Shown: positions 1-64,000 of the stretch, in pieces
Position numbering within the stretch: the stretch's first letter is position 1
Layout: each line of letters opens with the position of its first letter
NCBI RefSeq assembly: GCF_002019645.1
Contig: NZ_KV917374.1
Coordinates: 2,120,696-2,184,695 of the forward strand
Length of the DNA: 64,000 bases
From: Litchfieldia alkalitelluris
GTDB taxonomy: Bacteria; Bacillota; Bacilli; Bacillales; Bacillaceae_L
Direction: 5' to 3'
The notes under the pieces: model-generated
Databases searched by the model: none
Told to the model about the DNA's origin: nothing
The model's input: only the letters and a program-made list of their open reading frames with translations
Made by a program: the position numbers and the translations under genes

Positions 1-176
1 CTGACTATAGTTTTTATTATGTAGACCGAGATCAATTTATTGACCTATGTCAAGAACTCGATATTTTTGGAATACCTAGCTTCGTGGTATATTCCTTTGG
101 AAATGAATTAGGCAGATTTGTTAGTAAAGACCGAAAAACAAAAGAAGAAATCGTTTCGTTTATAAATAGTTTATAG
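1..176 (+). CDS. ytpP: YtpP-like thioredoxin-family protein, C-terminal part only
   Basis: The reading frame is open from base 3 to the TAG at 174-176 and the gene begins before the window. The visible 57 residues contain FGIPSFVVY, the strand with the cis-proline typical of the thioredoxin fold, followed by a short strand and a C-terminal helix. The CXXC active site would lie upstream and is not visible. The next gene, ytpQ, follows 45 bp later, as in B. subtilis where ytpP and ytpQ are neighbours. The fold is clear from the sequence; the name rests mostly on gene order. Confidence 0.85.
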
Positions 177-221
177 TTGAACATAAAAACGATTGTCTCC
201 TATGTGTGAGGAGGAAAATCA

Positions 222-1031
222 ATGAAAATGGATAGTAAAAAGATGCGTACTCTTCTTGAGGAACGTTTGAAAAGAGATCAATGGTCATTTTCGTTTGATC
301 GAGAAAAGGATACGCTAAGAATTGAGGATAAAACAACAAATAAAGGCATGACTGTTTCACTTCCTGGAATCATTGCTAAATGGAATGTGGAGAAAGATGC
401 TGCAGTCGATGAGATTGTTTATTATATTGAAGAATCCTTAACAGTCATGAATGCAGATTTAGAGTTAAGCGGGAAAGAGAAACAAATCTTTCCAGTCATT
501 CGCTCAACTTCTTTTCCAACTCAATCGAATGAGGGGATCGAACTTATTTTTGATGAGCATACAGCTGAAACAAGAGTATACTATGCACTTGATTTAGGAA
601 CCACTTATCGATTAATTGACCAGAAGATTTTAGAAAAAGAGCAGTGGAATATTGACAGAATTAAAGAGATTGCTCGTTTTAATATAAGGTCGTTGGATTG
701 TCATTTAAAAGAAGATCAGGTGGCTGGAAATACCTTTTATTTCTTAAATAGCAATGATGGTTATGATGCAAGCCGAATTTTAAATGAAAGCTTCCTGCAA
801 AAAATGAGTCAAAGTATTCAAGGAGTCATGGCAGTTGCAGTTCCCCATCAAGATGTGTTAATTCTTGTTGATGTTCAAAATGATACCGGCTACGACATTT
901 TAGCACAAATGACGATGAGTTTCTTTGCTAGTGGTAGAGTTCCGATTACTGCCCTTTCATTTATTTATGAAAATCAAAAGCTAGAGCCAATTTTTATTTT
1001 AGGTAAAAATAAACCAAGAAATAATCAGTAA
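222..1031 (+). CDS. ytpQ: DUF1444 family protein YtpQ
   Basis: This 269-residue protein matches the YtpQ (DUF1444) family in length, in its Met-Lys-rich start and in its place after ytpP. It is acidic and soluble, with no signal peptide or membrane segment. The segment [18 protein letters not shown] near residues 210-228 is typical of the conserved C-terminal half. A strong GAGGAGG ribosome site at 208-214 lies 7 bases before the ATG and fixes the start. No biochemical function is established for the family. In B. subtilis ytpR normally follows; here the next 250 bp hold no such gene and sftA comes directly. Confidence 0.85.
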
Positions 1032-1218
1032 AAAAGACTTAGGTAAAAAGTTGCTAATATAGTAATGCAGATCGTAAAAATTGACTTTGAAAAGGATTTT
1101 TCCCGTATGCCTTCCTGAGCTGGAGCTAATCTCCTAGGTTTGGCACATGTAAAGTGAATTTTCATAAACTGTGTTGCGATATATTAGTGACTTTTTTTCT
1201 TCATTTTCTAAAAAATAT

Positions 1219-1227
1219 TGGTACAAT
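1219..1227 (+). promoter_or_regulatory. Extended -10 promoter for sftA
   Basis: TGGTACAAT is an extended -10 element (TGn plus a 5/6 match to TATAAT) about 55 bp before the sftA start. No convincing -35 box is seen 17 bp upstream, which fits an extended -10 promoter. The 250-bp gap between ytpQ and sftA holds no other recognisable feature. Confidence 0.45.
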
Positions 1228-1282
1228 ACATGTAGAGGCTAAAAAGTAAGGCTTAGAAGACCAAATGAAAGAGTGATTTGAA

Positions 1283-3790
1283 ATGAAGTGGATTAAAAAG
1301 ATAAAGGGACTTTTTAGCGAGGAGGAAGTTGAAGAAGAGGTAGGTCGAGCTTCAGCTCCAACTCAAGATAAAATAGCACATAGGCATATTGATACCAAGG
1401 TTACTTACCAATATCCAAAAGGCCAATTCAAATTCCCAGTTATCCCAGATCAAAATGGTGACGCATCTGAAACACAACATGTAGAGCGAAGGAGCCGTTC
1501 GAAAAAAACGACCAATGAACCGGTTGACCTTACTCGTAGAACCAATCAAAGACCACAACAAAAAGATCAAGTTGAACCGAAAAACACTTCAAAAAAGAAA
1601 CCATTTCGTCCAACTGAAATACCTTCAGCAGTTCATGGGTTTAAACCACCTACTGTGAAAAAGCCAGAAACATCAAATCAAGTGATTGAATTCGAATTAC
1701 CTTCGAGAGAACCTATAAAATATATAAGAGAACCTGAAGAGCTAAACGTCGTTCAACAAGAAATTGCTGTATCGTTAGAAATAGAACCAATCTTAGTAGA
1801 CGAAGTAGCTGATAAACCGCAGGATACAGTCGAGGAAACAGTTGATATTAGTGATTTATTACAAAAGCTTCAAATCGAAGAAGTGCCAGATATCGATGAA
1901 GCAAATCACAGAGTGGATGAACCTGAAGAAAATGAGAAACTTCTAAATAACGATAAAGCAGATGACTTTGTAGATGACACTCTATACGTAACGGAAGAAA
2001 CTAGTTTACTAGGAACAGAAGAAGTGGATGCAAAGATAGAATTAACTCATGAGGACGTGTCACAATTAACTTACAATGATTTGAGTGAAAGCGAGAAACA
2101 AGTAAGCCCTGAATCCGAGAAGCTACATGAGCAAGCTGAGGATCCAGAAACCACTCACTCAAATCAATCTAGAAAAAGAAGTTCTGTTCCATTTAATGTA
2201 CTTATGTTGAAGCAAGATCGAAAAAAATATGTGGAAAAACAGTCAACAACGATGCCTAGTCAGTCAAATGCACCTGTACCTGTACCTCAAAATAATAGTC
2301 ATCAATCTATTAAGGTGGAAGAGGATAAGGGAAGTAAGGCGGAACATATTGATAATGAGAAAAATAACATCACATACAACTTTCCTCTGCTTAGTTACCT
2401 TAAGCAAGAATACGCAGGATATGAAGAAGATGAGCAATGGGTTGAAGAACAAAAACATCTCTTAGACCAAGCGTTAAGGAATTTTAAGGTTCGAGCAAAA
2501 GTTGTAAATGTGACCCAAGGTCCCGCCGTTACTAGGTTTGAGGTTTATCCAGAGCCAGGCGTGAAAGTAAATAAAATTACTAATCTATCTGATGATATTA
2601 AACTCAATCTATCTGCAAAAGAAATTCGGATTGAAGCACCTATACCTGGAAAGAATACAATCGGAATTGAGGTGCCTAACAAGGTAGCAAAGCCGGTGTT
2701 TCTGAATGAAATCGTAAATAGCCCTGAATTCAAAAATAGCACCTCTCCATTGACTGTTGCACTAGGTTTGGATATATCTGGAAAACCGATTGTAACTGAT
2801 TTGAACAAAATGCCCCATGGTTTGATTGCTGGTGCAACTGGTTCGGGTAAAAGTGTTTGTATTAATACTATGCTTGTCAGCTTAATGTATAAAGCGGCCC
2901 CACACGAAGTAAAGCTATTATTAATTGATCCAAAAATGGTAGAATTAGCTCCATATAACCATATTCCACATCTAGTAAGTCCCGTCATTACGGATGTTAA
3001 GGCAGCTACAGCTGCGTTGAAATGGGCGGTAGAGGAAATGGAACGAAGATATGAGTTATTTGCTCATTCAGGTGTTCGAGATATTTCAAGGTATAATGAA
3101 TTAGTAGACAAGCATCAAGAACAAAGTGGTAGATTACCTTATTTAGTCATTATTATTGATGAGCTGGCTGATTTAATGATGGTGGCACCAGGTGAGGTCG
3201 AGGAAGCCATTTGTCGAATTGCTCAAAAGGCCCGTGCTTGTGGAATTCATTTAATTCTTGCTACACAACGTCCTTCTGTTGATGTAATCACAGGATTAAT
3301 CAAAGCAAATATCCCGACTAGAATAGCATTTTCAGTTTCTTCCCAAGTTGATTCTCGTACAATCATTGATTCAAGTGGTGCTGAAAAACTGTTAGGTAAG
3401 GGAGATATGTTGTTCTTGGAAAATGGCTCGTCAAAACCAAGAAGAATTCAGGGAAACTTTGTCTCTGATGACGAAATAGATTTAGTTGTATCACATGTAA
3501 AACAGGAGATAAAACCAACATATTTATTCGAACAAGACGAACTCATTAAGAAATCAAGTATAGGATCATTTGATGATGATGAGTTGTTTAGTGAAGCCTG
3601 TGAGTTTGTATTTGAACAGGGAGGAGCATCCACTTCAAGTGTTCAACGACGTTTTCGAATTGGTTATAACCGAGCTGCTCGTTTAATTGATATGATGGAA
3701 GAACAAGGAATCATCTCTGAGGCACGTGGAAGTAAACCAAGAGAAATTCTAATTAGTGAAGAAGAAATGAACAATCTTCAGGAAAACTAG
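1283..3790 (+). CDS. sftA: DNA translocase SftA (FtsK/SpoIIIE family, soluble)
   Basis: This 835-residue protein is an FtsK/SpoIIIE motor without the usual N-terminal membrane domain. Residues 1-370 are charged, low-complexity linker. The motor follows, with Walker A GATGSGKS near residue 517 and Walker [13 protein letters not shown] near 620-632. The C-terminal winged-helix gamma domain occupies about residues 765-830 ([22 protein letters not shown]). In B. subtilis, SftA (formerly YtpS/YtpT) is a soluble translocase that associates with the division septum and helps clear chromosomal DNA from it. B. subtilis SftA is longer (about 950 aa); the difference lies in the variable linker. Start ATG 1283 follows GAGTGATTTGAA with a weak ribosome site. 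Confidence 0.93.
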
Positions 3791-3831
3791 ATGTAAATAG
3801 CACATCGTGTTATTCTAAGTATTAAAATAAA

Positions 3832-3896
3832 GGCTCTTTTCTGCCTAAAACAAAGGTTTGTAATAATTGTTGTTTTAGAAAACAGCCCAAAGCAAT
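3832..3896. repeat. AT-rich dispersed palindrome, copy 1
   Basis: GGCTCTTTTCT (3832-3842) plus TAAAACAA pairs with TTGTTTTA plus AGAAAACAGCC (ending 3896), giving a long imperfect hairpin with one mismatch and a small bulge. It resembles palindromes at 5125-5165 and 34835-34906, which share a GGCTGTTTTCG-like arm, so it is better read as a dispersed repeat than as a dedicated regulator. It lies between sftA and the phosphoribosyltransferase gene. A second, short GGGGG/CCCCC hairpin (3912-3928) sits just before the ribosome site of the downstream gene. Confidence 0.55.
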
Positions 3897-3951
3897 CATA
3901 GAACATGCAGTGGGGGATTATTGCCCCCTTTAGAAAGGAAGCTTTTATAGA

Positions 3952-5055
3952 ATGAAAGAAATCGAATTAAAGCTACAAGGAAAGATTGATCGATTAACAA
4001 ATAAGACATTTAAGTTTGATGAACGGATTAAAGATGGATGGTTTTCAGCAGTTTACTTCTTAAAAACAAGAGAAATTGCTAAAGCATCCAAACAAGATAA
4101 TATTGTCACAATGCAATTTTTTCAAAAAGAACATGCTGTACTATGTGGGACGGATGAAGTAATTGCATTGATCAAAGAATTCGCAGATGAACCTGAAGGT
4201 TTGGAAATCCATTCGTTAAAAGATGGAGATAAGGTTAGTCCATTTGAAACGGTTTTGACAATTACAGGCCCATATCAACACTTTGGCTATTTAGAAGGAA
4301 TTATTGATGGGATTTTTTCAAGAAGAACTTCTGTTGCCACTAATGTTTATAATGTTGTGAAAGCTGCTAAGGTATCAGGTGAACAAAAGCCTGTTATTTT
4401 TATGGGTGACCGTGATGATCATTACACTCAACAAGCTGGAGACGGCTATGCAGCATTTATTGGAGGCTCTAGTGCACAAGCTACCCACGCAATGAGTGAA
4501 TGGTGGGGAAAGAAAGGTATGGGCACCATGCCACATGCACTTATTCAATTATTTAACGGAGACATTGTTGAAGCAACAAAGGCATATCATGCAAGTTTTC
4601 CTGATGATGAGTTAATTGTTCTTGTTGATTATAATAATGACTGTATTGCCGATGCATTGAAGGTTGCTAGAGAATTTGGAGATAAGTTAAAGGCTGTGCG
4701 AGTAGATACATCAAGAACGATGATTGACCAGCACTTTATTCGTCAACCAGAGTTAATGGGTACTTTTGATCCAAGAGGTGTAAATACCAAGCTAATCTTT
4801 GCGTTAAGACAGGCTCTCGATAATGAGGGCTTCAATCACGTGAAAATTGTTGTTAGTGGTGGTTTTAATGAAAAAAGAATAAGTGAATTCGAACAACAAA
4901 ATGCTCCGGTTGATTTATACGGTGTAGGAAGTAGCTTGTTGAAAATTAATATAGGATTCACTGGTGATAGTGTTTTGTTAAACGGAGAACCACAGGCAAA
5001 GGCAGGAAGGAAATACCGTCCAAATCCAAGACTTGAAAAAGTGGAAATAAAATAA
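3952..5055 (+). CDS. Nicotinate phosphoribosyltransferase-like protein
   Basis: The 367-residue product resembles the short (about 365-390 aa) nicotinate phosphoribosyltransferase family related to quinolinate phosphoribosyltransferase. It has an N-terminal alpha/beta sandwich (about residues 1-115) and a barrel with conserved stretches such as RRTSVATNVYN (about 124-134), GGSSAQATHAMSEWW (about 175-189), RVDTSRTM (about 250) and VVSGGFNE (about 302-309). The expected reaction is nicotinate plus PRPP to nicotinate mononucleotide, the first step of NAD salvage. Start ATG 3952 follows AAAGGAA. It is a single gene with its own terminator. A specificity other than nicotinate cannot be excluded from sequence alone. 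Confidence 0.82.
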   Translation: MKEIELKLQGKIDRLTNKTFKFDERIKDGWFSAVYFLKTREIAKASKQDNIVTMQFFQKEHAVLCGTDEVIALIKEFADEPEGLEIHSLKDGDKVSPFETVLTITGPYQHFGYLEGIIDGIFSRRTSVATNVYNVVKAAKVSGEQKPVIFMGDRDDHYTQQAGDGYAAFIGGSSAQATHAMSEWWGKKGMGTMPHALIQLFNGDIVEATKAYHASFPDDELIVLVDYNNDCIADALKVAREFGDKLKAVRVDTSRTMIDQHFIRQPELMGTFDPRGVNTKLIFALRQALDNEGFNHVKIVVSGGFNEKRISEFEQQNAPVDLYGVGSSLLKINIGFTGDSVLLNGEPQAKAGRKYRPNPRLEKVEIK

Positions 5056-5091
5056 AAATTTGGATATACAAATTGGATATAAGGGGAAACT

Positions 5092-5119
5092 ACTGATAGA
5101 TTATTTCTATCAGTTTTTT
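5092..5119 (+). terminator. Intrinsic terminator after the phosphoribosyltransferase gene
   Basis: A perfect 9-bp stem, ACTGATAGA with TCTATCAGT around a 5-base loop, is followed directly by a run of T (5114-5119). Confidence 0.85.
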
Positions 5120-5124
5120 CATTT

Positions 5125-5165
5125 AGGTTGTTTTTCGTATACTTTGTTACATTTAAAATTCAGCA
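5125..5165. repeat. AT-rich dispersed palindrome, partial copy 2
   Basis: The stretch around TTTTTCGTATACTTTGTT matches, with few changes, the reverse complement of the element in the ezrA leader (GTTTTCGTACACTTTGTT). A further fragment ending in GAAAAGAGCC near 5530-5552 resembles the opposite arm. The element looks broken up by the insertion or growth of the structured segment at 5222-5334. Confidence 0.45.
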
Positions 5166-5221
5166 ACTAGCCTTAATTTAATATGAAAGCACCAAATTGA
5201 TCAAGTTGTTATATTAATTTA

Positions 5222-5334
5222 AGGACCATCGGCGACCTGGTCTACGTCAGTTCTTTTCTAATGCTCGTTATGAGATAAGCGGGCGGCCTTGTGGTTATCT
5301 TATTGTTGAAAAGAACGATTAAAAGACATGGTCA
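5222..5334. other. Unassigned nested palindrome (possible structured RNA)
   Basis: Three nested inverted repeats are visible: GACCAT (5224-5229) with ATGGTC (5328-5333), GTTCTTTTC (5250-5258) with GAAAAGAAC (5308-5316), and AGATAA (5273-5278) with TTATCT (5295-5300) around a GC-rich loop GCGGGCGGCC. GACC at 5224-5227 could instead pair with GGTC at 5239-5242, giving two mutually exclusive outer folds. I do not recognise a known RNA family. It lies between the terminator of the phosphoribosyltransferase gene and murC. It may be an RNA, a leader or a repeat. Confidence 0.4.
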
Positions 5335-5357
5335 TCATAATTGTTTAATGCTATAAT
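5329..5357 (+). promoter_or_regulatory. Candidate sigma-A promoter upstream of murC
   Basis: TGGTCA (5329-5334), a 17-base spacer and TATAAT (5352-5357) with an upstream TG at 5349-5350 form a good extended -10 promoter. Its -35 overlaps the closing arm of the palindrome at 5222-5334. The murC start lies 250 bp downstream, so a long leader would result; that leader shows no clear structure. Confidence 0.5.
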
Positions 5358-5609
5358 GTTGAAATGCAGGTTAATTAGACTGTTGGACATGATACATAAT
5401 TACGAAATGAAAAGACAACAGTAACATAAATACACAAACCGGCATCTTATGTTATGAGTTCAATTATTAAGGCTAATTTCTTATATTTTTCTGCTTGTAA
5501 ATAATCGTGGATAAGCTTAGCAGAACAATGTTATAGAAAAGAGCCATTAGCAAAAATAGACGAATATCATACACTGTTTAAAGATAGACGATTGTTGGAG
5601 GTTCTCTAT

Positions 5610-6908
5610 ATGACAGTTTACCATTTTGTTGGCATTAAGGGCACTGGCATGAGTTCTTTAGCTCAAGTACTTCATGACATGAACCACGAAGTACAAGGAT
5701 CAGATGTTGAAAAGCGCTTTTTTACTCAAAAACCATTGGAGGAACGAGGAATTCGTATTCTTCCATTTAGTAAGGACAATATTGAGGAAAATCAAATTGT
5801 CATTGCAGGTAATGCATATCCAGATACCCATGAGGAAATTGAAGAAGCTACGAGGCTAGGAGTACCAGTTGTCCGTTATCATCAATTCCTTGGAGAATTT
5901 ATGCAAAAATACACCAGTGTTGGGGTTACAGGATCACATGGCAAAACTTCGACGACCGGACTTTTAGCACATGTGATGCAAGGTGCTGAACCAACTTCAT
6001 ATTTAATCGGAGACGGATCAGGTAAGGGTGCGGAAAATAACAAATACTTTGTGTTTGAAGCTTGTGAGTACAGACGACACTTCTTAAGTTATTATCCGGA
6101 TTATGCCATTATGACAAACATTGATTTTGATCACCCTGATTATTTCACTAATGTTCAAGATGTGTTCAGTGCGTTTCAGGAAATGGCATTACAAGTTAAA
6201 AAAGGGATCATTGCTTGCGGAGATGATGAGCATCTTCAAAGTATTCATGCTAATGTGCCTGTTGTTTTCTACGGCTTTAATGAAGATAATGATTTTCAAG
6301 CTAGAAATATTAATAAAACAACAGAAGGTTCCACATTTGATGTATTTGTTCGTAATACCTTTTATGCATCGTTCACGATTAGAGGATATGGCGATCATAA
6401 TGTGCTGAATGCATTAGCTGTCATTGCATTATGTCAATACGAAAATATTGATGTTGAAATTATCCAAGAAGGTTTGAATACCTTCCAAGGAGTTAAGAGA
6501 AGATTCTCAGAAAAAATAATAGGGGATCAAATCTTAATTGATGACTATGCACATCACCCAACTGAAATCAATGCAACCATTGAAGCAGCGAGGCAAAAAT
6601 ATCCTGACCGTGAGATAGTTGCTGTATTTCAGCCACATACATTCACAAGAACTCAAACGTTCTTAGCTGAATTTGCGTCAAGCTTAAGTAATGCAGATAA
6701 AGTGTATCTTTGTGATATCTTTGGATCAGCGAGAGAAAATCACGGAAAGCTATCTATTCAAGATTTAATCAATAAGATTGGAAACGCATCATTGATTGAT
6801 GAATCAGATACGAGTGTGCTTAAACAGCATGAACGAAGTGTAATTATTTTCATGGGCGCTGGTGATATTCAAAAGTTCCAAGATGCTTATGAAAGTGTTG
6901 TTGTATAA
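5610..6908 (+). CDS. murC: UDP-N-acetylmuramate--L-alanine ligase MurC
   Basis: MurC joins L-alanine to UDP-MurNAc, the first amino-acid step of peptidoglycan precursor synthesis in the cytoplasm. The 432-residue protein has the N-terminal nucleotide-sugar site [11 protein letters not shown] (residues 4-14), the ATP loop [10 protein letters not shown] (about 107-116) and the later [10 protein letters not shown] motif (about 307-316) of Mur ligases. The length equals that of B. subtilis MurC. The frame is open from a TTG at 5592, but the TGGAGG ribosome site (5596-5601) is 8 bases before ATG 5610, and the protein reads as typical MurC from there. Confidence 0.95.
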
Positions 6909-6945
6909 TTCAAAGACAACACAAGGTGATAATTTAATATGCAAA

Positions 6946-6983
6946 AAAAGAGGATTACACCGTTTTTGATGTAATCCTCTTTT
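6946..6983. terminator. Bidirectional terminator between murC and the aminopeptidase gene
   Basis: A 14-bp stem AAAAGAGGATTACA / TGTAATCCTCTTTT around a 10-base loop has T runs on both strands, so it can end both convergent genes. Confidence 0.88.
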
Positions 6984-7019
6984 ATTTAGGTCTTTTCTAA
7001 AAAGTAGCCTTATTTGTGT

Positions 7020-8135
7020 TTATTTTAGGTTGTCAGGGTTTAACTGCTCAAGTTCGCTTATAACAAATCTTCCATCCTTACGAATTAACACACCGTCAAA
7101 ATACATTTCTCCTCCGCCATATTCAGCACGTTGAATATTAACCATATCCCAATGAATATTTGAAGAGTTACCGTTGAATGCATCGTCATAGCATTGACCT
7201 GGCGTGAAGTGGAAGCTCCCATCAATTTTTTCATCAAATAAAATATCCTGCATTGGATGTTGAATAAATGGATTTACTCCAATCGCAAATTCACCAATGT
7301 ATCTTGCACCTTCATCAGTATCGAATATTTTATTGATTCTATCACTATCATTTGAGGTTGCTTCAACAATTTTTCCATCCTTAAACGTAAGCTTTACATT
7401 TTCAAAGGTAAAACCTTGATATGGTGAAGGCGTGTTGTATGTAATGGTACCATTAACTGAATCACGAACAGGAGCTGTGTATACCTCACCATCAGGTATG
7501 TTCATTTGTCCTGCACATTTAACGGCAGGGATGTCTTTGATTGAAAAAGTTAAGTCTGTTCCCGGCCCAGTAATTCGAACTTTATCTGTTCTGTTCATTA
7601 AGTTAACAAGGGAATCCATTGCGTCGTTCATCTTTCCATAATCAAGATTACAAACATTAAAATAAAAATCTTCAAATCCTTCTGTACTCATTTTCGCAAG
7701 CTGAGCCATTGAAGAAGTTGGATAACGCAATACGACCCATTTGGTTTTAGGAACCCGAATTTCTCTATGCACCTTTTTCCCGATTGTATTTCCTGAAATT
7801 TTCATTTTGTCGTCAGGAACATCAGCAAGCTCATTAATGTTGTCGCCAGAACGCAAACCAATATATGCATCCATTTGACCCATCACATTTGCTTCAAAAT
7901 CAGCAATCATATTAAACTGCTCTTCCTGAGCTCCAAGTAACAATGCACGGTCAACTTGATGGTCTTTTAAAGAGACAAATGGATACCCGCCAGCCTTATA
8001 CGCCTCGCTAACAAGGGCAGTAACTAGCTCTCTTTGTAATCCGAAGTTTTCAATTAAAACTTTTTCACCTTTTTGAAGACGTACAGAATAATTTATTAAG
8101 TTTTTTGCTAAAGTTTCAATGCGAATATCTTTCAT
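7020..8135 (-). CDS. M29-family aminopeptidase (AmpS/PepS type)
   Basis: The 371-residue product belongs to the M29 leucyl-aminopeptidase family, metal-dependent cytoplasmic exopeptidases that remove N-terminal residues. Candidate metal ligands are visible: Glu in PDGEVYTAP, Glu in YIGEFAIG, His in GSFHFTPG and His/Asp in NIHWDMV. The open frame extends further upstream, but GGAGG sits 5 bases before the ATG at 8133-8135, which also gives the natural protein start MKDIRIETLAKNL. The length is at the short end for the family, whose members are commonly near 400 aa. It is a single gene, convergent with murC. Confidence 0.87.
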   Translation of the reverse strand: MKDIRIETLAKNLINYSVRLQKGEKVLIENFGLQRELVTALVSEAYKAGGYPFVSLKDHQVDRALLLGAQEEQFNMIADFEANVMGQMDAYIGLRSGDNINELADVPDDKMKISGNTIGKKVHREIRVPKTKWVVLRYPTSSMAQLAKMSTEGFEDFYFNVCNLDYGKMNDAMDSLVNLMNRTDKVRITGPGTDLTFSIKDIPAVKCAGQMNIPDGEVYTAPVRDSVNGTITYNTPSPYQGFTFENVKLTFKDGKIVEATSNDSDRINKIFDTDEGARYIGEFAIGVNPFIQHPMQDILFDEKIDGSFHFTPGQCYDDAFNGNSSNIHWDMVNIQRAEYGGGEMYFDGVLIRKDGRFVISELEQLNPDNLK

Positions 8136-8351
8136 AAGATCCTCCATCATGTTATTTATAATATGTACTACATTATTGTAACCCAAAAGATAATGATTGT
8201 TTAATAATAAATCCTAATCATGATAAAAAGAAACATAGAAGGACTTCTTTCACCTATGTCGAAAGTTAATTAATATGTGGAAAAGGGTTTCTGGGATATT
8301 TTGTATGAGATTTTCTAGGTAAACAGTCAGTTATCCTGTTTATAACCTAGG

Positions 8352-8480
8352 TAGTTTCATGCGCTGCGCTCCACTCGCGGGGCGGGTCCGTTAGCCTCCT
8401 CGTCGCTTTTGGATCCTGCGGGGTCTCACGAGGACGCTAGATCCCGCAGGAGTCAAGTGGCTCTCCGCCCATGCTACACT
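8352..8480. repeat. GC-rich palindromic intergenic repeat, copy A (core only)
   Basis: The copy contains the shared blocks GGGGCGGGTCCGTTAGCC, TCCTCGTCGC, TCCTGCGGGGTCTCACGAG, GATCCCGCAGGAGTCAAGTGG and CTCTCCGC. TCCTGCGGG pairs with CCCGCAGGA, so the core folds into a long hairpin. The same blocks occur at 10151-10590, 39729-39893 and 60906-61118. It is much more GC-rich than its surroundings and lies in the gap between the aminopeptidase and ytxG. Confidence 0.85.
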
Positions 8481-8703
8481 TAGGTTGTACACTATTTCAA
8501 TTGCAAATCAAATAGCATTGGGGTCTCCCTGAAAATACCTCGGTTTGTAAATTTCACGTTACCGATCCACTCTATCAATGTACTAAGTAAGAAAAAACCT
8601 TTTTGAACCCTTGGTAAAAATTTAATGATTTATATTAAAACTTGTAAGAGATTGCAAAGTTTCCCGAACTTCACGGTTCAAATAAAAAAATTAACACCAA
8701 AAT

Positions 8704-8728
8704 GTTTATATTTCTTTTATATGGGTAA
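8704..8728 (+). promoter_or_regulatory. Sigma-B promoter for ytxGHJ
   Basis: GTTTAT (8704-8709), a 13-base spacer and GGGTAA (8723-8728) match the sigma-B consensus (GTTTAA, 12-15, GGGTAT) with one mismatch in each box. It lies 34 bp before the ytxG start. In B. subtilis the ytxGHJ operon is part of the general stress regulon, which supports the call. Confidence 0.85.
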
Positions 8729-8762
8729 AGAATTAGTGTAACATTTGGGAGGGGGTGTAAAA

Positions 8763-9221
8763 ATGATATTAATTGTATACATAAGTGTAGCTATTATTGC
8801 AATTTCATTTTTAGTATTGGTTATCTATTTATCAAAAACATTAAAGTCTCTTCAACTAACCTTAAATAATGTCGCTAGTACATTATCAGGATTAGAAAAG
8901 CAAATGGAAGGAATTACTGAAGAAACTACTGTACTATTGCAAAAAACAAATACACTAGCGGATGACTTACAACAGAAGTCTCAGAGCTTAAACACTGTCG
9001 TTGACGCAGTAAAAGATGTTGGTACGTCAATTCAAAAATTTAATGGTTCAATCCAAAATGTTTCAGATTCAGTTACATATCAGCTTCATAAAAATCAAGA
9101 CAAGGTATCTCAAGTTGTTCAATGGAGTAATGTCGTAATAGATATATGGGATATGTGGAAAGCTAAGAAGGTTACTCAGACGACAAAAGAAAACATAAAA
9201 GACAAGGAACCATTAATATAA
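8763..9221 (+). CDS. ytxG: General stress protein YtxG (DUF948)
   Basis: This 152-residue protein has one N-terminal membrane segment (about residues 2-24) followed by a long amphipathic helical or coiled-coil domain typical of DUF948 ([20 protein letters not shown]). It should sit at the membrane with its helical part in the cytoplasm. An in-frame TTG at 8745 overlaps the GGGAGGGGGTG ribosome site, so the ATG at 8763 is the start. It is first in the ytxG-ytxH-ytxJ stress operon behind the sigma-B promoter. The molecular function is unknown. Confidence 0.9.
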
Positions 9222-9254
9222 TATAACTTAACTATTTTAAAGGGGATGAAATTT

Positions 9255-9707
9255 ATGAGTAAAGATGGAATGAGTGGCAAGGACTTTATCATTGGAACTA
9301 TCATCGGAGGGGTTGTCGGTGCAGCAACAGCTTTATTTTTGGCCCCGAAATCCGGTAAGGAACTTAGGGAAGATTTTAATGATCAAGCATCAGTTGTAAA
9401 AGAAAAAACAGAGAGTCTAAAGAATACGGTCGTTGATCGTGGTTCAAAGCTTGCGGATAATGCAAAAGAAAAAACAGCTCATCTTACCGAAGCAGTAACA
9501 GATCAATCGAATCAGTTGTTAAACAAGGTCAAAGAGTATAGTAATAAAACAGTAGAGCAAGGTAAGGAAGTACTTGAAAATGTAAATGAAACAGCAAAAG
9601 AAAAGGCTGAGGAAGTACTATCTACTGCAAATGATCAAACTGAAGAAGTTCAAAGAAGATTAGCAGAAACTCAACAAGCACTATCTGATGCTGAAAATAA
9701 ACTATAA
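9255..9707 (+). CDS. ytxH: General stress protein YtxH
   Basis: The 150-residue product has the YtxH signature: a glycine-rich hydrophobic segment GTIIGGVVGAATALFLAP (about residues 14-31) followed by KSGKELRED and a long charged helical tail with LEA-like repeats (KEKTESLKNTVVDRGSKL and similar). An upstream ATG at 9246 touches the AAAGGGG ribosome site; ATG 9255 has proper 9-base spacing and is preferred. The gene lies 33 bp after ytxG. Related proteins are stress-induced and probably membrane-associated; no enzyme activity is known. Confidence 0.88.
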   Translation: MSKDGMSGKDFIIGTIIGGVVGAATALFLAPKSGKELREDFNDQASVVKEKTESLKNTVVDRGSKLADNAKEKTAHLTEAVTDQSNQLLNKVKEYSNKTVEQGKEVLENVNETAKEKAEEVLSTANDQTEEVQRRLAETQQALSDAENKL

Positions 9708-9727
9708 AAAGTATATTAGTTGTAAAT

Positions 9728-9764
9728 AAAAGTGGTGGAGTGATAAAATTACTTCACCACTTTT
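9728..9764 (+). terminator. Hairpin between ytxH and ytxJ
   Basis: AAAAGTGGTGGAGT pairs with ACTTCACCACTTTT (one G-U pair) around a 9-base loop, followed by only a short T run. It may be a partial terminator that lowers ytxJ expression within the operon, since ytxJ starts 20 bp later with no obvious promoter of its own. Confidence 0.65.
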
Positions 9765-9784
9765 AATGTGAGGGAGCGAAAGAT

Positions 9785-10108
9785 ATGAAAAAAATAGAAA
9801 CAATCGAGGAATTTAATGAGCTACTACAAGAAAATCACAAGTTTTTATTTGTGAAACATAGTACAACCTGCCCAGTCAGTCAGGCAGCTTTTGATGAATT
9901 TGAAACCTTTATCCAAGGACATACCGATGTAGCAGCGTATTATTTATTTGTTCAAGAGGCAAGACCATTATCAAACTATATCGCTGAAGAGTTTGAAATT
10001 AAACATGAGTCACCTCAAGCTCTATTATTTGAAAATCAATCAGTAAAGTGGAATGCATCACATTGGAAGATTACAAAATCATCTTTAAATAATGCAGTTC
10101 TTGCATAA
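9785..10108 (+). CDS. ytxJ: YtxJ, thioredoxin-fold redox protein of the bacillithiol system
   Basis: This 107-residue protein has a thioredoxin fold with the motif TTCPVS (about residues 27-32), a CPxS-type single-cysteine site as in monothiol bacilliredoxins, and the expected cis-proline region HESPQALLF (about 78-86). The family is annotated as bacillithiol-system redox-active YtxJ, probably removing bacillithiol from protein cysteines. It is the last gene of the stress operon, as in B. subtilis. Start ATG 9785 follows GAGGGAG. Confidence 0.85.
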   Translation: MKKIETIEEFNELLQENHKFLFVKHSTTCPVSQAAFDEFETFIQGHTDVAAYYLFVQEARPLSNYIAEEFEIKHESPQALLFENQSVKWNASHWKITKSSLNNAVLA

Positions 10109-10150
10109 AAAAACTTTTAAACAATAGTGAAATGTATATTCTTGTGTTGG

Positions 10151-10370
10151 TAGACGTCCATGCGAATAAGAATTTGCACCATGGCGTATGAAAATAGTGC
10201 ATTCACCTAGTGTGGAATGAGCGGAGAGCCACCTGACTCCTGCGGGATCTAGCGGTCTCGTGAGACCCCGCGCAGTCGCCCAAAAAGCGACGAGGAGGCT
10301 CACGGACCGCCCCGCGGAAAGCAGGTGGATCGCAGCTCATGGAACTCCGCTAACTAAGTTATTTTCAGGG
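10151..10370. repeat. GC-rich palindromic repeat, copy B (220 bp, inverted orientation)
   Basis: A 220-bp unit runs from TAGACGTCCATGCG to AAGTTATTTTCAGGG. It contains the GC-rich palindromic core in the opposite orientation to copies A, D and E, plus an AT-rich flank with GCACCATGG and GTATGAAAA. It is followed at once by copy C of exactly the same length. Confidence 0.9.
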
Positions 10371-10590
10371 TAGACATCTATGCTAATTAAAATTAGCACC
10401 ATGGAGTATGAAAAAATGTTTCCTCCTCAGTGTGGAATGAGCGGAGAGCCACTTGACTCCTGCGGGATCCAGTGGTCTCGTGAGACCCCGCAGGAGCCCG
10501 CCCCTGGCGACGAGGAGGCTCACGGACCACCCCGCGGAAAGCAAGTGGATCGCAGCTCATGGAACTACACAACCTAAGTTATTTTCAGGG
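10371..10590. repeat. GC-rich palindromic repeat, copy C (220 bp, tandem with B)
   Basis: A second 220-bp unit begins TAGACATCTATGC and ends AAGTTATTTTCAGGG, directly abutting copy B. Differences are scattered substitutions, so this is a true tandem duplication that has since diverged, not an assembly artefact. Open frames across it are by-products of the GC-rich core. Confidence 0.9.
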
Positions 10591-10687
10591 TAGACACTTA
10601 GTTCAATAATATAAGACTCGTGAACTCTCTTGTGTATAACTCCCTCGCTAAAACTAAAAACATAACAATTACTTTGATTATAAAGAA

Positions 10688-10716
10688 AAATAAAGCCATT
10701 TGGCTTTATTTTTTTT
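10688..10716 (+). terminator. Intrinsic terminator downstream of the tandem repeats
   Basis: AAATAAAGCCA pairs with TGGCTTTATTT around a tight loop and runs into T's. It lies 580 bp after ytxJ with only repeat DNA between, so it may be the original ytxJ terminator pushed away by repeat insertion. Confidence 0.75.
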
Positions 10717-11004
10717 CAACAAAGTAAAGGGTAAGAACGAACACATCAGTACTAAACTTAATATGATATAATGTTGTGACCATTTTTCCTTATAATGCGC
10801 CTTGCTTACATACCTATTTTCAGGTACTATTCATAATAGACTAACATTTAAAATGATTTTGAATATAATAATAACACTTTACCGCTTAAAAGCGTTTAAA
10901 TGTTAAAGTTTTTAGTGACAACCCAAAAGATATCGTTTATAATTAGCCTAAATTCAAGAAAATAAAAGTGTATATAGCTTTATAGAAGAGAGAGGATGAG
11001 AGAG

Positions 11005-12081
11005 ATGAGTAATTTAGAATTAGATAAACTTCGTGACCGAGTGGATGAAATCAACTTAAAATTATTGGACTTAATTAGTGAGCGTGCAGAACTAGTTCAA
11101 GAGATTGGAAAAGCAAAAGAAGCACAAGGTGTAAATCGTTATGATCCAGTTCGAGAACGACATATGTTAAACCATATAAATGAACATAATAAAGGACCAT
11201 TTGAGACATCTACATTACAACATATTTTCAAAGAAATCTTTAAAGCTGGTTTAGAGCTTCAAAAGGACGATCATCGCAAAGCTCTATTGGTTTCTAGAAA
11301 GAAAAAGCCTGAAGACACAATTGTGGATGTTAAGGGTGAAAAAATCGGAGACGGCAGCCAATATTTTGTTGTTGGTCCATGTGCGGTTGAAAGTTATGAA
11401 CAGGTTGCGGCTGTTGCTGCAGTTGCGAAGGCACAAGGATTAAAGTTACTTCGTGGTGGTGCATATAAGCCAAGAACTTCACCATATGACTTCCAAGGAC
11501 TTGGTTTAGAAGGCTTGAAGATACTTAAGCGTGTTGCAGACGAATATGATATGGCTACAATAAGTGAGATTGTTAACCCAGCAGATATCGAAAAAGCTAT
11601 TGATTATATCGATGTGATTCAAATTGGTGCACGTAATATGCAGAACTTTGACCTTCTAAAAGCAGCTGGTCAAGTTAATAAGCCAGTCTTATTAAAAAGA
11701 GGCTTAGCTGCAACACTTGATGAGTTTATTAACGCAGCAGAATATATTATCTCGCAAGGAAATGGACAAATTATCCTATGTGAGCGTGGGATTAGAACAT
11801 ATGAGAAGGCTACGAGAAACACGTTAGACATTTCGGCAGTTCCAATTCTAAAACAAGAAACACATTTGCCAGTAATGGTTGATGTGACTCATTCAACAGG
11901 AAGAAGAGATTTATTAATTCCATGTGCAAAAGCGGCTCTAGCAATTGGAGCAGACGGAGTGATGGCGGAGGTTCACCCAGATCCTGCAGTTGCTCTCTCA
12001 GATTCAGCACAGCAAATGGATTTTGACCAATTTAACCATTATATTACTGAATTGAAGAAATTAGCTGCTGTTAAAGCATAA
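11005..12081 (+). CDS. aroA: Bifunctional chorismate mutase / DAHP synthase
   Basis: Residues 1-90 form an AroQ-type chorismate mutase helix bundle ([16 protein letters not shown]), and about 105-350 form a type I DAHP synthase barrel ([56 protein letters not shown]). The enzyme condenses phosphoenolpyruvate and erythrose 4-phosphate, the entry step of aromatic synthesis; the mutase domain provides feedback sensing. The 358-residue length equals B. subtilis AroA (AroG). An upstream ATG at 10996 touches the AGAGG ribosome site, so ATG 11005 is preferred. The gene precedes ccpA, as in B. subtilis. Confidence 0.96.
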
Positions 12082-12086
12082 CAGGA

Positions 12087-12117
12087 AAAGAACTGACACT
12101 TTTGTCAGTTCTTTTTT
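12087..12117 (+). terminator. Intrinsic terminator after aroA
   Basis: AAAGAACTGAC pairs with GTCAGTTCTTT around ACTTTT and is followed by T's. It separates aroA from ccpA, so ccpA needs its own promoter. Confidence 0.9.
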
Positions 12118-12293
12118 ATATGGTTTAAAATGGGGGAACATAAAAACCTAAATCATGTCGCCTTTTCTACTAACAGTTAAAATTGATTACCACTATATCG
12201 TTTTATATCTTTCAAATAGGGGGGCTAATGTATTATTTTAAGTCCCAACTCGTTGGAAACACGCAAGCAAGAGATGGTACTAGGACTTTGAAT

Positions 12294-12570
12294 TTGACAT
12301 ATATTTGCTTGTTTTTATTTATTTAGACAAGCTAAATTATTTTTCGGGAAATAAAGCGCTTACGACTTAAAATAACCAAATATATTGAACTTTTTTCACA
12401 AAATGTATGCAAAGAGATTGCAGTAGGCGTTATTGTATCGTATGATTACTAACATAAAGTATGAAAATTTGACATATGTTTTTCAAAAACAAACTTAGCA
12501 TCAAGTAATGAATATGACTATATAAACTCATACTAGTAAATATAGAATGTACGTATAAGGAGTGTTGTCA
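12294..12570 (+). promoter_or_regulatory. ccpA upstream region
   Basis: The 450-bp gap between aroA and ccpA holds no gene. Two TTGACA -35 boxes (12294-12299 and 12469-12474) are present, but neither has a strong -10 at 17 bp. The sequence TAAAGCGCTTAC around 12353-12364 matches the cre consensus at 11 of 14 positions, so CcpA may bind near its own gene. The ribosome site AAGGAG (12558-12563) fixes the ccpA start at 12571. Confidence 0.35.
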
Positions 12571-13581
12571 ATGAATGTCACAATATATGATGTAGCAAGA
12601 GAAGCAAATGTATCAATGGCAACTGTTTCACGTGTGGTTAACGGAAACCCGAATGTGAAACCAACAACTAGAAAAAAGGTATTAGAAGCAATTGAAAGAT
12701 TAGGCTACCGCCCAAATGCTGTTGCTCGTGGTTTAGCTAGTAAAAAGACAACTACAGTTGGTGTAATCATCCCTGACATTTCAAGTATCTTTTATTCGGA
12801 ACTTGCTCGAGGAATTGAAGATATTGCTACGATGTACAAGTATAACATCATCTTAAGTAATTCTGACCAAAATAAGGAAAAAGAATTACATCTTTTAAAT
12901 ACGATGCTCGGCAAACAGGTTGATGGTATTGTATTTATGGGAGCATCGATTACAGAAGATCATGTTCGTGAATTTGAAAGATCGCCAGCTCCAATTGTAC
13001 TTGCAGCTTCAATTGAAACTAGTAAAACGATTCCTTCTGTTACCATTAACTATGAACAAGCTGCTTACGATGCTGTTTCTGCATTGATTAATAAAGGGCA
13101 TAAGCGAATCGCGTTCTTATCTGGACCTGTTGATGCAGAAGAACAAGTTGTTCTTAAAAAGCTGGAAGGCTACCGTCGTGGTTTAGAAGAAGCAGGCCTT
13201 TCTTTCGAAGAGGAGTTAGTTCTAGAGGGAGATTATACGTATGAGTCTGGAATCGAAGCGATTGATAAGGTTAAAGAATTAGCAGAGAAACCCACTGCGA
13301 TTTTTGTTAGTACAGATGAGATGGCATTAGGAGTCATTCATGGTGCCGCTGATACAGGTATTTTAATCCCTGAGGAAATTGAAGTCATCGGGTTCGATAA
13401 TACGAGACTTGCTACAATGGTCCGTCCACGTCTAACTACTGTTGTTCAACCTATGTATGACATCGGAGCTGTTGCTATGCGTTTATTAACCAAGTATATG
13501 AACAAAGAGACAGTAGAGGATCATATTGTAGAACTGCCACACCGTATTGAATATCGTCAATCCATGATTGAAAAAGAATAA
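12571..13581 (+). CDS. ccpA: Catabolite control protein A
   Basis: CcpA is the LacI-family master regulator of carbon catabolite control; with HPr-Ser46-P it binds cre sites. The 336-residue protein has the N-terminal helix-turn-helix [20 protein letters not shown] (residues 3-22), the hinge helix [11 protein letters not shown] (about 50-60) and the periplasmic-binding-protein-like core with CcpA-typical stretches such as [11 protein letters not shown] and [13 protein letters not shown]. It is almost colinear with B. subtilis CcpA. Nearby acuABC and acsA are classical CcpA targets. The B. subtilis neighbours motP and motS are absent here between ccpA and acuC. Confidence 0.97.
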
Positions 13582-13638
13582 AGGATCTTTTCTAAAATTC
13601 GAACAATTGTATTTGAGTTTGCGAAAATTTCCATAATA

Positions 13639-13701
13639 AAAGATGAGGTTCCAATAGTATCGAGTAGCAGCAAACGCGATACATGGAATAACCTCATCTT
13701 T
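13639..13701. terminator. Bidirectional terminator between ccpA and acuC
   Basis: A long hairpin: AAAGATGAGGTT (13639-13650) pairs with AACCTCATCTTT (13690-13701), with an inner GTATCG/CGATAC stem. It lies between the convergent ccpA and acuC genes and ends at the acuC stop codon. Confidence 0.85.
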
Positions 13702-13702
13702 C

Positions 13703-14866
13703 TTAATGTTTTTTTGAACTTCGTATGTGATACAATGCATTGGCAACTGTATTCGCATTCTTTTCAGAAATTTCCTGCTTACGTGGAATTGGCTTGTATA
13801 ATTCCACATAATCATCCCATTCAGGAGGAAGTGCGACAGGTGAAACGTTTTGCCATTGTTCTAGCCATGTTTGTGGTAAAGGTCCTGTTATTTCTTCATG
13901 GTCAATCATCTCAAGCCAAAGAAGGGACCATGCTCTAGGTACGACACGCCAAATATCATAGCCACCACCTCCAACAGCAATCCACTTTCCATTACAGTAT
14001 TCATGAGCTAACTGATGGGCTAACTTTGGGATCTCTCGATAAATTTTCATTGTTGTGGATAGATGTGTCAAAGGATCAAGAAAATGAGCATCCACACCAT
14101 TTTGAGTTAAGATAACATCAGGCTTAAAAAATTCAATCACTTCTCTTAACGCAGTATCATAAGCATGGAGCCAGGATTCATCCTCAGTGAAGGCATCAAC
14201 GGGTATATTAAACGAATATCCATAGCCTTTTCCGACCCCTCGCTCATTAATGTTTCCAGTCCCCGGAAAAAGGTAACGACCAGTTTCATGTATAGAGAAT
14301 GTGCAAACATTTGGGTCATCGTAAAATAAAAATTGTACGCCGTCTCCATGATGAGCATCAGTATCCACATAAAGGACCTTTGCGTTGTATTTGTGTTGCA
14401 TATATTTGATTGCTACTGCACTGTCATTATAAATACAAAAGCCAGATGCTTTACCTCTGAACCCATGATGTAAACCTCCACCAAGGTTAAGACCGTGAGC
14501 TGCTTTTCCTTCCATTACATAGTCAACAGCTGTTAATGTTCCACCAACTAATAAGCAACTTGCATCATGCATTCCAGGAAAGATGGGAGTATCCTCTGTT
14601 CCTAGACCATAGTTCGCAGCAATCTCTGGGGCCAAGCCCCCTTCACTAGCAAGTTTAACAGCTTGAATATATTTGGGGTCATGAATAAGAGACAGTTCCT
14701 CATCTGTTGCTATACGAGGCTGAACAATCCTTAGGTCATCAAGTGCATGTATAGATTTTAGTAAGTCATATGTTAATTTCACCCGGATTTGATTAAACGG
14801 ATGTTTATCATTAAATTTATAAGAAATATACTGGTCAGAATATACGAATATCGAATCTCTACTCAT
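13703..14866 (-). CDS. acuC: Acetoin utilisation protein AcuC, class I deacetylase
   Basis: AcuC is an NAD-independent, zinc-dependent deacetylase that removes the acetyl group AcuA places on acetyl-CoA synthetase, reactivating it. The 387-residue length equals B. subtilis AcuC. Histone-deacetylase motifs are intact: the HH pair at 133-134 (GGGLHHGFRGKASGF), the zinc and relay cluster DTDAHHGDG at 168-176, and the C-terminal GGGGYD. Its ATG overlaps the acuB stop by 8 bases (ATGAGTAG), indicating translational coupling. It is the last gene of acuABC. Confidence 0.95.
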   Translation of the reverse strand: MSRDSIFVYSDQYISYKFNDKHPFNQIRVKLTYDLLKSIHALDDLRIVQPRIATDEELSLIHDPKYIQAVKLASEGGLAPEIAANYGLGTEDTPIFPGMHDASCLLVGGTLTAVDYVMEGKAAHGLNLGGGLHHGFRGKASGFCIYNDSAVAIKYMQHKYNAKVLYVDTDAHHGDGVQFLFYDDPNVCTFSIHETGRYLFPGTGNINERGVGKGYGYSFNIPVDAFTEDESWLHAYDTALREVIEFFKPDVILTQNGVDAHFLDPLTHLSTTMKIYREIPKLAHQLAHEYCNGKWIAVGGGGYDIWRVVPRAWSLLWLEMIDHEEITGPLPQTWLEQWQNVSPVALPPEWDDYVELYKPIPRKQEISEKNANTVANALYHIRSSKKH

Positions 14867-15506
14867 TTAGTAACTCCTCTAAGTTAGGCCAAATGACTGA
14901 ATAACCGTGCTCCCTTAATTCAGAAACAATTTTGGTTGTATTCATAGTTTGAACTCTAAATACTAAAATCTTATATTGTTGATCAACGTCAGGATATACA
15001 AGGACACTGGCAATGTTAACATTATGTTTTTTTAGAATAACAGCGACATCTGCTAACATACCAGCTTTATTAGCAACCCTTACTTCTAAGTGAGAGCTTG
15101 GTTGATGTGCACCTGTTAGCTGAACAAGAGTATAAAGAATATCTGTTTCTGTGACAATTCCAACTAGCTTGTTATCTTTCTCGATAGGTAAGCATCCGAT
15201 TTTATGTTCAAAAAAGATCACTGCTGCTTCCTCCACAAAATCCAAAGGATGTGCTGTAATCACATGTTTACTCATGATCGTCTCAATTGGTTTTTGAAAA
15301 TCATCAATATGGTCATTTCTATGTAAAATAGAGGGACTAACATCACGGATGTCTCGGTCACTTATGACACCTAAAATTTCTCTTGTTGAATTAACAATGG
15401 GTATATGTCTTATATGATAGTCACTCATTAATTGTATTGCTGTTTCAATTGGATCCCCAGGAGATAGAGTGATAACATTTTTTTTCATAATTTCTTCAAT
15501 GATCAT
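14859..15506 (-). CDS. acuB: AcuB, CBS-pair plus ACT domain protein
   Basis: This 215-residue cytoplasmic protein has two CBS domains (about residues 8-55 and 78-130) followed by a C-terminal ACT-like domain (about 137-210, LEVRVANKAGMLADVAVIL). CBS pairs usually bind adenine nucleotides, so AcuB may sense energy state for the AcuA/AcuC switch; that role is inferred. The frame opens earlier, but the AAAGGGGG ribosome site is 9 bases before the ATG encoding MIIEEIMKKNVITL, which matches the B. subtilis start. It lies between acuA and acuC in one operon. Confidence 0.93.
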   Translation of the reverse strand: MIIEEIMKKNVITLSPGDPIETAIQLMSDYHIRHIPIVNSTREILGVISDRDIRDVSPSILHRNDHIDDFQKPIETIMSKHVITAHPLDFVEEAAVIFFEHKIGCLPIEKDNKLVGIVTETDILYTLVQLTGAHQPSSHLEVRVANKAGMLADVAVILKKHNVNIASVLVYPDVDQQYKILVFRVQTMNTTKIVSELREHGYSVIWPNLEELLNE

Positions 15507-15541
15507 ATTCATAATCCCCCTTTGTTTTCTATCTAAAACAA

Positions 15542-16174
15542 TCAATACATAAAACGGTTCATAAAGCGTAGTCGATCAAATCTTTGAATTGACTCTGGAT
15601 CTACTCTTTTGCCGATTTTTGCCATTAAACAATTAGCTGGATGCGAGCTTATTTCCGGGTCATCGGTAGCATACCAAACTAGCCCACCAGCGTTCATCAT
15701 TTTTTCCATTACTTTTCGGTATTCCCAGACATTTAATCCTGTTCCTTTTAAATCCCAGTGCCAATAATATTCGGTCGTTATCGTAATGTAATCTTCCATC
15801 GCATCATCCATCATAGATACAATTAATAGACTTTTGCCTACAGAGAATCCACGGTATTCAGGAATGACTTCAATTGCACCTAATTCAATTAAATTTTCCA
15901 TTTTTCCTTCAGACCAACGCTCAAGGGGGTCCGGGTATAAATAAGTGACATAGCCTACTATAGTATCGCGGATTCTTGCTATTATAATTCTACCTTCTGG
16001 CAGATCCGCAATTCCAATTAATGCTCTCTTTTGTTGTTCAGGTGGACGAAAGGCGACTAAATCTTTATGAAATTCATAACTAGCAAGCTTTTGTCCATTG
16101 ATAGGCCCTTCTATGATTAAGTTTCCGTTTGGAGTTTTTACTTCTTTTGCATTATATGTTTTCAGATGTTTCAT
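15542..16174 (-). CDS. acuA: Protein acetyltransferase AcuA (GNAT family)
   Basis: AcuA acetylates and inactivates acetyl-CoA synthetase. The 210-residue length matches B. subtilis AcuA. GNAT features are visible: GRIIIARIRDTIVGYVTYLYP (strands 2-4, about residues 66-86), ELGAIEVIPEYRGFSVGKSLL (acetyl-CoA loop, about 97-117) and the family-specific YYWHWDLKG. The partner gene acsA is divergent, 180 bp away, and carries the target lysine. A GTG directly before the ATG is possible; ATG 16174 after GGTGGTGAT is preferred. Confidence 0.95.
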   Translation of the reverse strand: MKHLKTYNAKEVKTPNGNLIIEGPINGQKLASYEFHKDLVAFRPPEQQKRALIGIADLPEGRIIIARIRDTIVGYVTYLYPDPLERWSEGKMENLIELGAIEVIPEYRGFSVGKSLLIVSMMDDAMEDYITITTEYYWHWDLKGTGLNVWEYRKVMEKMMNAGGLVWYATDDPEISSHPANCLMAKIGKRVDPESIQRFDRLRFMNRFMY

Positions 16175-16208
16175 CACATCACCACCATTATAAAAAGTAC
16201 TTGCTACT

Positions 16209-16245
16209 ATTATACATGAAAAAGTTAGAAATGAAGCGTTTTCAT
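16209..16245 (-). promoter_or_regulatory. acuABC promoter with overlapping cre-like site
   Basis: On the minus strand a perfect TATAAT -10 lies at 16209-16214. At the expected -35 position is TGAAGCGTTTTCAT (16232-16245), which carries an intact AAGCGTTTTCA half of a cre site. CcpA bound there would block this promoter, as expected for an acetoin/acetate gene set. The cre call rests on sequence similarity and known CcpA control of these genes. Confidence 0.65.
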
Positions 16246-16294
16246 ATTATTTTCTGAAATAATCTAAAAACTGTTATATTCTGTATTTTTAAAA

Positions 16295-16323
16295 TTGAGA
16301 AAAAATAATATTTGTACTATAAT
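16295..16323 (+). promoter_or_regulatory. Sigma-A promoter for acsA
   Basis: TTGAGA (16295-16300), a 17-base spacer and a perfect TATAAT (16318-16323) lie 35 bp before the acsA start. The cre-like site at 16232-16245 is upstream of this promoter. Confidence 0.85.
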
Positions 16324-16357
16324 AGAGGAGGATTACTTTTACATAAGGGGGATTAAT

Positions 16358-18076
16358 ATGAAAGTGGAAGCGCTACCAGTTATTCAAGGGGATTTTAATT
16401 TAAAAGACTACAATCAGATGTATCGTGATTTCGATTGGGGAGAAGTCGAAAAAAGCTTTACATGGTCTGAGACAGGTAAGGTAAACATGGCCTACGAAGC
16501 AATTGACCGCCATGCAGAGGGGTTCAGAAAAAACAAAATTGCTCTTTACTACAGAGATCCTTCCCGAGATGAAAAGTACACATTTAAAGAGATGAAAGAG
16601 ATGTCAAATAAAGCTGCAAATGTGTTAAAGCAGGCAGCAGATGTTGTTAAAGGAGACCGGGTATTTGTTTTCATGCCAAGATCTCCTGAGTGTTATTTTG
16701 CGATTTTAGGTGCAATTAAACTTGGTGCAATTGTTGGTCCATTATTCGAGGCTTTTATGGAGGGGGCTGTAAGAGATCGTTTGCAGGATAGTGAAGCAAA
16801 GGTCATAGTGACAACTCCTGAGCTTTTAAGTCGAGTTCCATTAGATGAATTACCTGCATTGGAGACAGTCGTCCTTGTAGGTGAGAATATCAAGGAAGAA
16901 GGACCTTTTATAGATTTAAATACAAGAATGAAGAGTGCTAGTAAGAATCTAGCAATTGAATGGGTTGAGCGTACAGACGGTCTTATTTTACACTATACGT
17001 CTGGTTCAACAGGAAAACCTAAAGGAGTCCTCCACGTTCATAATGCAATGATCCAGCATTATCAGACGGCACAGTGGGTACTAGATTTAAAAGAAGAGGA
17101 TGTTTACTGGTGTACTGCTGATCCTGGTTGGGTAACTGGTACAGCGTATGGAATGTTTGGTCCTTGGTTATCTGGGGTTTCCAACGTTATTTTAGGAGGA
17201 CGCTTTAAACCAGAAACATGGTATCAAACGATTGAGGATTTTGGTGTAACTGTCTGGTATAGTGCGCCAACAGCATTTAGAATGCTAATGGGTGCTGGAG
17301 ATGAAGTTGTAAAGCAGTTTGATATGAGTACACTAAGACATATCTTAAGTGTTGGAGAGCCATTAAATCCTGAAGTAGTACGATGGGGAATGAAGGTATT
17401 TAACTTAAGAGTCCATGATACTTGGTGGATGACCGAAACAGGTGGTCAAACAATCTGTAACTATCCATGTATGGAAATCAAACCAGGTTCAATGGGTAAA
17501 CCAATTCCTGGGGTAAAAGCGGCTATTGTGGATAACCAAGGAGAAGAGCTTCCGCCATATCGGATGGGTAATTTAGCAATAAAACGTGGTTGGCCTTCTA
17601 TGATGTATACAATTTGGAACAACCAAGAGAAGTATGAATCCTATTTTATGCCTGGGGATTGGTACGTGTCAGGGGATTCTGCTTATATGGATGAAGATGG
17701 ATACTTCTGGTTTCAAGGAAGAATTGATGATGTCATCATGACTTCTGGAGAGCGTGTAGGACCATTTGAGGTTGAAAGCAAGCTAGTTGAGCATCCAGCT
17801 GTTGCGGAAGCAGGTGTTATTGGGAAGCCTGATCCTGTTCGTGGTGAGATTATCAAAGCATTCGTTGCACTCCGTGATGGATATGAAGTAACCGAAGAAT
17901 TAAAAGAAGATATCCGTAATTTTGTTAAAAAAGGTCTTGCGGCACATGCAGCACCTCGGGAGATTGAGTTCCGTGATAAGCTCCCTAAAACGAGAAGCGG
18001 AAAAATCATGAGACGGGTCTTAAAGGCGTGGGAGCTAGATTTACCAACAGGTGACCTTTCGACAATGGAAGATTAA
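16358..18076 (+). CDS. acsA: Acetyl-CoA synthetase AcsA (AMP-forming)
   Basis: AcsA converts acetate, ATP and CoA to acetyl-CoA through an acetyl-adenylate. The 572-residue protein has the phosphate loop TSGSTGKPKG (about 213-222), the core motif DTWWMTETGG (about 360) and the C-terminal PKTRSGKIMRR, where Lys549 is the catalytic lysine modified by AcuA. The upstream in-frame extension to 16295 overlaps the promoter and is not coding; ATG 16358 follows AAGGGGGA. Divergent acuABC provides the acetylation switch. The gene ends in its own terminator. Confidence 0.97.
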   Translation: MKVEALPVIQGDFNLKDYNQMYRDFDWGEVEKSFTWSETGKVNMAYEAIDRHAEGFRKNKIALYYRDPSRDEKYTFKEMKEMSNKAANVLKQAADVVKGDRVFVFMPRSPECYFAILGAIKLGAIVGPLFEAFMEGAVRDRLQDSEAKVIVTTPELLSRVPLDELPALETVVLVGENIKEEGPFIDLNTRMKSASKNLAIEWVERTDGLILHYTSGSTGKPKGVLHVHNAMIQHYQTAQWVLDLKEEDVYWCTADPGWVTGTAYGMFGPWLSGVSNVILGGRFKPETWYQTIEDFGVTVWYSAPTAFRMLMGAGDEVVKQFDMSTLRHILSVGEPLNPEVVRWGMKVFNLRVHDTWWMTETGGQTICNYPCMEIKPGSMGKPIPGVKAAIVDNQGEELPPYRMGNLAIKRGWPSMMYTIWNNQEKYESYFMPGDWYVSGDSAYMDEDGYFWFQGRIDDVIMTSGERVGPFEVESKLVEHPAVAEAGVIGKPDPVRGEIIKAFVALRDGYEVTEELKEDIRNFVKKGLAAHAAPREIEFRDKLPKTRSGKIMRRVLKAWELDLPTGDLSTMED

Positions 18077-18082
18077 TAATAC

Positions 18083-18135
18083 AAAAGCTAGTGGAGAAAA
18101 TGAAAATGAAGTTGGTTTTCTCTACTAGCTTTTTA
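18083..18135 (+). terminator. Intrinsic terminator after acsA
   Basis: AAAAGCTAGTGGAGAAAA pairs with TTTTCTCTACTAGCTTTT (one G-U pair) and runs into T's. Confidence 0.88.
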
Positions 18136-18224
18136 TTTTTTGGTGGTTATTTTACTTTACCACTACGGGGTCCAATTCTTGGATACACAGAAAATCGTAT
18201 ACAACGAATAGCATTTTAATAAAA

Positions 18225-18256
18225 AAAATCCCCAAGCATGTTCGCTTGGGGATTTT
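18225..18256 (-). terminator. Terminator after the penicillin-binding protein gene
   Basis: AAAATCCCCAAGC pairs with GCTTGGGGATTTT around a 6-base loop, followed on the minus strand by a run of T's (A's at 18221-18228). Confidence 0.88.
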
Positions 18257-18280
18257 CCTATCTTTAATCCATAGTCACTT

Positions 18281-21193
18281 TTAATTCTCATCCTGATCAC
18301 TTGGATCAGTCGGAGAGTCGTTGCCTGGGTCATTATCAGGCGGATTATTCTTTGAAGGATCCGCCTTTGGTGGATCTTCCTCTTTAGGTTCTTCCGGTTC
18401 TGGTTTTACTTCTTGATAGTCACCCTTTTTAACAATATCACTTGAGGCAAAAGGTGTTTCATTTCCATTTACATCAACAGCTGTAACATAATAGGCACCA
18501 ATGGCATTATTGAGAGATACTCGTAAATCATCTGTTGCTGGAACACTGCCTACCTTTTTGAAGTTAGTTGAATAATTAGCAGCTGCATAAATACGATAAC
18601 CTAGGATATCGTTATGGCTATGTTTTTTCCAAGAAAGTGTATTACCAGAGATAGTAACACCTGTTACTTTATTTGGTCTAGAACCATTATCCTTTACTTC
18701 GTCATCCTCAGTAATGACTAGGTTTTCCCATTTAGATGTTTTAGGTAAGACTTTTTCAATGGCAGCAGTATCAGTTAAGTCATGGTATTCTAAGAATTCT
18801 TTTTTAATCATGACTCCTTCTTGAACAAATTCAAGAGGTGCACTAGCAGGTACACGATATGCTTTATCATCGACTACAATATACTTACCTTTCGTTAAAC
18901 TGTCATCAACTTTATTCGGAACAAATTTAGTGTTGAAGATATCGTCAGCTATAAGGCCTGCTTCACGGCATAGTTCCGACGGTAATAAACCAGATAATAC
19001 ACAATATGATCTTCGTACAATACCACCAGGCATTTTAAATGGCTCTTCTGGATCTACAAGTTCTGGGCGGACATCATAAGCAGCATTCATGAGCTGTGAC
19101 CATAACATGATGTTTCGCACTGAGTAGTTCACATTTTTATGGCGGATACTAACTGGCTTAGGTGTATCATATCCAAGCCATGTTCCAAATGATACATTTG
19201 GGTTTGTTGCTACAAACCAGACATCCTTCAAATCTTGACCTGTACCTGTTTTACCAGCCCAATCAGAACTGAATTTTAGATGACTGTATAACGAAGTGGC
19301 AGTTCCACTACGAATAACGTCTCTCATTACATCTATTGTTAGATAAGCTGTTTGAGGTGAGAAGACTTCAACTTCTTCTACTTCATGTTCATATATGACT
19401 TCGCCTTCTTTGGTTGTAATCTTTTCAATCATATATCCATCAATAAATTTCCCACTATTTGCAAATGTTGAATAGGCATTTACGTTCTCTTCAACAGATA
19501 CACCATAATCAAGTGCACCTAATGCAATCGAGTGGGTCGTATAATCAACATCAACGAGGGAAGTGTAACCCATTTTTTCTAAGAAAGTAATTGGTTTCTT
19601 ATCAAAGTTATTAACATACGCTTTTACAGCAGGGACGTTTCTTGACATTTTTAAGGCATGTCTTATAGACATTAAACCATCATGATCGTTGGGACCACCA
19701 TAGTTTTGAACGTATTTTGAATATCCAGGATATTGATATGGAACATCTGCTAATATTGATCCTGGTTGTAATGTACCAAACTCAAAGGCTGGTGCATAAT
19801 CCAGCAGGGGTTTCATTGTCGATCCATTAGGACGTATCATTTGTGTTGCATGGTTTGTTTCTTCTCTATGGAAATCACGACCACCAACAAAACTTATAAT
19901 TTTACCAGTTTTGTTTTCAATTAAAACAGCACCAGTTTCTTCAGGTTCAATTTCATACTCACCTGTTTCAGGATTAGGTTTTGTATTTTTTATTTCAGGA
20001 CCAAAATAATCAAAGTTCTTTACGACATCTTGCATACGATCATAAATTTCTTTATCAATTGTAGTGTGAATTTGATAACCATTCTGTCTCAGTTGATTAT
20101 AAGCTGTAGAGTAATAATAGTTCTTAAGTTCACTATCAGCTTCTAAGTCTGCTTCTTCATAGCCTTCTTCTTCAGCAATTTTTGAAACTAAAATTTCAGT
20201 AGCTCTTGCTTCAACTTCATTAGTCAACCAAGGATATTCATCCCTAGTAGAAGGTATTGGATCAATCAGATGCGCTGCTAAATCAAATTGCAATGCTTCT
20301 TCAAATTGCTTTTGTGTGATCACTTCTGCTGTTAGCATACGGCGTAATACTATTTGCATTCTTTGTAGACCAGGATCGAGATTATCCTTAATATAATTGC
20401 CTTCTTCATTAAGCTGGTTATAAAAAGGAGTGTAAGCATAAGGATTTTGAGGTATTCCAGCTATAAATGCAGCTTGTGGAAGTGTTAAATCCTTTGCATC
20501 CACACCAAATAACCCCTGAGCCGCAGCTTGGACACCAGCAATATTTCGACCGCTTGAATTTCTCCCGAAAGAGACGATATTTAAATAAGCTTCGAGAATC
20601 TCATCTTTTTCAAAGAACTTCTCTAGTCTCATAGCTAGTAGTATTTCTTTAGCTTTACGATCAAATGAGACTTCATTTGTTAGGATTTGATTTTTTATTA
20701 ATTGTTGAGTTAGTGTACTTCCGCCTGTTTGCATCGGTGCACTTGTAACCTCTTGAATCATAGCACGGAGGATGGCTTTTGGAACAACTCCATTATGCTC
20801 ATAAAAATATTCATCCTCTGTAGCGATTACCGCATTAATTATATGAGGAGAAATCTGGCTTAAATCAACTTCTTCTCGTTCTAAATCTGTTCGTAATTTA
20901 CCTAAATAGATATTATTATCAAAATATACTTCTGTTGTTTCTTCATAGTTGTAAATATCTCTTTTCATATTATCATAGGCTCTAATAGGTTCTTCTTTTA
21001 CCAGTGATGCAAAATATCCAGCACCAACTCCACCCGCAAAAGTCACACCAAGGATCCCTATGATTAGGAAGATTAAGAATAAATTCCAAGTAACATTGTA
21101 TGTAATTCTTATCCCTTTCCATGCATGTTTATTTGTCACAATATGTTTTAACGAAAGCAATCGTTCACTCCACTGTGATTTATTAAACTTCAT
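18281..21193 (-). CDS. Class A penicillin-binding protein (PBP1A type) with fibronectin III domain
   Basis: This 970-residue bifunctional cell-wall synthase has a cytoplasmic start, a membrane anchor (about 33-58), a glycosyltransferase 51 domain (about 75-260; catalytic EDEYFYEH near 126, GGSTLTQQLIKN near 158) and a transpeptidase domain (about 350-700). The transpeptidase SXXK serine is in GSTMKPL near 457, SRN near 518 and KTGTG near 649. A fibronectin type III domain (about 815-905) and a proline/acidic tail rich in E, D, P and N end the protein. It polymerises and cross-links peptidoglycan outside the membrane. A start with AGGGGG upstream fits ATG 21193. Which B. subtilis PBP it replaces cannot be decided here. 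Confidence 0.93.
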   Translation of the reverse strand: MKFNKSQWSERLLSLKHIVTNKHAWKGIRITYNVTWNLFLIFLIIGILGVTFAGGVGAGYFASLVKEEPIRAYDNMKRDIYNYEETTEVYFDNNIYLGKLRTDLEREEVDLSQISPHIINAVIATEDEYFYEHNGVVPKAILRAMIQEVTSAPMQTGGSTLTQQLIKNQILTNEVSFDRKAKEILLAMRLEKFFEKDEILEAYLNIVSFGRNSSGRNIAGVQAAAQGLFGVDAKDLTLPQAAFIAGIPQNPYAYTPFYNQLNEEGNYIKDNLDPGLQRMQIVLRRMLTAEVITQKQFEEALQFDLAAHLIDPIPSTRDEYPWLTNEVEARATEILVSKIAEEEGYEEADLEADSELKNYYYSTAYNQLRQNGYQIHTTIDKEIYDRMQDVVKNFDYFGPEIKNTKPNPETGEYEIEPEETGAVLIENKTGKIISFVGGRDFHREETNHATQMIRPNGSTMKPLLDYAPAFEFGTLQPGSILADVPYQYPGYSKYVQNYGGPNDHDGLMSIRHALKMSRNVPAVKAYVNNFDKKPITFLEKMGYTSLVDVDYTTHSIALGALDYGVSVEENVNAYSTFANSGKFIDGYMIEKITTKEGEVIYEHEVEEVEVFSPQTAYLTIDVMRDVIRSGTATSLYSHLKFSSDWAGKTGTGQDLKDVWFVATNPNVSFGTWLGYDTPKPVSIRHKNVNYSVRNIMLWSQLMNAAYDVRPELVDPEEPFKMPGGIVRRSYCVLSGLLPSELCREAGLIADDIFNTKFVPNKVDDSLTKGKYIVVDDKAYRVPASAPLEFVQEGVMIKKEFLEYHDLTDTAAIEKVLPKTSKWENLVITEDDEVKDNGSRPNKVTGVTISGNTLSWKKHSHNDILGYRIYAAANYSTNFKKVGSVPATDDLRVSLNNAIGAYYVTAVDVNGNETPFASSDIVKKGDYQEVKPEPEEPKEEDPPKADPSKNNPPDNDPGNDSPTDPSDQDEN

Positions 21194-21276
21194 ATCATCA
21201 GCCCCCTAAAATCAAGTACATTATAGCATAAAGCAGAAGAGAAGTATTATTTTTTTGTTAATTTCCATTATTTTAT

Positions 21277-21304
21277 TTGACATAAAGCTTCTTTTTATGA
21301 TAAA
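21277..21304 (+). promoter_or_regulatory. Promoter of the tyrS leader
   Basis: A perfect TTGACA (21277-21282) is followed after 16 bases by GATAAA (21299-21304), placing the transcript start just ahead of the T-box. A TATGAT at 21296 overlaps but gives too short a spacer. Confidence 0.55.
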
Positions 21305-21327
21305 AAAACAGTAATACTTTAAACGCA

Positions 21328-21578
21328 CTTGAGAGGTCATAGTAGTGATAACTTCAATGTTATAGAGAGCTGATGGTTGGTGTAAATCAGTACATAGGTT
21401 ATCATGAATTACTACCTTTAGCTTCTTTTGGGAACATAATGATTGTAGTATCATCATTAGTAGCAAAAGACGGTTTTCCCGTTATCGAAACTTGAGATAA
21501 GAACATTCTTTGTTCTTAAGTAGGGTGGTACCGCGATCAAAACTCGCCCCTTCGTTTACGAAGGGGCGAGTTTTTTAT
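21328..21578 (+). ncRNA. T-box leader controlling tyrS
   Basis: The leader contains the T-box sequence AGGGTGGTACCGCG (21523-21536), which pairs with uncharged tRNA acceptor ends in the antiterminator, followed by a perfect terminator hairpin with T run (21539-21576). In stem I the loop-E pieces AGTA (21342) and GAA (21406) flank the specifier loop, which reads TTACTACC and contains the tyrosine codon UAC. Uncharged tRNA-Tyr should allow read-through into tyrS. The codon choice is read from sequence and agrees with the downstream gene. Confidence 0.93.
21539..21576 (+). terminator. T-box regulated terminator
   Basis: AAAACTCGCCCCTTCG pairs perfectly with CGAAGGGGCGAGTTTT and is followed by T's. 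The T-box sequence just upstream forms the competing antiterminator. Confidence 0.92.
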
Positions 21579-21666
21579 TTGATCTGCTCAGACCACATAT
21601 TGAAAGTACAATGATGTATATCAAAAAAATGTGTATCAATTTCTTGTAGAAAAAGGAGAGTCAAAC

Positions 21667-22929
21667 ATGGAAATTTTAGATGATTTACAGTTTAGAGGGT
21701 TAATTAATCAGGTGACAGATGAAGAGGGACTGAAATCCCTTTTAAATCAAGAAAGTGTAAAACTATACTGTGGGTTTGACCCTACAGCAGACAGTCTTCA
21801 TATTGGACATCTGGTTGGGGTGTTGGCATTAAAAAGATTCCAAATGGCAGGGCATCAACCTATTGCATTAGTTGGTGGTGCAACAGGTTTAATTGGTGAT
21901 CCTAGTGGTAAAAAAGCGGAAAGAACGTTAAATACGAAAGAAGTTGTTGAAGGCTTTAGCCAAAGTATCAAAAATCAATTATCTCAATTTCTAGATTTTA
22001 ATAAAGAAGGCAATCCAGCCCAAATTGCCAATAACTATGACTGGATTGGAAGCTTAGATCTGATTACTTTCTTACGTGATATTGGAAAAAGCTTCGGTTT
22101 AAACTATATGCTAGCAAAAGATTCAGTTGCCTCAAGATTAGAAGCAGGGATTTCATTTACTGAATTTAGCTACATGATTTTACAATCATATGATTTCCTT
22201 AAATTGTACGAAACACAAAATTGTAAGCTGCAAATTGGTGGTAGTGATCAATGGGGTAATATCACCGCTGGTCTTGAGTTAATCCGTAAATCTGTAGAAG
22301 AAGATTCAAAAGCATTTGGTTTAACAATTCCCCTAGTGACTAAATCGGATGGTACTAAGTTCGGTAAAACTGAAGGTGGAACAATCTGGTTAGATAAAGA
22401 AAAAACATCACCATATGAATTTTACCAGTTCTGGATTAATACAGATGACCGTGATGTAGTAAGATACTTGAAGTACTTTACATTCTTTACAAAAGAAGAA
22501 ATCGATGCACTTGAAGAGGAAACAAAAAACGCTCCTGAAAAGCGTCTTGGTCAAAAAGCATTAGCTGAGGAAGTAACTAAGCTCGTTCATGGTGAAGAGG
22601 CATTTGTTCAAGCTGTGAAAATCTCTGAAAGCCTATTTAGTGGAAATGTCGGGGATTTAACTGCGGACGAGATTAAGCAAGGCTTTAAAGATGTACCATC
22701 TTTCCAAGTTAACAATGAAGAGGAAGTAGGATTAATCGACCTACTTGTAAATAGTAAAATCTCTCCATCAAAACGCCAAGCACGTGAGGATATTTCAAAC
22801 GGTGCAATTTATGTAAATGGAGAAAGAGCCCAAGAGCTTGACCGTGTGATTTCAAAAGAAGATCGTATAGAAGGACAATTTACGATTATCAGAAGAGGCA
22901 AGAAGAAATACTACCTAATTAAATACTAA
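21667..22929 (+). CDS. tyrS: Tyrosyl-tRNA synthetase TyrS
   Basis: TyrS charges tRNA-Tyr with tyrosine. The 420-residue protein has the class I HIGH motif (DSLHIGHLVG, about 42-51), the KMSKS equivalent KFGKT (about 229-233) and a C-terminal S4 RNA-binding domain (about 355-418, SKRQAREDISNGAIYVNGE). Start ATG 21667 follows AAAGGAG; the upstream frame extension to 21631 lacks a ribosome site. Expression is controlled by the T-box leader. Confidence 0.96.
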   Translation: MEILDDLQFRGLINQVTDEEGLKSLLNQESVKLYCGFDPTADSLHIGHLVGVLALKRFQMAGHQPIALVGGATGLIGDPSGKKAERTLNTKEVVEGFSQSIKNQLSQFLDFNKEGNPAQIANNYDWIGSLDLITFLRDIGKSFGLNYMLAKDSVASRLEAGISFTEFSYMILQSYDFLKLYETQNCKLQIGGSDQWGNITAGLELIRKSVEEDSKAFGLTIPLVTKSDGTKFGKTEGGTIWLDKEKTSPYEFYQFWINTDDRDVVRYLKYFTFFTKEEIDALEEETKNAPEKRLGQKALAEEVTKLVHGEEAFVQAVKISESLFSGNVGDLTADEIKQGFKDVPSFQVNNEEEVGLIDLLVNSKISPSKRQAREDISNGAIYVNGERAQELDRVISKEDRIEGQFTIIRRGKKKYYLIKY

Positions 22930-23005
22930 GGTCTTTTTTAGAAAGCTTGTTTTTAATTGACCATAGTTACAATTTTTAACACAACAGATAATTAAAGTTA
23001 AATTA

Positions 23006-23044
23006 GAGAAGCAAATGAGACTTAATCTCGGTTGCTTCTTTTTT
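23006..23044 (+). terminator. Intrinsic terminator after tyrS
   Basis: AGAAGCAA plus inner GAGA pairs with TCTC plus TTGCTTCT, followed by T's. A second weaker hairpin with a T run (AAGCCA/TGGCTT, 23149-23177) lies further on, just before the MMPL gene. Confidence 0.8.
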
Positions 23045-23242
23045 GTATTATATACAATTGCTCAATGTGTAAAATAGCTGTTACATCCTAGCAGCATCCA
23101 TTCACCAGATATATATTGTTTGACGGTAAGAACGTGATGGACAGATATAAGCCACAAAAGGAATTGGCTTGTTTTTTGTTAAGAAATGATTATCAAAGAT
23201 GAAATATACAAATGCTAGGTAGAGATATATGGAGGGAAAGAA

Positions 23243-25390
23243 ATGGTGAATATAGGGAAATACATTTATCAACTAAGAAAACCTATCCTTTTTTTATGGC
23301 TTGTATTAATCATTGGATTTTCGATCTTAGCAATTAAGCTTCCATCGGTCTTAAGTGGTAATGGCTTTGCTTATGATGGAGATTATCAAGAAACCGAAGC
23401 TTTGCTAGAACAAGAATTTAACCAAGCAAAATCACAAATTATTTTGCTTTTTGAACGAGAAGCATTCATATCCGATGAAAAGTGGAAAGACTTTATATCG
23501 AACACATTCATCCAGATAGAAGATCTACCAGGGGTAGAAAATAAAGTAACACCATTTGAACATGAAGGCATGATGAAAGGGAACTTAGCGTATGGTCTCC
23601 TTATGTTTGATAAAGACTCTGAAGAGATGGATGCTGAAATTAATCAACTGCGAAAATTATTACCGAATGAAACAGGTATGGATGTTAGTCCTACAGGAGA
23701 ACCGGTAGTTGTAAAGGATTTGAATGAAGCAAGTCAAAAGGATTTAGTAAAAGCTGAAATGATCGGTCTCCCGATCGCTTTGCTTGTTTTAATTGCTGCA
23801 TTTGGTAGTTTGGTTGCAGCAAGTGTTCCGCTGTTAATTGGAATCATTTCGATCATTATTACAATGGGAATTCTATACTTGTTAAGTTTTCAAATGAACT
23901 TTTCAATTTTTTTATTAAATATAGTGCCGATGATTGGTTTGGCACTGAGTATCGACTTTGCCCTTTTGTTTATTAATAGGTATAAGGAAGAAATTAGAAC
24001 AAAGGAAATTCATGAGGCAATTTCCATTACGATTGCGACTGCAGGGCGTTCAATAATTTTTTCAGGTTTATGTGTGTTTATTGGACTGCTAGGACTTTTA
24101 TTTATCAAAATTGATCTATTCATGAACGTGGCTGTTGGTGGCATGGTGGTTGTGTTTGTATCAGTACTATCAGCAGTTACCTTTTTACCGGCACTACTAT
24201 CTTTATTAGGTAAGAAAATAAACTCGCTAAGTGTGATCAAATCACAAAATGATACAGAGGGTGTCTGGAGAAGGTTTGCTATTTTTGTCATGAAAAGACC
24301 AGTTAGTATGATGCTTCTCGCACTTAGTATATTGTTAATTAGTTTAGTTCCAGTGAAAGATATGAATTTAACTATCCCTGGTCTTGATGCATTGCCACCT
24401 AATTATGAAGCAAGAATTGCTCTTGAAACCTACAGAGACGTGTTCATTGATGAAAACAAAAACGAAGAACATAAAGTGATTGCTGTATTAGAAACACCCG
24501 GAGACGTCTTGGAGGAGGAAAATCTAACAAAAATCAAAGAAACAATTGATAAGATTATTCAACAAGAGAAAGTGTCACTTGTCGAGTCGCCGTTCTCGCT
24601 TCTAAATATAAACTCAGCTGAAGAAATGACACACCTCCTTGCGTTAGAGGATAATAACCCAGAGGTTATGGGAGTGCTTGATCGATATTCAGTAAATAAT
24701 AAAATGGTATTGAACGTCTATTTTGAGGATATAGAAAGTGCAAAAACGTGGGTGAGGTTTCAAAAAGATCACTCTCAAGAATTGAACATGTACTTGGGAG
24801 GAAGCCCGACCTTCGAACAAGAAATATTTGATGAAATATATGAAAAATCACCATATGGTTTAGCACTAATATTAGCCACCACCTTTTTTATTTTAATGGT
24901 CGCATTTCGTTCTTTATTAATCCCAATCAAAGCGATCGCAATGAATATCTTGAGTTTACTGGCAACGTTCGGGATTATTGTATGGATTTTTCAACAAGGA
25001 CATTTGGGTATTAATCCATCTGATATAAGTCTTATGGTTCCTGTTTTTGTATTCAGTCTTGTATTTGGTTTGAGTATGGATTACGAGGTTTTTTTCATTT
25101 CCCGAATACATGAAAACTATCTTGAATCAGGTAATAATGATGAAGCAACAGTCGAAGGGCTTGCTACAACTAGCAAAATCATTACTTCAGCAGCAGCGAT
25201 TATGATTGTTGTAACTGGTGCCTTTGGTTTTACTGGAGTGATGCCAGTGAAACAGGTTGGTGTAGGAATCGCGATTGCCATTTTTATTGATGCCACAATT
25301 GTACGAATGCTGTTGGTCCCATCTTTAATGAAGTTATTTGGGGACTGGAATTGGTGGTATTTTGGGAAGAAAAAAATTGAACGAGGATAA
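23243..25390 (+). CDS. MMPL-family (RND-type) membrane transporter
   Basis: The 715-residue product has the MMPL layout: TM1 (about 13-33), a large extracellular loop, a five-helix bundle (about 170-325), a second single helix (about 350-370), another extracellular loop and a final helix bundle (about 535-700). The conserved segments SIDFALLFINRYKEE (about 235-249) and GLSMDYEVFFISRIHE (about 612-627) supply the Asp-Tyr pairs used for proton coupling. It resembles B. subtilis YdfJ/YdgH; the substrate (lipid, drug or peptide) is unknown. It is a single gene with a GGAGG ribosome site, not part of the usual synteny here. Confidence 0.88.
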   Translation: MVNIGKYIYQLRKPILFLWLVLIIGFSILAIKLPSVLSGNGFAYDGDYQETEALLEQEFNQAKSQIILLFEREAFISDEKWKDFISNTFIQIEDLPGVENKVTPFEHEGMMKGNLAYGLLMFDKDSEEMDAEINQLRKLLPNETGMDVSPTGEPVVVKDLNEASQKDLVKAEMIGLPIALLVLIAAFGSLVAASVPLLIGIISIIITMGILYLLSFQMNFSIFLLNIVPMIGLALSIDFALLFINRYKEEIRTKEIHEAISITIATAGRSIIFSGLCVFIGLLGLLFIKIDLFMNVAVGGMVVVFVSVLSAVTFLPALLSLLGKKINSLSVIKSQNDTEGVWRRFAIFVMKRPVSMMLLALSILLISLVPVKDMNLTIPGLDALPPNYEARIALETYRDVFIDENKNEEHKVIAVLETPGDVLEEENLTKIKETIDKIIQQEKVSLVESPFSLLNINSAEEMTHLLALEDNNPEVMGVLDRYSVNNKMVLNVYFEDIESAKTWVRFQKDHSQELNMYLGGSPTFEQEIFDEIYEKSPYGLALILATTFFILMVAFRSLLIPIKAIAMNILSLLATFGIIVWIFQQGHLGINPSDISLMVPVFVFSLVFGLSMDYEVFFISRIHENYLESGNNDEATVEGLATTSKIITSAAAIMIVVTGAFGFTGVMPVKQVGVGIAIAIFIDATIVRMLLVPSLMKLFGDWNWWYFGKKKIERG

Positions 25391-25494
25391 CATGAAACTC
25401 TGCTCAGGGCAACCTAATGGATTTTGGCCAAAAGGCGATGGTGTCTCGTACTAGATGCCAAAGCGAAGGTGAAATTTAATGCTTTTTGTATCGT

Positions 25495-25526
25495 AAAAAA
25501 ACCCCCGGAAAAATCCAGGGGTTTTG
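25495..25526 (-). terminator. Terminator after rpsD
   Basis: On the minus strand an AACCCCTGG / CCGGGGGTT hairpin is followed by a run of seven T's. Confidence 0.88.
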
Positions 25527-25536
25527 TTCGTACTTA

Positions 25537-26139
25537 TTAACGAGAGTAGAACTCAACGATAAGAGCTTCGTTAATTTCAGCAGGTAATTCAGAACGCTCT
25601 GGTAAGCGAGTGAAAGTTGCTTCTAATTTCTCAGCATCAAAAGTTAAGTAATCTGGTACGAAGTTGTTAGTTTCAACAGCTTCTTTAACAACGTCAAGGT
25701 TACGAGATTTTTCACGTAATGTAATTGTTTGACCAAGCTTCACGCGGTATGAAGGAATATCTAAACGACTTCCATCAACTAAAATGTGACCATGGTTAAC
25801 TAATTGACGAGCTTGACGACGTGTGCGAGCTAAACCTGCACGATAAACTATGTTATCAAGACGAGATTCTAAAAGAACCATGAAGTTTTCACCGTGCTTA
25901 CCTTGCATTTTACTAGCAGCATCAAATGTATTACGGAATTGACGCTCATTTACTCCGAACATATGACGTAATTTTTGCTTTTCTTGTAATTGTAAACCAT
26001 ACTCAGAAAGCTTTTTACGTTGGTTTGGACCATGTTGTCCTGGAGCGTATGGACGCTTTTCTAATTCTTTACCTGTACCACTTAATGAAATGCCAAGACG
26101 ACGGGATAATTTCCAGCTTGGACCTGTATAACGAGCCAT
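25537..26139 (-). CDS. rpsD: 30S ribosomal protein S4
   Basis: S4 nucleates assembly of the 30S subunit by binding 16S rRNA. The 200-residue protein has the typical start [15 protein letters not shown], the tract [17 protein letters not shown] and an S4 RNA-binding domain (about 90-155, [31 protein letters not shown]). This is the zinc-free form, with no N-terminal CXXC cluster. The ATG at 26137-26139 follows AAGGAGG; the frame extension upstream is the ribosome site itself. It is transcribed alone, as in B. subtilis. Confidence 0.97.
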
Positions 26140-26333
26140 GAATGACTCCTCCTTCAAATGTTTTTATTTTGTTGTAAAATAAAAACAGATGTGACTCAAT
26201 ACATTTATGGACATTTTATTTTCATGTACCCTCGCTCTAGCAGCCAAAGAGTTACTCGACACACCATCTTAAAACATTAAGAGGAATAAAATGAACACAT
26301 AAAGTTATCACATACGCTGCAATATTTTACACA
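26140..26333 (-). promoter_or_regulatory. rpsD 5' leader, probable S4 autoregulatory region
   Basis: The promoter places the transcript start about 190 bases before the rpsD start codon. In B. subtilis rpsD is autoregulated through a long leader bound by S4, and this leader has similar length. I did not establish its fold, so the regulatory call rests on position and length. Confidence 0.5.
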
Positions 26334-26339
26334 ACGAAT

Positions 26340-26368
26340 ATTATATGATTTTTAGCCTGTAAAGTCAA
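26340..26368 (-). promoter_or_regulatory. Sigma-A promoter of rpsD
   Basis: On the minus strand TTGACT (26363-26368), a 17-base spacer and TATAAT (26340-26345) form a near-perfect promoter. Confidence 0.9.
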
Positions 26369-26402
26369 GTTGCTTTATAGACTCTAATTTGTTTTACTCA
26401 TT

Positions 26403-26432
26403 TTGACAATTAAATAAGGAAATATCTACAAT
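26403..26432 (+). promoter_or_regulatory. Sigma-A promoter of the diguanylate cyclase gene
   Basis: TTGACA (26403-26408), an 18-base spacer and TACAAT (26427-26432) lie 110 bp before dgcP, divergent from the rpsD promoter 35 bp away. Confidence 0.75.
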
Positions 26433-26541
26433 TTTATCTTATAATAAAATTAAGAAATTATATTGAGCATCTTTTCTGAATGTTGTTTGTATTAGCTAGT
26501 TATTAAAAGGTGTTTATATAAACTAAGAACGGTGAGAAATT

Positions 26542-28374
26542 GTGGGTGATGATAATATGTTATTACAGCAAGACGAAGTTCAACAATTACTTATTTTTAA
26601 GAGCAGCTTATATGAAATAATGACTCTTGAGAACGAAAACGACAATATCGTTGAAAAATTAGTTGAACAGGTAAAAATTGTGTTTGCGATTAGGAATGTT
26701 TCTATCTTTTTGTATGATGAATGGAAAGAAAGATATATACTATCAGCAACAACTCAGCCAACTTCTTTAAAAAAATTCGAAATTACTTCTCCCGAGGAAG
26801 TTAAGGATTCAAGTGAATGGAAACTACCAATGGAAATAAATGGTGAAAATATCGGGGTTATGTTGTTCGAACTTGAAGACTTTTCTTCAATAAGCACTAA
26901 ATTAATTATGTCCATTGTAACCGAGTGCACGAAAATAGTTGATCGCTTTCAAAGACTGTCTAAGTTTTTAAATGAAGAGCTCCGTTATGAACGGTTATTT
27001 GGTTTAACAGCCAAGTTCCATTCTTCCATGAATATTGATGATGTTCTTGGTGAAGTGATAAAAACACTTCAAAATGTGTATCCAACTTTTACATATTATT
27101 TATTGTTATCACATGATAATGTTGCAAGTGATAACCTACCAATAAAAGATTTAAAATATCATAATTATGAGAGCTCTGCAGCTGTACAAGCATTTGTTAC
27201 TGGAAATATACAAAGAGAAGATTTTATTAAAAATCGGCAATCGGCGCTTTATGCACCATTAAAAGGAAAGCAAGGTGTATATGGGGTTCTCCAAGTAATC
27301 GCACCAAATCATGTGATATTTCCAAACCATGAAACCAATTTTATCGAGTTACTTGCAAATACAGCAGGCAGTGCGTTAGAAAATGCCCAACTTTACCAGC
27401 AATCTAAAAGACTTGTAGCAGATCTCCAACTTATAAATGACACAACTCATCGATTGAATTCAAACCTTAGATTAACTGATACTATTTCATTTATGTCCGA
27501 ACAAATTATTAAATACTTAGTAGCGGATGAGGTTGGATTTATAAGTTTTGAATTAGGTAAAGATTCTCAAGTGCTTCCGGGCAGTACAGGCTATTTCTTT
27601 TCGGAAGAAGCATTAAGCATTATTGAATTCTCACAAGCAAAAATCAAAGATGAACGTGACACGTTATTTGTGGGTGACTTTGATCATGATATTGTCGAAG
27701 ATGAGGAGTCAACAAAGTTTAGTTCATTAATGGCTGTGCCTATGGTTCATAATGGTGAGGTTAAGGGCATTGCAATCGTTCTACATAGAAATCCATATTT
27801 CTTTTCATTTGACACATTTAAATTGTTTCAATCTCTTATTCATCATTCAACCTTGGCTTTTTCAAACTCAACGTTACGTGAAGAACTTGAGAATTTGGTG
27901 ATAACGGATCATTTAACAAAGCTGCGATCACGTAATTTTCTTGATGATAGAATTCATAAATCAATGGAAAACGATTTACAAGGAACCTTCATCTTAATTG
28001 ATATTGATAATTTTAAGAATATTAATGATACGCATGGCCATCAGGTCGGAGACTCGGTCATTATACAGGTGGCTGATTTGCTAAAAGCGAATATAAGAGA
28101 TCAAGATATCGGTGCAAGGTGGGGTGGTGAGGAGCTTGCCATTTACTTACCAAAAGTAGCAAAGCAGGTTGGAGTCGTCGTCGCTAATAGACTCGTTGAG
28201 AAAGTCCAAAGTAATACAAAACCAAAAGTAACCATCTCCTGTGGAATCGCCGATTGGAAAAAAGAGCAGAAAGATACCGTTCAAAATCTTTTCCATCGTG
28301 CCGACAAGGCGTTATATGCTGCAAAAGAGGCTGGGAAGAACAGGGTCATTGTGCAGGGAATGGTTGTGAATTAA
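26542..28374 (+). CDS. dgcP: GAF-GGDEF diguanylate cyclase (DgcP/YtrP type)
   Basis: The 610-residue soluble protein carries GAF-like sensor repeats (about residues 10-145, 150-295 and 305-440) followed by a GGDEF domain (about 445-605). The active-site motif reads GGEEL near 527, with an intact inhibitory-site motif RDQD five residues upstream, so it should make cyclic di-GMP and be feedback-inhibited. No EAL domain is present. B. subtilis DgcP (YtrP) has a similar build and lies in the same neighbourhood. The start is GTG 26542 after GGTGAG, or ATG 26557; the two differ by 5 residues. The ligands of the GAF domains are unknown. Confidence 0.88.
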   Translation: MGDDNMLLQQDEVQQLLIFKSSLYEIMTLENENDNIVEKLVEQVKIVFAIRNVSIFLYDEWKERYILSATTQPTSLKKFEITSPEEVKDSSEWKLPMEINGENIGVMLFELEDFSSISTKLIMSIVTECTKIVDRFQRLSKFLNEELRYERLFGLTAKFHSSMNIDDVLGEVIKTLQNVYPTFTYYLLLSHDNVASDNLPIKDLKYHNYESSAAVQAFVTGNIQREDFIKNRQSALYAPLKGKQGVYGVLQVIAPNHVIFPNHETNFIELLANTAGSALENAQLYQQSKRLVADLQLINDTTHRLNSNLRLTDTISFMSEQIIKYLVADEVGFISFELGKDSQVLPGSTGYFFSEEALSIIEFSQAKIKDERDTLFVGDFDHDIVEDEESTKFSSLMAVPMVHNGEVKGIAIVLHRNPYFFSFDTFKLFQSLIHHSTLAFSNSTLREELENLVITDHLTKLRSRNFLDDRIHKSMENDLQGTFILIDIDNFKNINDTHGHQVGDSVIIQVADLLKANIRDQDIGARWGGEELAIYLPKVAKQVGVVVANRLVEKVQSNTKPKVTISCGIADWKKEQKDTVQNLFHRADKALYAAKEAGKNRVIVQGMVVN

Positions 28375-28383
28375 TTTATTTTT

Positions 28384-28417
28384 AAGTGCTTCGCTCGGTT
28401 GAGTGGGGCGCTTTTTT
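28384..28417 (+). terminator. Intrinsic terminator after dgcP
   Basis: AAGTGCT and CTC pair with GAG and GGCGCTT (with G-U pairs), followed by T's. It separates dgcP from the repeat array, so the array is probably not transcribed from the dgcP promoter. Confidence 0.8.
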
Positions 28418-28480
28418 GTTTTGTTTAATGGGGAGCTAGTAGGTGCGGGGGAAGCAGAATATAATATAGTGAGTAAGAGA

Positions 28481-29722
28481 GAAAGGGAATGAAAGAACGA
28501 TTCTGATTCCGTTTCAGTAGTGACTCGGGGGAGAAAGGGAATGAAAGAACGAGTCTGATTCCCTTTCAGTAGTGTATTGGGGTAGAAGGGAATGAAAGAG
28601 CGAGTCTGATTCCCTTTCAGTAGTGTATTGGGGTAGAAGGGAATGAAAGAGCGATTCTGATTCCCTTTCAATAGTGAATCGAGATAAAAAGGGAACGAAA
28701 GAGCAAGTCTGATTCCCTTTCAATAGTGAATCGGGGTAGAAAGGGAACGAAAGAGCAAGTCTGATTCCCTTTCAATAGTGTATCGGGTAGAAAGGGAACG
28801 AAAGAGCGAGTCTGATTCCCTTTCAATAGTGTATCGGGTAGAAAGGGAACGAAAGAGCGAGTCTGATTCCCTTTCAATAGTGAATCGGGGTAGAAAGGGA
28901 ACGAAAGAGCAAGTCTGATTCCCTTTCAATAGTGTATCGGGGTAGAAAGGGAACGAAAGAGCAAGTCTGATTCCCTTTCAGTAGTGCATCGGAGGAGAAA
29001 GGGAACGAAAGAGCAAGTCTGATTCCCTTTCAGTAGTGAATCGGAGGAGAAAGGGAACGAAAGAGCAAGTCTGATTCCCTTTCAATAGTGAATCGGGGTA
29101 GAAAGGGAACGAAAGAGCAAGTCTGATTCCCTTTCAGTAGTGCATCGGAGGAGAAAGGGAACGAAAGAGCAAGTCTGATTCCCTTTCAGTAGTGCATCGG
29201 GGTAGAAAGGGAATGAAAGAGCGAGTCTGATTCCCTTTCAGTAGTGAATCGGGGTAGAAAGGGAACGAAAGAGCAAGTCTGATTCCCTTTCAGTAGTGCA
29301 TCGGGGTAGAAAGGGAATGAAAGAGCGAGTCTGATTCCCTTTCAGTAGTGTATCGGGGTAGAAAGGGAATGAAAGAGCAAGTCTGATTCCCTTTCAGTAG
29401 TGCATCGGAGGAGAAAGGGAACGAAAGAGCAAGTCTGATTCCCTTTCAGTAGTGAATCGAGGTAGAAAGGGAATGAAAGAGCAAGTCTGATTCCCTTTCA
29501 GTAGTGCATCGGGGTAGAAAGGGAATGAAAGAGCGAGTCTGATTCCCTTTCAGTAGTGTATCGGGGTAGAAAGGGAATGAAAGAGCAAGTCTGATTCCCT
29601 TTCGGTAGTGCATCGGGGGAGAAAGGGAATGAAAGAGCGAGTCTGATTCCCTTTCAGTAGTTAATTGGGGTAGAAAAGGAATGAAAGAACGAGTCTGATT
29701 CCCTTTCAGAAGTGCATCGGAG
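28481..29722. repeat. 52-bp tandem hairpin repeat array, left part (24 units)
   Basis: Twenty-four head-to-tail units of 51-52 bp. Each has GAAAGGGAA, then about 16 bases (variants of YGAAAGAGCRAGTCTGA), then TTCCCTTTC, then a linker AGTAGTGNATCGGGGTA. The two 9-base arms are inverted repeats, so every unit can form a hairpin. Unit variants (AATG with GCGAGT, AACG with GCAAGT; linkers CATCGGAGG, GAATCGGGG, GTATCGGGT) are interspersed, as expected from unequal exchange. The unit is not a multiple of three and there is no unique spacer, so it is neither coding nor CRISPR. Confidence 0.97.
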
Positions 29723-29837
29723 TCAAGTCCTGATTATTGTGTAAAATTCTTATACAATGTTTTCAACAACTTTTTAGTGATTTATTGTTTTATCCCCATA
29801 CATTTTTTTTTGCGAATTCTTCCATGGTTTTTTGTTT

Positions 29838-29895
29838 GCATATCCAGGAAAGGTTGTCAAAGGCACTTCACTTTGACAGCCTTTCCTGGATATGC
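29838..29895. repeat. Long hairpin inside the IS, 3' of the transposase
   Basis: GCATATCCAGGAAAGG (29838-29853) pairs with CCTTTCCTGGATATGC (29880-29895), and TGTCAAAG with CTTTGACA inside, giving about 24 nearly continuous base pairs. It lacks a T run, so it is not a standard terminator; it may block read-through or have a role in transposition control. Confidence 0.75.
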
Positions 29896-29927
29896 GATTA
29901 TTCCATAATGGAAGGTTCAAAAAACAA

Positions 29928-31094
29928 CTAATGCATTAACGATTTTCTTTTAGCGTAAATAGACTCTTGATATTCCATTAATATTGCACCTATCAATCTA
30001 AAAGCAGATTGTGTATTTGGGAATATACGAATAACTCTTTCTCTTCGACGCACCTCTTGATTTAAGCGTTCAAGAGAATTAGTGCTTCGTATGTGTGGAC
30101 GTATTTTTTCTGGATAATTCATGTACTGAATGGTATCTTCGAAACCATCTTCTAAGATAGCTAAAGCCTTCTCATACTTTGAGTTGTTTCCAAATTGGCT
30201 TATCAGTTCATCTTTGAATATTCGAATGTCTTCAATAGTAATGGCTTCAAAGATACGCTTAACCATCATACGTACATCAGTTGAATCTTTCTTTGGTAGC
30301 TTATTAAAAATATTACGTTTAAAATGTACGTTGCATCTTTGCCAGCAAGTTCCTACAAATTCACGTTGTATGGCCTTTTGTAGTCCTTTATGAGCATCTG
30401 ATATCACTAGTTGTGGGGATTGAAGCCCGCGTGATTTAAGCTGTTGTAAAAAGCGGCTCCAACACTCATAATCCTCTTCATGATCTACGCTTAAACCTAG
30501 TATTTCACGTGTATTCTTTTCAGTTATAGCTGTAGCAATATAAACTGCTTTTGATACGACCTTGTGATGTTCACGGACTTTAATATACATGGCATCTACA
30601 AAGAGGTATGGATAGTATCTTGTGTTTAAAGGACGATTAGCCCAACCTTTTACAATTGGATCAAGCTTCTCTGTGAGGGAGGAAACAAACGATTTTGATA
30701 CAGCTTCACCACAAAGTTGTTCAACAATCTGAGTAACCTTTCGAGTAGATACACCATTAATAACCATTTCTAACATAGAGATGACAAGAGCTTGATCACA
30801 TCGTGCGTATTTTTCAAATACGGATGTAGAAAACTCACCATTACGAGTCCTTGGTACTTTAAGAGTTATTCTACCAATGTTCAAGATTAACTCACGTTCA
30901 TAGTAGCCATTTCGATAATCACGGCGATCTTCAGAGCGTTCATAGGGAGATACACGTAAATAATCATTTCTTTCTTTCTCCATTACCTCATTTAAAACTA
31001 GAACAACAGCAGACTTAATAACTGCATCAATATCCGAATTCATTACTGATTCTTTTAAAACTTCCAAATCTAGGTTAAACTGTAAGTGGGTCAT
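29928..31094 (-). CDS. IS256-family transposase
   Basis: The 388-residue transposase of the mutator/IS256 type has its DDE triad visible at Asp167 (LFVDAMYI), Asp233 (LVISDAHKG) and Glu342 (STNSLERLNQEVRRRERV), plus the family C/H motif CWQRCNVHF at 250-258. It cuts and joins the element ends. The ATG at 31092-31094 follows AGAGGA and gives MTHLQFNLDLEVLK; an upstream in-frame ATG at 31112 is less likely. The gene looks intact, so the element may still move. Confidence 0.95.
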   Translation of the reverse strand: MTHLQFNLDLEVLKESVMNSDIDAVIKSAVVLVLNEVMEKERNDYLRVSPYERSEDRRDYRNGYYERELILNIGRITLKVPRTRNGEFSTSVFEKYARCDQALVISMLEMVINGVSTRKVTQIVEQLCGEAVSKSFVSSLTEKLDPIVKGWANRPLNTRYYPYLFVDAMYIKVREHHKVVSKAVYIATAITEKNTREILGLSVDHEEDYECWSRFLQQLKSRGLQSPQLVISDAHKGLQKAIQREFVGTCWQRCNVHFKRNIFNKLPKKDSTDVRMMVKRIFEAITIEDIRIFKDELISQFGNNSKYEKALAILEDGFEDTIQYMNYPEKIRPHIRSTNSLERLNQEVRRRERVIRIFPNTQSAFRLIGAILMEYQESIYAKRKSLMH

Positions 31095-31195
31095 TATTAT
31101 TCCTCTTTTCATTGTTTATCGTAGCTGAAAACATTGTAGCCAAGAGTGAATAATATGAACCCTTTTTCTTTTTACACAATTATACGGACTTAATC

Positions 31196-31356
31196 GTGCA
31201 TCGGAGGAGAAAGGGAACGAAAGAGCAAGTCTGATTCCCTTTCAGTAGTGCATCGGAGGAGAAAGGGAACGAAAGAGCAAGTCTGATTCCCTTTCAGTAG
31301 TGAAGCGGGGTAGAAAGGGAATGAAAGAGCGAGTCTGATTCCCTTTCAGTAGTGAA
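31196..31356. repeat. 52-bp tandem hairpin repeat array, right part (3 units)
   Basis: Three more units of the same repeat continue after the IS, in the same orientation and phase as the left part, bringing the total to 27. They end at AGTAGTGAACCTGG, 75 bp before the 3' end of the NERD gene. Confidence 0.95.
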
Positions 31357-31430
31357 CCTGGAGTAAGTGTTCAAAGAGAGTCCCTTTATATTTAATGGAG
31401 TCAAATTCGATAATTATAGGAAGTCACCCT

Positions 31431-32384
31431 TCAATTACTGGATTCAATTAAGGGAGAGTTCTTTTTATCAGTCTTAATATAATGAGACGACTTACTATGA
31501 CCTTCAAGCTTGAAATGCTCGCTAAGTATTCTTAAAATCGTTTTTTTTGATTTCACAATCATACACCATTCCAAAACCCCTCTAGAAGTTATTTGCATAT
31601 CTGGAAAAAGTCTCGTGAATTCCTCAATAGTCCGCAATACGGCTGAATCAACACTTTCCGCTAGACCACAAGAATCACAGGAAATTGTGTGTTTTCCTAC
31701 AGCCTTAGTAAATGACTGACACCTCACACAAGTAATCCCTTTAGCAAGCTGATTATAAGTATATTCAAATGTTTTTAGATAAGGTGATTTTGGAATATGT
31801 CGCGATAATAACAAGTTAGCCAATTTAAAACATCGATCATTCAGTTTCTGTGATTCCAATGAAAGTTTCTTAATAAAGCGCTCTAGCTGTGTTGGAAATA
31901 TAATTGGGTGATCGGTAGAACACTGATAGAGGTGAAATTCGGGGTTTACAAAAACAAGATATGATCTAATCGAATATTTCAAACCTAGTTCTTGTAACAT
32001 TCGTTGAAAGAGGCCATCACTCCGTTTTAATTGGTCTAATGGATTGTTTATCAACTTTTTGGGTGTAACATACCATTGGTCTCCTTCAATTAAATAATCA
32101 CCCTCATAATTTTTGACTTCAAATATAAGAATTGTACCTTGGGTAATAAGAATCTTATCAATTTGAAAAATAGTATTATTAATTTCAAAAAGTAAATCAT
32201 CTAATGCAATCCATTCATCTGTCAACACAGAAAGTTTTTCGTCAAGAAGAAGTTCACCCTGTAACCCTTTTTCTAGATTAAAGTAATAGCTTTCCTGGTC
32301 CATTAGGTTTGTTCGGATTTTTAGTGATCTCAGAATTAATAGTTCTTCTGATTCAGATCTTTGTTTTAAAACATGAATTACCAT
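31431..32384 (-). CDS. NERD (nuclease-related) domain protein with zinc-finger-like tail
   Basis: Residues about 35-150 form a NERD domain: KGLQGELLLDE (Glu), FQIDKILIT (Asp) and LIFEVKNYEG (E-x-K), the arrangement of Holliday-junction-resolvase-like nuclease folds. A C-terminal CVRC ... CDSC cluster (about 222-241) looks like a small zinc ribbon. The 317-residue protein has no signal or membrane segment. It may act on DNA, but no substrate is known for the family. GGAGGTG lies very close to the ATG at 32384, so a slightly later start is possible. It is the gene next to the repeat array; a link is not shown. Confidence 0.78.
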   Translation of the reverse strand: MVIHVLKQRSESEELLILRSLKIRTNLMDQESYYFNLEKGLQGELLLDEKLSVLTDEWIALDDLLFEINNTIFQIDKILITQGTILIFEVKNYEGDYLIEGDQWYVTPKKLINNPLDQLKRSDGLFQRMLQELGLKYSIRSYLVFVNPEFHLYQCSTDHPIIFPTQLERFIKKLSLESQKLNDRCFKLANLLLSRHIPKSPYLKTFEYTYNQLAKGITCVRCQSFTKAVGKHTISCDSCGLAESVDSAVLRTIEEFTRLFPDMQITSRGVLEWCMIVKSKKTILRILSEHFKLEGHSKSSHYIKTDKKNSPLIESSN

Positions 32385-32499
32385 TCACCTCCGGTTCGTT
32401 TGAGTAAATCAATTTTATAAGAAATATCAGCCGATGACAAAGGCTAAAAAAACAATTTTAGGATATTTGTACCCAAGTATTTAAATGTTTCTAACACAA

Positions 32500-32533
32500 A
32501 AAATGCCCTAGGATCCTAAATCCTAAGGCACAA
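32500..32533 (-). terminator. Terminator after the methionine sulfoxide reductase gene
   Basis: On the minus strand GCCTTAGGAT pairs with ATCCTAGGGC (one mismatch) and runs into T's. Confidence 0.75.
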
Positions 32534-32543
32534 ATATTCAATT

Positions 32544-33026
32544 TTACAAACTCTCCACCAGCACACGAACAAACTCTTCCAAGTACTCCTGATCGATTTC
32601 ATCAAATCGATTTTTAATAGGGCTGTCAATGTCAAGGACTCCAATAACCTTATTGTCCTTGATTATTGGAACAACAATTTCGGATTGAGAAGCTGCATCA
32701 CAGGCGATATGGCCAGGAAATGCATGAACATCCTCAACACGCTCTGTCTTTTTGTTGGCTGCAGCTGTCCCGCACACTCCCTTACCAAAGGGAATTCTTA
32801 CACAAGCAGGTAAACCTTGAAATGGTCCTAAAACAAGTTGGTTGTCATCCTCAGTTAAATAGAAACCGACCCAATTGATTTCGGTTAAAAACTGATTCAA
32901 TAATGCAGCTGCATTAGATAAATTAGCAATCGCATTATTTTCACCTTCGATTAAAGCTGCTAACTGTTTATTTAACATTTTATAATTATCTACACGATTT
33001 CCGGAATACTGTTCGACATTAAACAT
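32544..33026 (-). CDS. ytsP: Free methionine-(R)-sulfoxide reductase (GAF domain)
   Basis: This 160-residue single-GAF enzyme reduces free methionine-R-sulfoxide to methionine. The three family cysteines are at 75, 85 and 109, with the same 10- and 24-residue spacing as the catalytic set in E. coli fRMsr. GAF landmarks include NWVGFYL and SEIVVPI. The ribosome site AAGGGGG precedes ATG 33026. It is divergent from refZ, as B. subtilis ytsP is near yttP. Confidence 0.92.
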   Translation of the reverse strand: MFNVEQYSGNRVDNYKMLNKQLAALIEGENNAIANLSNAAALLNQFLTEINWVGFYLTEDDNQLVLGPFQGLPACVRIPFGKGVCGTAAANKKTERVEDVHAFPGHIACDAASQSEIVVPIIKDNKVIGVLDIDSPIKNRFDEIDQEYLEEFVRVLVESL

Positions 33027-33080
33027 GGTTTTCCCCCTTGCAAATTATGAAATAGTCTCTATTTTTATCAAAAAACGTTG

Positions 33081-33096
33081 AATTACCTAGGTAATT
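33081..33096. promoter_or_regulatory. Perfect 16-bp palindrome in the ytsP-refZ divergent region
   Basis: AATTACCTAGGTAATT is a perfect palindrome 55 bp before ytsP and 86 bp before refZ. The size and symmetry suit a dimeric TetR-type regulator, so it could be an operator for RefZ or another protein. Binding is not shown. Confidence 0.4.
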
Positions 33097-33181
33097 GTCG
33101 ATGAATACTTAAAGGAACTGAGTCATTTTTATAGAAACTATAAAAGAGTATACACCATTTATATAAAGGGTGAGAAATGTT

Positions 33182-33841
33182 ATGGAAGCTAAAGTGAAAA
33201 AAACTTCGAAAACCAAGCAAAAAGTGATTGAAGCTGCAGCCTTTCTGTTTAATACGAAAGGGTATGATGGAACTTCAGTTCGTGAAATTGCCAAGAGAGC
33301 TGATGTGAATGTAGCGAATATCTCCTATTATTTTGATAATAAGGCCGGATTATTGGAATACCTTGTATCATCATTCTTAGAAGGATATACAGCAGTGATA
33401 GAACAGGCGTATGTCCGGTTAGATAGCCGTTCTGCACAAGAATGCTTACTTATGTTCATCAAAAATTTGATGAAATATCAGAAAGAAAATAGTCAGCTTG
33501 CTCGATTTGTTTTAAGAGAAATTACCCTCGATTCCGTATTGATTAGAGAAGTGTTTACTACCTATATGATGAAAGAAAAGTTCTATATAAAGTCGATTTT
33601 AGAAACAGGCATTCATCAGCAGGAATTTAGAAAAATGTCGATCCCTCATACAATCATACAGTTAAAAGGGATGTTAACAATGCCCTATCTACATACTCAA
33701 TACATGTCAGAAGTATTACATGTGATGCCATATGATACGTATTTTACTGAGCAGTATGTTAAAGAAATTGAAAAGTGGGTAAATCTAACTCTTTGTCAAC
33801 CAATTGAGAAATCAACCTTTACAACTAGAAAAGCAGAATAA
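33182..33841 (+). CDS. refZ: TetR-family DNA-binding protein RefZ (YttP)
   Basis: The 219-residue protein has the TetR N-terminal domain (TKQKVIEAAAFLFNTKGYDG, residues about 10-29) and helix-turn-helix (SVREIAKRADVNVANISYYF, about 31-50), then a helical ligand/dimer domain. B. subtilis RefZ binds a small set of oriC-proximal motifs and modulates FtsZ positioning during early sporulation. The ATG at 33182 with AAGGGTGAG is preferred over an upstream GTG at 33170. Position between ytsP and hisJ agrees with B. subtilis. Confidence 0.88.
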   Translation: MEAKVKKTSKTKQKVIEAAAFLFNTKGYDGTSVREIAKRADVNVANISYYFDNKAGLLEYLVSSFLEGYTAVIEQAYVRLDSRSAQECLLMFIKNLMKYQKENSQLARFVLREITLDSVLIREVFTTYMMKEKFYIKSILETGIHQQEFRKMSIPHTIIQLKGMLTMPYLHTQYMSEVLHVMPYDTYFTEQYVKEIEKWVNLTLCQPIEKSTFTTRKAE

Positions 33842-33852
33842 GTCGCGAGTCT

Positions 33853-34674
33853 TTAGAACCTTGTTGGTGAAGTAAAAAGATGCTTTGCATATAGATATTG
33901 ATAACCTTGTTCTAAGTCCTTCGCGCTATGGGCATCAGACCCATATACTAGAGGGATTTTTTGTTTGATTGCTTCCTCCACAATCCACTGAGGCGGATAT
34001 GGTTCCGCACAAAACTCCTTTTTCATTCCTGCGCCATTATAATCTAGTTCTAGATTGTGTGCCTTTATTTCACTAAGAATTGCTTTAATCTTGGATGAGT
34101 AATCCATTTCTGGTTGATAAAGCTTTTGAAATTTATGGACTAATGTTATATGACCTACTCGTTTTGGTTTGAATTTCCCAAGGTCGGCCTTTATTGATTG
34201 TTCTAATGTATCGTAATAACTTTGATAAATATGATCGACGGATGAAAAAATGGAAATCATTTGTTTGAACATATCTGCAGAAAAATCGACACAATAATAG
34301 TTGTTTTCTTTTCTTAAGAAATGAACAGATAGGATACTATCATCTAAATAGGGTCCGTATTCATTTAAAAAATCAGTGATTCCCTCTTCAAAACCTAGAA
34401 TATAGTCGACTTCTAATCCGATATTTATTTTAATATCGGATTGAAACTTTCTTTTCAGATTCTGTAATTGGGAGATATAATCTTCTAGCTTAGAAAATTC
34501 CATACCACTATCTTTATCTGGTGTAGGATCAACAAAATCAAGGGGTAATGGAGCATGTTCAGTGAAGGAAATTTCACTGTAATTAAGTGCAATTGCCCTT
34601 TTTATATATTGTTCAAATTCGTCTTTTGTTCCATGTGGACAGAATGGACTATGTATGTGACCATCAGTTTTCAT
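33853..34674 (-). CDS. hisJ: Histidinol-phosphatase (PHP family)
   Basis: This 273-residue PHP-domain phosphatase converts histidinol phosphate to histidinol, the penultimate step of histidine synthesis. Metal-binding motifs are visible: DGHIHSPFCPHG at the start, EISFTEHAP (about 34-42), GLEVDY (about 88), SVHFL (about 116), HITLVHK (about 175) and the C-terminal YGSDAHS (about 244). The length fits B. subtilis HisJ (268). It is convergent with refZ, 11 bp apart, and far from other his genes, as in Bacillus. Confidence 0.93.
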   Translation of the reverse strand: MKTDGHIHSPFCPHGTKDEFEQYIKRAIALNYSEISFTEHAPLPLDFVDPTPDKDSGMEFSKLEDYISQLQNLKRKFQSDIKINIGLEVDYILGFEEGITDFLNEYGPYLDDSILSVHFLRKENNYYCVDFSADMFKQMISIFSSVDHIYQSYYDTLEQSIKADLGKFKPKRVGHITLVHKFQKLYQPEMDYSSKIKAILSEIKAHNLELDYNGAGMKKEFCAEPYPPQWIVEEAIKQKIPLVYGSDAHSAKDLEQGYQYLYAKHLFTSPTRF

Positions 34675-34733
34675 AAGGACCCCTCACAATCAATGAAAAG
34701 TTTAGCAAATTTCTGTAAAAAATTTTAAATTTT

Positions 34734-34765
34734 TGCTCAAAAATTGTCGTTTACATGGTATCATA
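34734..34765 (+). promoter_or_regulatory. Candidate extended -10 promoter of ezrA
   Basis: TGGTATCAT (34757-34765) is an extended -10; TTGCTC (34734-34739) is a poor -35 at long spacing. Transcription from here would give an untranslated leader of about 245 bases before ezrA. Confidence 0.45.
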
Positions 34766-34834
34766 AAAGCATTGAAAAAAACACTTATAAAAATTGTTTT
34801 TCTAATGCCTTCTAACAACAGGGGTTTAACATAG

Positions 34835-34906
34835 AGGCTATTTTATATAAAGGCTCATTAAAAGCAACAAAGTGTACGAAAACAGCCTATATAAAGTTTT
34901 TTGGAA
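34835..34906. repeat. AT-rich dispersed palindrome, copy 3, inside the ezrA leader
   Basis: TTTATATA-AA-GGCT (34842 onward) pairs with AGCC-TATATAAA (about 34883-34894), with a 2-base bulge, and is followed by GTTTTTT (34896-34902). This gives a terminator-like hairpin in the leader. The core GCAACAAAGTGTACGAAAAC matches the element at 5125-5165 in reverse. A second pair, AAGTGG (34905) with CCACTT (34958), lies downstream. Confidence 0.55.
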
Positions 34907-35016
34907 GTGGGACGATTAGGAGCTTGAGCCACTGTGTTTCGGATATCGGTATAACAACCACTTTCGAAAAAAAGCCTTACATAATGACGTTTTAGATAGG
35001 AGCAAGGGGGCTTTTT

Positions 35017-36705
35017 ATGGAAATCATCATCGGAATTTTAGTTATTATTATTACCGTTTCAATTTTAGGCTTTTATTCACGAAAAAAAATATATCAGGAA
35101 GTAGATCGATTAGAGTTATGGAAAATTGAAATTACGAATCGACCAGTTACTGATGAGATATCAAAAGTAAAAGACTTGAACATGACAGGTGAAACTGAAA
35201 AATTATTTGAGCAATGGCGTAAAGAATGGGATGAAATAGTCACCCTAAGGCTTCCAAATGTAGAAGAATATTTATTTGATGCAGAAGAATATGCTGATAA
35301 ATATCGATTTAATAAATCGAAAAAGGTATTAGAGGCCATTGAGAAGGAATTAACTGAAACAGATGCTCTCATTACCCGCATTTTAGCAGAATTAAATGAA
35401 CTTGTTGGTAGTGAAGAGAAAAATCGGATAGAGATGGATGAGCTGAAACAATCGTATCGAGACTTAAAAAAGGTGTTGTTAGCACATCGGCATACATTTG
35501 GACAAGCTGAATTTCAATTAGAATTAAAACTTGATGAAGTAAGTGAAAAGTTCAAAGAGTTTGAGGAAGCTACAACACAAGGGAATTATCTGCAGGCAAG
35601 AGAAATGGTCATATCAATTAAGGGTGTTATTTCTGTCCTTAGCTTGAAAATGGAGCAAATTCCACGCTTGCTAACAGAATGTCAATCATCGATTCCAAAA
35701 AAGCTTGATGAAATCTCTGATGGACATAATGAAATGACAACCGAGGGCTACATCCTTGATCATATCCAAGTGACCAAAGAAATTGAACGTCTGAGAACTC
35801 AGCTTTCATATTATACAGAGCTGTTAGAAAAAACGGAAGTAGATGAAGTGAAAACAGGTTTAGAGGAAATTAATGAAGCTATTGAAACATTGTATGATTT
35901 GCTTGAAAAAGAAGTTGAAGCAAATCAATTTATCCAATCAGAGCTTGGGAAAATTGAGGAGAACTTTCATATCCTTCTTGAGGAAAGTAGAGCATCTGAG
36001 TATGAAACACAAATTGTACAACAAAGCTATCGATTGTCGGAAGAAGATATTGATGCACATAGACAAATTCTAAAAAAGCTTACTCAATTGTTTAAGCAAT
36101 TTGTAAATGTAAAAGATAAACTATCAGAAGAGCATATTGCTTATACTATTATTAGGGATGAGTTAGAAGAAGTTTATGCTTCTCTCCAAGACTTAAAGCA
36201 GAAGCATGATAAGTTTTGTGAAAGTATCCAAGCATTAAGAAAAGATGAGTTAGTTGCACGTCAAAAAGTAGTTGATATGCAGAAAAATCTTACTGAGATA
36301 AGAAGGCTTTTACTGAAAAATAATATTCCGGGGCTACCAACTGGATTTGCAGAGATTCTTCGAGAAACAAAAGAAGGTATTCAAACAGTAATGTTAAAGT
36401 TGGAAGAGAAACCCCTAAATATGGCAGCTGTAACTGAATCACTACAAAGTGCTGAAGATTTAATTGACAAAGTATCTAGTTCGACAGAAGAAATGATTGA
36501 ACAAGTTTTCCTAGCTGAAAAAGTCATTCAATACGGAAATAGATATAGAAGTCGTTACAAAAAGGTTGCTTCTAGTTTAGACGAGGCTGAAACTTTGTTT
36601 CGTAATTATGAGTACCAACAAGCGTTAGAACAAGCTGCAACTACATTAGATGAATTTGAACCAGGGGTATTAAAAAAAGTTGAAGAAATGATCAAAAATA
36701 CCTAA
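35017..36705 (+). CDS. ezrA: Septation ring formation regulator EzrA
   Basis: EzrA is a membrane-anchored regulator that prevents FtsZ assembly at wrong sites and links division to wall synthesis. The 562-residue length equals B. subtilis EzrA. One N-terminal membrane helix (about 2-20) is followed by spectrin-like coiled-coil repeats for the rest of the protein, ending with YGNRYRSRYKKV (about 510-521), the conserved patch near the C terminus. Start ATG 35017 follows AAGGGGGC. The upstream region is a long structured leader. Confidence 0.95.
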   Translation: MEIIIGILVIIITVSILGFYSRKKIYQEVDRLELWKIEITNRPVTDEISKVKDLNMTGETEKLFEQWRKEWDEIVTLRLPNVEEYLFDAEEYADKYRFNKSKKVLEAIEKELTETDALITRILAELNELVGSEEKNRIEMDELKQSYRDLKKVLLAHRHTFGQAEFQLELKLDEVSEKFKEFEEATTQGNYLQAREMVISIKGVISVLSLKMEQIPRLLTECQSSIPKKLDEISDGHNEMTTEGYILDHIQVTKEIERLRTQLSYYTELLEKTEVDEVKTGLEEINEAIETLYDLLEKEVEANQFIQSELGKIEENFHILLEESRASEYETQIVQQSYRLSEEDIDAHRQILKKLTQLFKQFVNVKDKLSEEHIAYTIIRDELEEVYASLQDLKQKHDKFCESIQALRKDELVARQKVVDMQKNLTEIRRLLLKNNIPGLPTGFAEILRETKEGIQTVMLKLEEKPLNMAAVTESLQSAEDLIDKVSSSTEEMIEQVFLAEKVIQYGNRYRSRYKKVASSLDEAETLFRNYEYQQALEQAATTLDEFEPGVLKKVEEMIKNT

Positions 36706-36720
36706 AAAGTTCAAGGCTAA

Positions 36721-36796
36721 AAGAAGCTCCGTTATGATAATGGTAACTAGTTTAGTTAACCATTGTAAATCATAGTAATAGGAGCTTCTTTTTTTA
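36721..36796 (+). terminator. Intrinsic terminator after ezrA
   Basis: AAGAAGCTCC pairs with GGAGCTTCTT, with an inner ATGGTAAC / GTTAACCAT stem, followed by a long T run. Confidence 0.88.
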
Positions 36797-36984
36797 GTTA
36801 GCCTATTTTTTCAAATGTTCGGAGGCTTTGCAGGAATGTAGTAATGATGCTAAAGACGAAATAACCCTCTGAAAAGTTGTGAAACTTTATTGATATAATT
36901 GATTCGCCTTTACATTCCTTTTCTACCCTTAATGTGATAATATAACTAGTTGCAGGAAGCTTTTCTAAGGGGGTATTCATTCAA

Positions 36985-38127
36985 ATGATTTATCTAGATA
37001 ATAGTGCAACAACTAAGCCCTATAATGAAGTGCTTGCCTCTTTTGTAAAAGTTGCAGAGAATTACTATGGTAATCCATCTTCCCTACATGGAGTAGGTGC
37101 TGAGGCTGAAAAATTACTGATGCAGGCTCGAAAACAAGCTGCAGAGCTATTAGATATTTTACCTCAAGAAGTCGTCTTTACTGGTGGTGGATCTGAGGGG
37201 AATAATCTCGCTATTAAAGGGGTCGCTCTTAAACACAAACATAGAGGAAATCATATTATTACAACTTCAGTTGAACATCCCTCAGTTAGTGAGGCATGTG
37301 AACAATTAAAAGAACATGGTTTTGAAATTACATATTTACCTGTTAATCATGATGGAATGATTGAACTTGAAGATGTGAAAAACGCAATAAAAGATACAAC
37401 TATTCTTGTCTCTATGATTCATGTAAACAATGAAATAGGAGCTATACAACCGATAAGACTAGTCGGAGAATTTTTAAAAATATATCCGAAAATTCTTTTT
37501 CATGTTGACCATGTTCAAGGAATTGGAAAAGTTCCATTATCTTTTAAAGATTTGGGAATTGATTTATGTACAATTTCTGCTCATAAATTTAATGGATTAA
37601 AAGGAACAGGGATATTATATGTTAGAAGTGGTATCCAGCTCTCACCTTTAATATCAGGGGGAGAACAAGAAATGCAATTTCGATCAGGGACAGAAAATGT
37701 TGCTGGGGTAGTTGCTATGACAAAGGCATTGAGAATAACATTAGAAAATAAAGAGCGTACAATTGAAAAGTTAGAAGCAATAAAGTGTGCCCTTATTGAA
37801 GGGCTTCTAACAAACCCAGTGATTAGTATTAATACACCAACTTTAAATAGCGCACCTCATATTATTAATTTTTCAATTGGTGGTCTAAAGGCGGAAGTGT
37901 TCGTTCATCTTTTAGAGGAATACGGAATAATTGTATCTACAACCTCCGCTTGTTCGTCCAAAAAGAAAATGCCTAGTAAAACGTTGCTCGCAATGAACAA
38001 AGGTGAAGCACTAGCCAATAGTGCAATTCGAATTAGTCTTTCAGGAGATAATCAACTTGAAGAAGTACCATCTATAGTGAAATCTATTAATGAGGCAACT
38101 GAGAAATTAGGAAGGGTAATGAGATAA
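36985..38127 (+). CDS. nifZ: Cysteine desulfurase NifZ (YtbJ type), partner of ThiI
   Basis: This 380-residue PLP enzyme takes sulfur from cysteine as a persulfide. The PLP lysine is Lys201 in SAHKFNGLKG, and the catalytic cysteine is Cys323 in TTSACSSKKK. The loop before it is short, as in group II enzymes. The gene ends one base before thiI; the pair forms the dedicated sulfur relay to 4-thiouridine in tRNA in B. subtilis. Start ATG 36985 follows AAGGGGG. Confidence 0.93.
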   Translation: MIYLDNSATTKPYNEVLASFVKVAENYYGNPSSLHGVGAEAEKLLMQARKQAAELLDILPQEVVFTGGGSEGNNLAIKGVALKHKHRGNHIITTSVEHPSVSEACEQLKEHGFEITYLPVNHDGMIELEDVKNAIKDTTILVSMIHVNNEIGAIQPIRLVGEFLKIYPKILFHVDHVQGIGKVPLSFKDLGIDLCTISAHKFNGLKGTGILYVRSGIQLSPLISGGEQEMQFRSGTENVAGVVAMTKALRITLENKERTIEKLEAIKCALIEGLLTNPVISINTPTLNSAPHIINFSIGGLKAEVFVHLLEEYGIIVSTTSACSSKKKMPSKTLLAMNKGEALANSAIRISLSGDNQLEEVPSIVKSINEATEKLGRVMR

Positions 38128-38128
38128 T

Positions 38129-39331
38129 ATGCAATATGATCGTATACTTATTCGCTTCGGTGAAATATCGACTAAGGGTCGAAATAGAAAAAAATTTATT
38201 GAAAAGCTAAAAAGAAACATCGATTTTAAACTAGCTGATTTTAAGGATATAATGATTGAAACAACTAGAGATCGCATTTATATCGTGTTAAATGGCGAAG
38301 ATTCAGAAGAAATCTCAAACAGGCTGCAAACAATCTTTGGGATACACTCTTTTAGTCTTGCGGTGAAAACTAGCAGTGCTATAGAAGAGATAAAGGCAGC
38401 AGCTTTGTTTGCGTTTAAAGAGTTAGATTATGTTGGAAAAACATTTAAAGTAACAGCTAAAAGGGTAGACAAGCTTTTTCCATTTGATACCAATGAAATT
38501 AATTATCAAGTTGGTAGTCACATCTTAACAAATGTAGCTGATTTAAAGGTGGATGTTCATCATCCTATGATCAATGTACGCGTTGAAGTAAGAAGTGATG
38601 CAACATACATTACTTGTAAGGATATTTACGGGCCAGGAGGTTTACCAGTTGGGACAAGTGGTAAGTCGATGCTGATGCTTTCAGGTGGTCTTGATAGTCC
38701 AGTTGCAGGGTATTTTGCTATGAAGCGAGGACTAGAGATTGAAGCAGTCCATTTCTACAGTCCACCATATACAAATGAACGCTCTAAACAGAAAGTTCTT
38801 GATTTAACAGAGGTTTTAACGAAGTTTGGTCCGGACATTAAGCTTCATATCGTTCCATTTACTGAAATACAAGAAGTAATACAAAAACAAGTCCCCGAGA
38901 ATTACTCACTTATCTCTACAAGACGGATGATGTTAAGGATTACTGATGAAATTAGAAAAAAACAAAGAGCATTAGCGATTACAACGGGAGAAAGCTTAGG
39001 ACAAGTAGCAAGTCAAACAATGGAGAGTATGTATGCGATAAATGAAGTAACTAATACACCGATTATTCGTCCGTTAATCACTATGGATAAACCAGAAATC
39101 ATTGATGTGGCAAAAAACATTAACACACATGATATATCAATTCGTCCATTCGAGGATTGTTGTACTATTTTTAGTCCGGCAGCTCCAAAGACACGACCAA
39201 AGCGTGAGAAAGTGGAGTTTTATGAAAGCTTTGTTGATTTTGAGGCACTAATCAATAAGGCAGTTGATCAAACGGAAATGATTAAAATTAGCCAGCAGAA
39301 ACATAATCAAGAGATTGATGAGCTTTTTTAA
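38129..39331 (+). CDS. thiI: tRNA 4-thiouridine synthetase ThiI
   Basis: ThiI adenylates U8 of tRNA and transfers sulfur to it. The 400-residue protein has an N-terminal ferredoxin-like plus THUMP domain (about 60-165) and the PP-loop SGGLDSPVAG (about 185-194). The C-terminal rhodanese domain found in E. coli ThiI is absent, as normal for Bacillus (401 aa), which means sulfur must come directly from NifZ encoded immediately upstream. The spacing to nifZ is one base, so translation is coupled. Confidence 0.95.
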   Translation: MQYDRILIRFGEISTKGRNRKKFIEKLKRNIDFKLADFKDIMIETTRDRIYIVLNGEDSEEISNRLQTIFGIHSFSLAVKTSSAIEEIKAAALFAFKELDYVGKTFKVTAKRVDKLFPFDTNEINYQVGSHILTNVADLKVDVHHPMINVRVEVRSDATYITCKDIYGPGGLPVGTSGKSMLMLSGGLDSPVAGYFAMKRGLEIEAVHFYSPPYTNERSKQKVLDLTEVLTKFGPDIKLHIVPFTEIQEVIQKQVPENYSLISTRRMMLRITDEIRKKQRALAITTGESLGQVASQTMESMYAINEVTNTPIIRPLITMDKPEIIDVAKNINTHDISIRPFEDCCTIFSPAAPKTRPKREKVEFYESFVDFEALINKAVDQTEMIKISQQKHNQEIDELF

Positions 39332-39399
39332 TTAATTTAATGAAAATCAATCCAATGTGATATCATGACATTCCTGTGAACAATTACCAGTTAGAAATG

Positions 39400-39430
39400 T
39401 GTATTAATGAAAGCAATTCTACACAATCTA
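39400..39430 (+). promoter_or_regulatory. Sigma-G-type promoter of the SASP gene
   Basis: TGTATT (39400-39405), 18 bases and CAATCTA (39424-39430) resemble the forespore sigma-G consensus (TGMATA, CATWMTA) with mismatches. Expected for a SASP gene. Confidence 0.55.
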
Positions 39431-39453
39431 TACTCACAAGGAGGTGATAGCAC

Positions 39454-39663
39454 ATGGCAAACAACAGCAGCTCAAACCAACTTTTAGTATCAGGTGCACA
39501 ACAAGCAATCGACCAAATGAAATATGAGATTGCTTCTGAATTTGGTGTGAACCTTGGAGCAGACACTACTTCTCGCGCTAACGGTTCTGTAGGAGGAGAG
39601 ATCACTAAACGTTTAGTATCTTTCGCTCAACAACAAATGAGTGGATCTTTCCAACAACAATAA
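39454..39663 (+). CDS. sspA: Alpha/beta-type small acid-soluble spore protein
   Basis: The 69-residue protein has the conserved alpha/beta SASP blocks: [19 protein letters not shown] (about 24-42, containing the germination-protease cleavage site) and [22 protein letters not shown] (about 51-61 onward). It coats DNA in the dormant spore and protects it from UV and heat. A strong AAGGAGGTGA ribosome site fits high forespore translation. It follows thiI as sspA does in B. subtilis; other paralogues may exist outside the window. Confidence 0.96.
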
Positions 39664-39679
39664 TTAAATAAAATGGCTA

Positions 39680-39715
39680 AAAGAGCGGGACTAGTTCCCG
39701 CTCTTTTTTTTTTTA
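39680..39715 (+). terminator. Intrinsic terminator after sspA
   Basis: AAGAGCGGGA pairs with TCCCGCTCTT and is followed by a run of T's. Confidence 0.9.
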
Positions 39716-39728
39716 TTTGTAGTTCTAC

Positions 39729-39893
39729 TCTGAAAATTACCTAAGTAGTAAAGTTTCATGCGTTGCGATCCACTTGGTTTCCGCGGGGTGGTCTGGGGAG
39801 CCTCCGCGTCGCCTGGTGGGCTCCTGCGGGGTCTCCAGAGACTACTAAATCCCGCAGGAGTCAAGTGGCTCTCCGCACATCCACACAGAGCTT
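39729..39893. repeat. GC-rich palindromic repeat, copy D
   Basis: It begins CTGAAAATTACCTAAGTAG and contains TTTCCGCGGGGTGG, CTCCTGCGGGGTCTC, ATCCCGCAGGAGTCAAGTGG and CTCTCCGCACATCC, in the same orientation as copies A and E. It lacks the far AT-rich flank of the full 220-bp unit. It fills the gap between sspA and nadK. Confidence 0.85.
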
Positions 39894-39920
39894 GCAGAAT
39901 TTATTAGTACATAACTTTTT

Positions 39921-40721
39921 TTATATAAATGTTCGTCTCACTTTTTCCCAGAATGAGTTATCTTTTAATTTTACTGTTTTAATTCTTTTCTCACTCAAAG
40001 AAAAATCAAGGTTTTCGACATGTCTGATGCTTACTGCTTCATTGTCCATGCCAATGATTGGGTAATCATTACCATCTTGTACGACTTTTAGTCTTAACTT
40101 TCGTTGGTTGCTTAAAATGAAAGAGGAACCAAGTGTACGGTAATGCTTATTGTTAAGTGAAGCTAGTTCAGATATTTGTAAGCAAGGAAGGAGTGGGTCA
40201 ACAACTGCTCCATTCACAGATTTATTATAGGCAGTACTACCTGTCGGAGTGGCAACAATCATTCCATCTCCTCTAAATGTTTCAAAATGGATATCATCGA
40301 TAAACACATCGACTACAAATGTTTTAATGATAGGAGATCTGATCGAGCATTCATTTAAGCAGTAAAAAGAAGGATTGTTATCTACACTAACTTCAATAAC
40401 TGGATATCGTCTTACTTCGATTTGTTCGTTGTTCATTGCTTCAAGAAGTTCGTCGATATTACTAATATCAAAATCACAATACATATTTAAGGTTCCAGTC
40501 ACTGAGATTCCAACATAAAGACAATCTTGTCTGAAATTTGTTTTTCGTACAGCTTGTAGAAAAGTGCCATCATCCCCAATACTTACAATAATGTTAGCGT
40601 TGGATGAGTCAGAAACCAGGGTGAATTTATGCTTAACTGCTAGTTCTCTTAGGTATTCTATTTTCTCTGCAAGTTCGGTATTTTTTTCGTGAAAGAAATA
40701 AAGATTACGACGATCTGGCAT
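39921..40721 (-). CDS. nadK: NAD kinase (second Bacillus type, YtdI)
   Basis: The 266-residue enzyme phosphorylates NAD to NADP. The glycine-rich kinase motif reads SIGDDGTFLQAV (about 47-58), and the second conserved block RGDGMIVATPTGSTAYNKS (about 147-165) is intact, as is LNECS (NE/S, about 121). The GDDGT form in place of GGDGT is seen in the Bacillus YtdI branch. Start ATG 40721 follows GGAGGAA. It is divergent from sppA. Confidence 0.92.
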   Translation of the reverse strand: MPDRRNLYFFHEKNTELAEKIEYLRELAVKHKFTLVSDSSNANIIVSIGDDGTFLQAVRKTNFRQDCLYVGISVTGTLNMYCDFDISNIDELLEAMNNEQIEVRRYPVIEVSVDNNPSFYCLNECSIRSPIIKTFVVDVFIDDIHFETFRGDGMIVATPTGSTAYNKSVNGAVVDPLLPCLQISELASLNNKHYRTLGSSFILSNQRKLRLKVVQDGNDYPIIGMDNEAVSIRHVENLDFSLSEKRIKTVKLKDNSFWEKVRRTFI

Positions 40722-40894
40722 GTTAATTCCTCCATTTAAGCGTTATCATTACTATGTTAAATGTACAGATAAATTATCCATTAATTGAAATATCTGTTAC
40801 AATTATATACTGTTAGTTTACATGATAATGAAACCAAATCCAAATCTTAACGTAGTTAATTTTAGTAATTGTAAAGAATAGGAGATGTAAAAGA

Positions 40895-41911
40895 ATGAGT
40901 GGAAAACGGTGGGCAGCACTAGGAATTGCTGTTGGTTTGTTTATTTTTTCAGTGATAATTAATTTCGCAACACAAATGGCATTTAAGGGTGATGGAAATA
41001 GTTGGACAGAGGATTTCCTTTCTACAGCCGAAAACGAATTTGTTGAGCATACGCTTGTTCAAGGAACGGGCTTGAATAAGATTCTTGTGTTACATGTGAA
41101 TGGGACAATTCAAGACACAGGAAATGACGTTTCTTCATTTTTCAATAGTGCGGGTTATCAGCATCAGTCTTTTTTGCGAATGATTGATCAGGCAAAGGAA
41201 GATAACTCAATTAAGGGAATTATTCTTCGGGTAAATTCACCAGGTGGAGGTGTGGTTGAAAGTGCTGAAATCCACAATCGCCTTGTAGAATTTAGGGAAG
41301 AAACAGAAAAGCCAGTATATGTATCGATGGGTACTATGGCTGCTTCAGGTGGATATTACATCTCAGCAGCTGCGGATAAGATATTTGCAGTACCAGATAC
41401 CTTAACAGGTTCCTTAGGGGTTATCATGCAAGGTATTAACTATAGCGAGTTAGCAGAAAGATATGGAGTTAGTTTTGAAACAATTAAAAGTGGACCATAC
41501 AAGGATATCATGTCAGCCTCAAGAGATATGACTAAAGAAGAAAGAGAAATACTTCAAAGCATGGTTAACAATGCATATGACGGGTTTGTTGAAGTGATTT
41601 CATCTGGGCGTAATTTGTCCGAAGATGAAGTGCGAAGAATTGCTGATGGTAGAATATATGATGGTAGACAAGCTAAAGAATTAAACCTTGTAGATGAATT
41701 AGGTTATTTTGAAGATACTCTTGAGGCAATGAAAAAGGATCATGATCTTGGAGATATAAGTGTAGTTGAATACAAAACTCACTATGGATTTAATTCTTTA
41801 TTTACGATGAGTGCCCAAAAGTTATTTACAGAGGATATTGAACTAGCTTCATTAATGCAATTAGTTTCCCAGCCCAATTCTCCGCGCATGATGTACTTGT
41901 ATGCGAAGTAA
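40895..41911 (+). CDS. sppA: Signal peptide peptidase SppA
   Basis: SppA is a membrane-anchored serine protease that degrades leftover signal peptides. The 338-residue protein has one N-terminal membrane segment (about 6-26) and a single SppA domain with the Ser-Lys dyad: Ser151 in AASGGYY and Lys203 in SGPYKDIM. In B. subtilis, sppA is an envelope-stress gene in an operon with yteJ; the same pairing is kept here, 18 bp apart. A TTGAAA with a TATACT-like box lies about 90-110 bp upstream; no clear sigma-W promoter is seen. Confidence 0.94.
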   Translation: MSGKRWAALGIAVGLFIFSVIINFATQMAFKGDGNSWTEDFLSTAENEFVEHTLVQGTGLNKILVLHVNGTIQDTGNDVSSFFNSAGYQHQSFLRMIDQAKEDNSIKGIILRVNSPGGGVVESAEIHNRLVEFREETEKPVYVSMGTMAASGGYYISAAADKIFAVPDTLTGSLGVIMQGINYSELAERYGVSFETIKSGPYKDIMSASRDMTKEEREILQSMVNNAYDGFVEVISSGRNLSEDEVRRIADGRIYDGRQAKELNLVDELGYFEDTLEAMKKDHDLGDISVVEYKTHYGFNSLFTMSAQKLFTEDIELASLMQLVSQPNSPRMMYLYAK

Positions 41912-41929
41912 AGGAAGTGAAAACTAATA

Positions 41930-42406
41930 ATGGAAACGACATATCATTCAAATGAACAGGATTTAAATATAATTGAAGAAAAGAAGGTACTGCAACATCA
42001 ATATGCAGGCTTTTGGATGAGATTTTGGGCGTATTTAGCGGATTTAATTATTATCGGAAGCGTAAATAGAATCATTATTTATCCGGTTTTTAGACTTTTA
42101 GATATCCCTGTTACCGAATCTAATATGTTTGCACCGGTATCAATACTAACTGCTTTGACCTTCTTTGCGTATTTTGTCTTAATGACCAAGTTTTTTCAGC
42201 AAACTTTAGGGAAAATGATATTCGGTTTAAAGGTGGTTAGTTTGACAGGAGAGAAATTGTCTTGGTCAACGATTCTTTTCAGAGAATTAGTGGGGAGATA
42301 TATTTCAAAACTGATTTATGTTGGATATTTAATTGTTGCATTCCTTCCGAAAAAACAAGGGATTCATGATCTTTTCGCAGATACTACAGTCGTTTATGAA
42401 CGTTAA
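41930..42406 (+). CDS. yteJ: YteJ, RDD-family membrane protein
   Basis: The 158-residue protein has the RDD-domain pattern: GFWMRFWAYLADLIIIG (about 27-43; first helix with Arg and Asp), a second helix (about 70-90) and a third near the C terminus (about 125-145, KLIYVGYLIVAFLP). It is an integral membrane protein. It lies directly after sppA; in B. subtilis YteJ has been reported to restrain SppA and affect lantibiotic resistance. The ribosome site AAGGAAGTG is rather distant from the ATG. Confidence 0.88.
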   Translation: METTYHSNEQDLNIIEEKKVLQHQYAGFWMRFWAYLADLIIIGSVNRIIIYPVFRLLDIPVTESNMFAPVSILTALTFFAYFVLMTKFFQQTLGKMIFGLKVVSLTGEKLSWSTILFRELVGRYISKLIYVGYLIVAFLPKKQGIHDLFADTTVVYER

Positions 42407-42420
42407 AATTAATTTATATG

Positions 42421-42450
42421 AAAAGAATACCACTTTTGGTATTCTTTTTT
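42421..42450 (+). terminator. Intrinsic terminator after yteJ
   Basis: AAAAGAATACC pairs with GGTATTCTTTT and is followed by T's. It separates sppA-yteJ from the sporulation pair ytfI-gerW. Confidence 0.88.
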
Positions 42451-42532
42451 AATTTTTGGGCTATGTTAAAGTCATTGTGAAATTATAAACTCCTAAAATC
42501 TCTGCAGTATCCATAAGCTTCGAAAAAAAGGT

Positions 42533-42562
42533 GTTTATTTCCTGAATAAAAAGGTGATACTG
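42533..42562 (+). promoter_or_regulatory. Sigma-F promoter for ytfI-gerW
   Basis: GTTTA (42533-42537), a 15-base spacer and GGTGATACTG (42553-42562) match the early-forespore sigma-F consensus (GYWTA, N15, GGnRAnAHTR) at every specified position. ytfI and ytfJ belong to the sigma-F regulon in B. subtilis, so this is a strong call. Confidence 0.85.
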
Positions 42563-42585
42563 AGACATTGAAAGGATGTGATGGC

Positions 42586-43287
42586 TTGAAATGGGTCTTA
42601 ATAACTTTAATAATCATTCTTACCCTTTTAATGTTGATTATCATCACTAAACTTAAGGTTACAATCTCTGCAAAATATACACCGAAAGACCAAGACATAA
42701 AAGTTAAGCTCAGTGCATGGTTTGGACTCATTCGTTATACCATTAATATCCCTCTAGTAAAAATAGATGATGATTCAGCTGCTGTCGTAGTTAAGCATAA
42801 AGAAAAAAGTAACTTAGGTAATGAAAGTGCAAATAAGCAAACTGATAAGTTTTCCGCCAAAACCATTTTAAATGGTATGAAGGATATGCAAACATTGATC
42901 GAGCATGTTGTTAATTTACATAAAATAATTCAGAAGTTTTTACGAAAAGTGACGATTTCAGAATTGAAATGGCATACAAGTTTTGGACTCGGTGATGCTG
43001 CACATACAGGAATATTTGTTGGAGTAGGATGGTCTATTAAAGGATGTCTTTTGGGCATACTTAGTAAATACATGATATTAAAAGCAAAACCTGTTATGTC
43101 AATCACTCCTTTATTTCAACAACTGCATTCAGAATCAAAAATAAAATGTATTATTCAATTTAGAGTCGGGAATGCTATGTTAGCAGGTATTAGACTGGTG
43201 AGATTTTGGAGAGGTGGTAAACCTAAATTTAGAACAACTCCATTATCCATGTTAACAGGAAATGCAAAAAAATCAGCAAAAAGCTAG
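42586..43287 (+). CDS. ytfI: YtfI, DUF2953 sporulation-associated membrane protein
   Basis: This 233-residue protein has an N-terminal membrane helix (KWVLITLIIILTLLMLIII, about 2-20) and a DUF2953 domain (conserved KWHTSFGLGDAAHTGIFVG). The TTG at 42586 is chosen because the sigma-F promoter puts the transcript start near 42569, so the upstream TTG at 42568 could not be translated; AAAGGA (42571-42576) is the ribosome site. It is co-transcribed with gerW, 12 bp downstream. Its function is unknown. Confidence 0.87.
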   Translation: MKWVLITLIIILTLLMLIIITKLKVTISAKYTPKDQDIKVKLSAWFGLIRYTINIPLVKIDDDSAAVVVKHKEKSNLGNESANKQTDKFSAKTILNGMKDMQTLIEHVVNLHKIIQKFLRKVTISELKWHTSFGLGDAAHTGIFVGVGWSIKGCLLGILSKYMILKAKPVMSITPLFQQLHSESKIKCIIQFRVGNAMLAGIRLVRFWRGGKPKFRTTPLSMLTGNAKKSAKS

Positions 43288-43299
43288 GAGGAATTTTGA

Positions 43300-43752
43300 A
43301 TGTCTGATCACCCAATAAAAGGCTTAATGACAACTGCCATGGAAAATTTAAAAGACATGATTGATGTTAATACAATCATAGGAGATCCTGTTGAGACTCC
43401 TGATGGTAGTGTCATTTTAACTGTATCAAAGGTTGGATTTGGATTTGCTGCTGGTGGTAGTGAATTCCAAGCTGCTGCAGAAGGCGAAGAAAAGGGGCTA
43501 CCGTTTGGTGGAGGTAGTGGTGGAGGAGTATCCATTACACCAATTGCTTTCTTGATTGTAAATGCTTCTGGAGTTAAAATGCTTCACCTTGATGAAAATA
43601 CTCATTTGTATGAAAAATTACTAGAGCTTGCACCACAAGCTGTTGATAAGGTTCAGCAAATGTTTAAAAATAAGAATCAAGGCCAAGGTCAAAGCCAGGG
43701 TCAACAACAAGGAAATAATCAATCTCAAAACAACCAAGATTTTGATATTTAA
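43300..43752 (+). CDS. gerW: GerW-family sporulation protein YtfJ
   Basis: The 150-residue protein has the GerW core: MDIVNTIIGDPV-like DMIDVNTIIGDPVE (about 19-32), TVSKVGFGFAAGGSEF (about 47-62), a glycine-rich loop LPFGGGSGGGVSITPIAFL (about 73-91), then an Asn/Gln-rich tail. In Bacillus, GerW is forespore-made and needed for normal germination, notably with L-alanine. It is the second gene of the sigma-F operon. Start ATG 43300 follows AGGAGGA. Confidence 0.93.
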   Translation: MSDHPIKGLMTTAMENLKDMIDVNTIIGDPVETPDGSVILTVSKVGFGFAAGGSEFQAAAEGEEKGLPFGGGSGGGVSITPIAFLIVNASGVKMLHLDENTHLYEKLLELAPQAVDKVQQMFKNKNQGQGQSQGQQQGNNQSQNNQDFDI

Positions 43753-43757
43753 TTGTT

Positions 43758-43790
43758 AGGTGAGTACTTGAAGAGGTACTCACCTTTTGA
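43758..43790 (+). terminator. Intrinsic terminator after gerW
   Basis: AGGTGAGTAC pairs with GTACTCACCT around an 8-base loop, followed by TTTT. Confidence 0.82.
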
Positions 43791-43824
43791 TTTGTATTTA
43801 TTATTTAAATTAAAATCTTATTAA

Positions 43825-43853
43825 TTGCAATCTATTAGCGATAAAGCTAGAAT
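43825..43853 (+). promoter_or_regulatory. Sigma-A promoter of tpx
   Basis: TTGCAA (43825-43830), 17 bases and TAGAAT (43848-43853) lie 37 bp before tpx. Confidence 0.75.
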
Positions 43854-43889
43854 TTACATGTACATATATTTAAAGGGGGATAAGGAAGC

Positions 43890-44390
43890 ATGGCAAACAT
43901 TACGTTTAAAAGTAATCCTGTTACACTATTAGGTCAAGAAGTAAAGGTAGGCGACTCTGCACCGAATTTCACGGTTCTAGCTAATGATTTATCACCAGTT
44001 ACACTTGACGATTCAAAGGGGTCAGTTCGTCTTGTAAGTGTTGTTCCTTCTATTGATACTGGTGTATGTGATGCACAAACACGCCGCTTTAATGAAGAAA
44101 CTGCAGGTCTTGGAAATACTAAAGTTTTAACGGTTAGTATGGATCTTCCATTTGCCCAAAAGCGCTGGTGTGGAGCGAACGGAATTGAAAATGTTCAAAC
44201 AGTTTCAGATCATCGTGATGCTTCATTTGGTGAAGCATATGGTGTCCTTATTCAAGAATTACGATTATTAGCGCGTGCTGTTTTTGTTATTGATAGCAAT
44301 GATAAAGTAACATATGTAGAGTATGTTAGTGAAGCAACAAATCACCCAGACTATGAGGCAGCTATCTCAGCTGTAAAGGCAGCACAATAG
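43890..44390 (+). CDS. tpx: Thiol peroxidase Tpx
   Basis: Tpx is an atypical 2-Cys peroxiredoxin that reduces hydrogen and organic peroxides with thioredoxin. The 166-residue protein has the peroxidatic Cys60 ([17 protein letters not shown]) and resolving Cys94 (QKRWCGANG), at the usual family positions. Start ATG 43890 follows AAAGGGGGA. In B. subtilis tpx (ytgI) sits between ytfJ and ytxK, as here. Confidence 0.96.
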
Positions 44391-44458
44391 TAGATAGAAA
44401 ATCGCCCTGGGGGAACTCGGGGCTTTGTATTGACATGAAATATTCGCAAAAAGATGCC

Positions 44459-44494
44459 AAAAGCTCTTGGAAATTCCTCAGGGGCTTTTTTTAT
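44459..44494 (+). terminator. Intrinsic terminator after tpx
   Basis: AAAGCTCTTGG pairs with CCTCAGGGGCTTT using several G-U pairs, followed by T's. Confidence 0.7.
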
Positions 44495-44547
44495 TGAGAT
44501 GAATCATGCTACACTAGAGGGTAAAAATTGTCACGGGAGGGTTATTG

Positions 44548-45546
44548 ATGGAACAAAGGTCACAAGTAGAAATCCTTTTTAAAGTCATAGATGAAACAGC
44601 AAGCTTATTAAGAGAAGAATTAGCTTGTACATACATAGAGGGGGTTGCCGAAACAGGGGAAAATCTTTTTCAACAAGCGATCCTACAAGAAGAGATTAGT
44701 GAACTTAGTAAAAAACGACTTGAAAAAGAATATTCACTTTTTTATAAACAAAGATTTACAAAGGAAGAGATTAGAAAAGCCTATCAACTTTCAATCTTAA
44801 AAGGGATGCATGAGGCTTCTCAAGCAAATCACCAAATGACACCAGATGCAGTCGCATTATTTATCGGATATCTCGTGAAAAAGGTAACCGAAGGGAAAGA
44901 GCAACTTTCAATTTTTGACCCAGCGATTGGGACGGGGAATCTTCTAACAGCTGTTTTAAATCAGAATACTGATAAAACGGTCAAGGCTTATGGATGTGAT
45001 GTTGATGATTTACTTATAAGGTTAGCCTTTGTAAATGCGAACCTACAAGAGCAGAATGTGGAGTTGTTTAATCAAGATAGCCTTGAAGCGCTGTATGTTG
45101 ATCCTGTTGATGTAATCGTATGTGATTTGCCGTATGGATATTATCCCAATGATGTGAATGCTTCTAACTATCAATTAAAGGCTGAGACAGGACACTCCTA
45201 CGCACACCACTTATTTATTGAGCAAAGCTTAAAATATACGCAAGAAGGTGGGTTTGTGCTCTTACTAATTCCCAATGCCTTATTTGAAAGTGATCAAACA
45301 AAGCAATTGAATAGCTTTTTACATGAACACGCCTACATTCAAGGCCTGATTCAGCTTCCTTCTACAATGTTTAAACAAAAAGAAGCGGCTAAAAGTGTGT
45401 TCATTTTACAGAAAAAAGCAGAGGGAGTACAAGCTCCAAAACAAACGCTATTAGCAAATCTGCCATCATTTTCAAATAAAGAAGCTATGAGTAATATGGT
45501 TCAAAAGATTGATCAATGGTTTAAAGATGAAAAAGTGAAAATGTAA
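44548..45546 (+). CDS. ytxK: YtxK, class I SAM-dependent methyltransferase
   Basis: The 332-residue protein has an N-terminal helical region (1-100) and a methyltransferase domain resembling type I restriction M subunits: FDPAIGTGNLL (SAM loop, about 129-139), a strand-2 CDVDD (about 155) and the catalytic DLPYGYYP (about 199-206), a DPPY-type motif for N6-adenine or related amino groups. No restriction or specificity subunit is nearby, so it is a core-genome orphan. The ATG after GGGAGG is preferred over the TTG three bases upstream. The substrate is unknown. It precedes ackA, as in B. subtilis. Confidence 0.9.
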   Translation: MEQRSQVEILFKVIDETASLLREELACTYIEGVAETGENLFQQAILQEEISELSKKRLEKEYSLFYKQRFTKEEIRKAYQLSILKGMHEASQANHQMTPDAVALFIGYLVKKVTEGKEQLSIFDPAIGTGNLLTAVLNQNTDKTVKAYGCDVDDLLIRLAFVNANLQEQNVELFNQDSLEALYVDPVDVIVCDLPYGYYPNDVNASNYQLKAETGHSYAHHLFIEQSLKYTQEGGFVLLLIPNALFESDQTKQLNSFLHEHAYIQGLIQLPSTMFKQKEAAKSVFILQKKAEGVQAPKQTLLANLPSFSNKEAMSNMVQKIDQWFKDEKVKM

Positions 45547-45599
45547 CAATTTGTTCATAAAAAAAGAGATTCATTTGTCTGAATTTAAAGAATTTGTGA

Positions 45600-45613
45600 C
45601 GAAAACGGTACCA
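45600..45613 (+). promoter_or_regulatory. Possible cre site upstream of ackA
   Basis: CGAAAACGGTACCA matches the cre consensus at 12 of 14 positions. CcpA activates ackA in B. subtilis from an upstream cre, but this copy lies about 100 bp from the likely promoter (TATGAT at 45705-45710), further than usual, so the call is weak. Confidence 0.3.
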
Positions 45614-45756
45614 AATCTCACTTGCTCTTGAAATGTTTACTACTCGGTGTTTAAATGGAAAAGGCAGATATAAAAGTGTCAAATTGCATAGAATAATGTA
45701 GAGATATGATACTAATACATAGACACCAGAGACACTCATTAAAAGGAGCGGAAAAA

Positions 45757-46944
45757 ATGTCAAAAATTATCGCAATAAATGCTGGCAGTTCATCGTTGAA
45801 ATTCCAGCTATTTGAAATGCCAAGTGAAGAAGTCGTAACAAAAGGCTTGGTTGAACGTATTGGACTTGATAATGCAATATTTAGCATTAGTGTTAATGGG
45901 GAAAAGCAAACTGAAGTGACAGATATTCCAAATCATTCTGTTGCAGTTAAAATTTTATTAGATAAATTAACGAACACAGGGATCATTAAATCTTTAGATG
46001 AAATCGATGGAATCGGTCACCGTGTTGTACATGGTGGAGAAGAGTTTAGTGATTCAGTATTAATAACGGACGAGATTTTAGGTAAATTAGATCAGCTTAC
46101 AGAATTAGCACCACTTCATAACCCAGCAAATATTACAGGGGTGAAAGCATTTAAGGAAGTATTGCCTAATGTGCCAGCAGTTGCTGTTTTTGATACTGCA
46201 TTCCATCAGACAATGCCTGAAAAGTCATTCCTCTATAGCCTTCCATACGAATACTATGAGAAATATGGCATCCGTAAATACGGATTTCATGGTACTTCTC
46301 ACAAATATGTTTCAGAGCGTGCGGCTGAACTATTAGGAAGACCATTGGAACAATTACGACTTATTTCATGTCACCTAGGTAATGGTGCAAGTATCGCAGC
46401 TATTGAAGGTGGAAAATCGATTGATACATCTATGGGTTTCACACCTCTTGCAGGTGTAGCGATGGGAACTCGTTCAGGGAATATTGACCCATCTTTAATT
46501 CCTTACATTATGGAAAAAACAGGTCAAACAGCTGATGAAGTATTGGATGTACTGAATAAGAAGAGTGGAATGCTTGGGGTTTCGGGCTTTTCTAGTGACC
46601 TTCGTGATATTGAAGCAAAAGCTGAAGAAGGAAATGCTCGTGCGGAATTAGCTCTTGAAGTATTTGCTAGCAGAATCCATAAATATATCGGGTCTTATGC
46701 TGCAAGAATGTATGGAGTAGATGCAATTATCTTTACAGCCGGAATTGGTGAAAATAGTGATACAATTCGTGCTCGTGTACTTCGTGGATTAGAATTCATG
46801 GGCATTTATTGGGATCCTTCACGTAATCAAGTTCGCGGTGAAGAAGCATTTATTAATTACCCTCATTCGCCAGTAAAAGTAATCATCATTCCTACTAATG
46901 AAGAAGTAATGATTGCGCGTGATGCACTTCGTTTAGCACATTAA
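45757..46944 (+). CDS. ackA: Acetate kinase AckA
   Basis: AckA converts acetyl phosphate and ADP to acetate and ATP in overflow metabolism. The 395-residue length equals B. subtilis AckA. Signature motifs are [13 protein letters not shown] (about 6-18), [12 protein letters not shown] (about 86-97), the [12 protein letters not shown] stretch (about 174-185) and the TAGIGENS loop (about 326-333). Start ATG 45757 follows AAAGGAG. The downstream terminator is unclear (CGTTTAC/GTAAACG at 46968-46989 lacks a T run), and an IS1182-type element begins 100 bp later. Confidence 0.97.
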
Positions 46945-47083
46945 TAATTACTGATTTGCTAACAGGTTCCGTTTACCTCTCGTAAACGAAATGTACAGTG
47001 AAATGGTAAAGTAAAAATGTATAACGATTTGCAACTTTTGCAATAAAGAAAGAGGCTGGGACAAAACCCATCTCTGAAATGAA

Positions 47084-47125
47084 AAAGCCGATGAAATTTT
47101 ACGAGAGTAAAATTTCATCGGCTTT
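47084..47125 (+). terminator. Protective hairpin at the IS left end
   Basis: AAAGCCGATGAAATTTTAC pairs perfectly over 19 bp with its complement around a GAGA tetraloop, between the left inverted repeat and the transposase. It probably stops outside transcription from entering the transposase or hides its ribosome site. A similar hairpin with TAAAGTGAAAAAAGT arms lies after the gene (about 48800-48853). Confidence 0.8.
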
Positions 47126-47207
47126 GATTATTTTGGAGTAAAAAATAAGGACCACTTCTGATAAAATAAAGTTACCACACCAAATTCTATCTGAAAGAAG
47201 GATCCTT

Positions 47208-48776
47208 ATGTTTAAAAATTATAACATGAATCAAATGGTTTTGCCTTTAGATTTAGAAATGAAATTACAAGATAATGATATTGCCTTTCCTATCCACCAT
47301 TTAGTCGAAAGTATACCGCAAAAAGCCTTCGATTCATTTACTCGTCATACCGGTTGTCCACCTTATCACCCACGTATGATGCTGAAAATTATTTTATGTG
47401 GTTATACGCAATCAACTTTCTCTGGTCGAAAAATAGCAGGACTTTTGGGCGATAGTATCCGTATGATGTGGCTTGCACAAGGTTATACGCCATGTTATCG
47501 CACAATAAACCGTTTCCGTGTCAATTCCGAAATGAAGGAATTAATACGTCAGTGTTTCGTGCAGTTTCGATGCCAATTAGTACAGGAGAAACTCATTGAT
47601 CAAGAAGCGATTTTTATTGATGGCACCAAAATCGAAGCCAATGCCAATAAATTCACGTTTGTATGGAAAAAGGCCATTGAAAAGTTTCATTCAAGTCTCG
47701 TAGAAAAGTCGAATCAGTTTTATAATGAACTGCTTGAAAATGAGATCATTCCTGAAATACAAAAAGAAAATGACGAGCAGCTGTCCATTGAGGAGTTAAC
47801 TCAAATCGCTGAAAAATTAGATGAAGTTGTTGATGGATATACACAAAAGATTGAAACATCTGACGATGTAATGGAGCGTAAACAGCTAAGAAGTGAACGA
47901 AAGTCACCAAAACAAATGGTAAAACAAATATACGATTGGATCACGCGTAAACAGAAGTATGAAAAGGATTTTGATATACTGGGCACACGCAATAGCTACT
48001 CGAAAACAGACCGCGAAGCAACCTTCATGCGAATGAAGGATGACTATATGCAAAATGGACAACTAAAGGCTGGCTACACTGTTCAAATTGCAACAGAAGG
48101 ACAATTCACACTGGCTTACGATGTATTTCCAAACCCAACGGATACCAAAACACTAATCCCATTCCTTGATCGAATTGAAAAGGAGTTCTTTTCGTTACCT
48201 AAATATATTGTTGCAGATGCCGGTTATGGAAGCGAACAAAATTACGATGATATTCTGACAAAACGCAAACGCATACCACTCATAACGTATAATCACTACT
48301 TAAACGAACAAAAGAAAAAACACCAAAAAGACCCGTTCAAAACAAGTAACTGGGCATACGATGAAGAAAGTGATTCGTTTACTTGTCCGAATGAACAAAA
48401 GGTAACGTTCCGGTACCATTCAAAACGTACGGATAAAACAGGATTCCAACGCCAATTCAAAATGTATGAATGCGAAGACTGTACAGGCTGTCCGGTAAGA
48501 TCGTTATGTACGAAAGCGGAAGAAGGTACAAATCGTAAGCTCATGATCAATGAGCAATGGGAACAACAAAAAGAATATGTGAAAACGAAGCTTTCAGAAG
48601 AAGAAACGGCAACGATTTACCGTCAACGAAAAACAGACGTGGAGCCAGTTTTTGGATTCTTGAAGGCTAATTTAGGTTTCACACGATTTTCGGTTCGTGG
48701 GAAATCAAAAGTCGATAACGAAACAGGTCTTGCTTTAATGGCAGTGAATATACGAAAATATGTGGCAAGAGCGTAA
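47208..48776 (+). CDS. IS1182-family transposase
   Basis: The 522-residue transposase has an N-terminal DUF772-type domain (about 40-115) and an IS4/IS1182-like DDE domain: Asp138 (IFIDGTKIEANANK), Asp337 (VADAGYGSEQNY) and Glu479 (TDVEPVFGFLKANLGF). A long insertion (about 160-260) is coiled-coil-like, and a cysteine cluster (CEDCTGCPVRSLC, about 424-436) follows. The ribosome site is GAAGGA. The gene is full-length and may be active. Confidence 0.95.
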   Translation: MFKNYNMNQMVLPLDLEMKLQDNDIAFPIHHLVESIPQKAFDSFTRHTGCPPYHPRMMLKIILCGYTQSTFSGRKIAGLLGDSIRMMWLAQGYTPCYRTINRFRVNSEMKELIRQCFVQFRCQLVQEKLIDQEAIFIDGTKIEANANKFTFVWKKAIEKFHSSLVEKSNQFYNELLENEIIPEIQKENDEQLSIEELTQIAEKLDEVVDGYTQKIETSDDVMERKQLRSERKSPKQMVKQIYDWITRKQKYEKDFDILGTRNSYSKTDREATFMRMKDDYMQNGQLKAGYTVQIATEGQFTLAYDVFPNPTDTKTLIPFLDRIEKEFFSLPKYIVADAGYGSEQNYDDILTKRKRIPLITYNHYLNEQKKKHQKDPFKTSNWAYDEESDSFTCPNEQKVTFRYHSKRTDKTGFQRQFKMYECEDCTGCPVRSLCTKAEEGTNRKLMINEQWEQQKEYVKTKLSEEETATIYRQRKTDVEPVFGFLKANLGFTRFSVRGKSKVDNETGLALMAVNIRKYVARA

Positions 48777-48951
48777 GCTCTTGCATAATAAACGTCTAAA
48801 ATAAAGTGAAAAAAGTTAAATCGACGACGCGATTTCACTTTTTTTCACTTTATAGAGACTATTTGTCCCAGTCTCTTCCTTTACGGATTTCACTATTACG
48901 ATTTCTCCACAAACAACAGAATCACTTATCGTAGATCACGTTTTTTATCCT

Positions 48952-49593
48952 TTAATCTGTCATATATGTGTTAACTAATTCATAACATCTATTTTTTGTT
49001 GATTCGTATAAGGATATATACATTGCAACATTCTCAAAAGTTCCCTCGTTGTATTTTTGTCTTTCATCGTTTGCCTTTTCTTCTTTCTGTTCTATCCATT
49101 TAATTTGTTCAGTTTTTAAATCCTTCATTACTTCTGGAGATAGTTCTTTTTTTAGGACGGCATAAATCTCATTTAATTCTTTATCATACATTTCGTAGGA
49201 AGTTCCATAGTAGTTTTTCATTGCATTTGTTACGCCTTTATCTGAATCCTTCTTTACTGGTAAAGCATCCAGTTCTTTTTGGATGTTGTCTAATCTTGCT
49301 AGGAACACGTTTCTTCCCTCAATTCTGGTTGGAGAATGTATTGCATTTGTCGAACCTTTTTTGTCGATTGAGGATCCATTTGAATCATTCTTAGTGCTAT
49401 TATCGGGTTTCGCTATACTATCGGTGGGTGAATCAATTGATTCAAAAGACCCACCTCTACTTGGAGGTGTATGATTAGAACCTGAAACATTATTGATTAT
49501 TGGTGCATCTTCAGATGAATTCCCGCAAGCAGACAATCCGCTTAATAAAACTACTAATAAAGCCACAATGATAAAAATGTTGCTTTTCTTCAC
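48952..49593 (-). CDS. Putative lipoprotein with LprI-like (DUF1311) domain
   Basis: The 213-residue protein starts with a signal peptide and lipobox LSAC (cysteine near residue 22), then a Ser/Asn/Asp-rich linker (about 25-85), then a DUF1311/LprI-like domain (about 130-210; YEMYDKELNEIYAVLKKEL ... LKTEQIKWIEQKEEKANDE). It should be anchored to the outer face of the membrane. The GTG at 49593 is preferred because GGAG lies 8 bases before it; an upstream ATG adds 8 residues before the signal peptide. Some LprI-type proteins inhibit lysozyme; this is only a family hint. It lies next to the IS1182 element and is not part of the usual synteny. Confidence 0.78.
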   Translation of the reverse strand: MKKSNIFIIVALLVVLLSGLSACGNSSEDAPIINNVSGSNHTPPSRGGSFESIDSPTDSIAKPDNSTKNDSNGSSIDKKGSTNAIHSPTRIEGRNVFLARLDNIQKELDALPVKKDSDKGVTNAMKNYYGTSYEMYDKELNEIYAVLKKELSPEVMKDLKTEQIKWIEQKEEKANDERQKYNEGTFENVAMYISLYESTKNRCYELVNTYMTD

Positions 49594-49809
49594 TTTTAAA
49601 TCTCCAATCCATTTCATTAAATAAATATATCTCACAGTATATTAACACCTTAACATAAATTTTCCAGTTTATATTAATAAAAAAAGTCTGCTAATATCCA
49701 GCGAACCATCTATCTTTTTCACTTTAGTGCCGAGTTTAGAATCAATAAATGAGTTATGGTATACTATCCATATAATAACAAGTGTATCTACTCAAGGGGT
49801 GTTGAGCAA

Positions 49810-50658
49810 ATGGCATTAACGGAATATGAATTGGCTATATTAGACGAAATTAATGAGTGGGCGATCCAGCTTGCTGAATATGAACAAACCGATATCGAAA
49901 TGACATATGATAAAGGTCTTGAAATAGGGTTTGAGTTAGTTCCTGAAGAGATACGAGGTGAATTTTTTGCGAAACTTGATAACTGGCTTTTTCATCTTAA
50001 TGCAGTTATTCAAGGAACTCAACTTCAAATGGATGCTAGGCAACGGATAATTACTAATGCTAGAGCATTTGATGAAGACATAGAACATTTAACAGATATG
50101 AAGAAACTCCCATTAAACCAACTTACATACTTAGCTGATCATCAAATTGCCAAACATCGCGTTTACTCCTTTGCCCAAGGTGGTTTAGCTGGAACCGGTG
50201 GACTATTATTAGTAGGTACAGATATTCTAACGATGACAATTATTAATTTAAGAGCTGTTCAATTAATTGCGATGACTTATGGTTATGAGACAAATACTCC
50301 TTATGAAATGATGATTTCTCTTAAGGTGTTTCACGGTGCAACCATGCCAAAAAACTTAAAGCACCAAGAGTGGAGTTCATTAGTAAATGACCTTTATGAA
50401 ACAGCTGAAGAAGATTATTTCTTTTATGAAGGTAATGAACATTTAATAAATGAAGCTTGGTTAAAAGCACCGCTTAAACAGATTCTAAAAGGTGTTGTGA
50501 TTTTCTTATTTCGAAAAAAATTAATTCAAGGTTTGCCTTTGATAGGAATGACAATCGGAGCAAGTATGAACTATCAATTCTCAAGGCAAGTAACTGAGTA
50601 CGCTCATAAATTCTATCAATATAGATACTTAAAAGAGAAAGAAGGAACTGAGTCGTGA
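49810..50658 (+). CDS. EcsC-family protein
   Basis: The 282-residue protein matches the EcsC family, with the glycine-rich hydrophobic stretch FAQGGLAGTGGLLLVGTDILTMTIINLRAVQLIAMTYGY (about residues 122-160) as its landmark, and a second hydrophobic stretch near the C terminus (about 238-262). It probably associates with the membrane. The function is unknown. ATG 49810 follows AAGGGGTG; the longer open frame upstream has no ribosome site. Its stop overlaps the moaB start (GTGA). Confidence 0.85.
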   Translation: MALTEYELAILDEINEWAIQLAEYEQTDIEMTYDKGLEIGFELVPEEIRGEFFAKLDNWLFHLNAVIQGTQLQMDARQRIITNARAFDEDIEHLTDMKKLPLNQLTYLADHQIAKHRVYSFAQGGLAGTGGLLLVGTDILTMTIINLRAVQLIAMTYGYETNTPYEMMISLKVFHGATMPKNLKHQEWSSLVNDLYETAEEDYFFYEGNEHLINEAWLKAPLKQILKGVVIFLFRKKLIQGLPLIGMTIGASMNYQFSRQVTEYAHKFYQYRYLKEKEGTES

Positions 50659-51167
50659 GTTCTTTTGAACATAAGCAAGAGGCACCCAACAAAGTGAGAT
50701 GTAAGATTATTACAGTTAGCGATACAAGAACAAAGGACACAGATAAAAGTGGTAGTCTTATGATTTCATTGCTAGAAGAAAATGGCCATGAGATTATTGA
50801 TTATGTCATTGTTAAGGATGACCAAACCCTCATTGAAAAAGAAGTTCTCTCTGGTTGTGATCACGAGAAAATAGATGTTGTCTTAACGAACGGTGGAACC
50901 GGAATTGCCAAGCGAGATGTAACAATTGAAACGGTCTCAGGACTTTTAGATAAGGAGCTTGTCGGTTTTGGTGAACTATTTAGGATGTTAAGCTATACAG
51001 AGGATATAGGCTCAGCAGCAATGCTTTCTCGTGCTATTGCAGGGGTGGCTAGTGACACTGTCATTTTCTCTACACCTGGTTCTTCTGGAGCTGTAAGACT
51101 AGCAATGTCAAAGCTTATTCTTCCAGAACTAGGACATGTAGTTAGAGAGGTAAGAAAAGATTTGTAA
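50655..51167 (+). CDS. moaB: Molybdenum cofactor biosynthesis protein MoaB
   Basis: The 170-residue protein has the MoaB/Mog fold: ITVSDTRTKDTDKSG (about 19-33), TNGGTGIAKRDVT (about 78-90) and FSTPGSSGAVRLAM (about 136-149). It is thought to adenylate molybdopterin before molybdenum insertion. It starts at a GTG overlapping the EcsC-gene stop by four bases, with AAGGAACTGA upstream, so translation is coupled. B. subtilis moaB lies in the same place, apart from other mo genes. Confidence 0.92.
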   Translation: MSSFEHKQEAPNKVRCKIITVSDTRTKDTDKSGSLMISLLEENGHEIIDYVIVKDDQTLIEKEVLSGCDHEKIDVVLTNGGTGIAKRDVTIETVSGLLDKELVGFGELFRMLSYTEDIGSAAMLSRAIAGVASDTVIFSTPGSSGAVRLAMSKLILPELGHVVREVRKDL

Positions 51168-51200
51168 TTTAGTTGTAAGAGTATTGTCATCACGACGAGA

Positions 51201-51230
51201 AACTGACCTTCACTTGTTGAAGGTCAGTTT
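51201..51230 (+). terminator. Intrinsic terminator after moaB
   Basis: AACTGACCTTCA pairs with TGAAGGTCAGTT around a short loop, followed by a weak T run. A second AAAAAAAGG/CCTTTTTTT hairpin (51303-51330) with T's on both strands follows and can end the convergent small gene. Confidence 0.75.
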
Positions 51231-51302
51231 AAGTTTAAGGTATAAGTTGCAAATGATATCAAAGTGGTGGAATGATGTTTAAAACGATAACCGATAGGCA
51301 AT

Positions 51303-51330
51303 AAAAAAAGGCCTCACCGGTCCTTTTTTT
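51303..51330. terminator. Bidirectional terminator before the small minus-strand gene
   Basis: AAAAAAAGGCC pairs with GGTCCTTTTTTT around TCACC; T runs are present on both strands. Confidence 0.7.
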
Positions 51331-51357
51331 CGTATTAACAATTTGTTAATTTCATTT

Positions 51358-51672
51358 CTAGTAATGCCCTTTATTTGATATATTTTGATTCATTCGATAC
51401 CAAATCCATAAATCATTAATAACAGATGCATGGTCTGAAATCTCGGCATTTAATTGACATGACCTAGGGAAGTCTTGTTCATTTCCTAGCAGTGTTTGCT
51501 TATGGTTAATGATTTCCTCAATTTCCGCAATACGATCAGGTATTTTTCCTCTAATTCCTTCCCAGTGTAAAAGGATTTTTTGTTGTTCTTCCTTTGTGTA
51601 GCTTTCCCACTCTTTTACTAGAGCTGGGAGAGGTATACCAAGTCTCTTATTATATTTAAAATGCTTCTCCAT
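51358..51672 (-). CDS. Hypothetical 104-residue soluble protein
   Basis: I do not recognise the family. The protein is small, helical by composition, without signal or membrane segment; the N-terminal KRLGIPLPALVKEWESY and a repeated Ile/Glu helix (RIAEIEEIINHKQ) stand out. GGGGGGAG precedes ATG 51672, and a terminator follows, so it is a real single gene. It is convergent with moaB and divergent from argG. Typical of conserved short Bacillaceae proteins of unknown role. Confidence 0.7.
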   Translation of the reverse strand: MEKHFKYNKRLGIPLPALVKEWESYTKEEQQKILLHWEGIRGKIPDRIAEIEEIINHKQTLLGNEQDFPRSCQLNAEISDHASVINDLWIWYRMNQNISNKGHY

Positions 51673-51808
51673 TGTTCTCCCCCCAAGCTAAGTGCTTATT
51701 TTTATTTTACACCATGATAAAATGTTTTCCTACCTGTATCACTATTTTATAATTCCAAACATACAATCTAGAGAAAAATTTATTTTTATACTTTTTTTTG
51801 TATAAGTA

Positions 51809-51867
51809 TTGAAATATTATTAAAAAATTGCTAAAGTAAACGTATTGATTTTGAATAAATATAAAGA
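51809..51867 (+). promoter_or_regulatory. argGH promoter with ARG-box-like operator
   Basis: TTGAAA (51809-51814), 17 bases and TAAAGT (51832-51837) form a promoter. TTTGAATAAATATAAAGA (51850-51867) just downstream matches the ArgR/AhrC ARG box (TNTGAATWWWWATTCANW) over its left half and centre, so arginine repression at the transcript start is likely. Confidence 0.6.
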
Positions 51868-51903
51868 TGAACGAATGAATATACTTAGTGAGGGGAAATT
51901 ATA

Positions 51904-53106
51904 ATGAATAAAAAAGTAGTTCTAGCCTATTCGGGCGGATTAGATACAAGTGTCGCAATTAAATGGTTACAAGAACAAGGTTATGCAGTAGTAGCATGCT
52001 GTTTAGACGTTGGTGAAGGTAAGGATTTGGACTTTGTAAAAGCGAAGGCAATCCAGGTTGGTGCTGTTTCTTCATACGTGATTGATGCGAAAGAAGAGTT
52101 TGCGAATGAATATGCATTATATGCATTACAAGCACATGCTCTTTATGAAGGGAAATATCCATTAGTGTCAGCTTTATCACGTCCACTTATTTCGAAAAAG
52201 CTTGTTGAAGTGGCAGAAAAAGAAGGTGCTATCGCTGTTGCGCATGGTTGTACTGGAAAAGGAAATGACCAAGTGCGCTTTGAAGTATCAATCAAGGCCC
52301 TAAATCCTGACTTAGAAGTTATCGCACCAGTTCGTGAGTGGAAATGGTCACGTGAGGAAGAAATTGAATATGCGAAAAAGAAAAATATTCCAATTCCGGT
52401 TAATCTAGATAGCCCATTCTCTATTGATCAAAATCTTTGGGGAAGAAGTAATGAGTGTGGAATTTTAGAAGATCCGTGGATGGCTCCACCTGAAGAGGCA
52501 TATGACTTAACAACTCCATTAGAAAAAACACCAGATACTCCTGAAATCATTGAAATTGGTTTTGAAAAGGGTGTACCTACAACATTAAACGGAAAATCTT
52601 ATACGTTAGCAGAATTAATCCTTGAATTAAACTATGTTGCAGGCAAACATGGCGTTGGTCGTATTGATCACGTGGAAAATCGTCTTGTTGGAATTAAATC
52701 TCGTGAAGTTTATGAATGTCCAGGAGCGGTTACCTTATTAAAGGCACATAAAGAGTTAGAAGATATCACTCTCGTAAAAGAAGTGGCTCACTTTAAACCA
52801 ATGATTGGTCAAAAATTAACAGAACTAATTTATAATGGCCTGTGGTTCTCACCATTAAAAGATGCATTAACTGCATTTATTGATGAAACTCAAAAAACAG
52901 TTACAGGTGTTGTTCGTGTAAAACTGTTTAAAGGTCATGCAATTGTAGAAGGTCGTAAATCTGATTATTCTTTATACGATGAGAAGTTAGCAACTTATAC
53001 TTCTGATGATGAGTTTGATCATAATGCTGCAGTTGGATTTATCACTCTTTGGGGGCTTCCAACGAAGGTGAATAGCATTGTAAATAATAAGAAGGTGAAC
53101 GTGTGA
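51904..53106 (+). CDS. argG: Argininosuccinate synthase ArgG
   Basis: ArgG joins citrulline and aspartate using ATP, the penultimate step of arginine synthesis. The 400-residue protein has the ATP pyrophosphatase loop [15 protein letters not shown] (about 8-22), the [13 protein letters not shown] motif (about 114-126) and [13 protein letters not shown] (about 170-182). The start follows GAGGGG. Its stop overlaps the argH start by four bases (GTGA), so both are co-translated. Confidence 0.97.
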
Positions 53107-54473
53107 AAAAACTTTGGGGTGGTCGATTTGTGAAGAGTGCTGAAGAGTGGGTTGACGAATTCGGCGCTTCTATATCCTTTGACCAAGAATTAGTTAAAGA
53201 AGATATCGAAGGAAGTCTTGCACACGTAACAATGCTTGGAAAGTGTGAGATTTTAACTACCAATGAAGTAGAACAAATTAAGAATGGATTATATCTTTTA
53301 TTAGAAAAGGCAAAGAATAATGAGCTACAGTTTTCTGTAGCTCAGGAAGATATCCATTTAAATCTCGAAAAAATGCTAATTGATGAAATTGGTCCTGTCG
53401 GAGGGAAACTCCATACTGGAAGAAGTAGAAATGATCAAGTAGCAACAGATATGCATTTGTATTTGAAAAATCAGGTGGATGAGATTGTTGGACTTTTAGA
53501 CGAACTACAAGGAGCTATTGTATCGCAAGCGGAACAGCATGTTGAAACCATCGTTCCAGGATATACTCACTTACAAAGAGCACAGCCCATTTCATTTGCT
53601 CACCATTTACTAGCGTATTATTTTATGTTTAAACGAGATAAAGAGCGCTTAACAGATTCGTTGAAGCGTATCAACCTCTCTCCACTAGGTGCTGGAGCGC
53701 TAGCGGGTACGACCTTTTCAATTGATCGTGAATATAGTGCCGAGCTTTTAGGGTTTGATGGCATCTATGAAAATAGTATTGATGCAGTTAGTGATCGTGA
53801 CTTTATTGTTGAATTTTTGAGTAATTCCTCACTTATCATGATGCATTTATCTCGTTTTTGTGAGGAGCTTATCTTGTGGTCAAGCCAGGAGTTTCAATTT
53901 GTTGAAATTGATGATGCTTTCGCAACAGGAAGTAGCATTATGCCACAAAAGAAAAATCCTGATATGGCTGAGTTAATCCGTGGTAAAACTGGTCGTGTGT
54001 ATGGAAACCTATTTGGGTTATTAACTGTTCTAAAAGGAACTCCACTTGCTTATAACAAGGATATGCAGGAAGACAAAGAGGGCATGTTTGATACTGTTCA
54101 AACAGTAAAAGGTTCTCTTAAAATTTTTGCAGGGATGATTTCGTCTTTGAAGGTTAAGTCAGATGTAATGGCTGCGGCTGTCAAAAAAGATTTTTCAAAT
54201 GCAACCGAACTGGCAGATTACTTGGCATCAAAAGGCTTGCCATTTCGAGATGCACACGAGGTTGTGGGGAAATTAGTATTAACTTGTATTCAAAGAGGAA
54301 TTTATCTATTAGATCTTCCACTTGAAGACTATCAAGATGCATCAGAGCTTTTTAGTAAAGATATCTATGAAGTTCTTCTTCCAGAAAATGCAGTGAGTAG
54401 AAGAAACAGTGCTGGTGGAACAGGATTTGAGCAAGTTCGACTCACCTTGGCGAAAATCAAAGAAAATCAATAA
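53103..54473 (+). CDS. argH: Argininosuccinate lyase ArgH
   Basis: ArgH cleaves argininosuccinate to arginine and fumarate. The 456-residue protein belongs to the fumarase/aspartase superfamily, with the signature [12 protein letters not shown] (about 278-289), [12 protein letters not shown] (about 103-114) and [10 protein letters not shown] (about 154-163). It starts at a GTG overlapping argG. A terminator follows, so the operon is argGH. Confidence 0.97.
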
Positions 54474-54478
54474 ACAAA

Positions 54479-54527
54479 AGATTACCCCACTTTTCCATAT
54501 TAGTAGATGGCAAGGTGGGGTCTTTTT
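54479..54527 (+). terminator. Intrinsic terminator after argH
   Basis: AGATTACCCCAC pairs with GTGGGGTCT, with an inner CCAT/ATGG stem, followed by T's. Confidence 0.85.
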
Positions 54528-54598
54528 ATGGCTATATTCGTTTTTTACAGTTATGAAAAATACCGTGAACTAAGAATCTTTTACCTTAACTAAAACTA

Positions 54599-55045
54599 TT
54601 AATCTTTATCTGTTCTAACTACTAAAACGTCACACTTTGCATAACGAGTCATATGTTCAGAGACACTTCCGATAAAAAAACGTTCAACTGCATTTAAGCC
54701 AGTTGCTCCACAAATAATCAAATCAACATTGTGTCTTGGGGCAATATCTTTGGCGATTTTTACCTTTGGCGATCCATACGAAACCACTGTTGTGACCTCA
54801 GTAATCCCAGCTTGTGAAGCACGGAATTTGTATTCATCCATCAGCTGTTTAGCATACTTTTCAGCACGTTCTGCGACCGTTCGATCATATGCTTCAACAG
54901 TTGCAAATGTACGTGTATCTATGACATGTGAAATAACTAATGAAGCATTATTTCGTTTGCAAATTTCAATTGATTTTTGAAAAGCCCAGTTTGCTTCTTG
55001 TGAACCGTCAACCGCAACAAGAATTCGTTTATAGGTTAAACCCAT
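54599..55045 (-). CDS. Universal stress protein (UspA family)
   Basis: The 148-residue protein has the nucleotide-binding Usp fold: start YKRILVAVDGSQEA (about 5-18) and the ATP motif G2xG9xGS in GATGLNAVERFFIGSVSEH (about 117-135), so it should bind ATP. Single-domain cytoplasmic proteins of this kind are stress-induced; B. subtilis has YxiE and YhdN-type relatives. ATG 55045 follows GGGGGG; the longer frame lacks spacing. Its regulation is not evident. Confidence 0.92.
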   Translation of the reverse strand: MGLTYKRILVAVDGSQEANWAFQKSIEICKRNNASLVISHVIDTRTFATVEAYDRTVAERAEKYAKQLMDEYKFRASQAGITEVTTVVSYGSPKVKIAKDIAPRHNVDLIICGATGLNAVERFFIGSVSEHMTRYAKCDVLVVRTDKD

Positions 55046-55140
55046 GGTAAACGCCCCCCACAATAGTAAATATCTTACACTATGATTAGATCACTAGGAT
55101 AAGATAGTAGTTCATTACCCTAATGGCTAAAAAATGACAT

Positions 55141-56469
55141 TTATACTTTGTTGTAGAGTCTTTTGAAAAGAAAATAAGTAAAGCTAATTATTAAAAATGT
55201 AATGAAGCCAGGTGAAAATTGATCAGGTATAGATATATACAGAAAAACACCTAACACTATACATATGATGGATTGTTTATTGTGTTGATATGAATGATCG
55301 ACTAAAACTTCAAGGTCCTTTAATGCTAATGCTTGTTTTTTTACCCAAATAAAATCTGTGATTAAGACTGCAGATAATGGAATAATGACAGCACCTAGTA
55401 AAGAAATAAAATGTTTGGCTTCATCAACAAATGTAGGGAAAGCACTTAAGATAATTGCAAATACTCCAAAGATGATGGCACTTTTTACTCTTCCCAGTGA
55501 TGGGAAAATATTTAATAAACTAAAGCCGCCTGTGTAAGCATTACTTAAATTGATTGAAAGCATTGAGACCATTGCACAAAGCAGAATAAGGAACACAGCT
55601 GCTGTTGAATTTGTAAGTTGTGATGCCGAAATAAATGGGTTCCATTCTTGACTATACGTGGCTGCAAATGCTCCTAATACAGCAGTCATACCAAATCCTA
55701 TTAAATTTCCACTATATAATCCCCAAAACCCATGACGAGGTGATGCTGCATATCTTGTCATATCAGATGAAGAACTAACTCCAGAAATATATTGAACAAA
55801 TGCTAAACTAGCAAAAAAACACATCATCCCAATATTCCATGAACCTTTCTCAAATAGAACGGTTGATGAGTGATTAGGGGTAGTAATAAATAAAAATAAG
55901 ATAATTCCCTGACCGACTAATAATATTGGTAGAAACATTTTAGTCGCATTTTTAACAGCATTGAAGCCGATTAATGCCAATATAGCCATAATCAAACCAA
56001 AAATAATTGAAACTGGTAGGATTGGTAGAGAAATATGAAAATGATCTCTTAAAATACCTACTAAAACATAAGATCCGCCAATCGTCTGTACAGCAAACCA
56101 ATATAAAGATGTGATTGTTCTAACTGGGGAAGCGAAAAACCTAGCTGGCTTTATTCCAATCATCGAGCGAACGGCGTATTGTGCAGGAATACCATTGTTA
56201 GCTCCTGGTAAGGATAGAATTGATACAAATAAAAAGGCAATAGCTGCCCCTAGTACTGTACTAATAATCGCTGCATAAAAAGATAAGCCACCTTCAATGA
56301 CAGCAAGGGCTGGAACAAGAAAGTTTCCGGAATTCACTGAAAAGGCAGCTTGGATGATGAAATATTCCTTCCAGGATGTTTTTCTTAGTTCAACCGGGAC
56401 GGATTCCAGGCCGAACTTTTCAATTGTCTGGCGTCTTTCCACTGGGGCCGTCGCTTGTGAATTTGACAT
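55141..56469 (-). CDS. NCS1-family permease (cytosine/purine/hydantoin type)
   Basis: The 442-residue integral membrane protein has about twelve hydrophobic segments and NCS1-like features: an N-terminal polar stretch ending RKTSWKEYFIIQAAFSVNSGNF, GANNGIPAQYAVRSMIG (about 88-104) and SSSSDMTRYAA near 237-247. It probably imports a nucleobase or related compound with sodium or protons; the substrate is not readable. The ATG follows GAGGAA. It is divergent from ald with 220 bp between, and is not in a catabolic operon. Confidence 0.82.
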   Translation of the reverse strand: MSNSQATAPVERRQTIEKFGLESVPVELRKTSWKEYFIIQAAFSVNSGNFLVPALAVIEGGLSFYAAIISTVLGAAIAFLFVSILSLPGANNGIPAQYAVRSMIGIKPARFFASPVRTITSLYWFAVQTIGGSYVLVGILRDHFHISLPILPVSIIFGLIMAILALIGFNAVKNATKMFLPILLVGQGIILFLFITTPNHSSTVLFEKGSWNIGMMCFFASLAFVQYISGVSSSSDMTRYAASPRHGFWGLYSGNLIGFGMTAVLGAFAATYSQEWNPFISASQLTNSTAAVFLILLCAMVSMLSINLSNAYTGGFSLLNIFPSLGRVKSAIIFGVFAIILSAFPTFVDEAKHFISLLGAVIIPLSAVLITDFIWVKKQALALKDLEVLVDHSYQHNKQSIICIVLGVFLYISIPDQFSPGFITFLIISFTYFLFKRLYNKV

Positions 56470-56688
56470 TAGTAAATTCCTCTTTTCTAGAATTAATCGT
56501 ACCTTGATTGTAAGAGTACAAAGAGGAATCTGTAAACATCTTTGTTTATCGAAGTTTCTTATTTTTTCGACTATTCATCTCTGATCAAAAATAGTTTTAT
56601 AAATTGTTGGATTGGTGATATAGTCGTTGTAAAGCTTGTTTATCTAAGATTATACATATATATACTGATTATTTTAGGAGGGTTAATT

Positions 56689-57810
56689 ATGCGTATCGGA
56701 GTACCTAGAGAGATTAAAAATAATGAAAATCGTGTTGCAATGACACCTGCTGGAGTTGTAAACCTTGTTCGGTTTGGACATGAAGTTTTTATTGAAAAGG
56801 ATGCTGGAGAAGGTTCTGGATTCCCTGACGAGCAGTATGTTGCTGCAGGGGCGAAAATTGTTGCTACTGCTGAAGAAGCTTGGTCGATGGAAATGGTCAT
56901 GAAGGTAAAAGAGCCTTTAGCGTCTGAATATGTCTATTTTAAAGAAGGTTTAATTTTATTCACATACTTGCATCTAGCACCAGAGCCAGAACTAACTGCG
57001 GCGCTTACAGAGAAAAAGGTAATTGGTATTGCATATGAAACAGTTCAATTACCAAACGGTTCATTACCATTACTTACTCCAATGAGTGAAGTAGCAGGAC
57101 GTATGGCTTCACAATTAGGGGCACAATTCCTAGAGAAACCAAATGGTGGTAAGGGAATATTACTAGCCGGTGTACCTGGAGTTAGACGCGGAAAAGTAAC
57201 GATTATCGGCGGTGGTGTTGCTGGAACGAATGCGGCAAAAATGGCGATTGGCCTTGGCGCACAAGTGACAATTATCGATTTGAATCCTGAGAGATTAAGA
57301 CAATTAGATGATATTTTTGGAAATGATATTACGACACTTATGTCAAATCCATTAAATATCGCATTAGCAGTTAAGGAGTCTGATCTGGTCATTGGAGCTG
57401 TTTTAATCCCAGGAGCTAAAGCGCCTAAGCTTGTTACAGAAGAGATGATCGAATCTATGTCACCAGGATCAGTGGTAGTTGATATTGCAATTGACCAAGG
57501 TGGTATCTTCGAAACAACAGACCGTATCACAACACACGATGATCCAACATATGTAAAACATGAAGTGGTTCATTATGCTGTTGCGAACATGCCGGGAGCT
57601 GTTCCAAGAACGTCAACCATCGCACTAACAAATGTAACGGTTCCATATGCGATACAAATTGCAAACAAAGGCTACAAGCAAGCATGCTTAGATAACGAAG
57701 CATTGCTTAAAGGTATTAACACATTAAATGGCTATGTAACTTACAAAGCAGTAGCTGAGTCTCATGGATTAAGCTATTCCGATACGAAAGAATTACTTGG
57801 TTTGGAATAA
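56689..57810 (+). CDS. ald: Alanine dehydrogenase Ald
   Basis: Ald converts L-alanine to pyruvate and ammonia with NAD; in B. subtilis it supports alanine use and normal sporulation. The 373-residue protein has the N-terminal signature [20 protein letters not shown] (about 4-23), the Rossmann glycine motif [11 protein letters not shown] (about 175-185) and the catalytic region [11 protein letters not shown] (about 298-308). ATG 56689 follows TAGGAGGG; the longer frame covers the promoter (TTGTTT at 56636 and TATATA 17 bp later). Confidence 0.96.
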
Positions 57811-57827
57811 GAGATTGACTGGTCAAT

Positions 57828-57868
57828 AAAGCTTGTGGGAGGGGTTGAACTTTTCCGCAGGCTTTTTT
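57828..57868 (+). terminator. Intrinsic terminator after ald
   Basis: AGCTTGTGGGAGGGG pairs imperfectly with CTTTTCCGCAGGCT and is followed by a run of T's. Confidence 0.75.
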
Positions 57869-57903
57869 TGCTTTTTTGAACCTCTTTGGAAAGAAGGTTT
57901 TTA

Positions 57904-58005
57904 ATTCCCTTGGGAGGTCTAAATGTGGTGGAAGGGAATCAAAGTAGGTCGCTGATTCCCTTGTGAGGTCTAAATAAAGGTTGGAGGTAATCAGAGGAGG
58001 TCAAG
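57904..58005. repeat. Two-unit relative of the 52-bp hairpin repeat
   Basis: Two 51-bp units start at 57904 and 57955 with ATTCCCTTGNGAGGTCTAAA. The stretch GAAGGGAATCAAAG ... CTGATTCCCTT keeps the arms and order of the large array at 28481-31356 (GAAAGGGAATGAAAG ... CTGATTCCCTT), so both come from one repeat family. The second unit has lost one arm. Confidence 0.7.
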
Positions 58006-58084
58006 TGTTTAGTCCTTACATCAAAAAAAAGCACTTAAGCATCGTTTAACTTTCACATGCTTCCTCTGAAAGACATATTATCTA

Positions 58085-58116
58085 CAAAAAAAAGCCGCCG
58101 AAATCATTCAGCGGCA
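58085..58116 (-). terminator. Terminator after the M24 peptidase gene
   Basis: On the minus strand GCCGCTGA pairs with the complementary CGGCGGC arm and runs into eight T's. Confidence 0.85.
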
Positions 58117-58163
58117 AAACCATTAATCATCCATTAATCCAAGTGTGTTCAGAAGGTCTAACT

Positions 58164-59264
58164 CTAGCCTTTCTTAACCTGAAGCTCTTTCGGAAACTTA
58201 GTAAGTATCTCTACACCTGTTTCTGTAATAAGTAAATCATCTTCAATACGAACCCCGCCAACACCTTCAAAATAAATACCCGGCTCAACTGTGTATGACA
58301 TCCCTGGTTGTAATAACATGGTATTTGTACTGTTTAATGAAGGATATTCATGAACATCAATTCCCAAACCGTGTCCAACTCTATGTGTGAAATAATCTCC
58401 ATAACCTGCTTCTGTGATAATTGAGCGAGCAGCAATATCGATATCTCCGATTTTGGCACCTGGCTTACTTGCTTCCACTGCAGCTTTTTGTCCAGCTAAT
58501 ACAGTTTCATAAATTTCTTTTTGTTGCTCAGAAATATCACCGAAAGCGACTGTTCTCGTAATATCTGAGCAATATCCATCTAAAATAACACCAAGATCAA
58601 ATAACACAAAGTGTCCTTCAGTCATTAACTCTAAACCTGGCTTACCATGTGGGCTAGCTGTTTTATTCCCCGTTAACACCATTGTATCAAAGGACATTTT
58701 TCTAATTCCCTTTTTCTTCAGTTCAAACTCTATTGTCCCTAGAACATCCAATTCTGATTTTCCTTTAGCTATCGCATTAAACCCTACTTCTACACCGAAG
58801 TCAGCTAGCTTTGCCGCTTCTCTTAGAATTGCCGCTTCTTTTTCATCTTTAATCATTCTTAGCGTATGTAATTTTTCCTCTGCTGAAATAAATGTTGAAT
58901 TAGGATACAAAGAATGTAATTTTTCATATCTTTCAATATTCATATGTTCTTTTTCAACAGCAATTTTATCAGGGGTTATGTTTCGTTTGGATAAAGCAGT
59001 TTTGATAAGTTCCCATGGATCATCAGTATCACTGAAACCGACAATCTCGTATTCCCAACCACTTGCTTTAGCCTGTGTTTTCTCCATGTTTGGACACACT
59101 AAAAATGGCTCTTCATTTTGAAACACAAACAACGCTAATAGTCTCTCATGTGGCTCAGTATAAAATCCACTCAGATAAAAAACATTAGCTGTAGACGTTA
59201 GCATTCCAAACGAAATATCTTTTTCCTTTAACCAAGAGGTTGTCTTTTCTAATCGTTCCTTCAT
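58164..59264 (-). CDS. M24-family Xaa-Pro dipeptidase/aminopeptidase
   Basis: The 366-residue protein has a creatinase-like N-terminal domain (1-130) and a pita-bread peptidase domain (about 140-360). All five metal ligands are visible: Asp pair in FDLGVILDGYCSD (about 225-237), His in HRVGHGLGIDVHE (about 292-304), Glu in TVEPGIY (about 327) and Glu in VRIEDDLLIT (about 341). It cleaves peptide bonds next to proline. The ATG at 59264 is preferred to the GTG of the longer frame, which touches the ribosome site. It lies next to ytkL and has a terminator of its own. Confidence 0.9.
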   Translation of the reverse strand: MKERLEKTTSWLKEKDISFGMLTSTANVFYLSGFYTEPHERLLALFVFQNEEPFLVCPNMEKTQAKASGWEYEIVGFSDTDDPWELIKTALSKRNITPDKIAVEKEHMNIERYEKLHSLYPNSTFISAEEKLHTLRMIKDEKEAAILREAAKLADFGVEVGFNAIAKGKSELDVLGTIEFELKKKGIRKMSFDTMVLTGNKTASPHGKPGLELMTEGHFVLFDLGVILDGYCSDITRTVAFGDISEQQKEIYETVLAGQKAAVEASKPGAKIGDIDIAARSIITEAGYGDYFTHRVGHGLGIDVHEYPSLNSTNTMLLQPGMSYTVEPGIYFEGVGGVRIEDDLLITETGVEILTKFPKELQVKKG

Positions 59265-59461
59265 TTCACCCACATCCTTTCCTTTGTAATGATAGTAGCA
59301 ACTTCATCACCGAAAGTAAACTAAACACAATGGTTTGAATCATTTTTTTATGGGAAAGGATGAATATATAGCAGGGAAACAAAGATATAAACGCGAAGTA
59401 AATTATTAATAGTTAGTTTGAGATGTTATAAGAGTAATAACCCAAAAAGGAGTTGGAGAAA

Positions 59462-60145
59462 GTGAAAGTATCTTATCACGGACATTCAGTTGTCAAAATC
59501 AAATCTGATGAAAAAACAATCATCATTGATCCATTTATTACAGGAAATGGTCAAACTGACTTGAAGGCGGACGAAGAAAACGTAGATGTAATCTTATTAA
59601 CCCACGGTCACAATGATCATGTTGGAGACACAGTTTCATTAGCAAAAAGAAATAATGCATTGGTTATTGCACCGTTTGAACTTGCAAGTTACTTAGGGTG
59701 GCAAGGATTAAATGTACATCCTATGCACATAGGAGGTGCGTATTCTTTTGACTTTGGTACAGTCAAATTAACACAGGCCTTCCATGGGTCTAGTTATACA
59801 ATCGAGGAAACCAAACAAATCATTTATACTGGAATGCCAGCAGGTTTACTATTCAGTAACGAAGGAAAAACAATTTTCCACGCAGGGGACACAGCTCTAT
59901 TTTCAGATATGAAAATAATAGGTGAAAGAAATAGCATAGATTTAGCCTTTTTACCAATTGGAGATAATTTTACTATGGGTCCTGAAGATGCAAGTGTTGC
60001 GGCAGAATGGCTTAATGCTAAAATGGTGGTCCCAATTCACTATAATACGTTCCCGGTTATTGAACAAAATCCTGAGGAATTCATTGCTAAGCTGAATACA
60101 GGAGTCGGTAAAGTGCTTAATCCGGGAGATGTAATAGACTTGTAA
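59462..60145 (+). CDS. ytkL: YtkL, UPF0173 metallo-beta-lactamase-fold hydrolase
   Basis: The 227-residue protein has the metallo-beta-lactamase metal site [12 protein letters not shown] (about 46-57), a later His in AFHGSS (about 108) and the Asp in HAGDTALF (about 139-146). The substrate is unknown (UPF0173). The GTG at 59462 is chosen because it gives the family start [17 protein letters not shown] lies upstream. It is next to the M24 peptidase and ytoI, as in B. subtilis. Confidence 0.9.
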
Positions 60146-60151
60146 AAACGT

Positions 60152-60899
60152 AAAAACTGGGAGAGTAATCTACCTGGTTCCGTTGACGGGGAGAAACAAT
60201 ATAATCAGCAAATGAATTAGCAGATCAATTAGATTATATTTGTATCTTCATTTATTCTTAAGTCTTAATTTAATGGGATTTAACCTTAGGATTAGCACGG
60301 ATTTTAGGTTGCCAATTTATCCGATGCATAGTAATTATTATTCAATGTCCCATTTCTTTGTTAAATTGACTTAGGTAAATATGTAAATCATAGGAAGTCT
60401 TATCATTAATCAAGTGATCAGAGATACTTAAAATAAAATAAGGGGATATTTTTCCTTTAAACTGTAGGATATAGCTTGATTAGGGGTAATAAGGGGAAGT
60501 TTTCCCTTTATCAAAGCACAATCACCTTATTTTTCATGGTTTTCAAGTGAATAGCGGGAAATTTTACCTCTACTTTAGCTATTTTCAGTCCCATTTCCTA
60601 ATTAAGGGAAGTTTCTCCCGTTATTATATATTGCCAATGCTGCTGATTTCTTCATCTGAGTCCGAGGGAGGCCTCTTTTTATGGCCGGGTGGGAAAATGA
60701 ATTAAGAATCACTAATTAAACGAACGGGTGTTATGTTATACAGTAAAAAAGCTCGGTAAAGTTCTGAGCTTTTTACTATTTCAAGTCCTAATACCTAATA
60801 GGGTTGTAAATCATATGCTTTTAACTGTGCATTTTCCTTTGTTAAATCCCATCCTCTCCCCCACAACGGAACCCGTTAGAGTAATCTTTCTGTTTTTTA
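60152..60899. other. Decayed element framed by an imperfect inverted repeat
   Basis: The arm at 60152-60195 (GGTTCCGTTGACGGGGAGA) is nearly the complement of 60855-60899 (TCTCCCCCACAACGGAACC; 17 of 19 match, with further similarity outward). Between them lie four degenerate palindromes with GGGGAAGTTTTCCCT-type cores starting near 60441, 60491, 60553 and 60604, and a hairpin with T's at 60742-60777. No gene is present. It looks like a decayed MITE or IS scar. Confidence 0.45.
60742..60777. terminator. Hairpin with T run in the ytkL-ytoI gap
   Basis: AGTAAAAAAGCTC pairs with GAGCTTTTTACT (one mismatch) around a 10-base loop, with T/A runs on both sides. It could be a terminator, but no gene ends nearby. 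Confidence 0.55.
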
Positions 60900-60905
60900 G
60901 AGAGC

Positions 60906-61118
60906 TACCCTGAAATTAACTTAGTTAGTGGAGTTCCATGAGCTGCGATCCACTTGCTTTCCGCGGGGTGTCCGTGAGCCTCCTCGTCGCCAGGGGCTTC
61001 TGTGGGTCTCACGAGACCACTGGATCCAGCAGGAGTCAAGTGGTTCTACGCTCATTCTACAAAAGTGAACCACCATTTTCATTCTAAATGGTGAGAATCA
61101 AATTAGCATTATAGTCAA
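60906..61118. repeat. GC-rich palindromic repeat, copy E (near full length)
   Basis: It begins TACCCTGAAATTAACTTAG and carries TTTCCGCGGGGTGTCCG, GAGCCTCCTCGTCGC, GGGTCTCACGAGACC, the CAGGAGTCAAGTGG block and the far AT-rich flank ATTTTCATTCTAAATGGTG, so it is a nearly complete 213-bp version of the 220-bp unit. ACCCTGAAAATAACT recurs at its far end, as if a tandem neighbour had been lost. Confidence 0.85.
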
Positions 61119-61220
61119 CCCTGAAAATAACTCATAGTATAGAAGTCTATTCTGAAAATAGTATGTTTTGTAACCTTGGTGCATAAAATGAAACAAGCTA
61201 TGAAACTAGGGGGGAAACTG

Positions 61221-61466
61221 ATGAAAAACAGATTGATTTTATGTCTCTTAATTTGTGGGGTTTTATTGTATTATGGAATTCCTAATCTATCAATTGAAGC
61301 AGGAGGATTACAAGGTATATTTTCGATATCCTGGCTTGCTTTAGCATTTATTGTCGTTGGGGGCAATTTAGTTGGATTACTGTATTCACCAAAAAAGCAA
61401 AAACAGCAAACTGTGGCACTAAAAGGATTGTCACAAAAAAATCGAAGAGTTCGACAATATCAATAG
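61221..61466 (+). CDS. Small membrane protein, hypothetical
   Basis: The 81-residue protein has two hydrophobic segments (about 3-17 and 30-52) and a basic Lys/Gln tail, so it should span the membrane twice with the tail in the cytoplasm. GGGGGGA precedes ATG 61221; the longer open frame has no ribosome site. It lies 105 bp before ytoI in the same direction. I do not recognise the family. Confidence 0.7.
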   Translation: MKNRLILCLLICGVLLYYGIPNLSIEAGGLQGIFSISWLALAFIVVGGNLVGLLYSPKKQKQQTVALKGLSQKNRRVRQYQ

Positions 61467-61494
61467 TGTTGTTTAAGCTTTGATTGAATATAAG

Positions 61495-61551
61495 TTGACT
61501 CACCTTTATAATAAATCTATATCAATATGATAAGATTTTTCGATATAGATT
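61495..61551 (+). promoter_or_regulatory. ytoI promoter with overlapping inverted repeat
   Basis: TTGACT (61495-61500), 17 bases and TATATC (61518-61523) form a promoter. AATCTATATC (61514-61523) and GATATAGATT (61542-61551) are perfect inverted repeats 18 bp apart; the left arm covers the -10. This suits an operator for a helix-turn-helix protein such as YtoI itself, or an RNA hairpin. Confidence 0.5.
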
Positions 61552-61570
61552 GACATAGAGGGTGATGCAG

Positions 61571-62887
61571 TTGGCAACAAAGCATGAACAAATATTACAA
61601 TATATTGATCAATTACCTGTTGGGGAAAAGATATCAGTTCGGCAAATTGCTAAAGATATGCTTGTTAGTGAAGGGACAGCGTATCGGGCAATAAAGGAAG
61701 CTGAAAATAAAGGCTATGTAAGCACAATTGAACGTGTAGGTACGATTCGAATCGACCGTAAGAAAAAAGAGAACTTTGAGAAATTAACTTATGCTGAGGT
61801 TGTCAATATCGTTGAGGGTCAGGTTCTAGGTGGTCGAACAGGACTACATAAAACCTTAAATAAGTTTGTCATAGGCGCAATGCAGCTTGATGCTATGATG
61901 AGATATACTGGGGCAGGGAATCTGTTAATCGTAGGAAATCGGACAAGAGCCCATGAATATGCTCTCAATACAGGTGCAGCTGTGTTGATTACAGGTGGAT
62001 TTGATACGGATGAACAAGTAAAAAAGCTAGCCAATGATTTAGAGCTTCCGATTATATCAACAAGCTACGATACATTCACTGTAGCTACTATGATTAATCG
62101 TGCCATATATGATCAATTAATAAAAAAAGAAATCGTGTTAGTAGAAGATATTCTCACTGAGCTTGATCAAACAGTTTATTTGAAGAATTCCGATACTGTT
62201 GATCAATGGCATCAGTTTAATGCCGAAACAGGGCATGGGCGTTTTCCAGTGGTAGACTCACACATGAAAGTTATTGGAATGGTTACTTCAAAGGATGTAA
62301 TGGGACGAGAAAAGGATCTGCCGATTGATAAAATCATGACGAAGAATCCGATTACAGTTAATGAAAAGACCTCAGTTGCATCAGCATCACACATGATGGT
62401 GTGGGAAGGTATAGAGGTTTTACCTGTTGTGAATCAGTACAATAAATTACAAGGGATTATTAGTCGCCAAGATGTATTAAAAGCTTTGCAAATGATTGGG
62501 AGACAGCCGCAGGTTGGAGACACGTTTGATGATATTATTACAAATCAATTTGAAGTTATTTCAACTGATGTGAAAGGTGAAGACACCTATCGATGTAATG
62601 TGACACCTCAAATGACAAATTACTTAGGCACTATTTCATATGGAGTATTCACAACAATTGTAACTGAAGCAGCAAATCGTGTGTTACGAACATATAAAAA
62701 AGGAGATCTTGTTGTAGAAAATATAACAATCTATTTCCTCAAGCCTGTGCAAATAGATAGTATTATTAATATTAAACCAAGAGTGTTAGAAGTAGGACGG
62801 AAATTCGGTAAAGTAGACGTTGAAGTCTACAATGAGGGTGTCGTTGTTGGAAAAGCGATGATGATGGTTCAATTAATTGACCGATGA
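61571..62887 (+). CDS. ytoI: YtoI, HTH-DRTGG-CBS-hotdog multidomain protein
   Basis: The 438-residue protein combines an N-terminal winged helix (about 1-62, KISVRQIAKDMLVSEGTAYRAIKEA), a DRTGG domain (about 70-180), a CBS pair (about 195-315, with two CBS motifs GRFPVVDSHMKVIGMV and EVLPVVNQYNKLQGII) and a hotdog/thioesterase-like domain (about 330-438). It is probably a DNA-binding regulator with a nucleotide-sensing module and a ligand or acyl-CoA site. The TTG at 61571 gives the B. subtilis-like start ATKHEQILQYID and has correct spacing from AGGGTGAT; GTG 61562 and ATG 61565 overlap that site. Confidence 0.9.
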   Translation: MATKHEQILQYIDQLPVGEKISVRQIAKDMLVSEGTAYRAIKEAENKGYVSTIERVGTIRIDRKKKENFEKLTYAEVVNIVEGQVLGGRTGLHKTLNKFVIGAMQLDAMMRYTGAGNLLIVGNRTRAHEYALNTGAAVLITGGFDTDEQVKKLANDLELPIISTSYDTFTVATMINRAIYDQLIKKEIVLVEDILTELDQTVYLKNSDTVDQWHQFNAETGHGRFPVVDSHMKVIGMVTSKDVMGREKDLPIDKIMTKNPITVNEKTSVASASHMMVWEGIEVLPVVNQYNKLQGIISRQDVLKALQMIGRQPQVGDTFDDIITNQFEVISTDVKGEDTYRCNVTPQMTNYLGTISYGVFTTIVTEAANRVLRTYKKGDLVVENITIYFLKPVQIDSIINIKPRVLEVGRKFGKVDVEVYNEGVVVGKAMMMVQLIDR

Positions 62888-62913
62888 ATTAAGTGCATTG
62901 TTACCATTAAAAA

Positions 62914-62936
62914 GAGGGATGCAGCCTGCATCCCTC
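62914..62936. terminator. Terminator between ytoI and ytpI
   Basis: GAGGGATGCA pairs with TGCATCCCTC around a 3-base loop. The T run is on the minus strand, so it mainly ends ytpI; it may also slow ytoI transcription. Confidence 0.75.
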
Positions 62937-62988
62937 CAAACGGTTTTTGGGAAGAAAATGTATAAAGAATCAGCTGGAGTGCACTCTC

Positions 62989-63282
62989 CTATTGTTTAGC
63001 TTCTTCGATGACTAAAGGTAAGAAGTATCGATAAGCTCTAAAACCAGCCCAAATACTCCCAACACCAACCAAAAATAGTACAGTGGCAACTATAAAGGAA
63101 ACGGTTGACTGGTGTAAAAACACCGAGTTTATTCCAAATAAGGCAACAAACAGACCTAAGGCAATGCTTGATTTTGCAGAAATCCATTGCTTTTCTACGG
63201 GCTTACGACTTTGAAAATAACGAGCCTTATAGAATATATAAAAAGCAAATGCGATAACGATTAATACAACAAATATAGGCAT
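62989..63282 (-). CDS. ytpI: YtpI-like membrane protein
   Basis: The 97-residue protein has three hydrophobic segments (about 2-17, 32-55 and 57-80) with the basic loop YKARYFQSRKPVEKQW between the first two. GGAGG lies 8 bases before the ATG at 63282, so the longer upstream frame is not used. B. subtilis ytpI lies between ytoI and ytqI, but here the gene is on the opposite strand to both. The function is unknown. Confidence 0.8.
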   Translation of the reverse strand: MPIFVVLIVIAFAFYIFYKARYFQSRKPVEKQWISAKSSIALGLFVALFGINSVFLHQSTVSFIVATVLFLVGVGSIWAGFRAYRYFLPLVIEEAKQ

Positions 63283-63465
63283 AATAAATCCTCCAATTAA
63301 TGAAATACATAATCCTATTTTACTAAAACATTCAATAAAAAATCTAGCAAAACAAAAATTTAACATGAAAACAGTTTTAAGAAAGTGATAAAATGATAAA
63401 AACTATATCTTTTTTTCCTAATCTTGGTGGATAATAATTGAATATAGAACGAAGGAGATCACAAA

Positions 63466-64000
63466 ATGAAAGAACAAATCATCGAGACGATTAAGGATTA
63501 TAACTCTATTATAATTCACCGACATGTCCGACCAGATCCTGACGCATATGGTTCACAGTGTGGATTAGCTGAGATACTAAAAGCATCTTTCCCAGAAAAA
63601 AAAATTTATGTAACTGGGAAGGATGAAAAATCCCTTAGTTTTCTATATAAAATGGATTCAGTCACTGATGAAACTTATAAGGAAGCACTTGTCATTGTCT
63701 GTGATACAGCTAATCAAGAGAGGGTGGACGATAAGAGGTATCAGCAAGGAAAGTTTTTAATAAAAATTGACCATCATCCAAATGAAGATCCATATGGTGA
63801 TCTTGTTTGGGTTGATACAAGCTCAAGTTCGACTAGTGAGTTAATTTATGAACTATACCTATATGGAAAAGAAAAAGGACTAGTCCTTTCAAATGAAGCA
63901 GCAAGACTTATATATGCAGGAATTATTGGAGATACAGGTCGTTTTCTATTTCCAAGTACAAATCCAAGGACTTTTACATATGCAGGGGAGCTAGTCCAAT
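63466..64000 (+). CDS. nrnA: Oligoribonuclease/pAp-phosphatase NrnA (YtqI), N-terminal part
   Basis: The first 178 residues are visible; the gene runs off the window end. DHH phosphoesterase motifs are present: HRHVRPDPDAYGSQ (about 17-30), VCDTANQ (about 80-86) and KIDHHPNEDPYGD (about 99-111). NrnA degrades short RNA oligonucleotides and converts 3'-phosphoadenosine 5'-phosphate to AMP. Start ATG 63466 follows AAGGAGA. Confidence 0.95.
   Translation, partial: MKEQIIETIKDYNSIIIHRHVRPDPDAYGSQCGLAEILKASFPEKKIYVTGKDEKSLSFLYKMDSVTDETYKEALVIVCDTANQERVDDKRYQQGKFLIKIDHHPNEDPYGDLVWVDTSSSSTSELIYELYLYGKEKGLVLSNEAARLIYAGIIGDTGRFLFPSTNPRTFTYAGELVQ

Follow-up and report, generated by a model that had tools for sequence, protein, structure and literature searches.

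A 52-bp tandem array of Litchfieldia alkalitelluris adjoins a NERD-domain gene, with which it may form a two-part chromosomal element

Repeats of constant length and variable sequence, with units of 52 nt or 20-21 nt, were described in Bacillus by Subirana and Messeguer in 2021 (PMC8161180), who named neither a function nor a protein for the 52-nt repeats, reported no evidence for a specific Cas-like protein and suggested an unnamed polymerising protein. The array described here, from a 64,000-nucleotide stretch of the L. alkalitelluris genome (the window), belongs to this published class, and the original prediction that its unit has no named family is not borne out. It is like the Bacillus repeats in having noncoding units of 51-53 bp (or about 21 bp in other arrays) with species-specific sequence, several families per genome and a short sequence together with its reverse inside the unit, and the difference is that two clades of NERD proteins are here linked to two repeat designs. 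The accessible parts of the reports on RepRanger, SPADE and a 2008 stem-loop survey do not describe this repeat class. As far as the accessible text on REP/BIME-RAYT systems goes (PMC2817692), those systems are alike in that a gene lies beside members of a dispersed palindromic family, several gene-repeat pairs occur per genome, gene and repeats show signs of co-variation, and the intergenic repeats are species-specific. However, according to the same text, RAYT is an IS200/IS605-related transposase and REPs flank its gene on both sides, whereas the protein here is a PD-(D/E)XK-like NERD protein and the arrays are one-sided, head-to-tail and built on about five helical turns. CRISPR arrays likewise consist of regular units that are constant in part and variable in part, but here the units are 52 bp, the variable parts are shared and homogenised and many arrays occur per genome; the unit listing shows no unique spacers, in agreement with the earlier view that the array does not match CRISPR. 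The NERD domain is the feature in common with SmdA of Staphylococcus aureus, BREX PglW and MADS6. In the accessible part of its report (PMC9040797), SmdA is a membrane protein, unlike the window protein with its zinc-ribbon-like cysteines and conserved C-terminal region, and its authors state that, to their knowledge, the role of a bacterial NERD domain had never been studied before. The literature searched, with partial coverage, held no report linking NERD genes to these repeats.

Tandem Repeats Finder placed the main part of the array (family A, no strand assigned) at 28480..29720, with period 52, 23.9 copies and 93% matches, and its remainder at 31196..31354, with period 52 and 3.1 copies, which gives 27 units in all. 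The division into 24 and 3 units of the same phase by an insertion sequence is borne out, the phase having been counted by hand. This insertion sequence (29722..31195, minus strand; identified by ORF, Pfam and inverted repeats) lies in an array linker and encodes a Mutator-family transposase of 394 aa (29928-31112, minus strand; Transposase_mut/MULE domain, Pfam E 2.7e-127). Read by eye, it is bounded by terminal inverted repeats that match imperfectly, and a target duplication of 9-10 bp, GTGCATCGG(A), lies at 29712 and 31196; by hand count, removing the element and one duplicate leaves one 52-bp unit, and the two halves are therefore in phase. The insertion sequence is a later arrival, outside the module proposed below. 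Also outside it, to the left of the array, is a GAF-GGDEF gene (26542..28374, plus strand; ORF, Pfam GGDEF E 3.5e-41), presumably dgcP-like, and a terminator-like hairpin was found between this gene and the array at 28384..28413 on the plus strand, where a terminator separating the two had been predicted.

The units contain the inverted 9-mers GAAAGGGAA and TTCCCTTTC, mostly 26 bp apart, and their succession at 26 bp in both directions (19 and 16 successive pairs) accounts for the two commonest spacings. The description of the units as hairpin repeats is correct as to the inverted 9-base arms and inexact as to the loop, given as about 16 and measured as 17; since the 9-mers are 26 bp apart both ways, either the 'loop' or the 'linker' can loop an equal hairpin. 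The unit register was anchored on CTGATTCC, and the 19 units in the window that measure exactly 52 bp showed a per-site deviation of 0.009 for the arms, 0.099 for the linker and 0.053 for the loop (permutation p 0.016). In a partly ascertained set of 13 arrays from the genome, the arms are conserved and the linkers diverged. The predicted pattern of conserved arms with variable linker and loop thus holds both within the array and among arrays, and an array of protein-binding sites, one of the roles first suggested, would fit it best. Minus-strand ORFs of 69-119 aa run across the array; as 52 is not divisible by three, we regard them as spurious, and the family A unit, which falls in the 51-53 nt range, as noncoding. 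The array is confirmed as real and above chance: under equal criteria, evenly spaced stretches of this genome, 800 kb in total, contained 16 noncoding arrays, and the control DNA, 1.255 Mb from 78 loci, contained none; under looser criteria the control gave one array of period 128 and 2.1 copies.

Beyond the array, at 31431..32384 on the minus strand, lies the gene of a 317-aa NERD-domain protein, identified by ORF, Pfam and motif alignment, whose 3' end faces the array across 77 bp and which we propose as the array's partner. This gene was absent from the original prediction and proved key to the array. The protein matches NERD (PF08378, E 9.2e-18; domain at residues 39-146), with no transposase and no kinase match, and has a conserved C-terminal region and zinc-ribbon-like cysteines C219, C222, C236 and C239. 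A PD-(D/E)XK-like motif and the zinc ribbon are kept in 12 aligned NERDs, in which E44, D76 and K91 are invariant and E89 is found in 11, one family B NERD having DIK in place of EVK; these four residues we take to be those of the PD-(D/E)XK motif. NCBIfam matches to MADS6 (4/4 proteins) and PglW (3/4) were weak, with scores far under the cut-off, and a PDB search gave no NERD match. A single-sequence structure model had a pLDDT of 33 and was not used.

Such adjacency recurs: a 51-53-bp array lies close on the 3' side of 16 of the 19 class I NERD genes read, the window's included (8/9 in the first set and 8/10 in the prospective set), compared with 0/32 at the dgcP and apt control loci of the other 16 family genomes, one of which had a 40-bp, 1.9-copy match. 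The difference is significant overall (Fisher p 1.4e-10), without the window's own gene (3.6e-10) and in the prospective set alone (3.8e-7). Among the three misses, one locus was readable and had no array within 1.5 kb (L117, in G007), one showed none before its contig ended and one is mostly N. At the class I loci with arrays that were read for 1.5 kb on each side, the array was on one side only in 8/8, always 3' of the gene and 10-123 bp off. The four class II NERDs read all lie beside arrays in about 21-bp phase, which are on the 5' side of three of these genes and on the 3' side of the fourth, and in stretches chosen blind to NERD all three class II genes encountered (L055, truncated where its stretch ends, L066 and L152) adjoin arrays. 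Among 14 genomes from as many other families, arrays were found in 6/8 with full-length NERDs and 0/6 without, and the co-occurrence weakens to a p of 0.085 once G020 and G062 are omitted. The clade of the window protein is array-linked, a linkage new here. Most arrays in the sampled stretches sit away from NERD genes, and no class I or II NERD was found alongside the family C arrays, one of which follows a different NERD gene at a distance of 40 bp.

Array design follows the NERD clade, with 52-bp arrays for class I and sub-repeats of about 21 bp for class II, and a significant palindrome is present in 20/28 class I units versus 2/11 class II units. The genome of L. alkalitelluris has families A, B and C at 52 bp and families D and F in a phase of about 20.8 bp, so that the 52-bp length is locked across unrelated sequences. 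The arrays form dispersed families, at about one per 50 kb as extrapolated from the 16 in 800 kb. Among comparison genomes taken one per species, the family A core was found in 1/17 family genomes and the family B core in 1/60 genomes; as an exception to this species-specific sequence, a core can be common to arrays of sister species whose NERDs are close. Named genomes gave no match in a pattern scan (the own record possibly lay outside the scan). Carriage by plasmids, phages or viruses was rejected, since the array segment or core had no match in plasmids, phages or viral contigs, and the NERD protein had none in phages or viral contigs and one distant archaeal match among plasmids.

In the groups compared, similarity between arrays can go with similarity between their NERDs. 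Proteins with 68-71% identity between species have an array core in common, and those 41-56% identical have none. With the NERD of G012:C26 as the query, its array core recurs beside the NERDs of G013:C1 (71%) and G009:C37 (68%) with scores of 29-32, against a shuffled mean of 8.0 (maximum 13) and 6-10 for eight other NERD-linked arrays. Some dispersed arrays also match a NERD-linked array of the same genome (own family B 27, G003 26, G002 19), while the two dispersed G012 arrays compared fell outside the 22 best pairs. At the loci read, three close relatives of the G012 NERD (79, 68 and 66%) aside, NERD bits and array score had a rank correlation of 0.68 for the G012 query (p 0.016, n=10); for the window NERD the correlation was not significant (0.12, n=15), although the two arrays most like its own stand beside its two nearest NERDs (G004 and G010). 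A single motif common to all arrays was rejected, the EM motif of width 12 (log-likelihood 70 versus a shuffled mean of 47 and maximum of 55) being inflated by related arrays, and in the first set the similarity of class I units across genomes was hardly above that of shuffled units (0.423 versus 0.411, 143 pairs). Selection for A/T class in linkers was not upheld: this class was kept by 44% of family A mismatches versus 25% in dispersed repeats, but by 28% in G001.

Judging from these sequence patterns, we lean towards the view that the array and its adjoining NERD gene constitute one genetic module, in which NERD would bind, cut and spread its own repeats. By analogy, a REP-RAYT-like two-part element with an unrelated protein is the best reading, and we hold it with modest confidence. 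The NERD protein would recognise inverted half-sites of about 9-12 bp in its own array family, and the fixed spacing of 52 bp, about five helical turns, could provide the geometry for neighbouring protein units to assemble on one DNA face. Cutting or nicking at the arrays would then lead to repair-driven unequal exchange and gene conversion, which may produce new copies, homogenise each array and seed others with the same core at further intergenic sites, the spread of half-sites being probably driven by NERD.

Alternatively, the arrays could be a platform for chromosome structure, serving as nucleoid or topological anchors at which NERD bridges or coats intergenic DNA without cutting. Periods near multiples of 10.4 bp (37/39 noncoding arrays within 1.3 bp) are consistent with this, as is the preference of arrays for gaps between convergent genes (13/41 versus 109/765) and avoidance of divergent ones (3/41 versus 164/765). 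So is the lack of clear fork polarity in hand counts (9 against and 5 with the fork at 14 family A places; 8 to 3 for family D), on which a fork-polar site was rejected; as the arrays are dispersed and show no clear orientation relative to replication, the chromosome segregation site once suggested is not borne out either. However, a mere scaffold would not need the catalytic-type residues that are kept, and array positions are not conserved, as two orthologous gaps were free of arrays in all 16 other family genomes, which include many drafts. We regard such a platform as unlikely.

It is improbable that the arrays are neutral satellites, produced by slippage and recombination with a mechanistic bias fixing unit length and merely gathering near NERDs. 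Their positions and sequences do turn over fast, and 11/15 family A arrays abut dispersed repeats, with a flank matching at least four other loci, often a composite repeat of about 250 bp; nevertheless, the conserved arms and diverged linkers of the 13 partly ascertained arrays, an adjacency to NERD far exceeding that of control genes and the array core common to close NERD orthologs argue against neutrality. Transport as cargo of a dispersed element was rejected because the window array, L046, L050 and L069 and the B, D and F arrays lack such flanks (0-2 loci matched per flank); two family C arrays have one flank matching 12.

Gyrase or wrapping sites similar to E. coli BIME-2, in which A/T oscillating at the helical pitch attracts topoisomerase between genes, are a very improbable explanation. 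A/T power in 28 class I units peaks at harmonic 5 of 52 (z 6.3) and in nine class II units at harmonic 10 of 104 (z 15), both equal to 10.4 bp, and the accessible parts of two reports describe a periodic GC preference, of 10-11 bp for three gyrases including that of B. anthracis (PMC12324340) and also for E. coli gyrase (PMC6379681). Yet in the 14 NERD-linked class I arrays the 10.4-bp harmonic, with the highest mean of four (2.39), is strongest in only five, and the array pitch of 10.35-10.40 departs from the 10.75 of the E. coli gyrase motif. Two BIME-2 loci fit the comparison poorly (tldD-yhdP, period 91, 10.4 power 0.82; sucB-sucC, 1.85), and the NERD linkage would be left unexplained. Predicted curvature is mostly ordinary, and intrinsic curvature was rejected under a wedge model using Bolshoy parameters (mean z of -0.6 for class I, 2/28 past the background 5th percentile; class II 0/9). 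An RNA function, akin to the processed RNA of hairpins among the roles first suggested, with transcribed hairpin repeats acting as small RNAs or sponges, has in its favour the RNA-seq hits for B. coagulans in the accessible part of PMC8625621 and an RNA fold of 312 nt (z -2.55), but is highly improbable given the scarcity of palindromes in class II units, a strand preference that is not clear, a unit length near whole helical turns, which is a DNA feature, and no Rfam match at gathering score.

Returning to the module of array and NERD gene, it is possible, and we put it forward tentatively, that the two NERD clades and their cognate helically phased arrays represent a new two-part chromosomal element across Bacillales, in which a nuclease that is no transposase recognises, makes and spreads its own satellite and assembly geometry sets the 52-bp and 20.8-bp periods. 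With a linked gene in hand, the open question on the Bacillus repeats becomes testable. If the partnership is true, NERD would be the likely protein for a repeat class previously without one, and the NERD domain would gain a natural DNA target. A REP-RAYT-like partnership would then have arisen a second time with an unrelated enzyme, and the geometry of a protein assembly could be read directly from genome sequence through its fixed number of helical turns.

The predicted 52-bp tandem array was found in the window, split by an insertion into a left part (28480-29720, period 52, 23.9 copies) and a right part (31196-31354, 3.1 copies). A 394-aa Mutator-family transposase (Pfam Transposase_mut, E 2.7e-127) separates the two parts, and the insertion ends, read by eye, show imperfect inverted repeats with GTGCATCGG(A) duplicated on either side. 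The inverted 9-mers GAAAGGGAA and TTCCCTTTC are mostly spaced 26 bp apart in either direction, giving every unit a pair of half-sites and two equivalent ways of folding into a hairpin. A gene for a 317-aa protein with a nuclease-related domain (NERD; Pfam PF08378, E 9.2e-18) lies on the minus strand at 31431-32384, its 3' end towards the array. The window also contains a T-box leader at 21319-21554 (Rfam RF00230, 149 bits).

The original prediction knew of no named family for the unit, but 51-53-nt repeats of Bacillus are already published: Subirana and Messeguer describe 4029 tandem repeats across 176 Bacillus genomes, of which 1886 have 51-53-nt units and 781 have units of 20-21 nt, as species-specific and often containing short conserved sequences and their reverse (PMC8161180). 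Transcription of repeats was reported for B. coagulans by the same authors (PMC8625621). The terms "NERD" and "nuclease" were absent from the main text of PMC8161180 in a term search. Arrays of constant length are already known, and the neighbouring NERD gene is the new part.

Arrays of equal lengths but different sequences were present in stretches from five sister genomes (42 stretches, 840 kb) and from 14 genomes of other families (24 stretches, 480 kb). Thirty-nine noncoding arrays had at least 2.7 copies and a period of at least 25 (16 in the own genome, 18 in the family and 5 in the order), and for 37 of them the period deviated by no more than 1.3 bp from a multiple of 10.4, a pitch picked after the data were seen. 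By the same criteria, 78 control loci (1.255 Mb), mostly from unrelated bacteria, yielded no arrays. Between genomes, the class I units of this set (class I being the 52-bp design and the clade of the window NERD that goes with it) were barely more similar than shuffled units. The length of the array unit is locked; its sequence is not. An array in genome G020 (stretch L243, 9419-9626) has a period of 35/70, not fitting a multiple of 10.4, and all NERDs of that genome score like the second clade, class II.

Adjacency to NERD genes was counted in two sets. Among ten NERD-family loci from seven genomes, which a tool had selected on protein scores and one of which is that of the window, an array adjoined the gene in nine; 51-53-bp arrays accompanied 8/9 class I genes, and the one class II gene had a short 21-bp array. 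In a prospective set, up to 600 bp behind ten more class I genes from ten other genomes, fetched before inspection, 51-53-bp arrays were found at eight genes, their repeat-finder bounds about 20-240 bp from the gene end; of the two misses, one stretch reached the contig end with no array seen and the other was mostly N. Overall, 16/19 class I genes had arrays, and L117 is a class I locus without one. As controls, dgcP and apt were read 1.5 kb either side in 17 family genomes. Of the control loci, 2/34 had an array, namely the own-genome copies, which had been picked for having one. The other genomes gave 0/32, one of these loci having a 40-bp, 1.9-copy match. The difference between NERD and control loci was significant (Fisher p 1.4e-10), also for the prospective part alone (p 3.8e-7) and without the window's own gene (p 3.6e-10). 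For class I loci with 1.5 kb read on either flank, each of the eight arrays was on the 3' side, at a distance of 10-123 bp from the gene.

Co-occurrence was also followed in 14 genomes from 14 other families, using a profile built of 12 NERDs. Full-length NERDs were found in eight genomes, five with class I by our reading of bit scores. Arrays were present in 6/8 genomes with a full-length NERD versus 0/6 without (p 0.010), and 52-bp arrays in 3/5 class I genomes versus 0/9 others (p 0.027), with 20-40 kb sampled per genome and relatedness ignored; dropping G020, one of the six, with its 35/70 period, and G062 gave p 0.085.

Within the 5.43-Mb own genome, the core of family A, the window's array family (GGGAAN{11,20}TCTGATTCCC), had 104 matches, and the 100 matches listed fall in 13 places; there were none in two other genomes of the genus, and a tighter core had none in 16 other family genomes. 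Alignment of units from 13 arrays agreed with the earlier claim of kept arms and varying linkers, the arms being invariant and the linkers diverged, although this conservation is partly ascertained because most arrays were found by those arms. Family B, also of 52 bp (TTCGGACAGCTTT .. AAAGCTGTCTGAA), matched 127 times on the forward and 113 times on the reverse strand, with matches to both strands in some places, and was absent from the 59 other genomes searched. At C1:1958498-1961110, about 1.6 kb interrupts a family B array between 52-bp-spaced units, as in the window array, and is perhaps another insertion. Forty evenly spaced 20-kb stretches of this genome also contained families C (52 bp), D (104 bp) and F (186 bp), the last two built of units of about 21 bp. 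The majority of arrays are distant from NERD genes. A composite dispersed repeat of about 200-250 bp (CCATGGTGCGAAT..GATGTCTACCCTGAAAA..CACTCGC..CGCGGG..), at window 10149-10596 and in flanks in L042, L043 and L047-L049, is present in many own stretches, often adjoining family A arrays. Another family of tandem repeats, 30-40 bp in length (AAGCGTGAGAACCGTCCC..GCTTCCCC; L057 3680-3805, 9057-9199 and 17074-17182; L045 11376-11462), departs from the 10.4-bp rule, and two of its arrays were classed as inside open frames.

The two NERD clades are paired with two array designs in the loci read, which are a minority of the NERD matches found. NERDs of the window clade (about 36-51% identity to the window NERD) adjoin 52-bp arrays, and those of the second clade (about 21-32%) adjoin arrays phased at about 21 bp in 4/4 loci read (own D, own F, G007 and G016), three of which (L055, L066 and L152) came from stretches sampled regardless of NERD. 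Second-clade arrays lie 5' of the gene in three loci; that of G016 is 3' and short. A third NERD type (L065 12014-12766; 250 aa, with a topoisomerase-type zinc ribbon and a start that looks hydrophobic by eye) has a family C array 40 bp behind its gene, which may be coincidence. In L140, a weak partial NERD match and the array of that stretch are over 11 kb apart. Across 12 aligned NERDs, G43 E44, D63, Q74, D76, K91 N92, G95 and four cysteines are invariant and E89 is kept in 11, the residues that a zinc-ribbon-bearing PD-(D/E)XK nuclease would be expected to retain. NCBIfam gave weak similarity alone, far under cut-off, to MADS6 and BREX PglW, and solved structures gave no match to the NERD part.

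A search of 13 genomes with the G012:C26 NERD turned up as close relatives G015:C130 (79%), G007:C36 (68%), G008:C6 (66%), G013:C1 (71%) and G009:C37 (68%); the last two loci were compared, and their arrays have the array core of the query locus. Their local scores were 29-32, whereas shuffled sequences averaged 8.0 and reached at most 13, and eight other arrays, linked to NERDs of 41-56% identity, scored 6-10. Further similar NERD-linked pairs were G005-G006 (62) and G008-G011 (30). Some dispersed arrays resemble the NERD-linked array of the same genome (own B 27, G003 26, G002 19), and one in G003 (L145) resembles those of G005 and G006 (39-49). For G012, two dispersed arrays were compared, and both fell outside the 22 best pairs. 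With the window NERD as query, the rank correlation over 15 loci was 0.12, not significant; the arrays most similar to its own (15 and 17) nevertheless belong to its two nearest relatives, G004 and G010. Judged by these similarities, the array may follow the protein, most clearly in the G012-G013-G009 group.

The observations comprise genetic linkage and sequence facts alone. We propose that the NERD protein would bind the array half-sites cooperatively, which would fix the helical phase, and that NERD-made breaks could lead to array amplification and copying. The absence of an array at L117 and the distance of most arrays from NERD genes count against this proposal. The main rival is a NERD that is purely nucleoid-binding. 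DNA wrapping, first suggested by A/T phasing of the arrays, fares worse, as 14 arrays linked to NERDs show this phasing weakly (10.4 bp has a mean power of 2.39 and is the strongest of four harmonics in just 5/14), and the E. coli tldD-yhdP BIME-2, of period 91, is without a 10.4-bp A/T signal. The NERD-array pair invites comparison with REP-RAYT, a known partnership of repeat and transposase, whose marks as described in PMC2817692 are a gene beside its own repeat family, several such genes per genome, fast species-specific turnover and repeats dispersed between genes. These marks are common to both; however, the protein here is unrelated and the array one-sided, so the pair is not a REP-RAYT member, though it may work like one.
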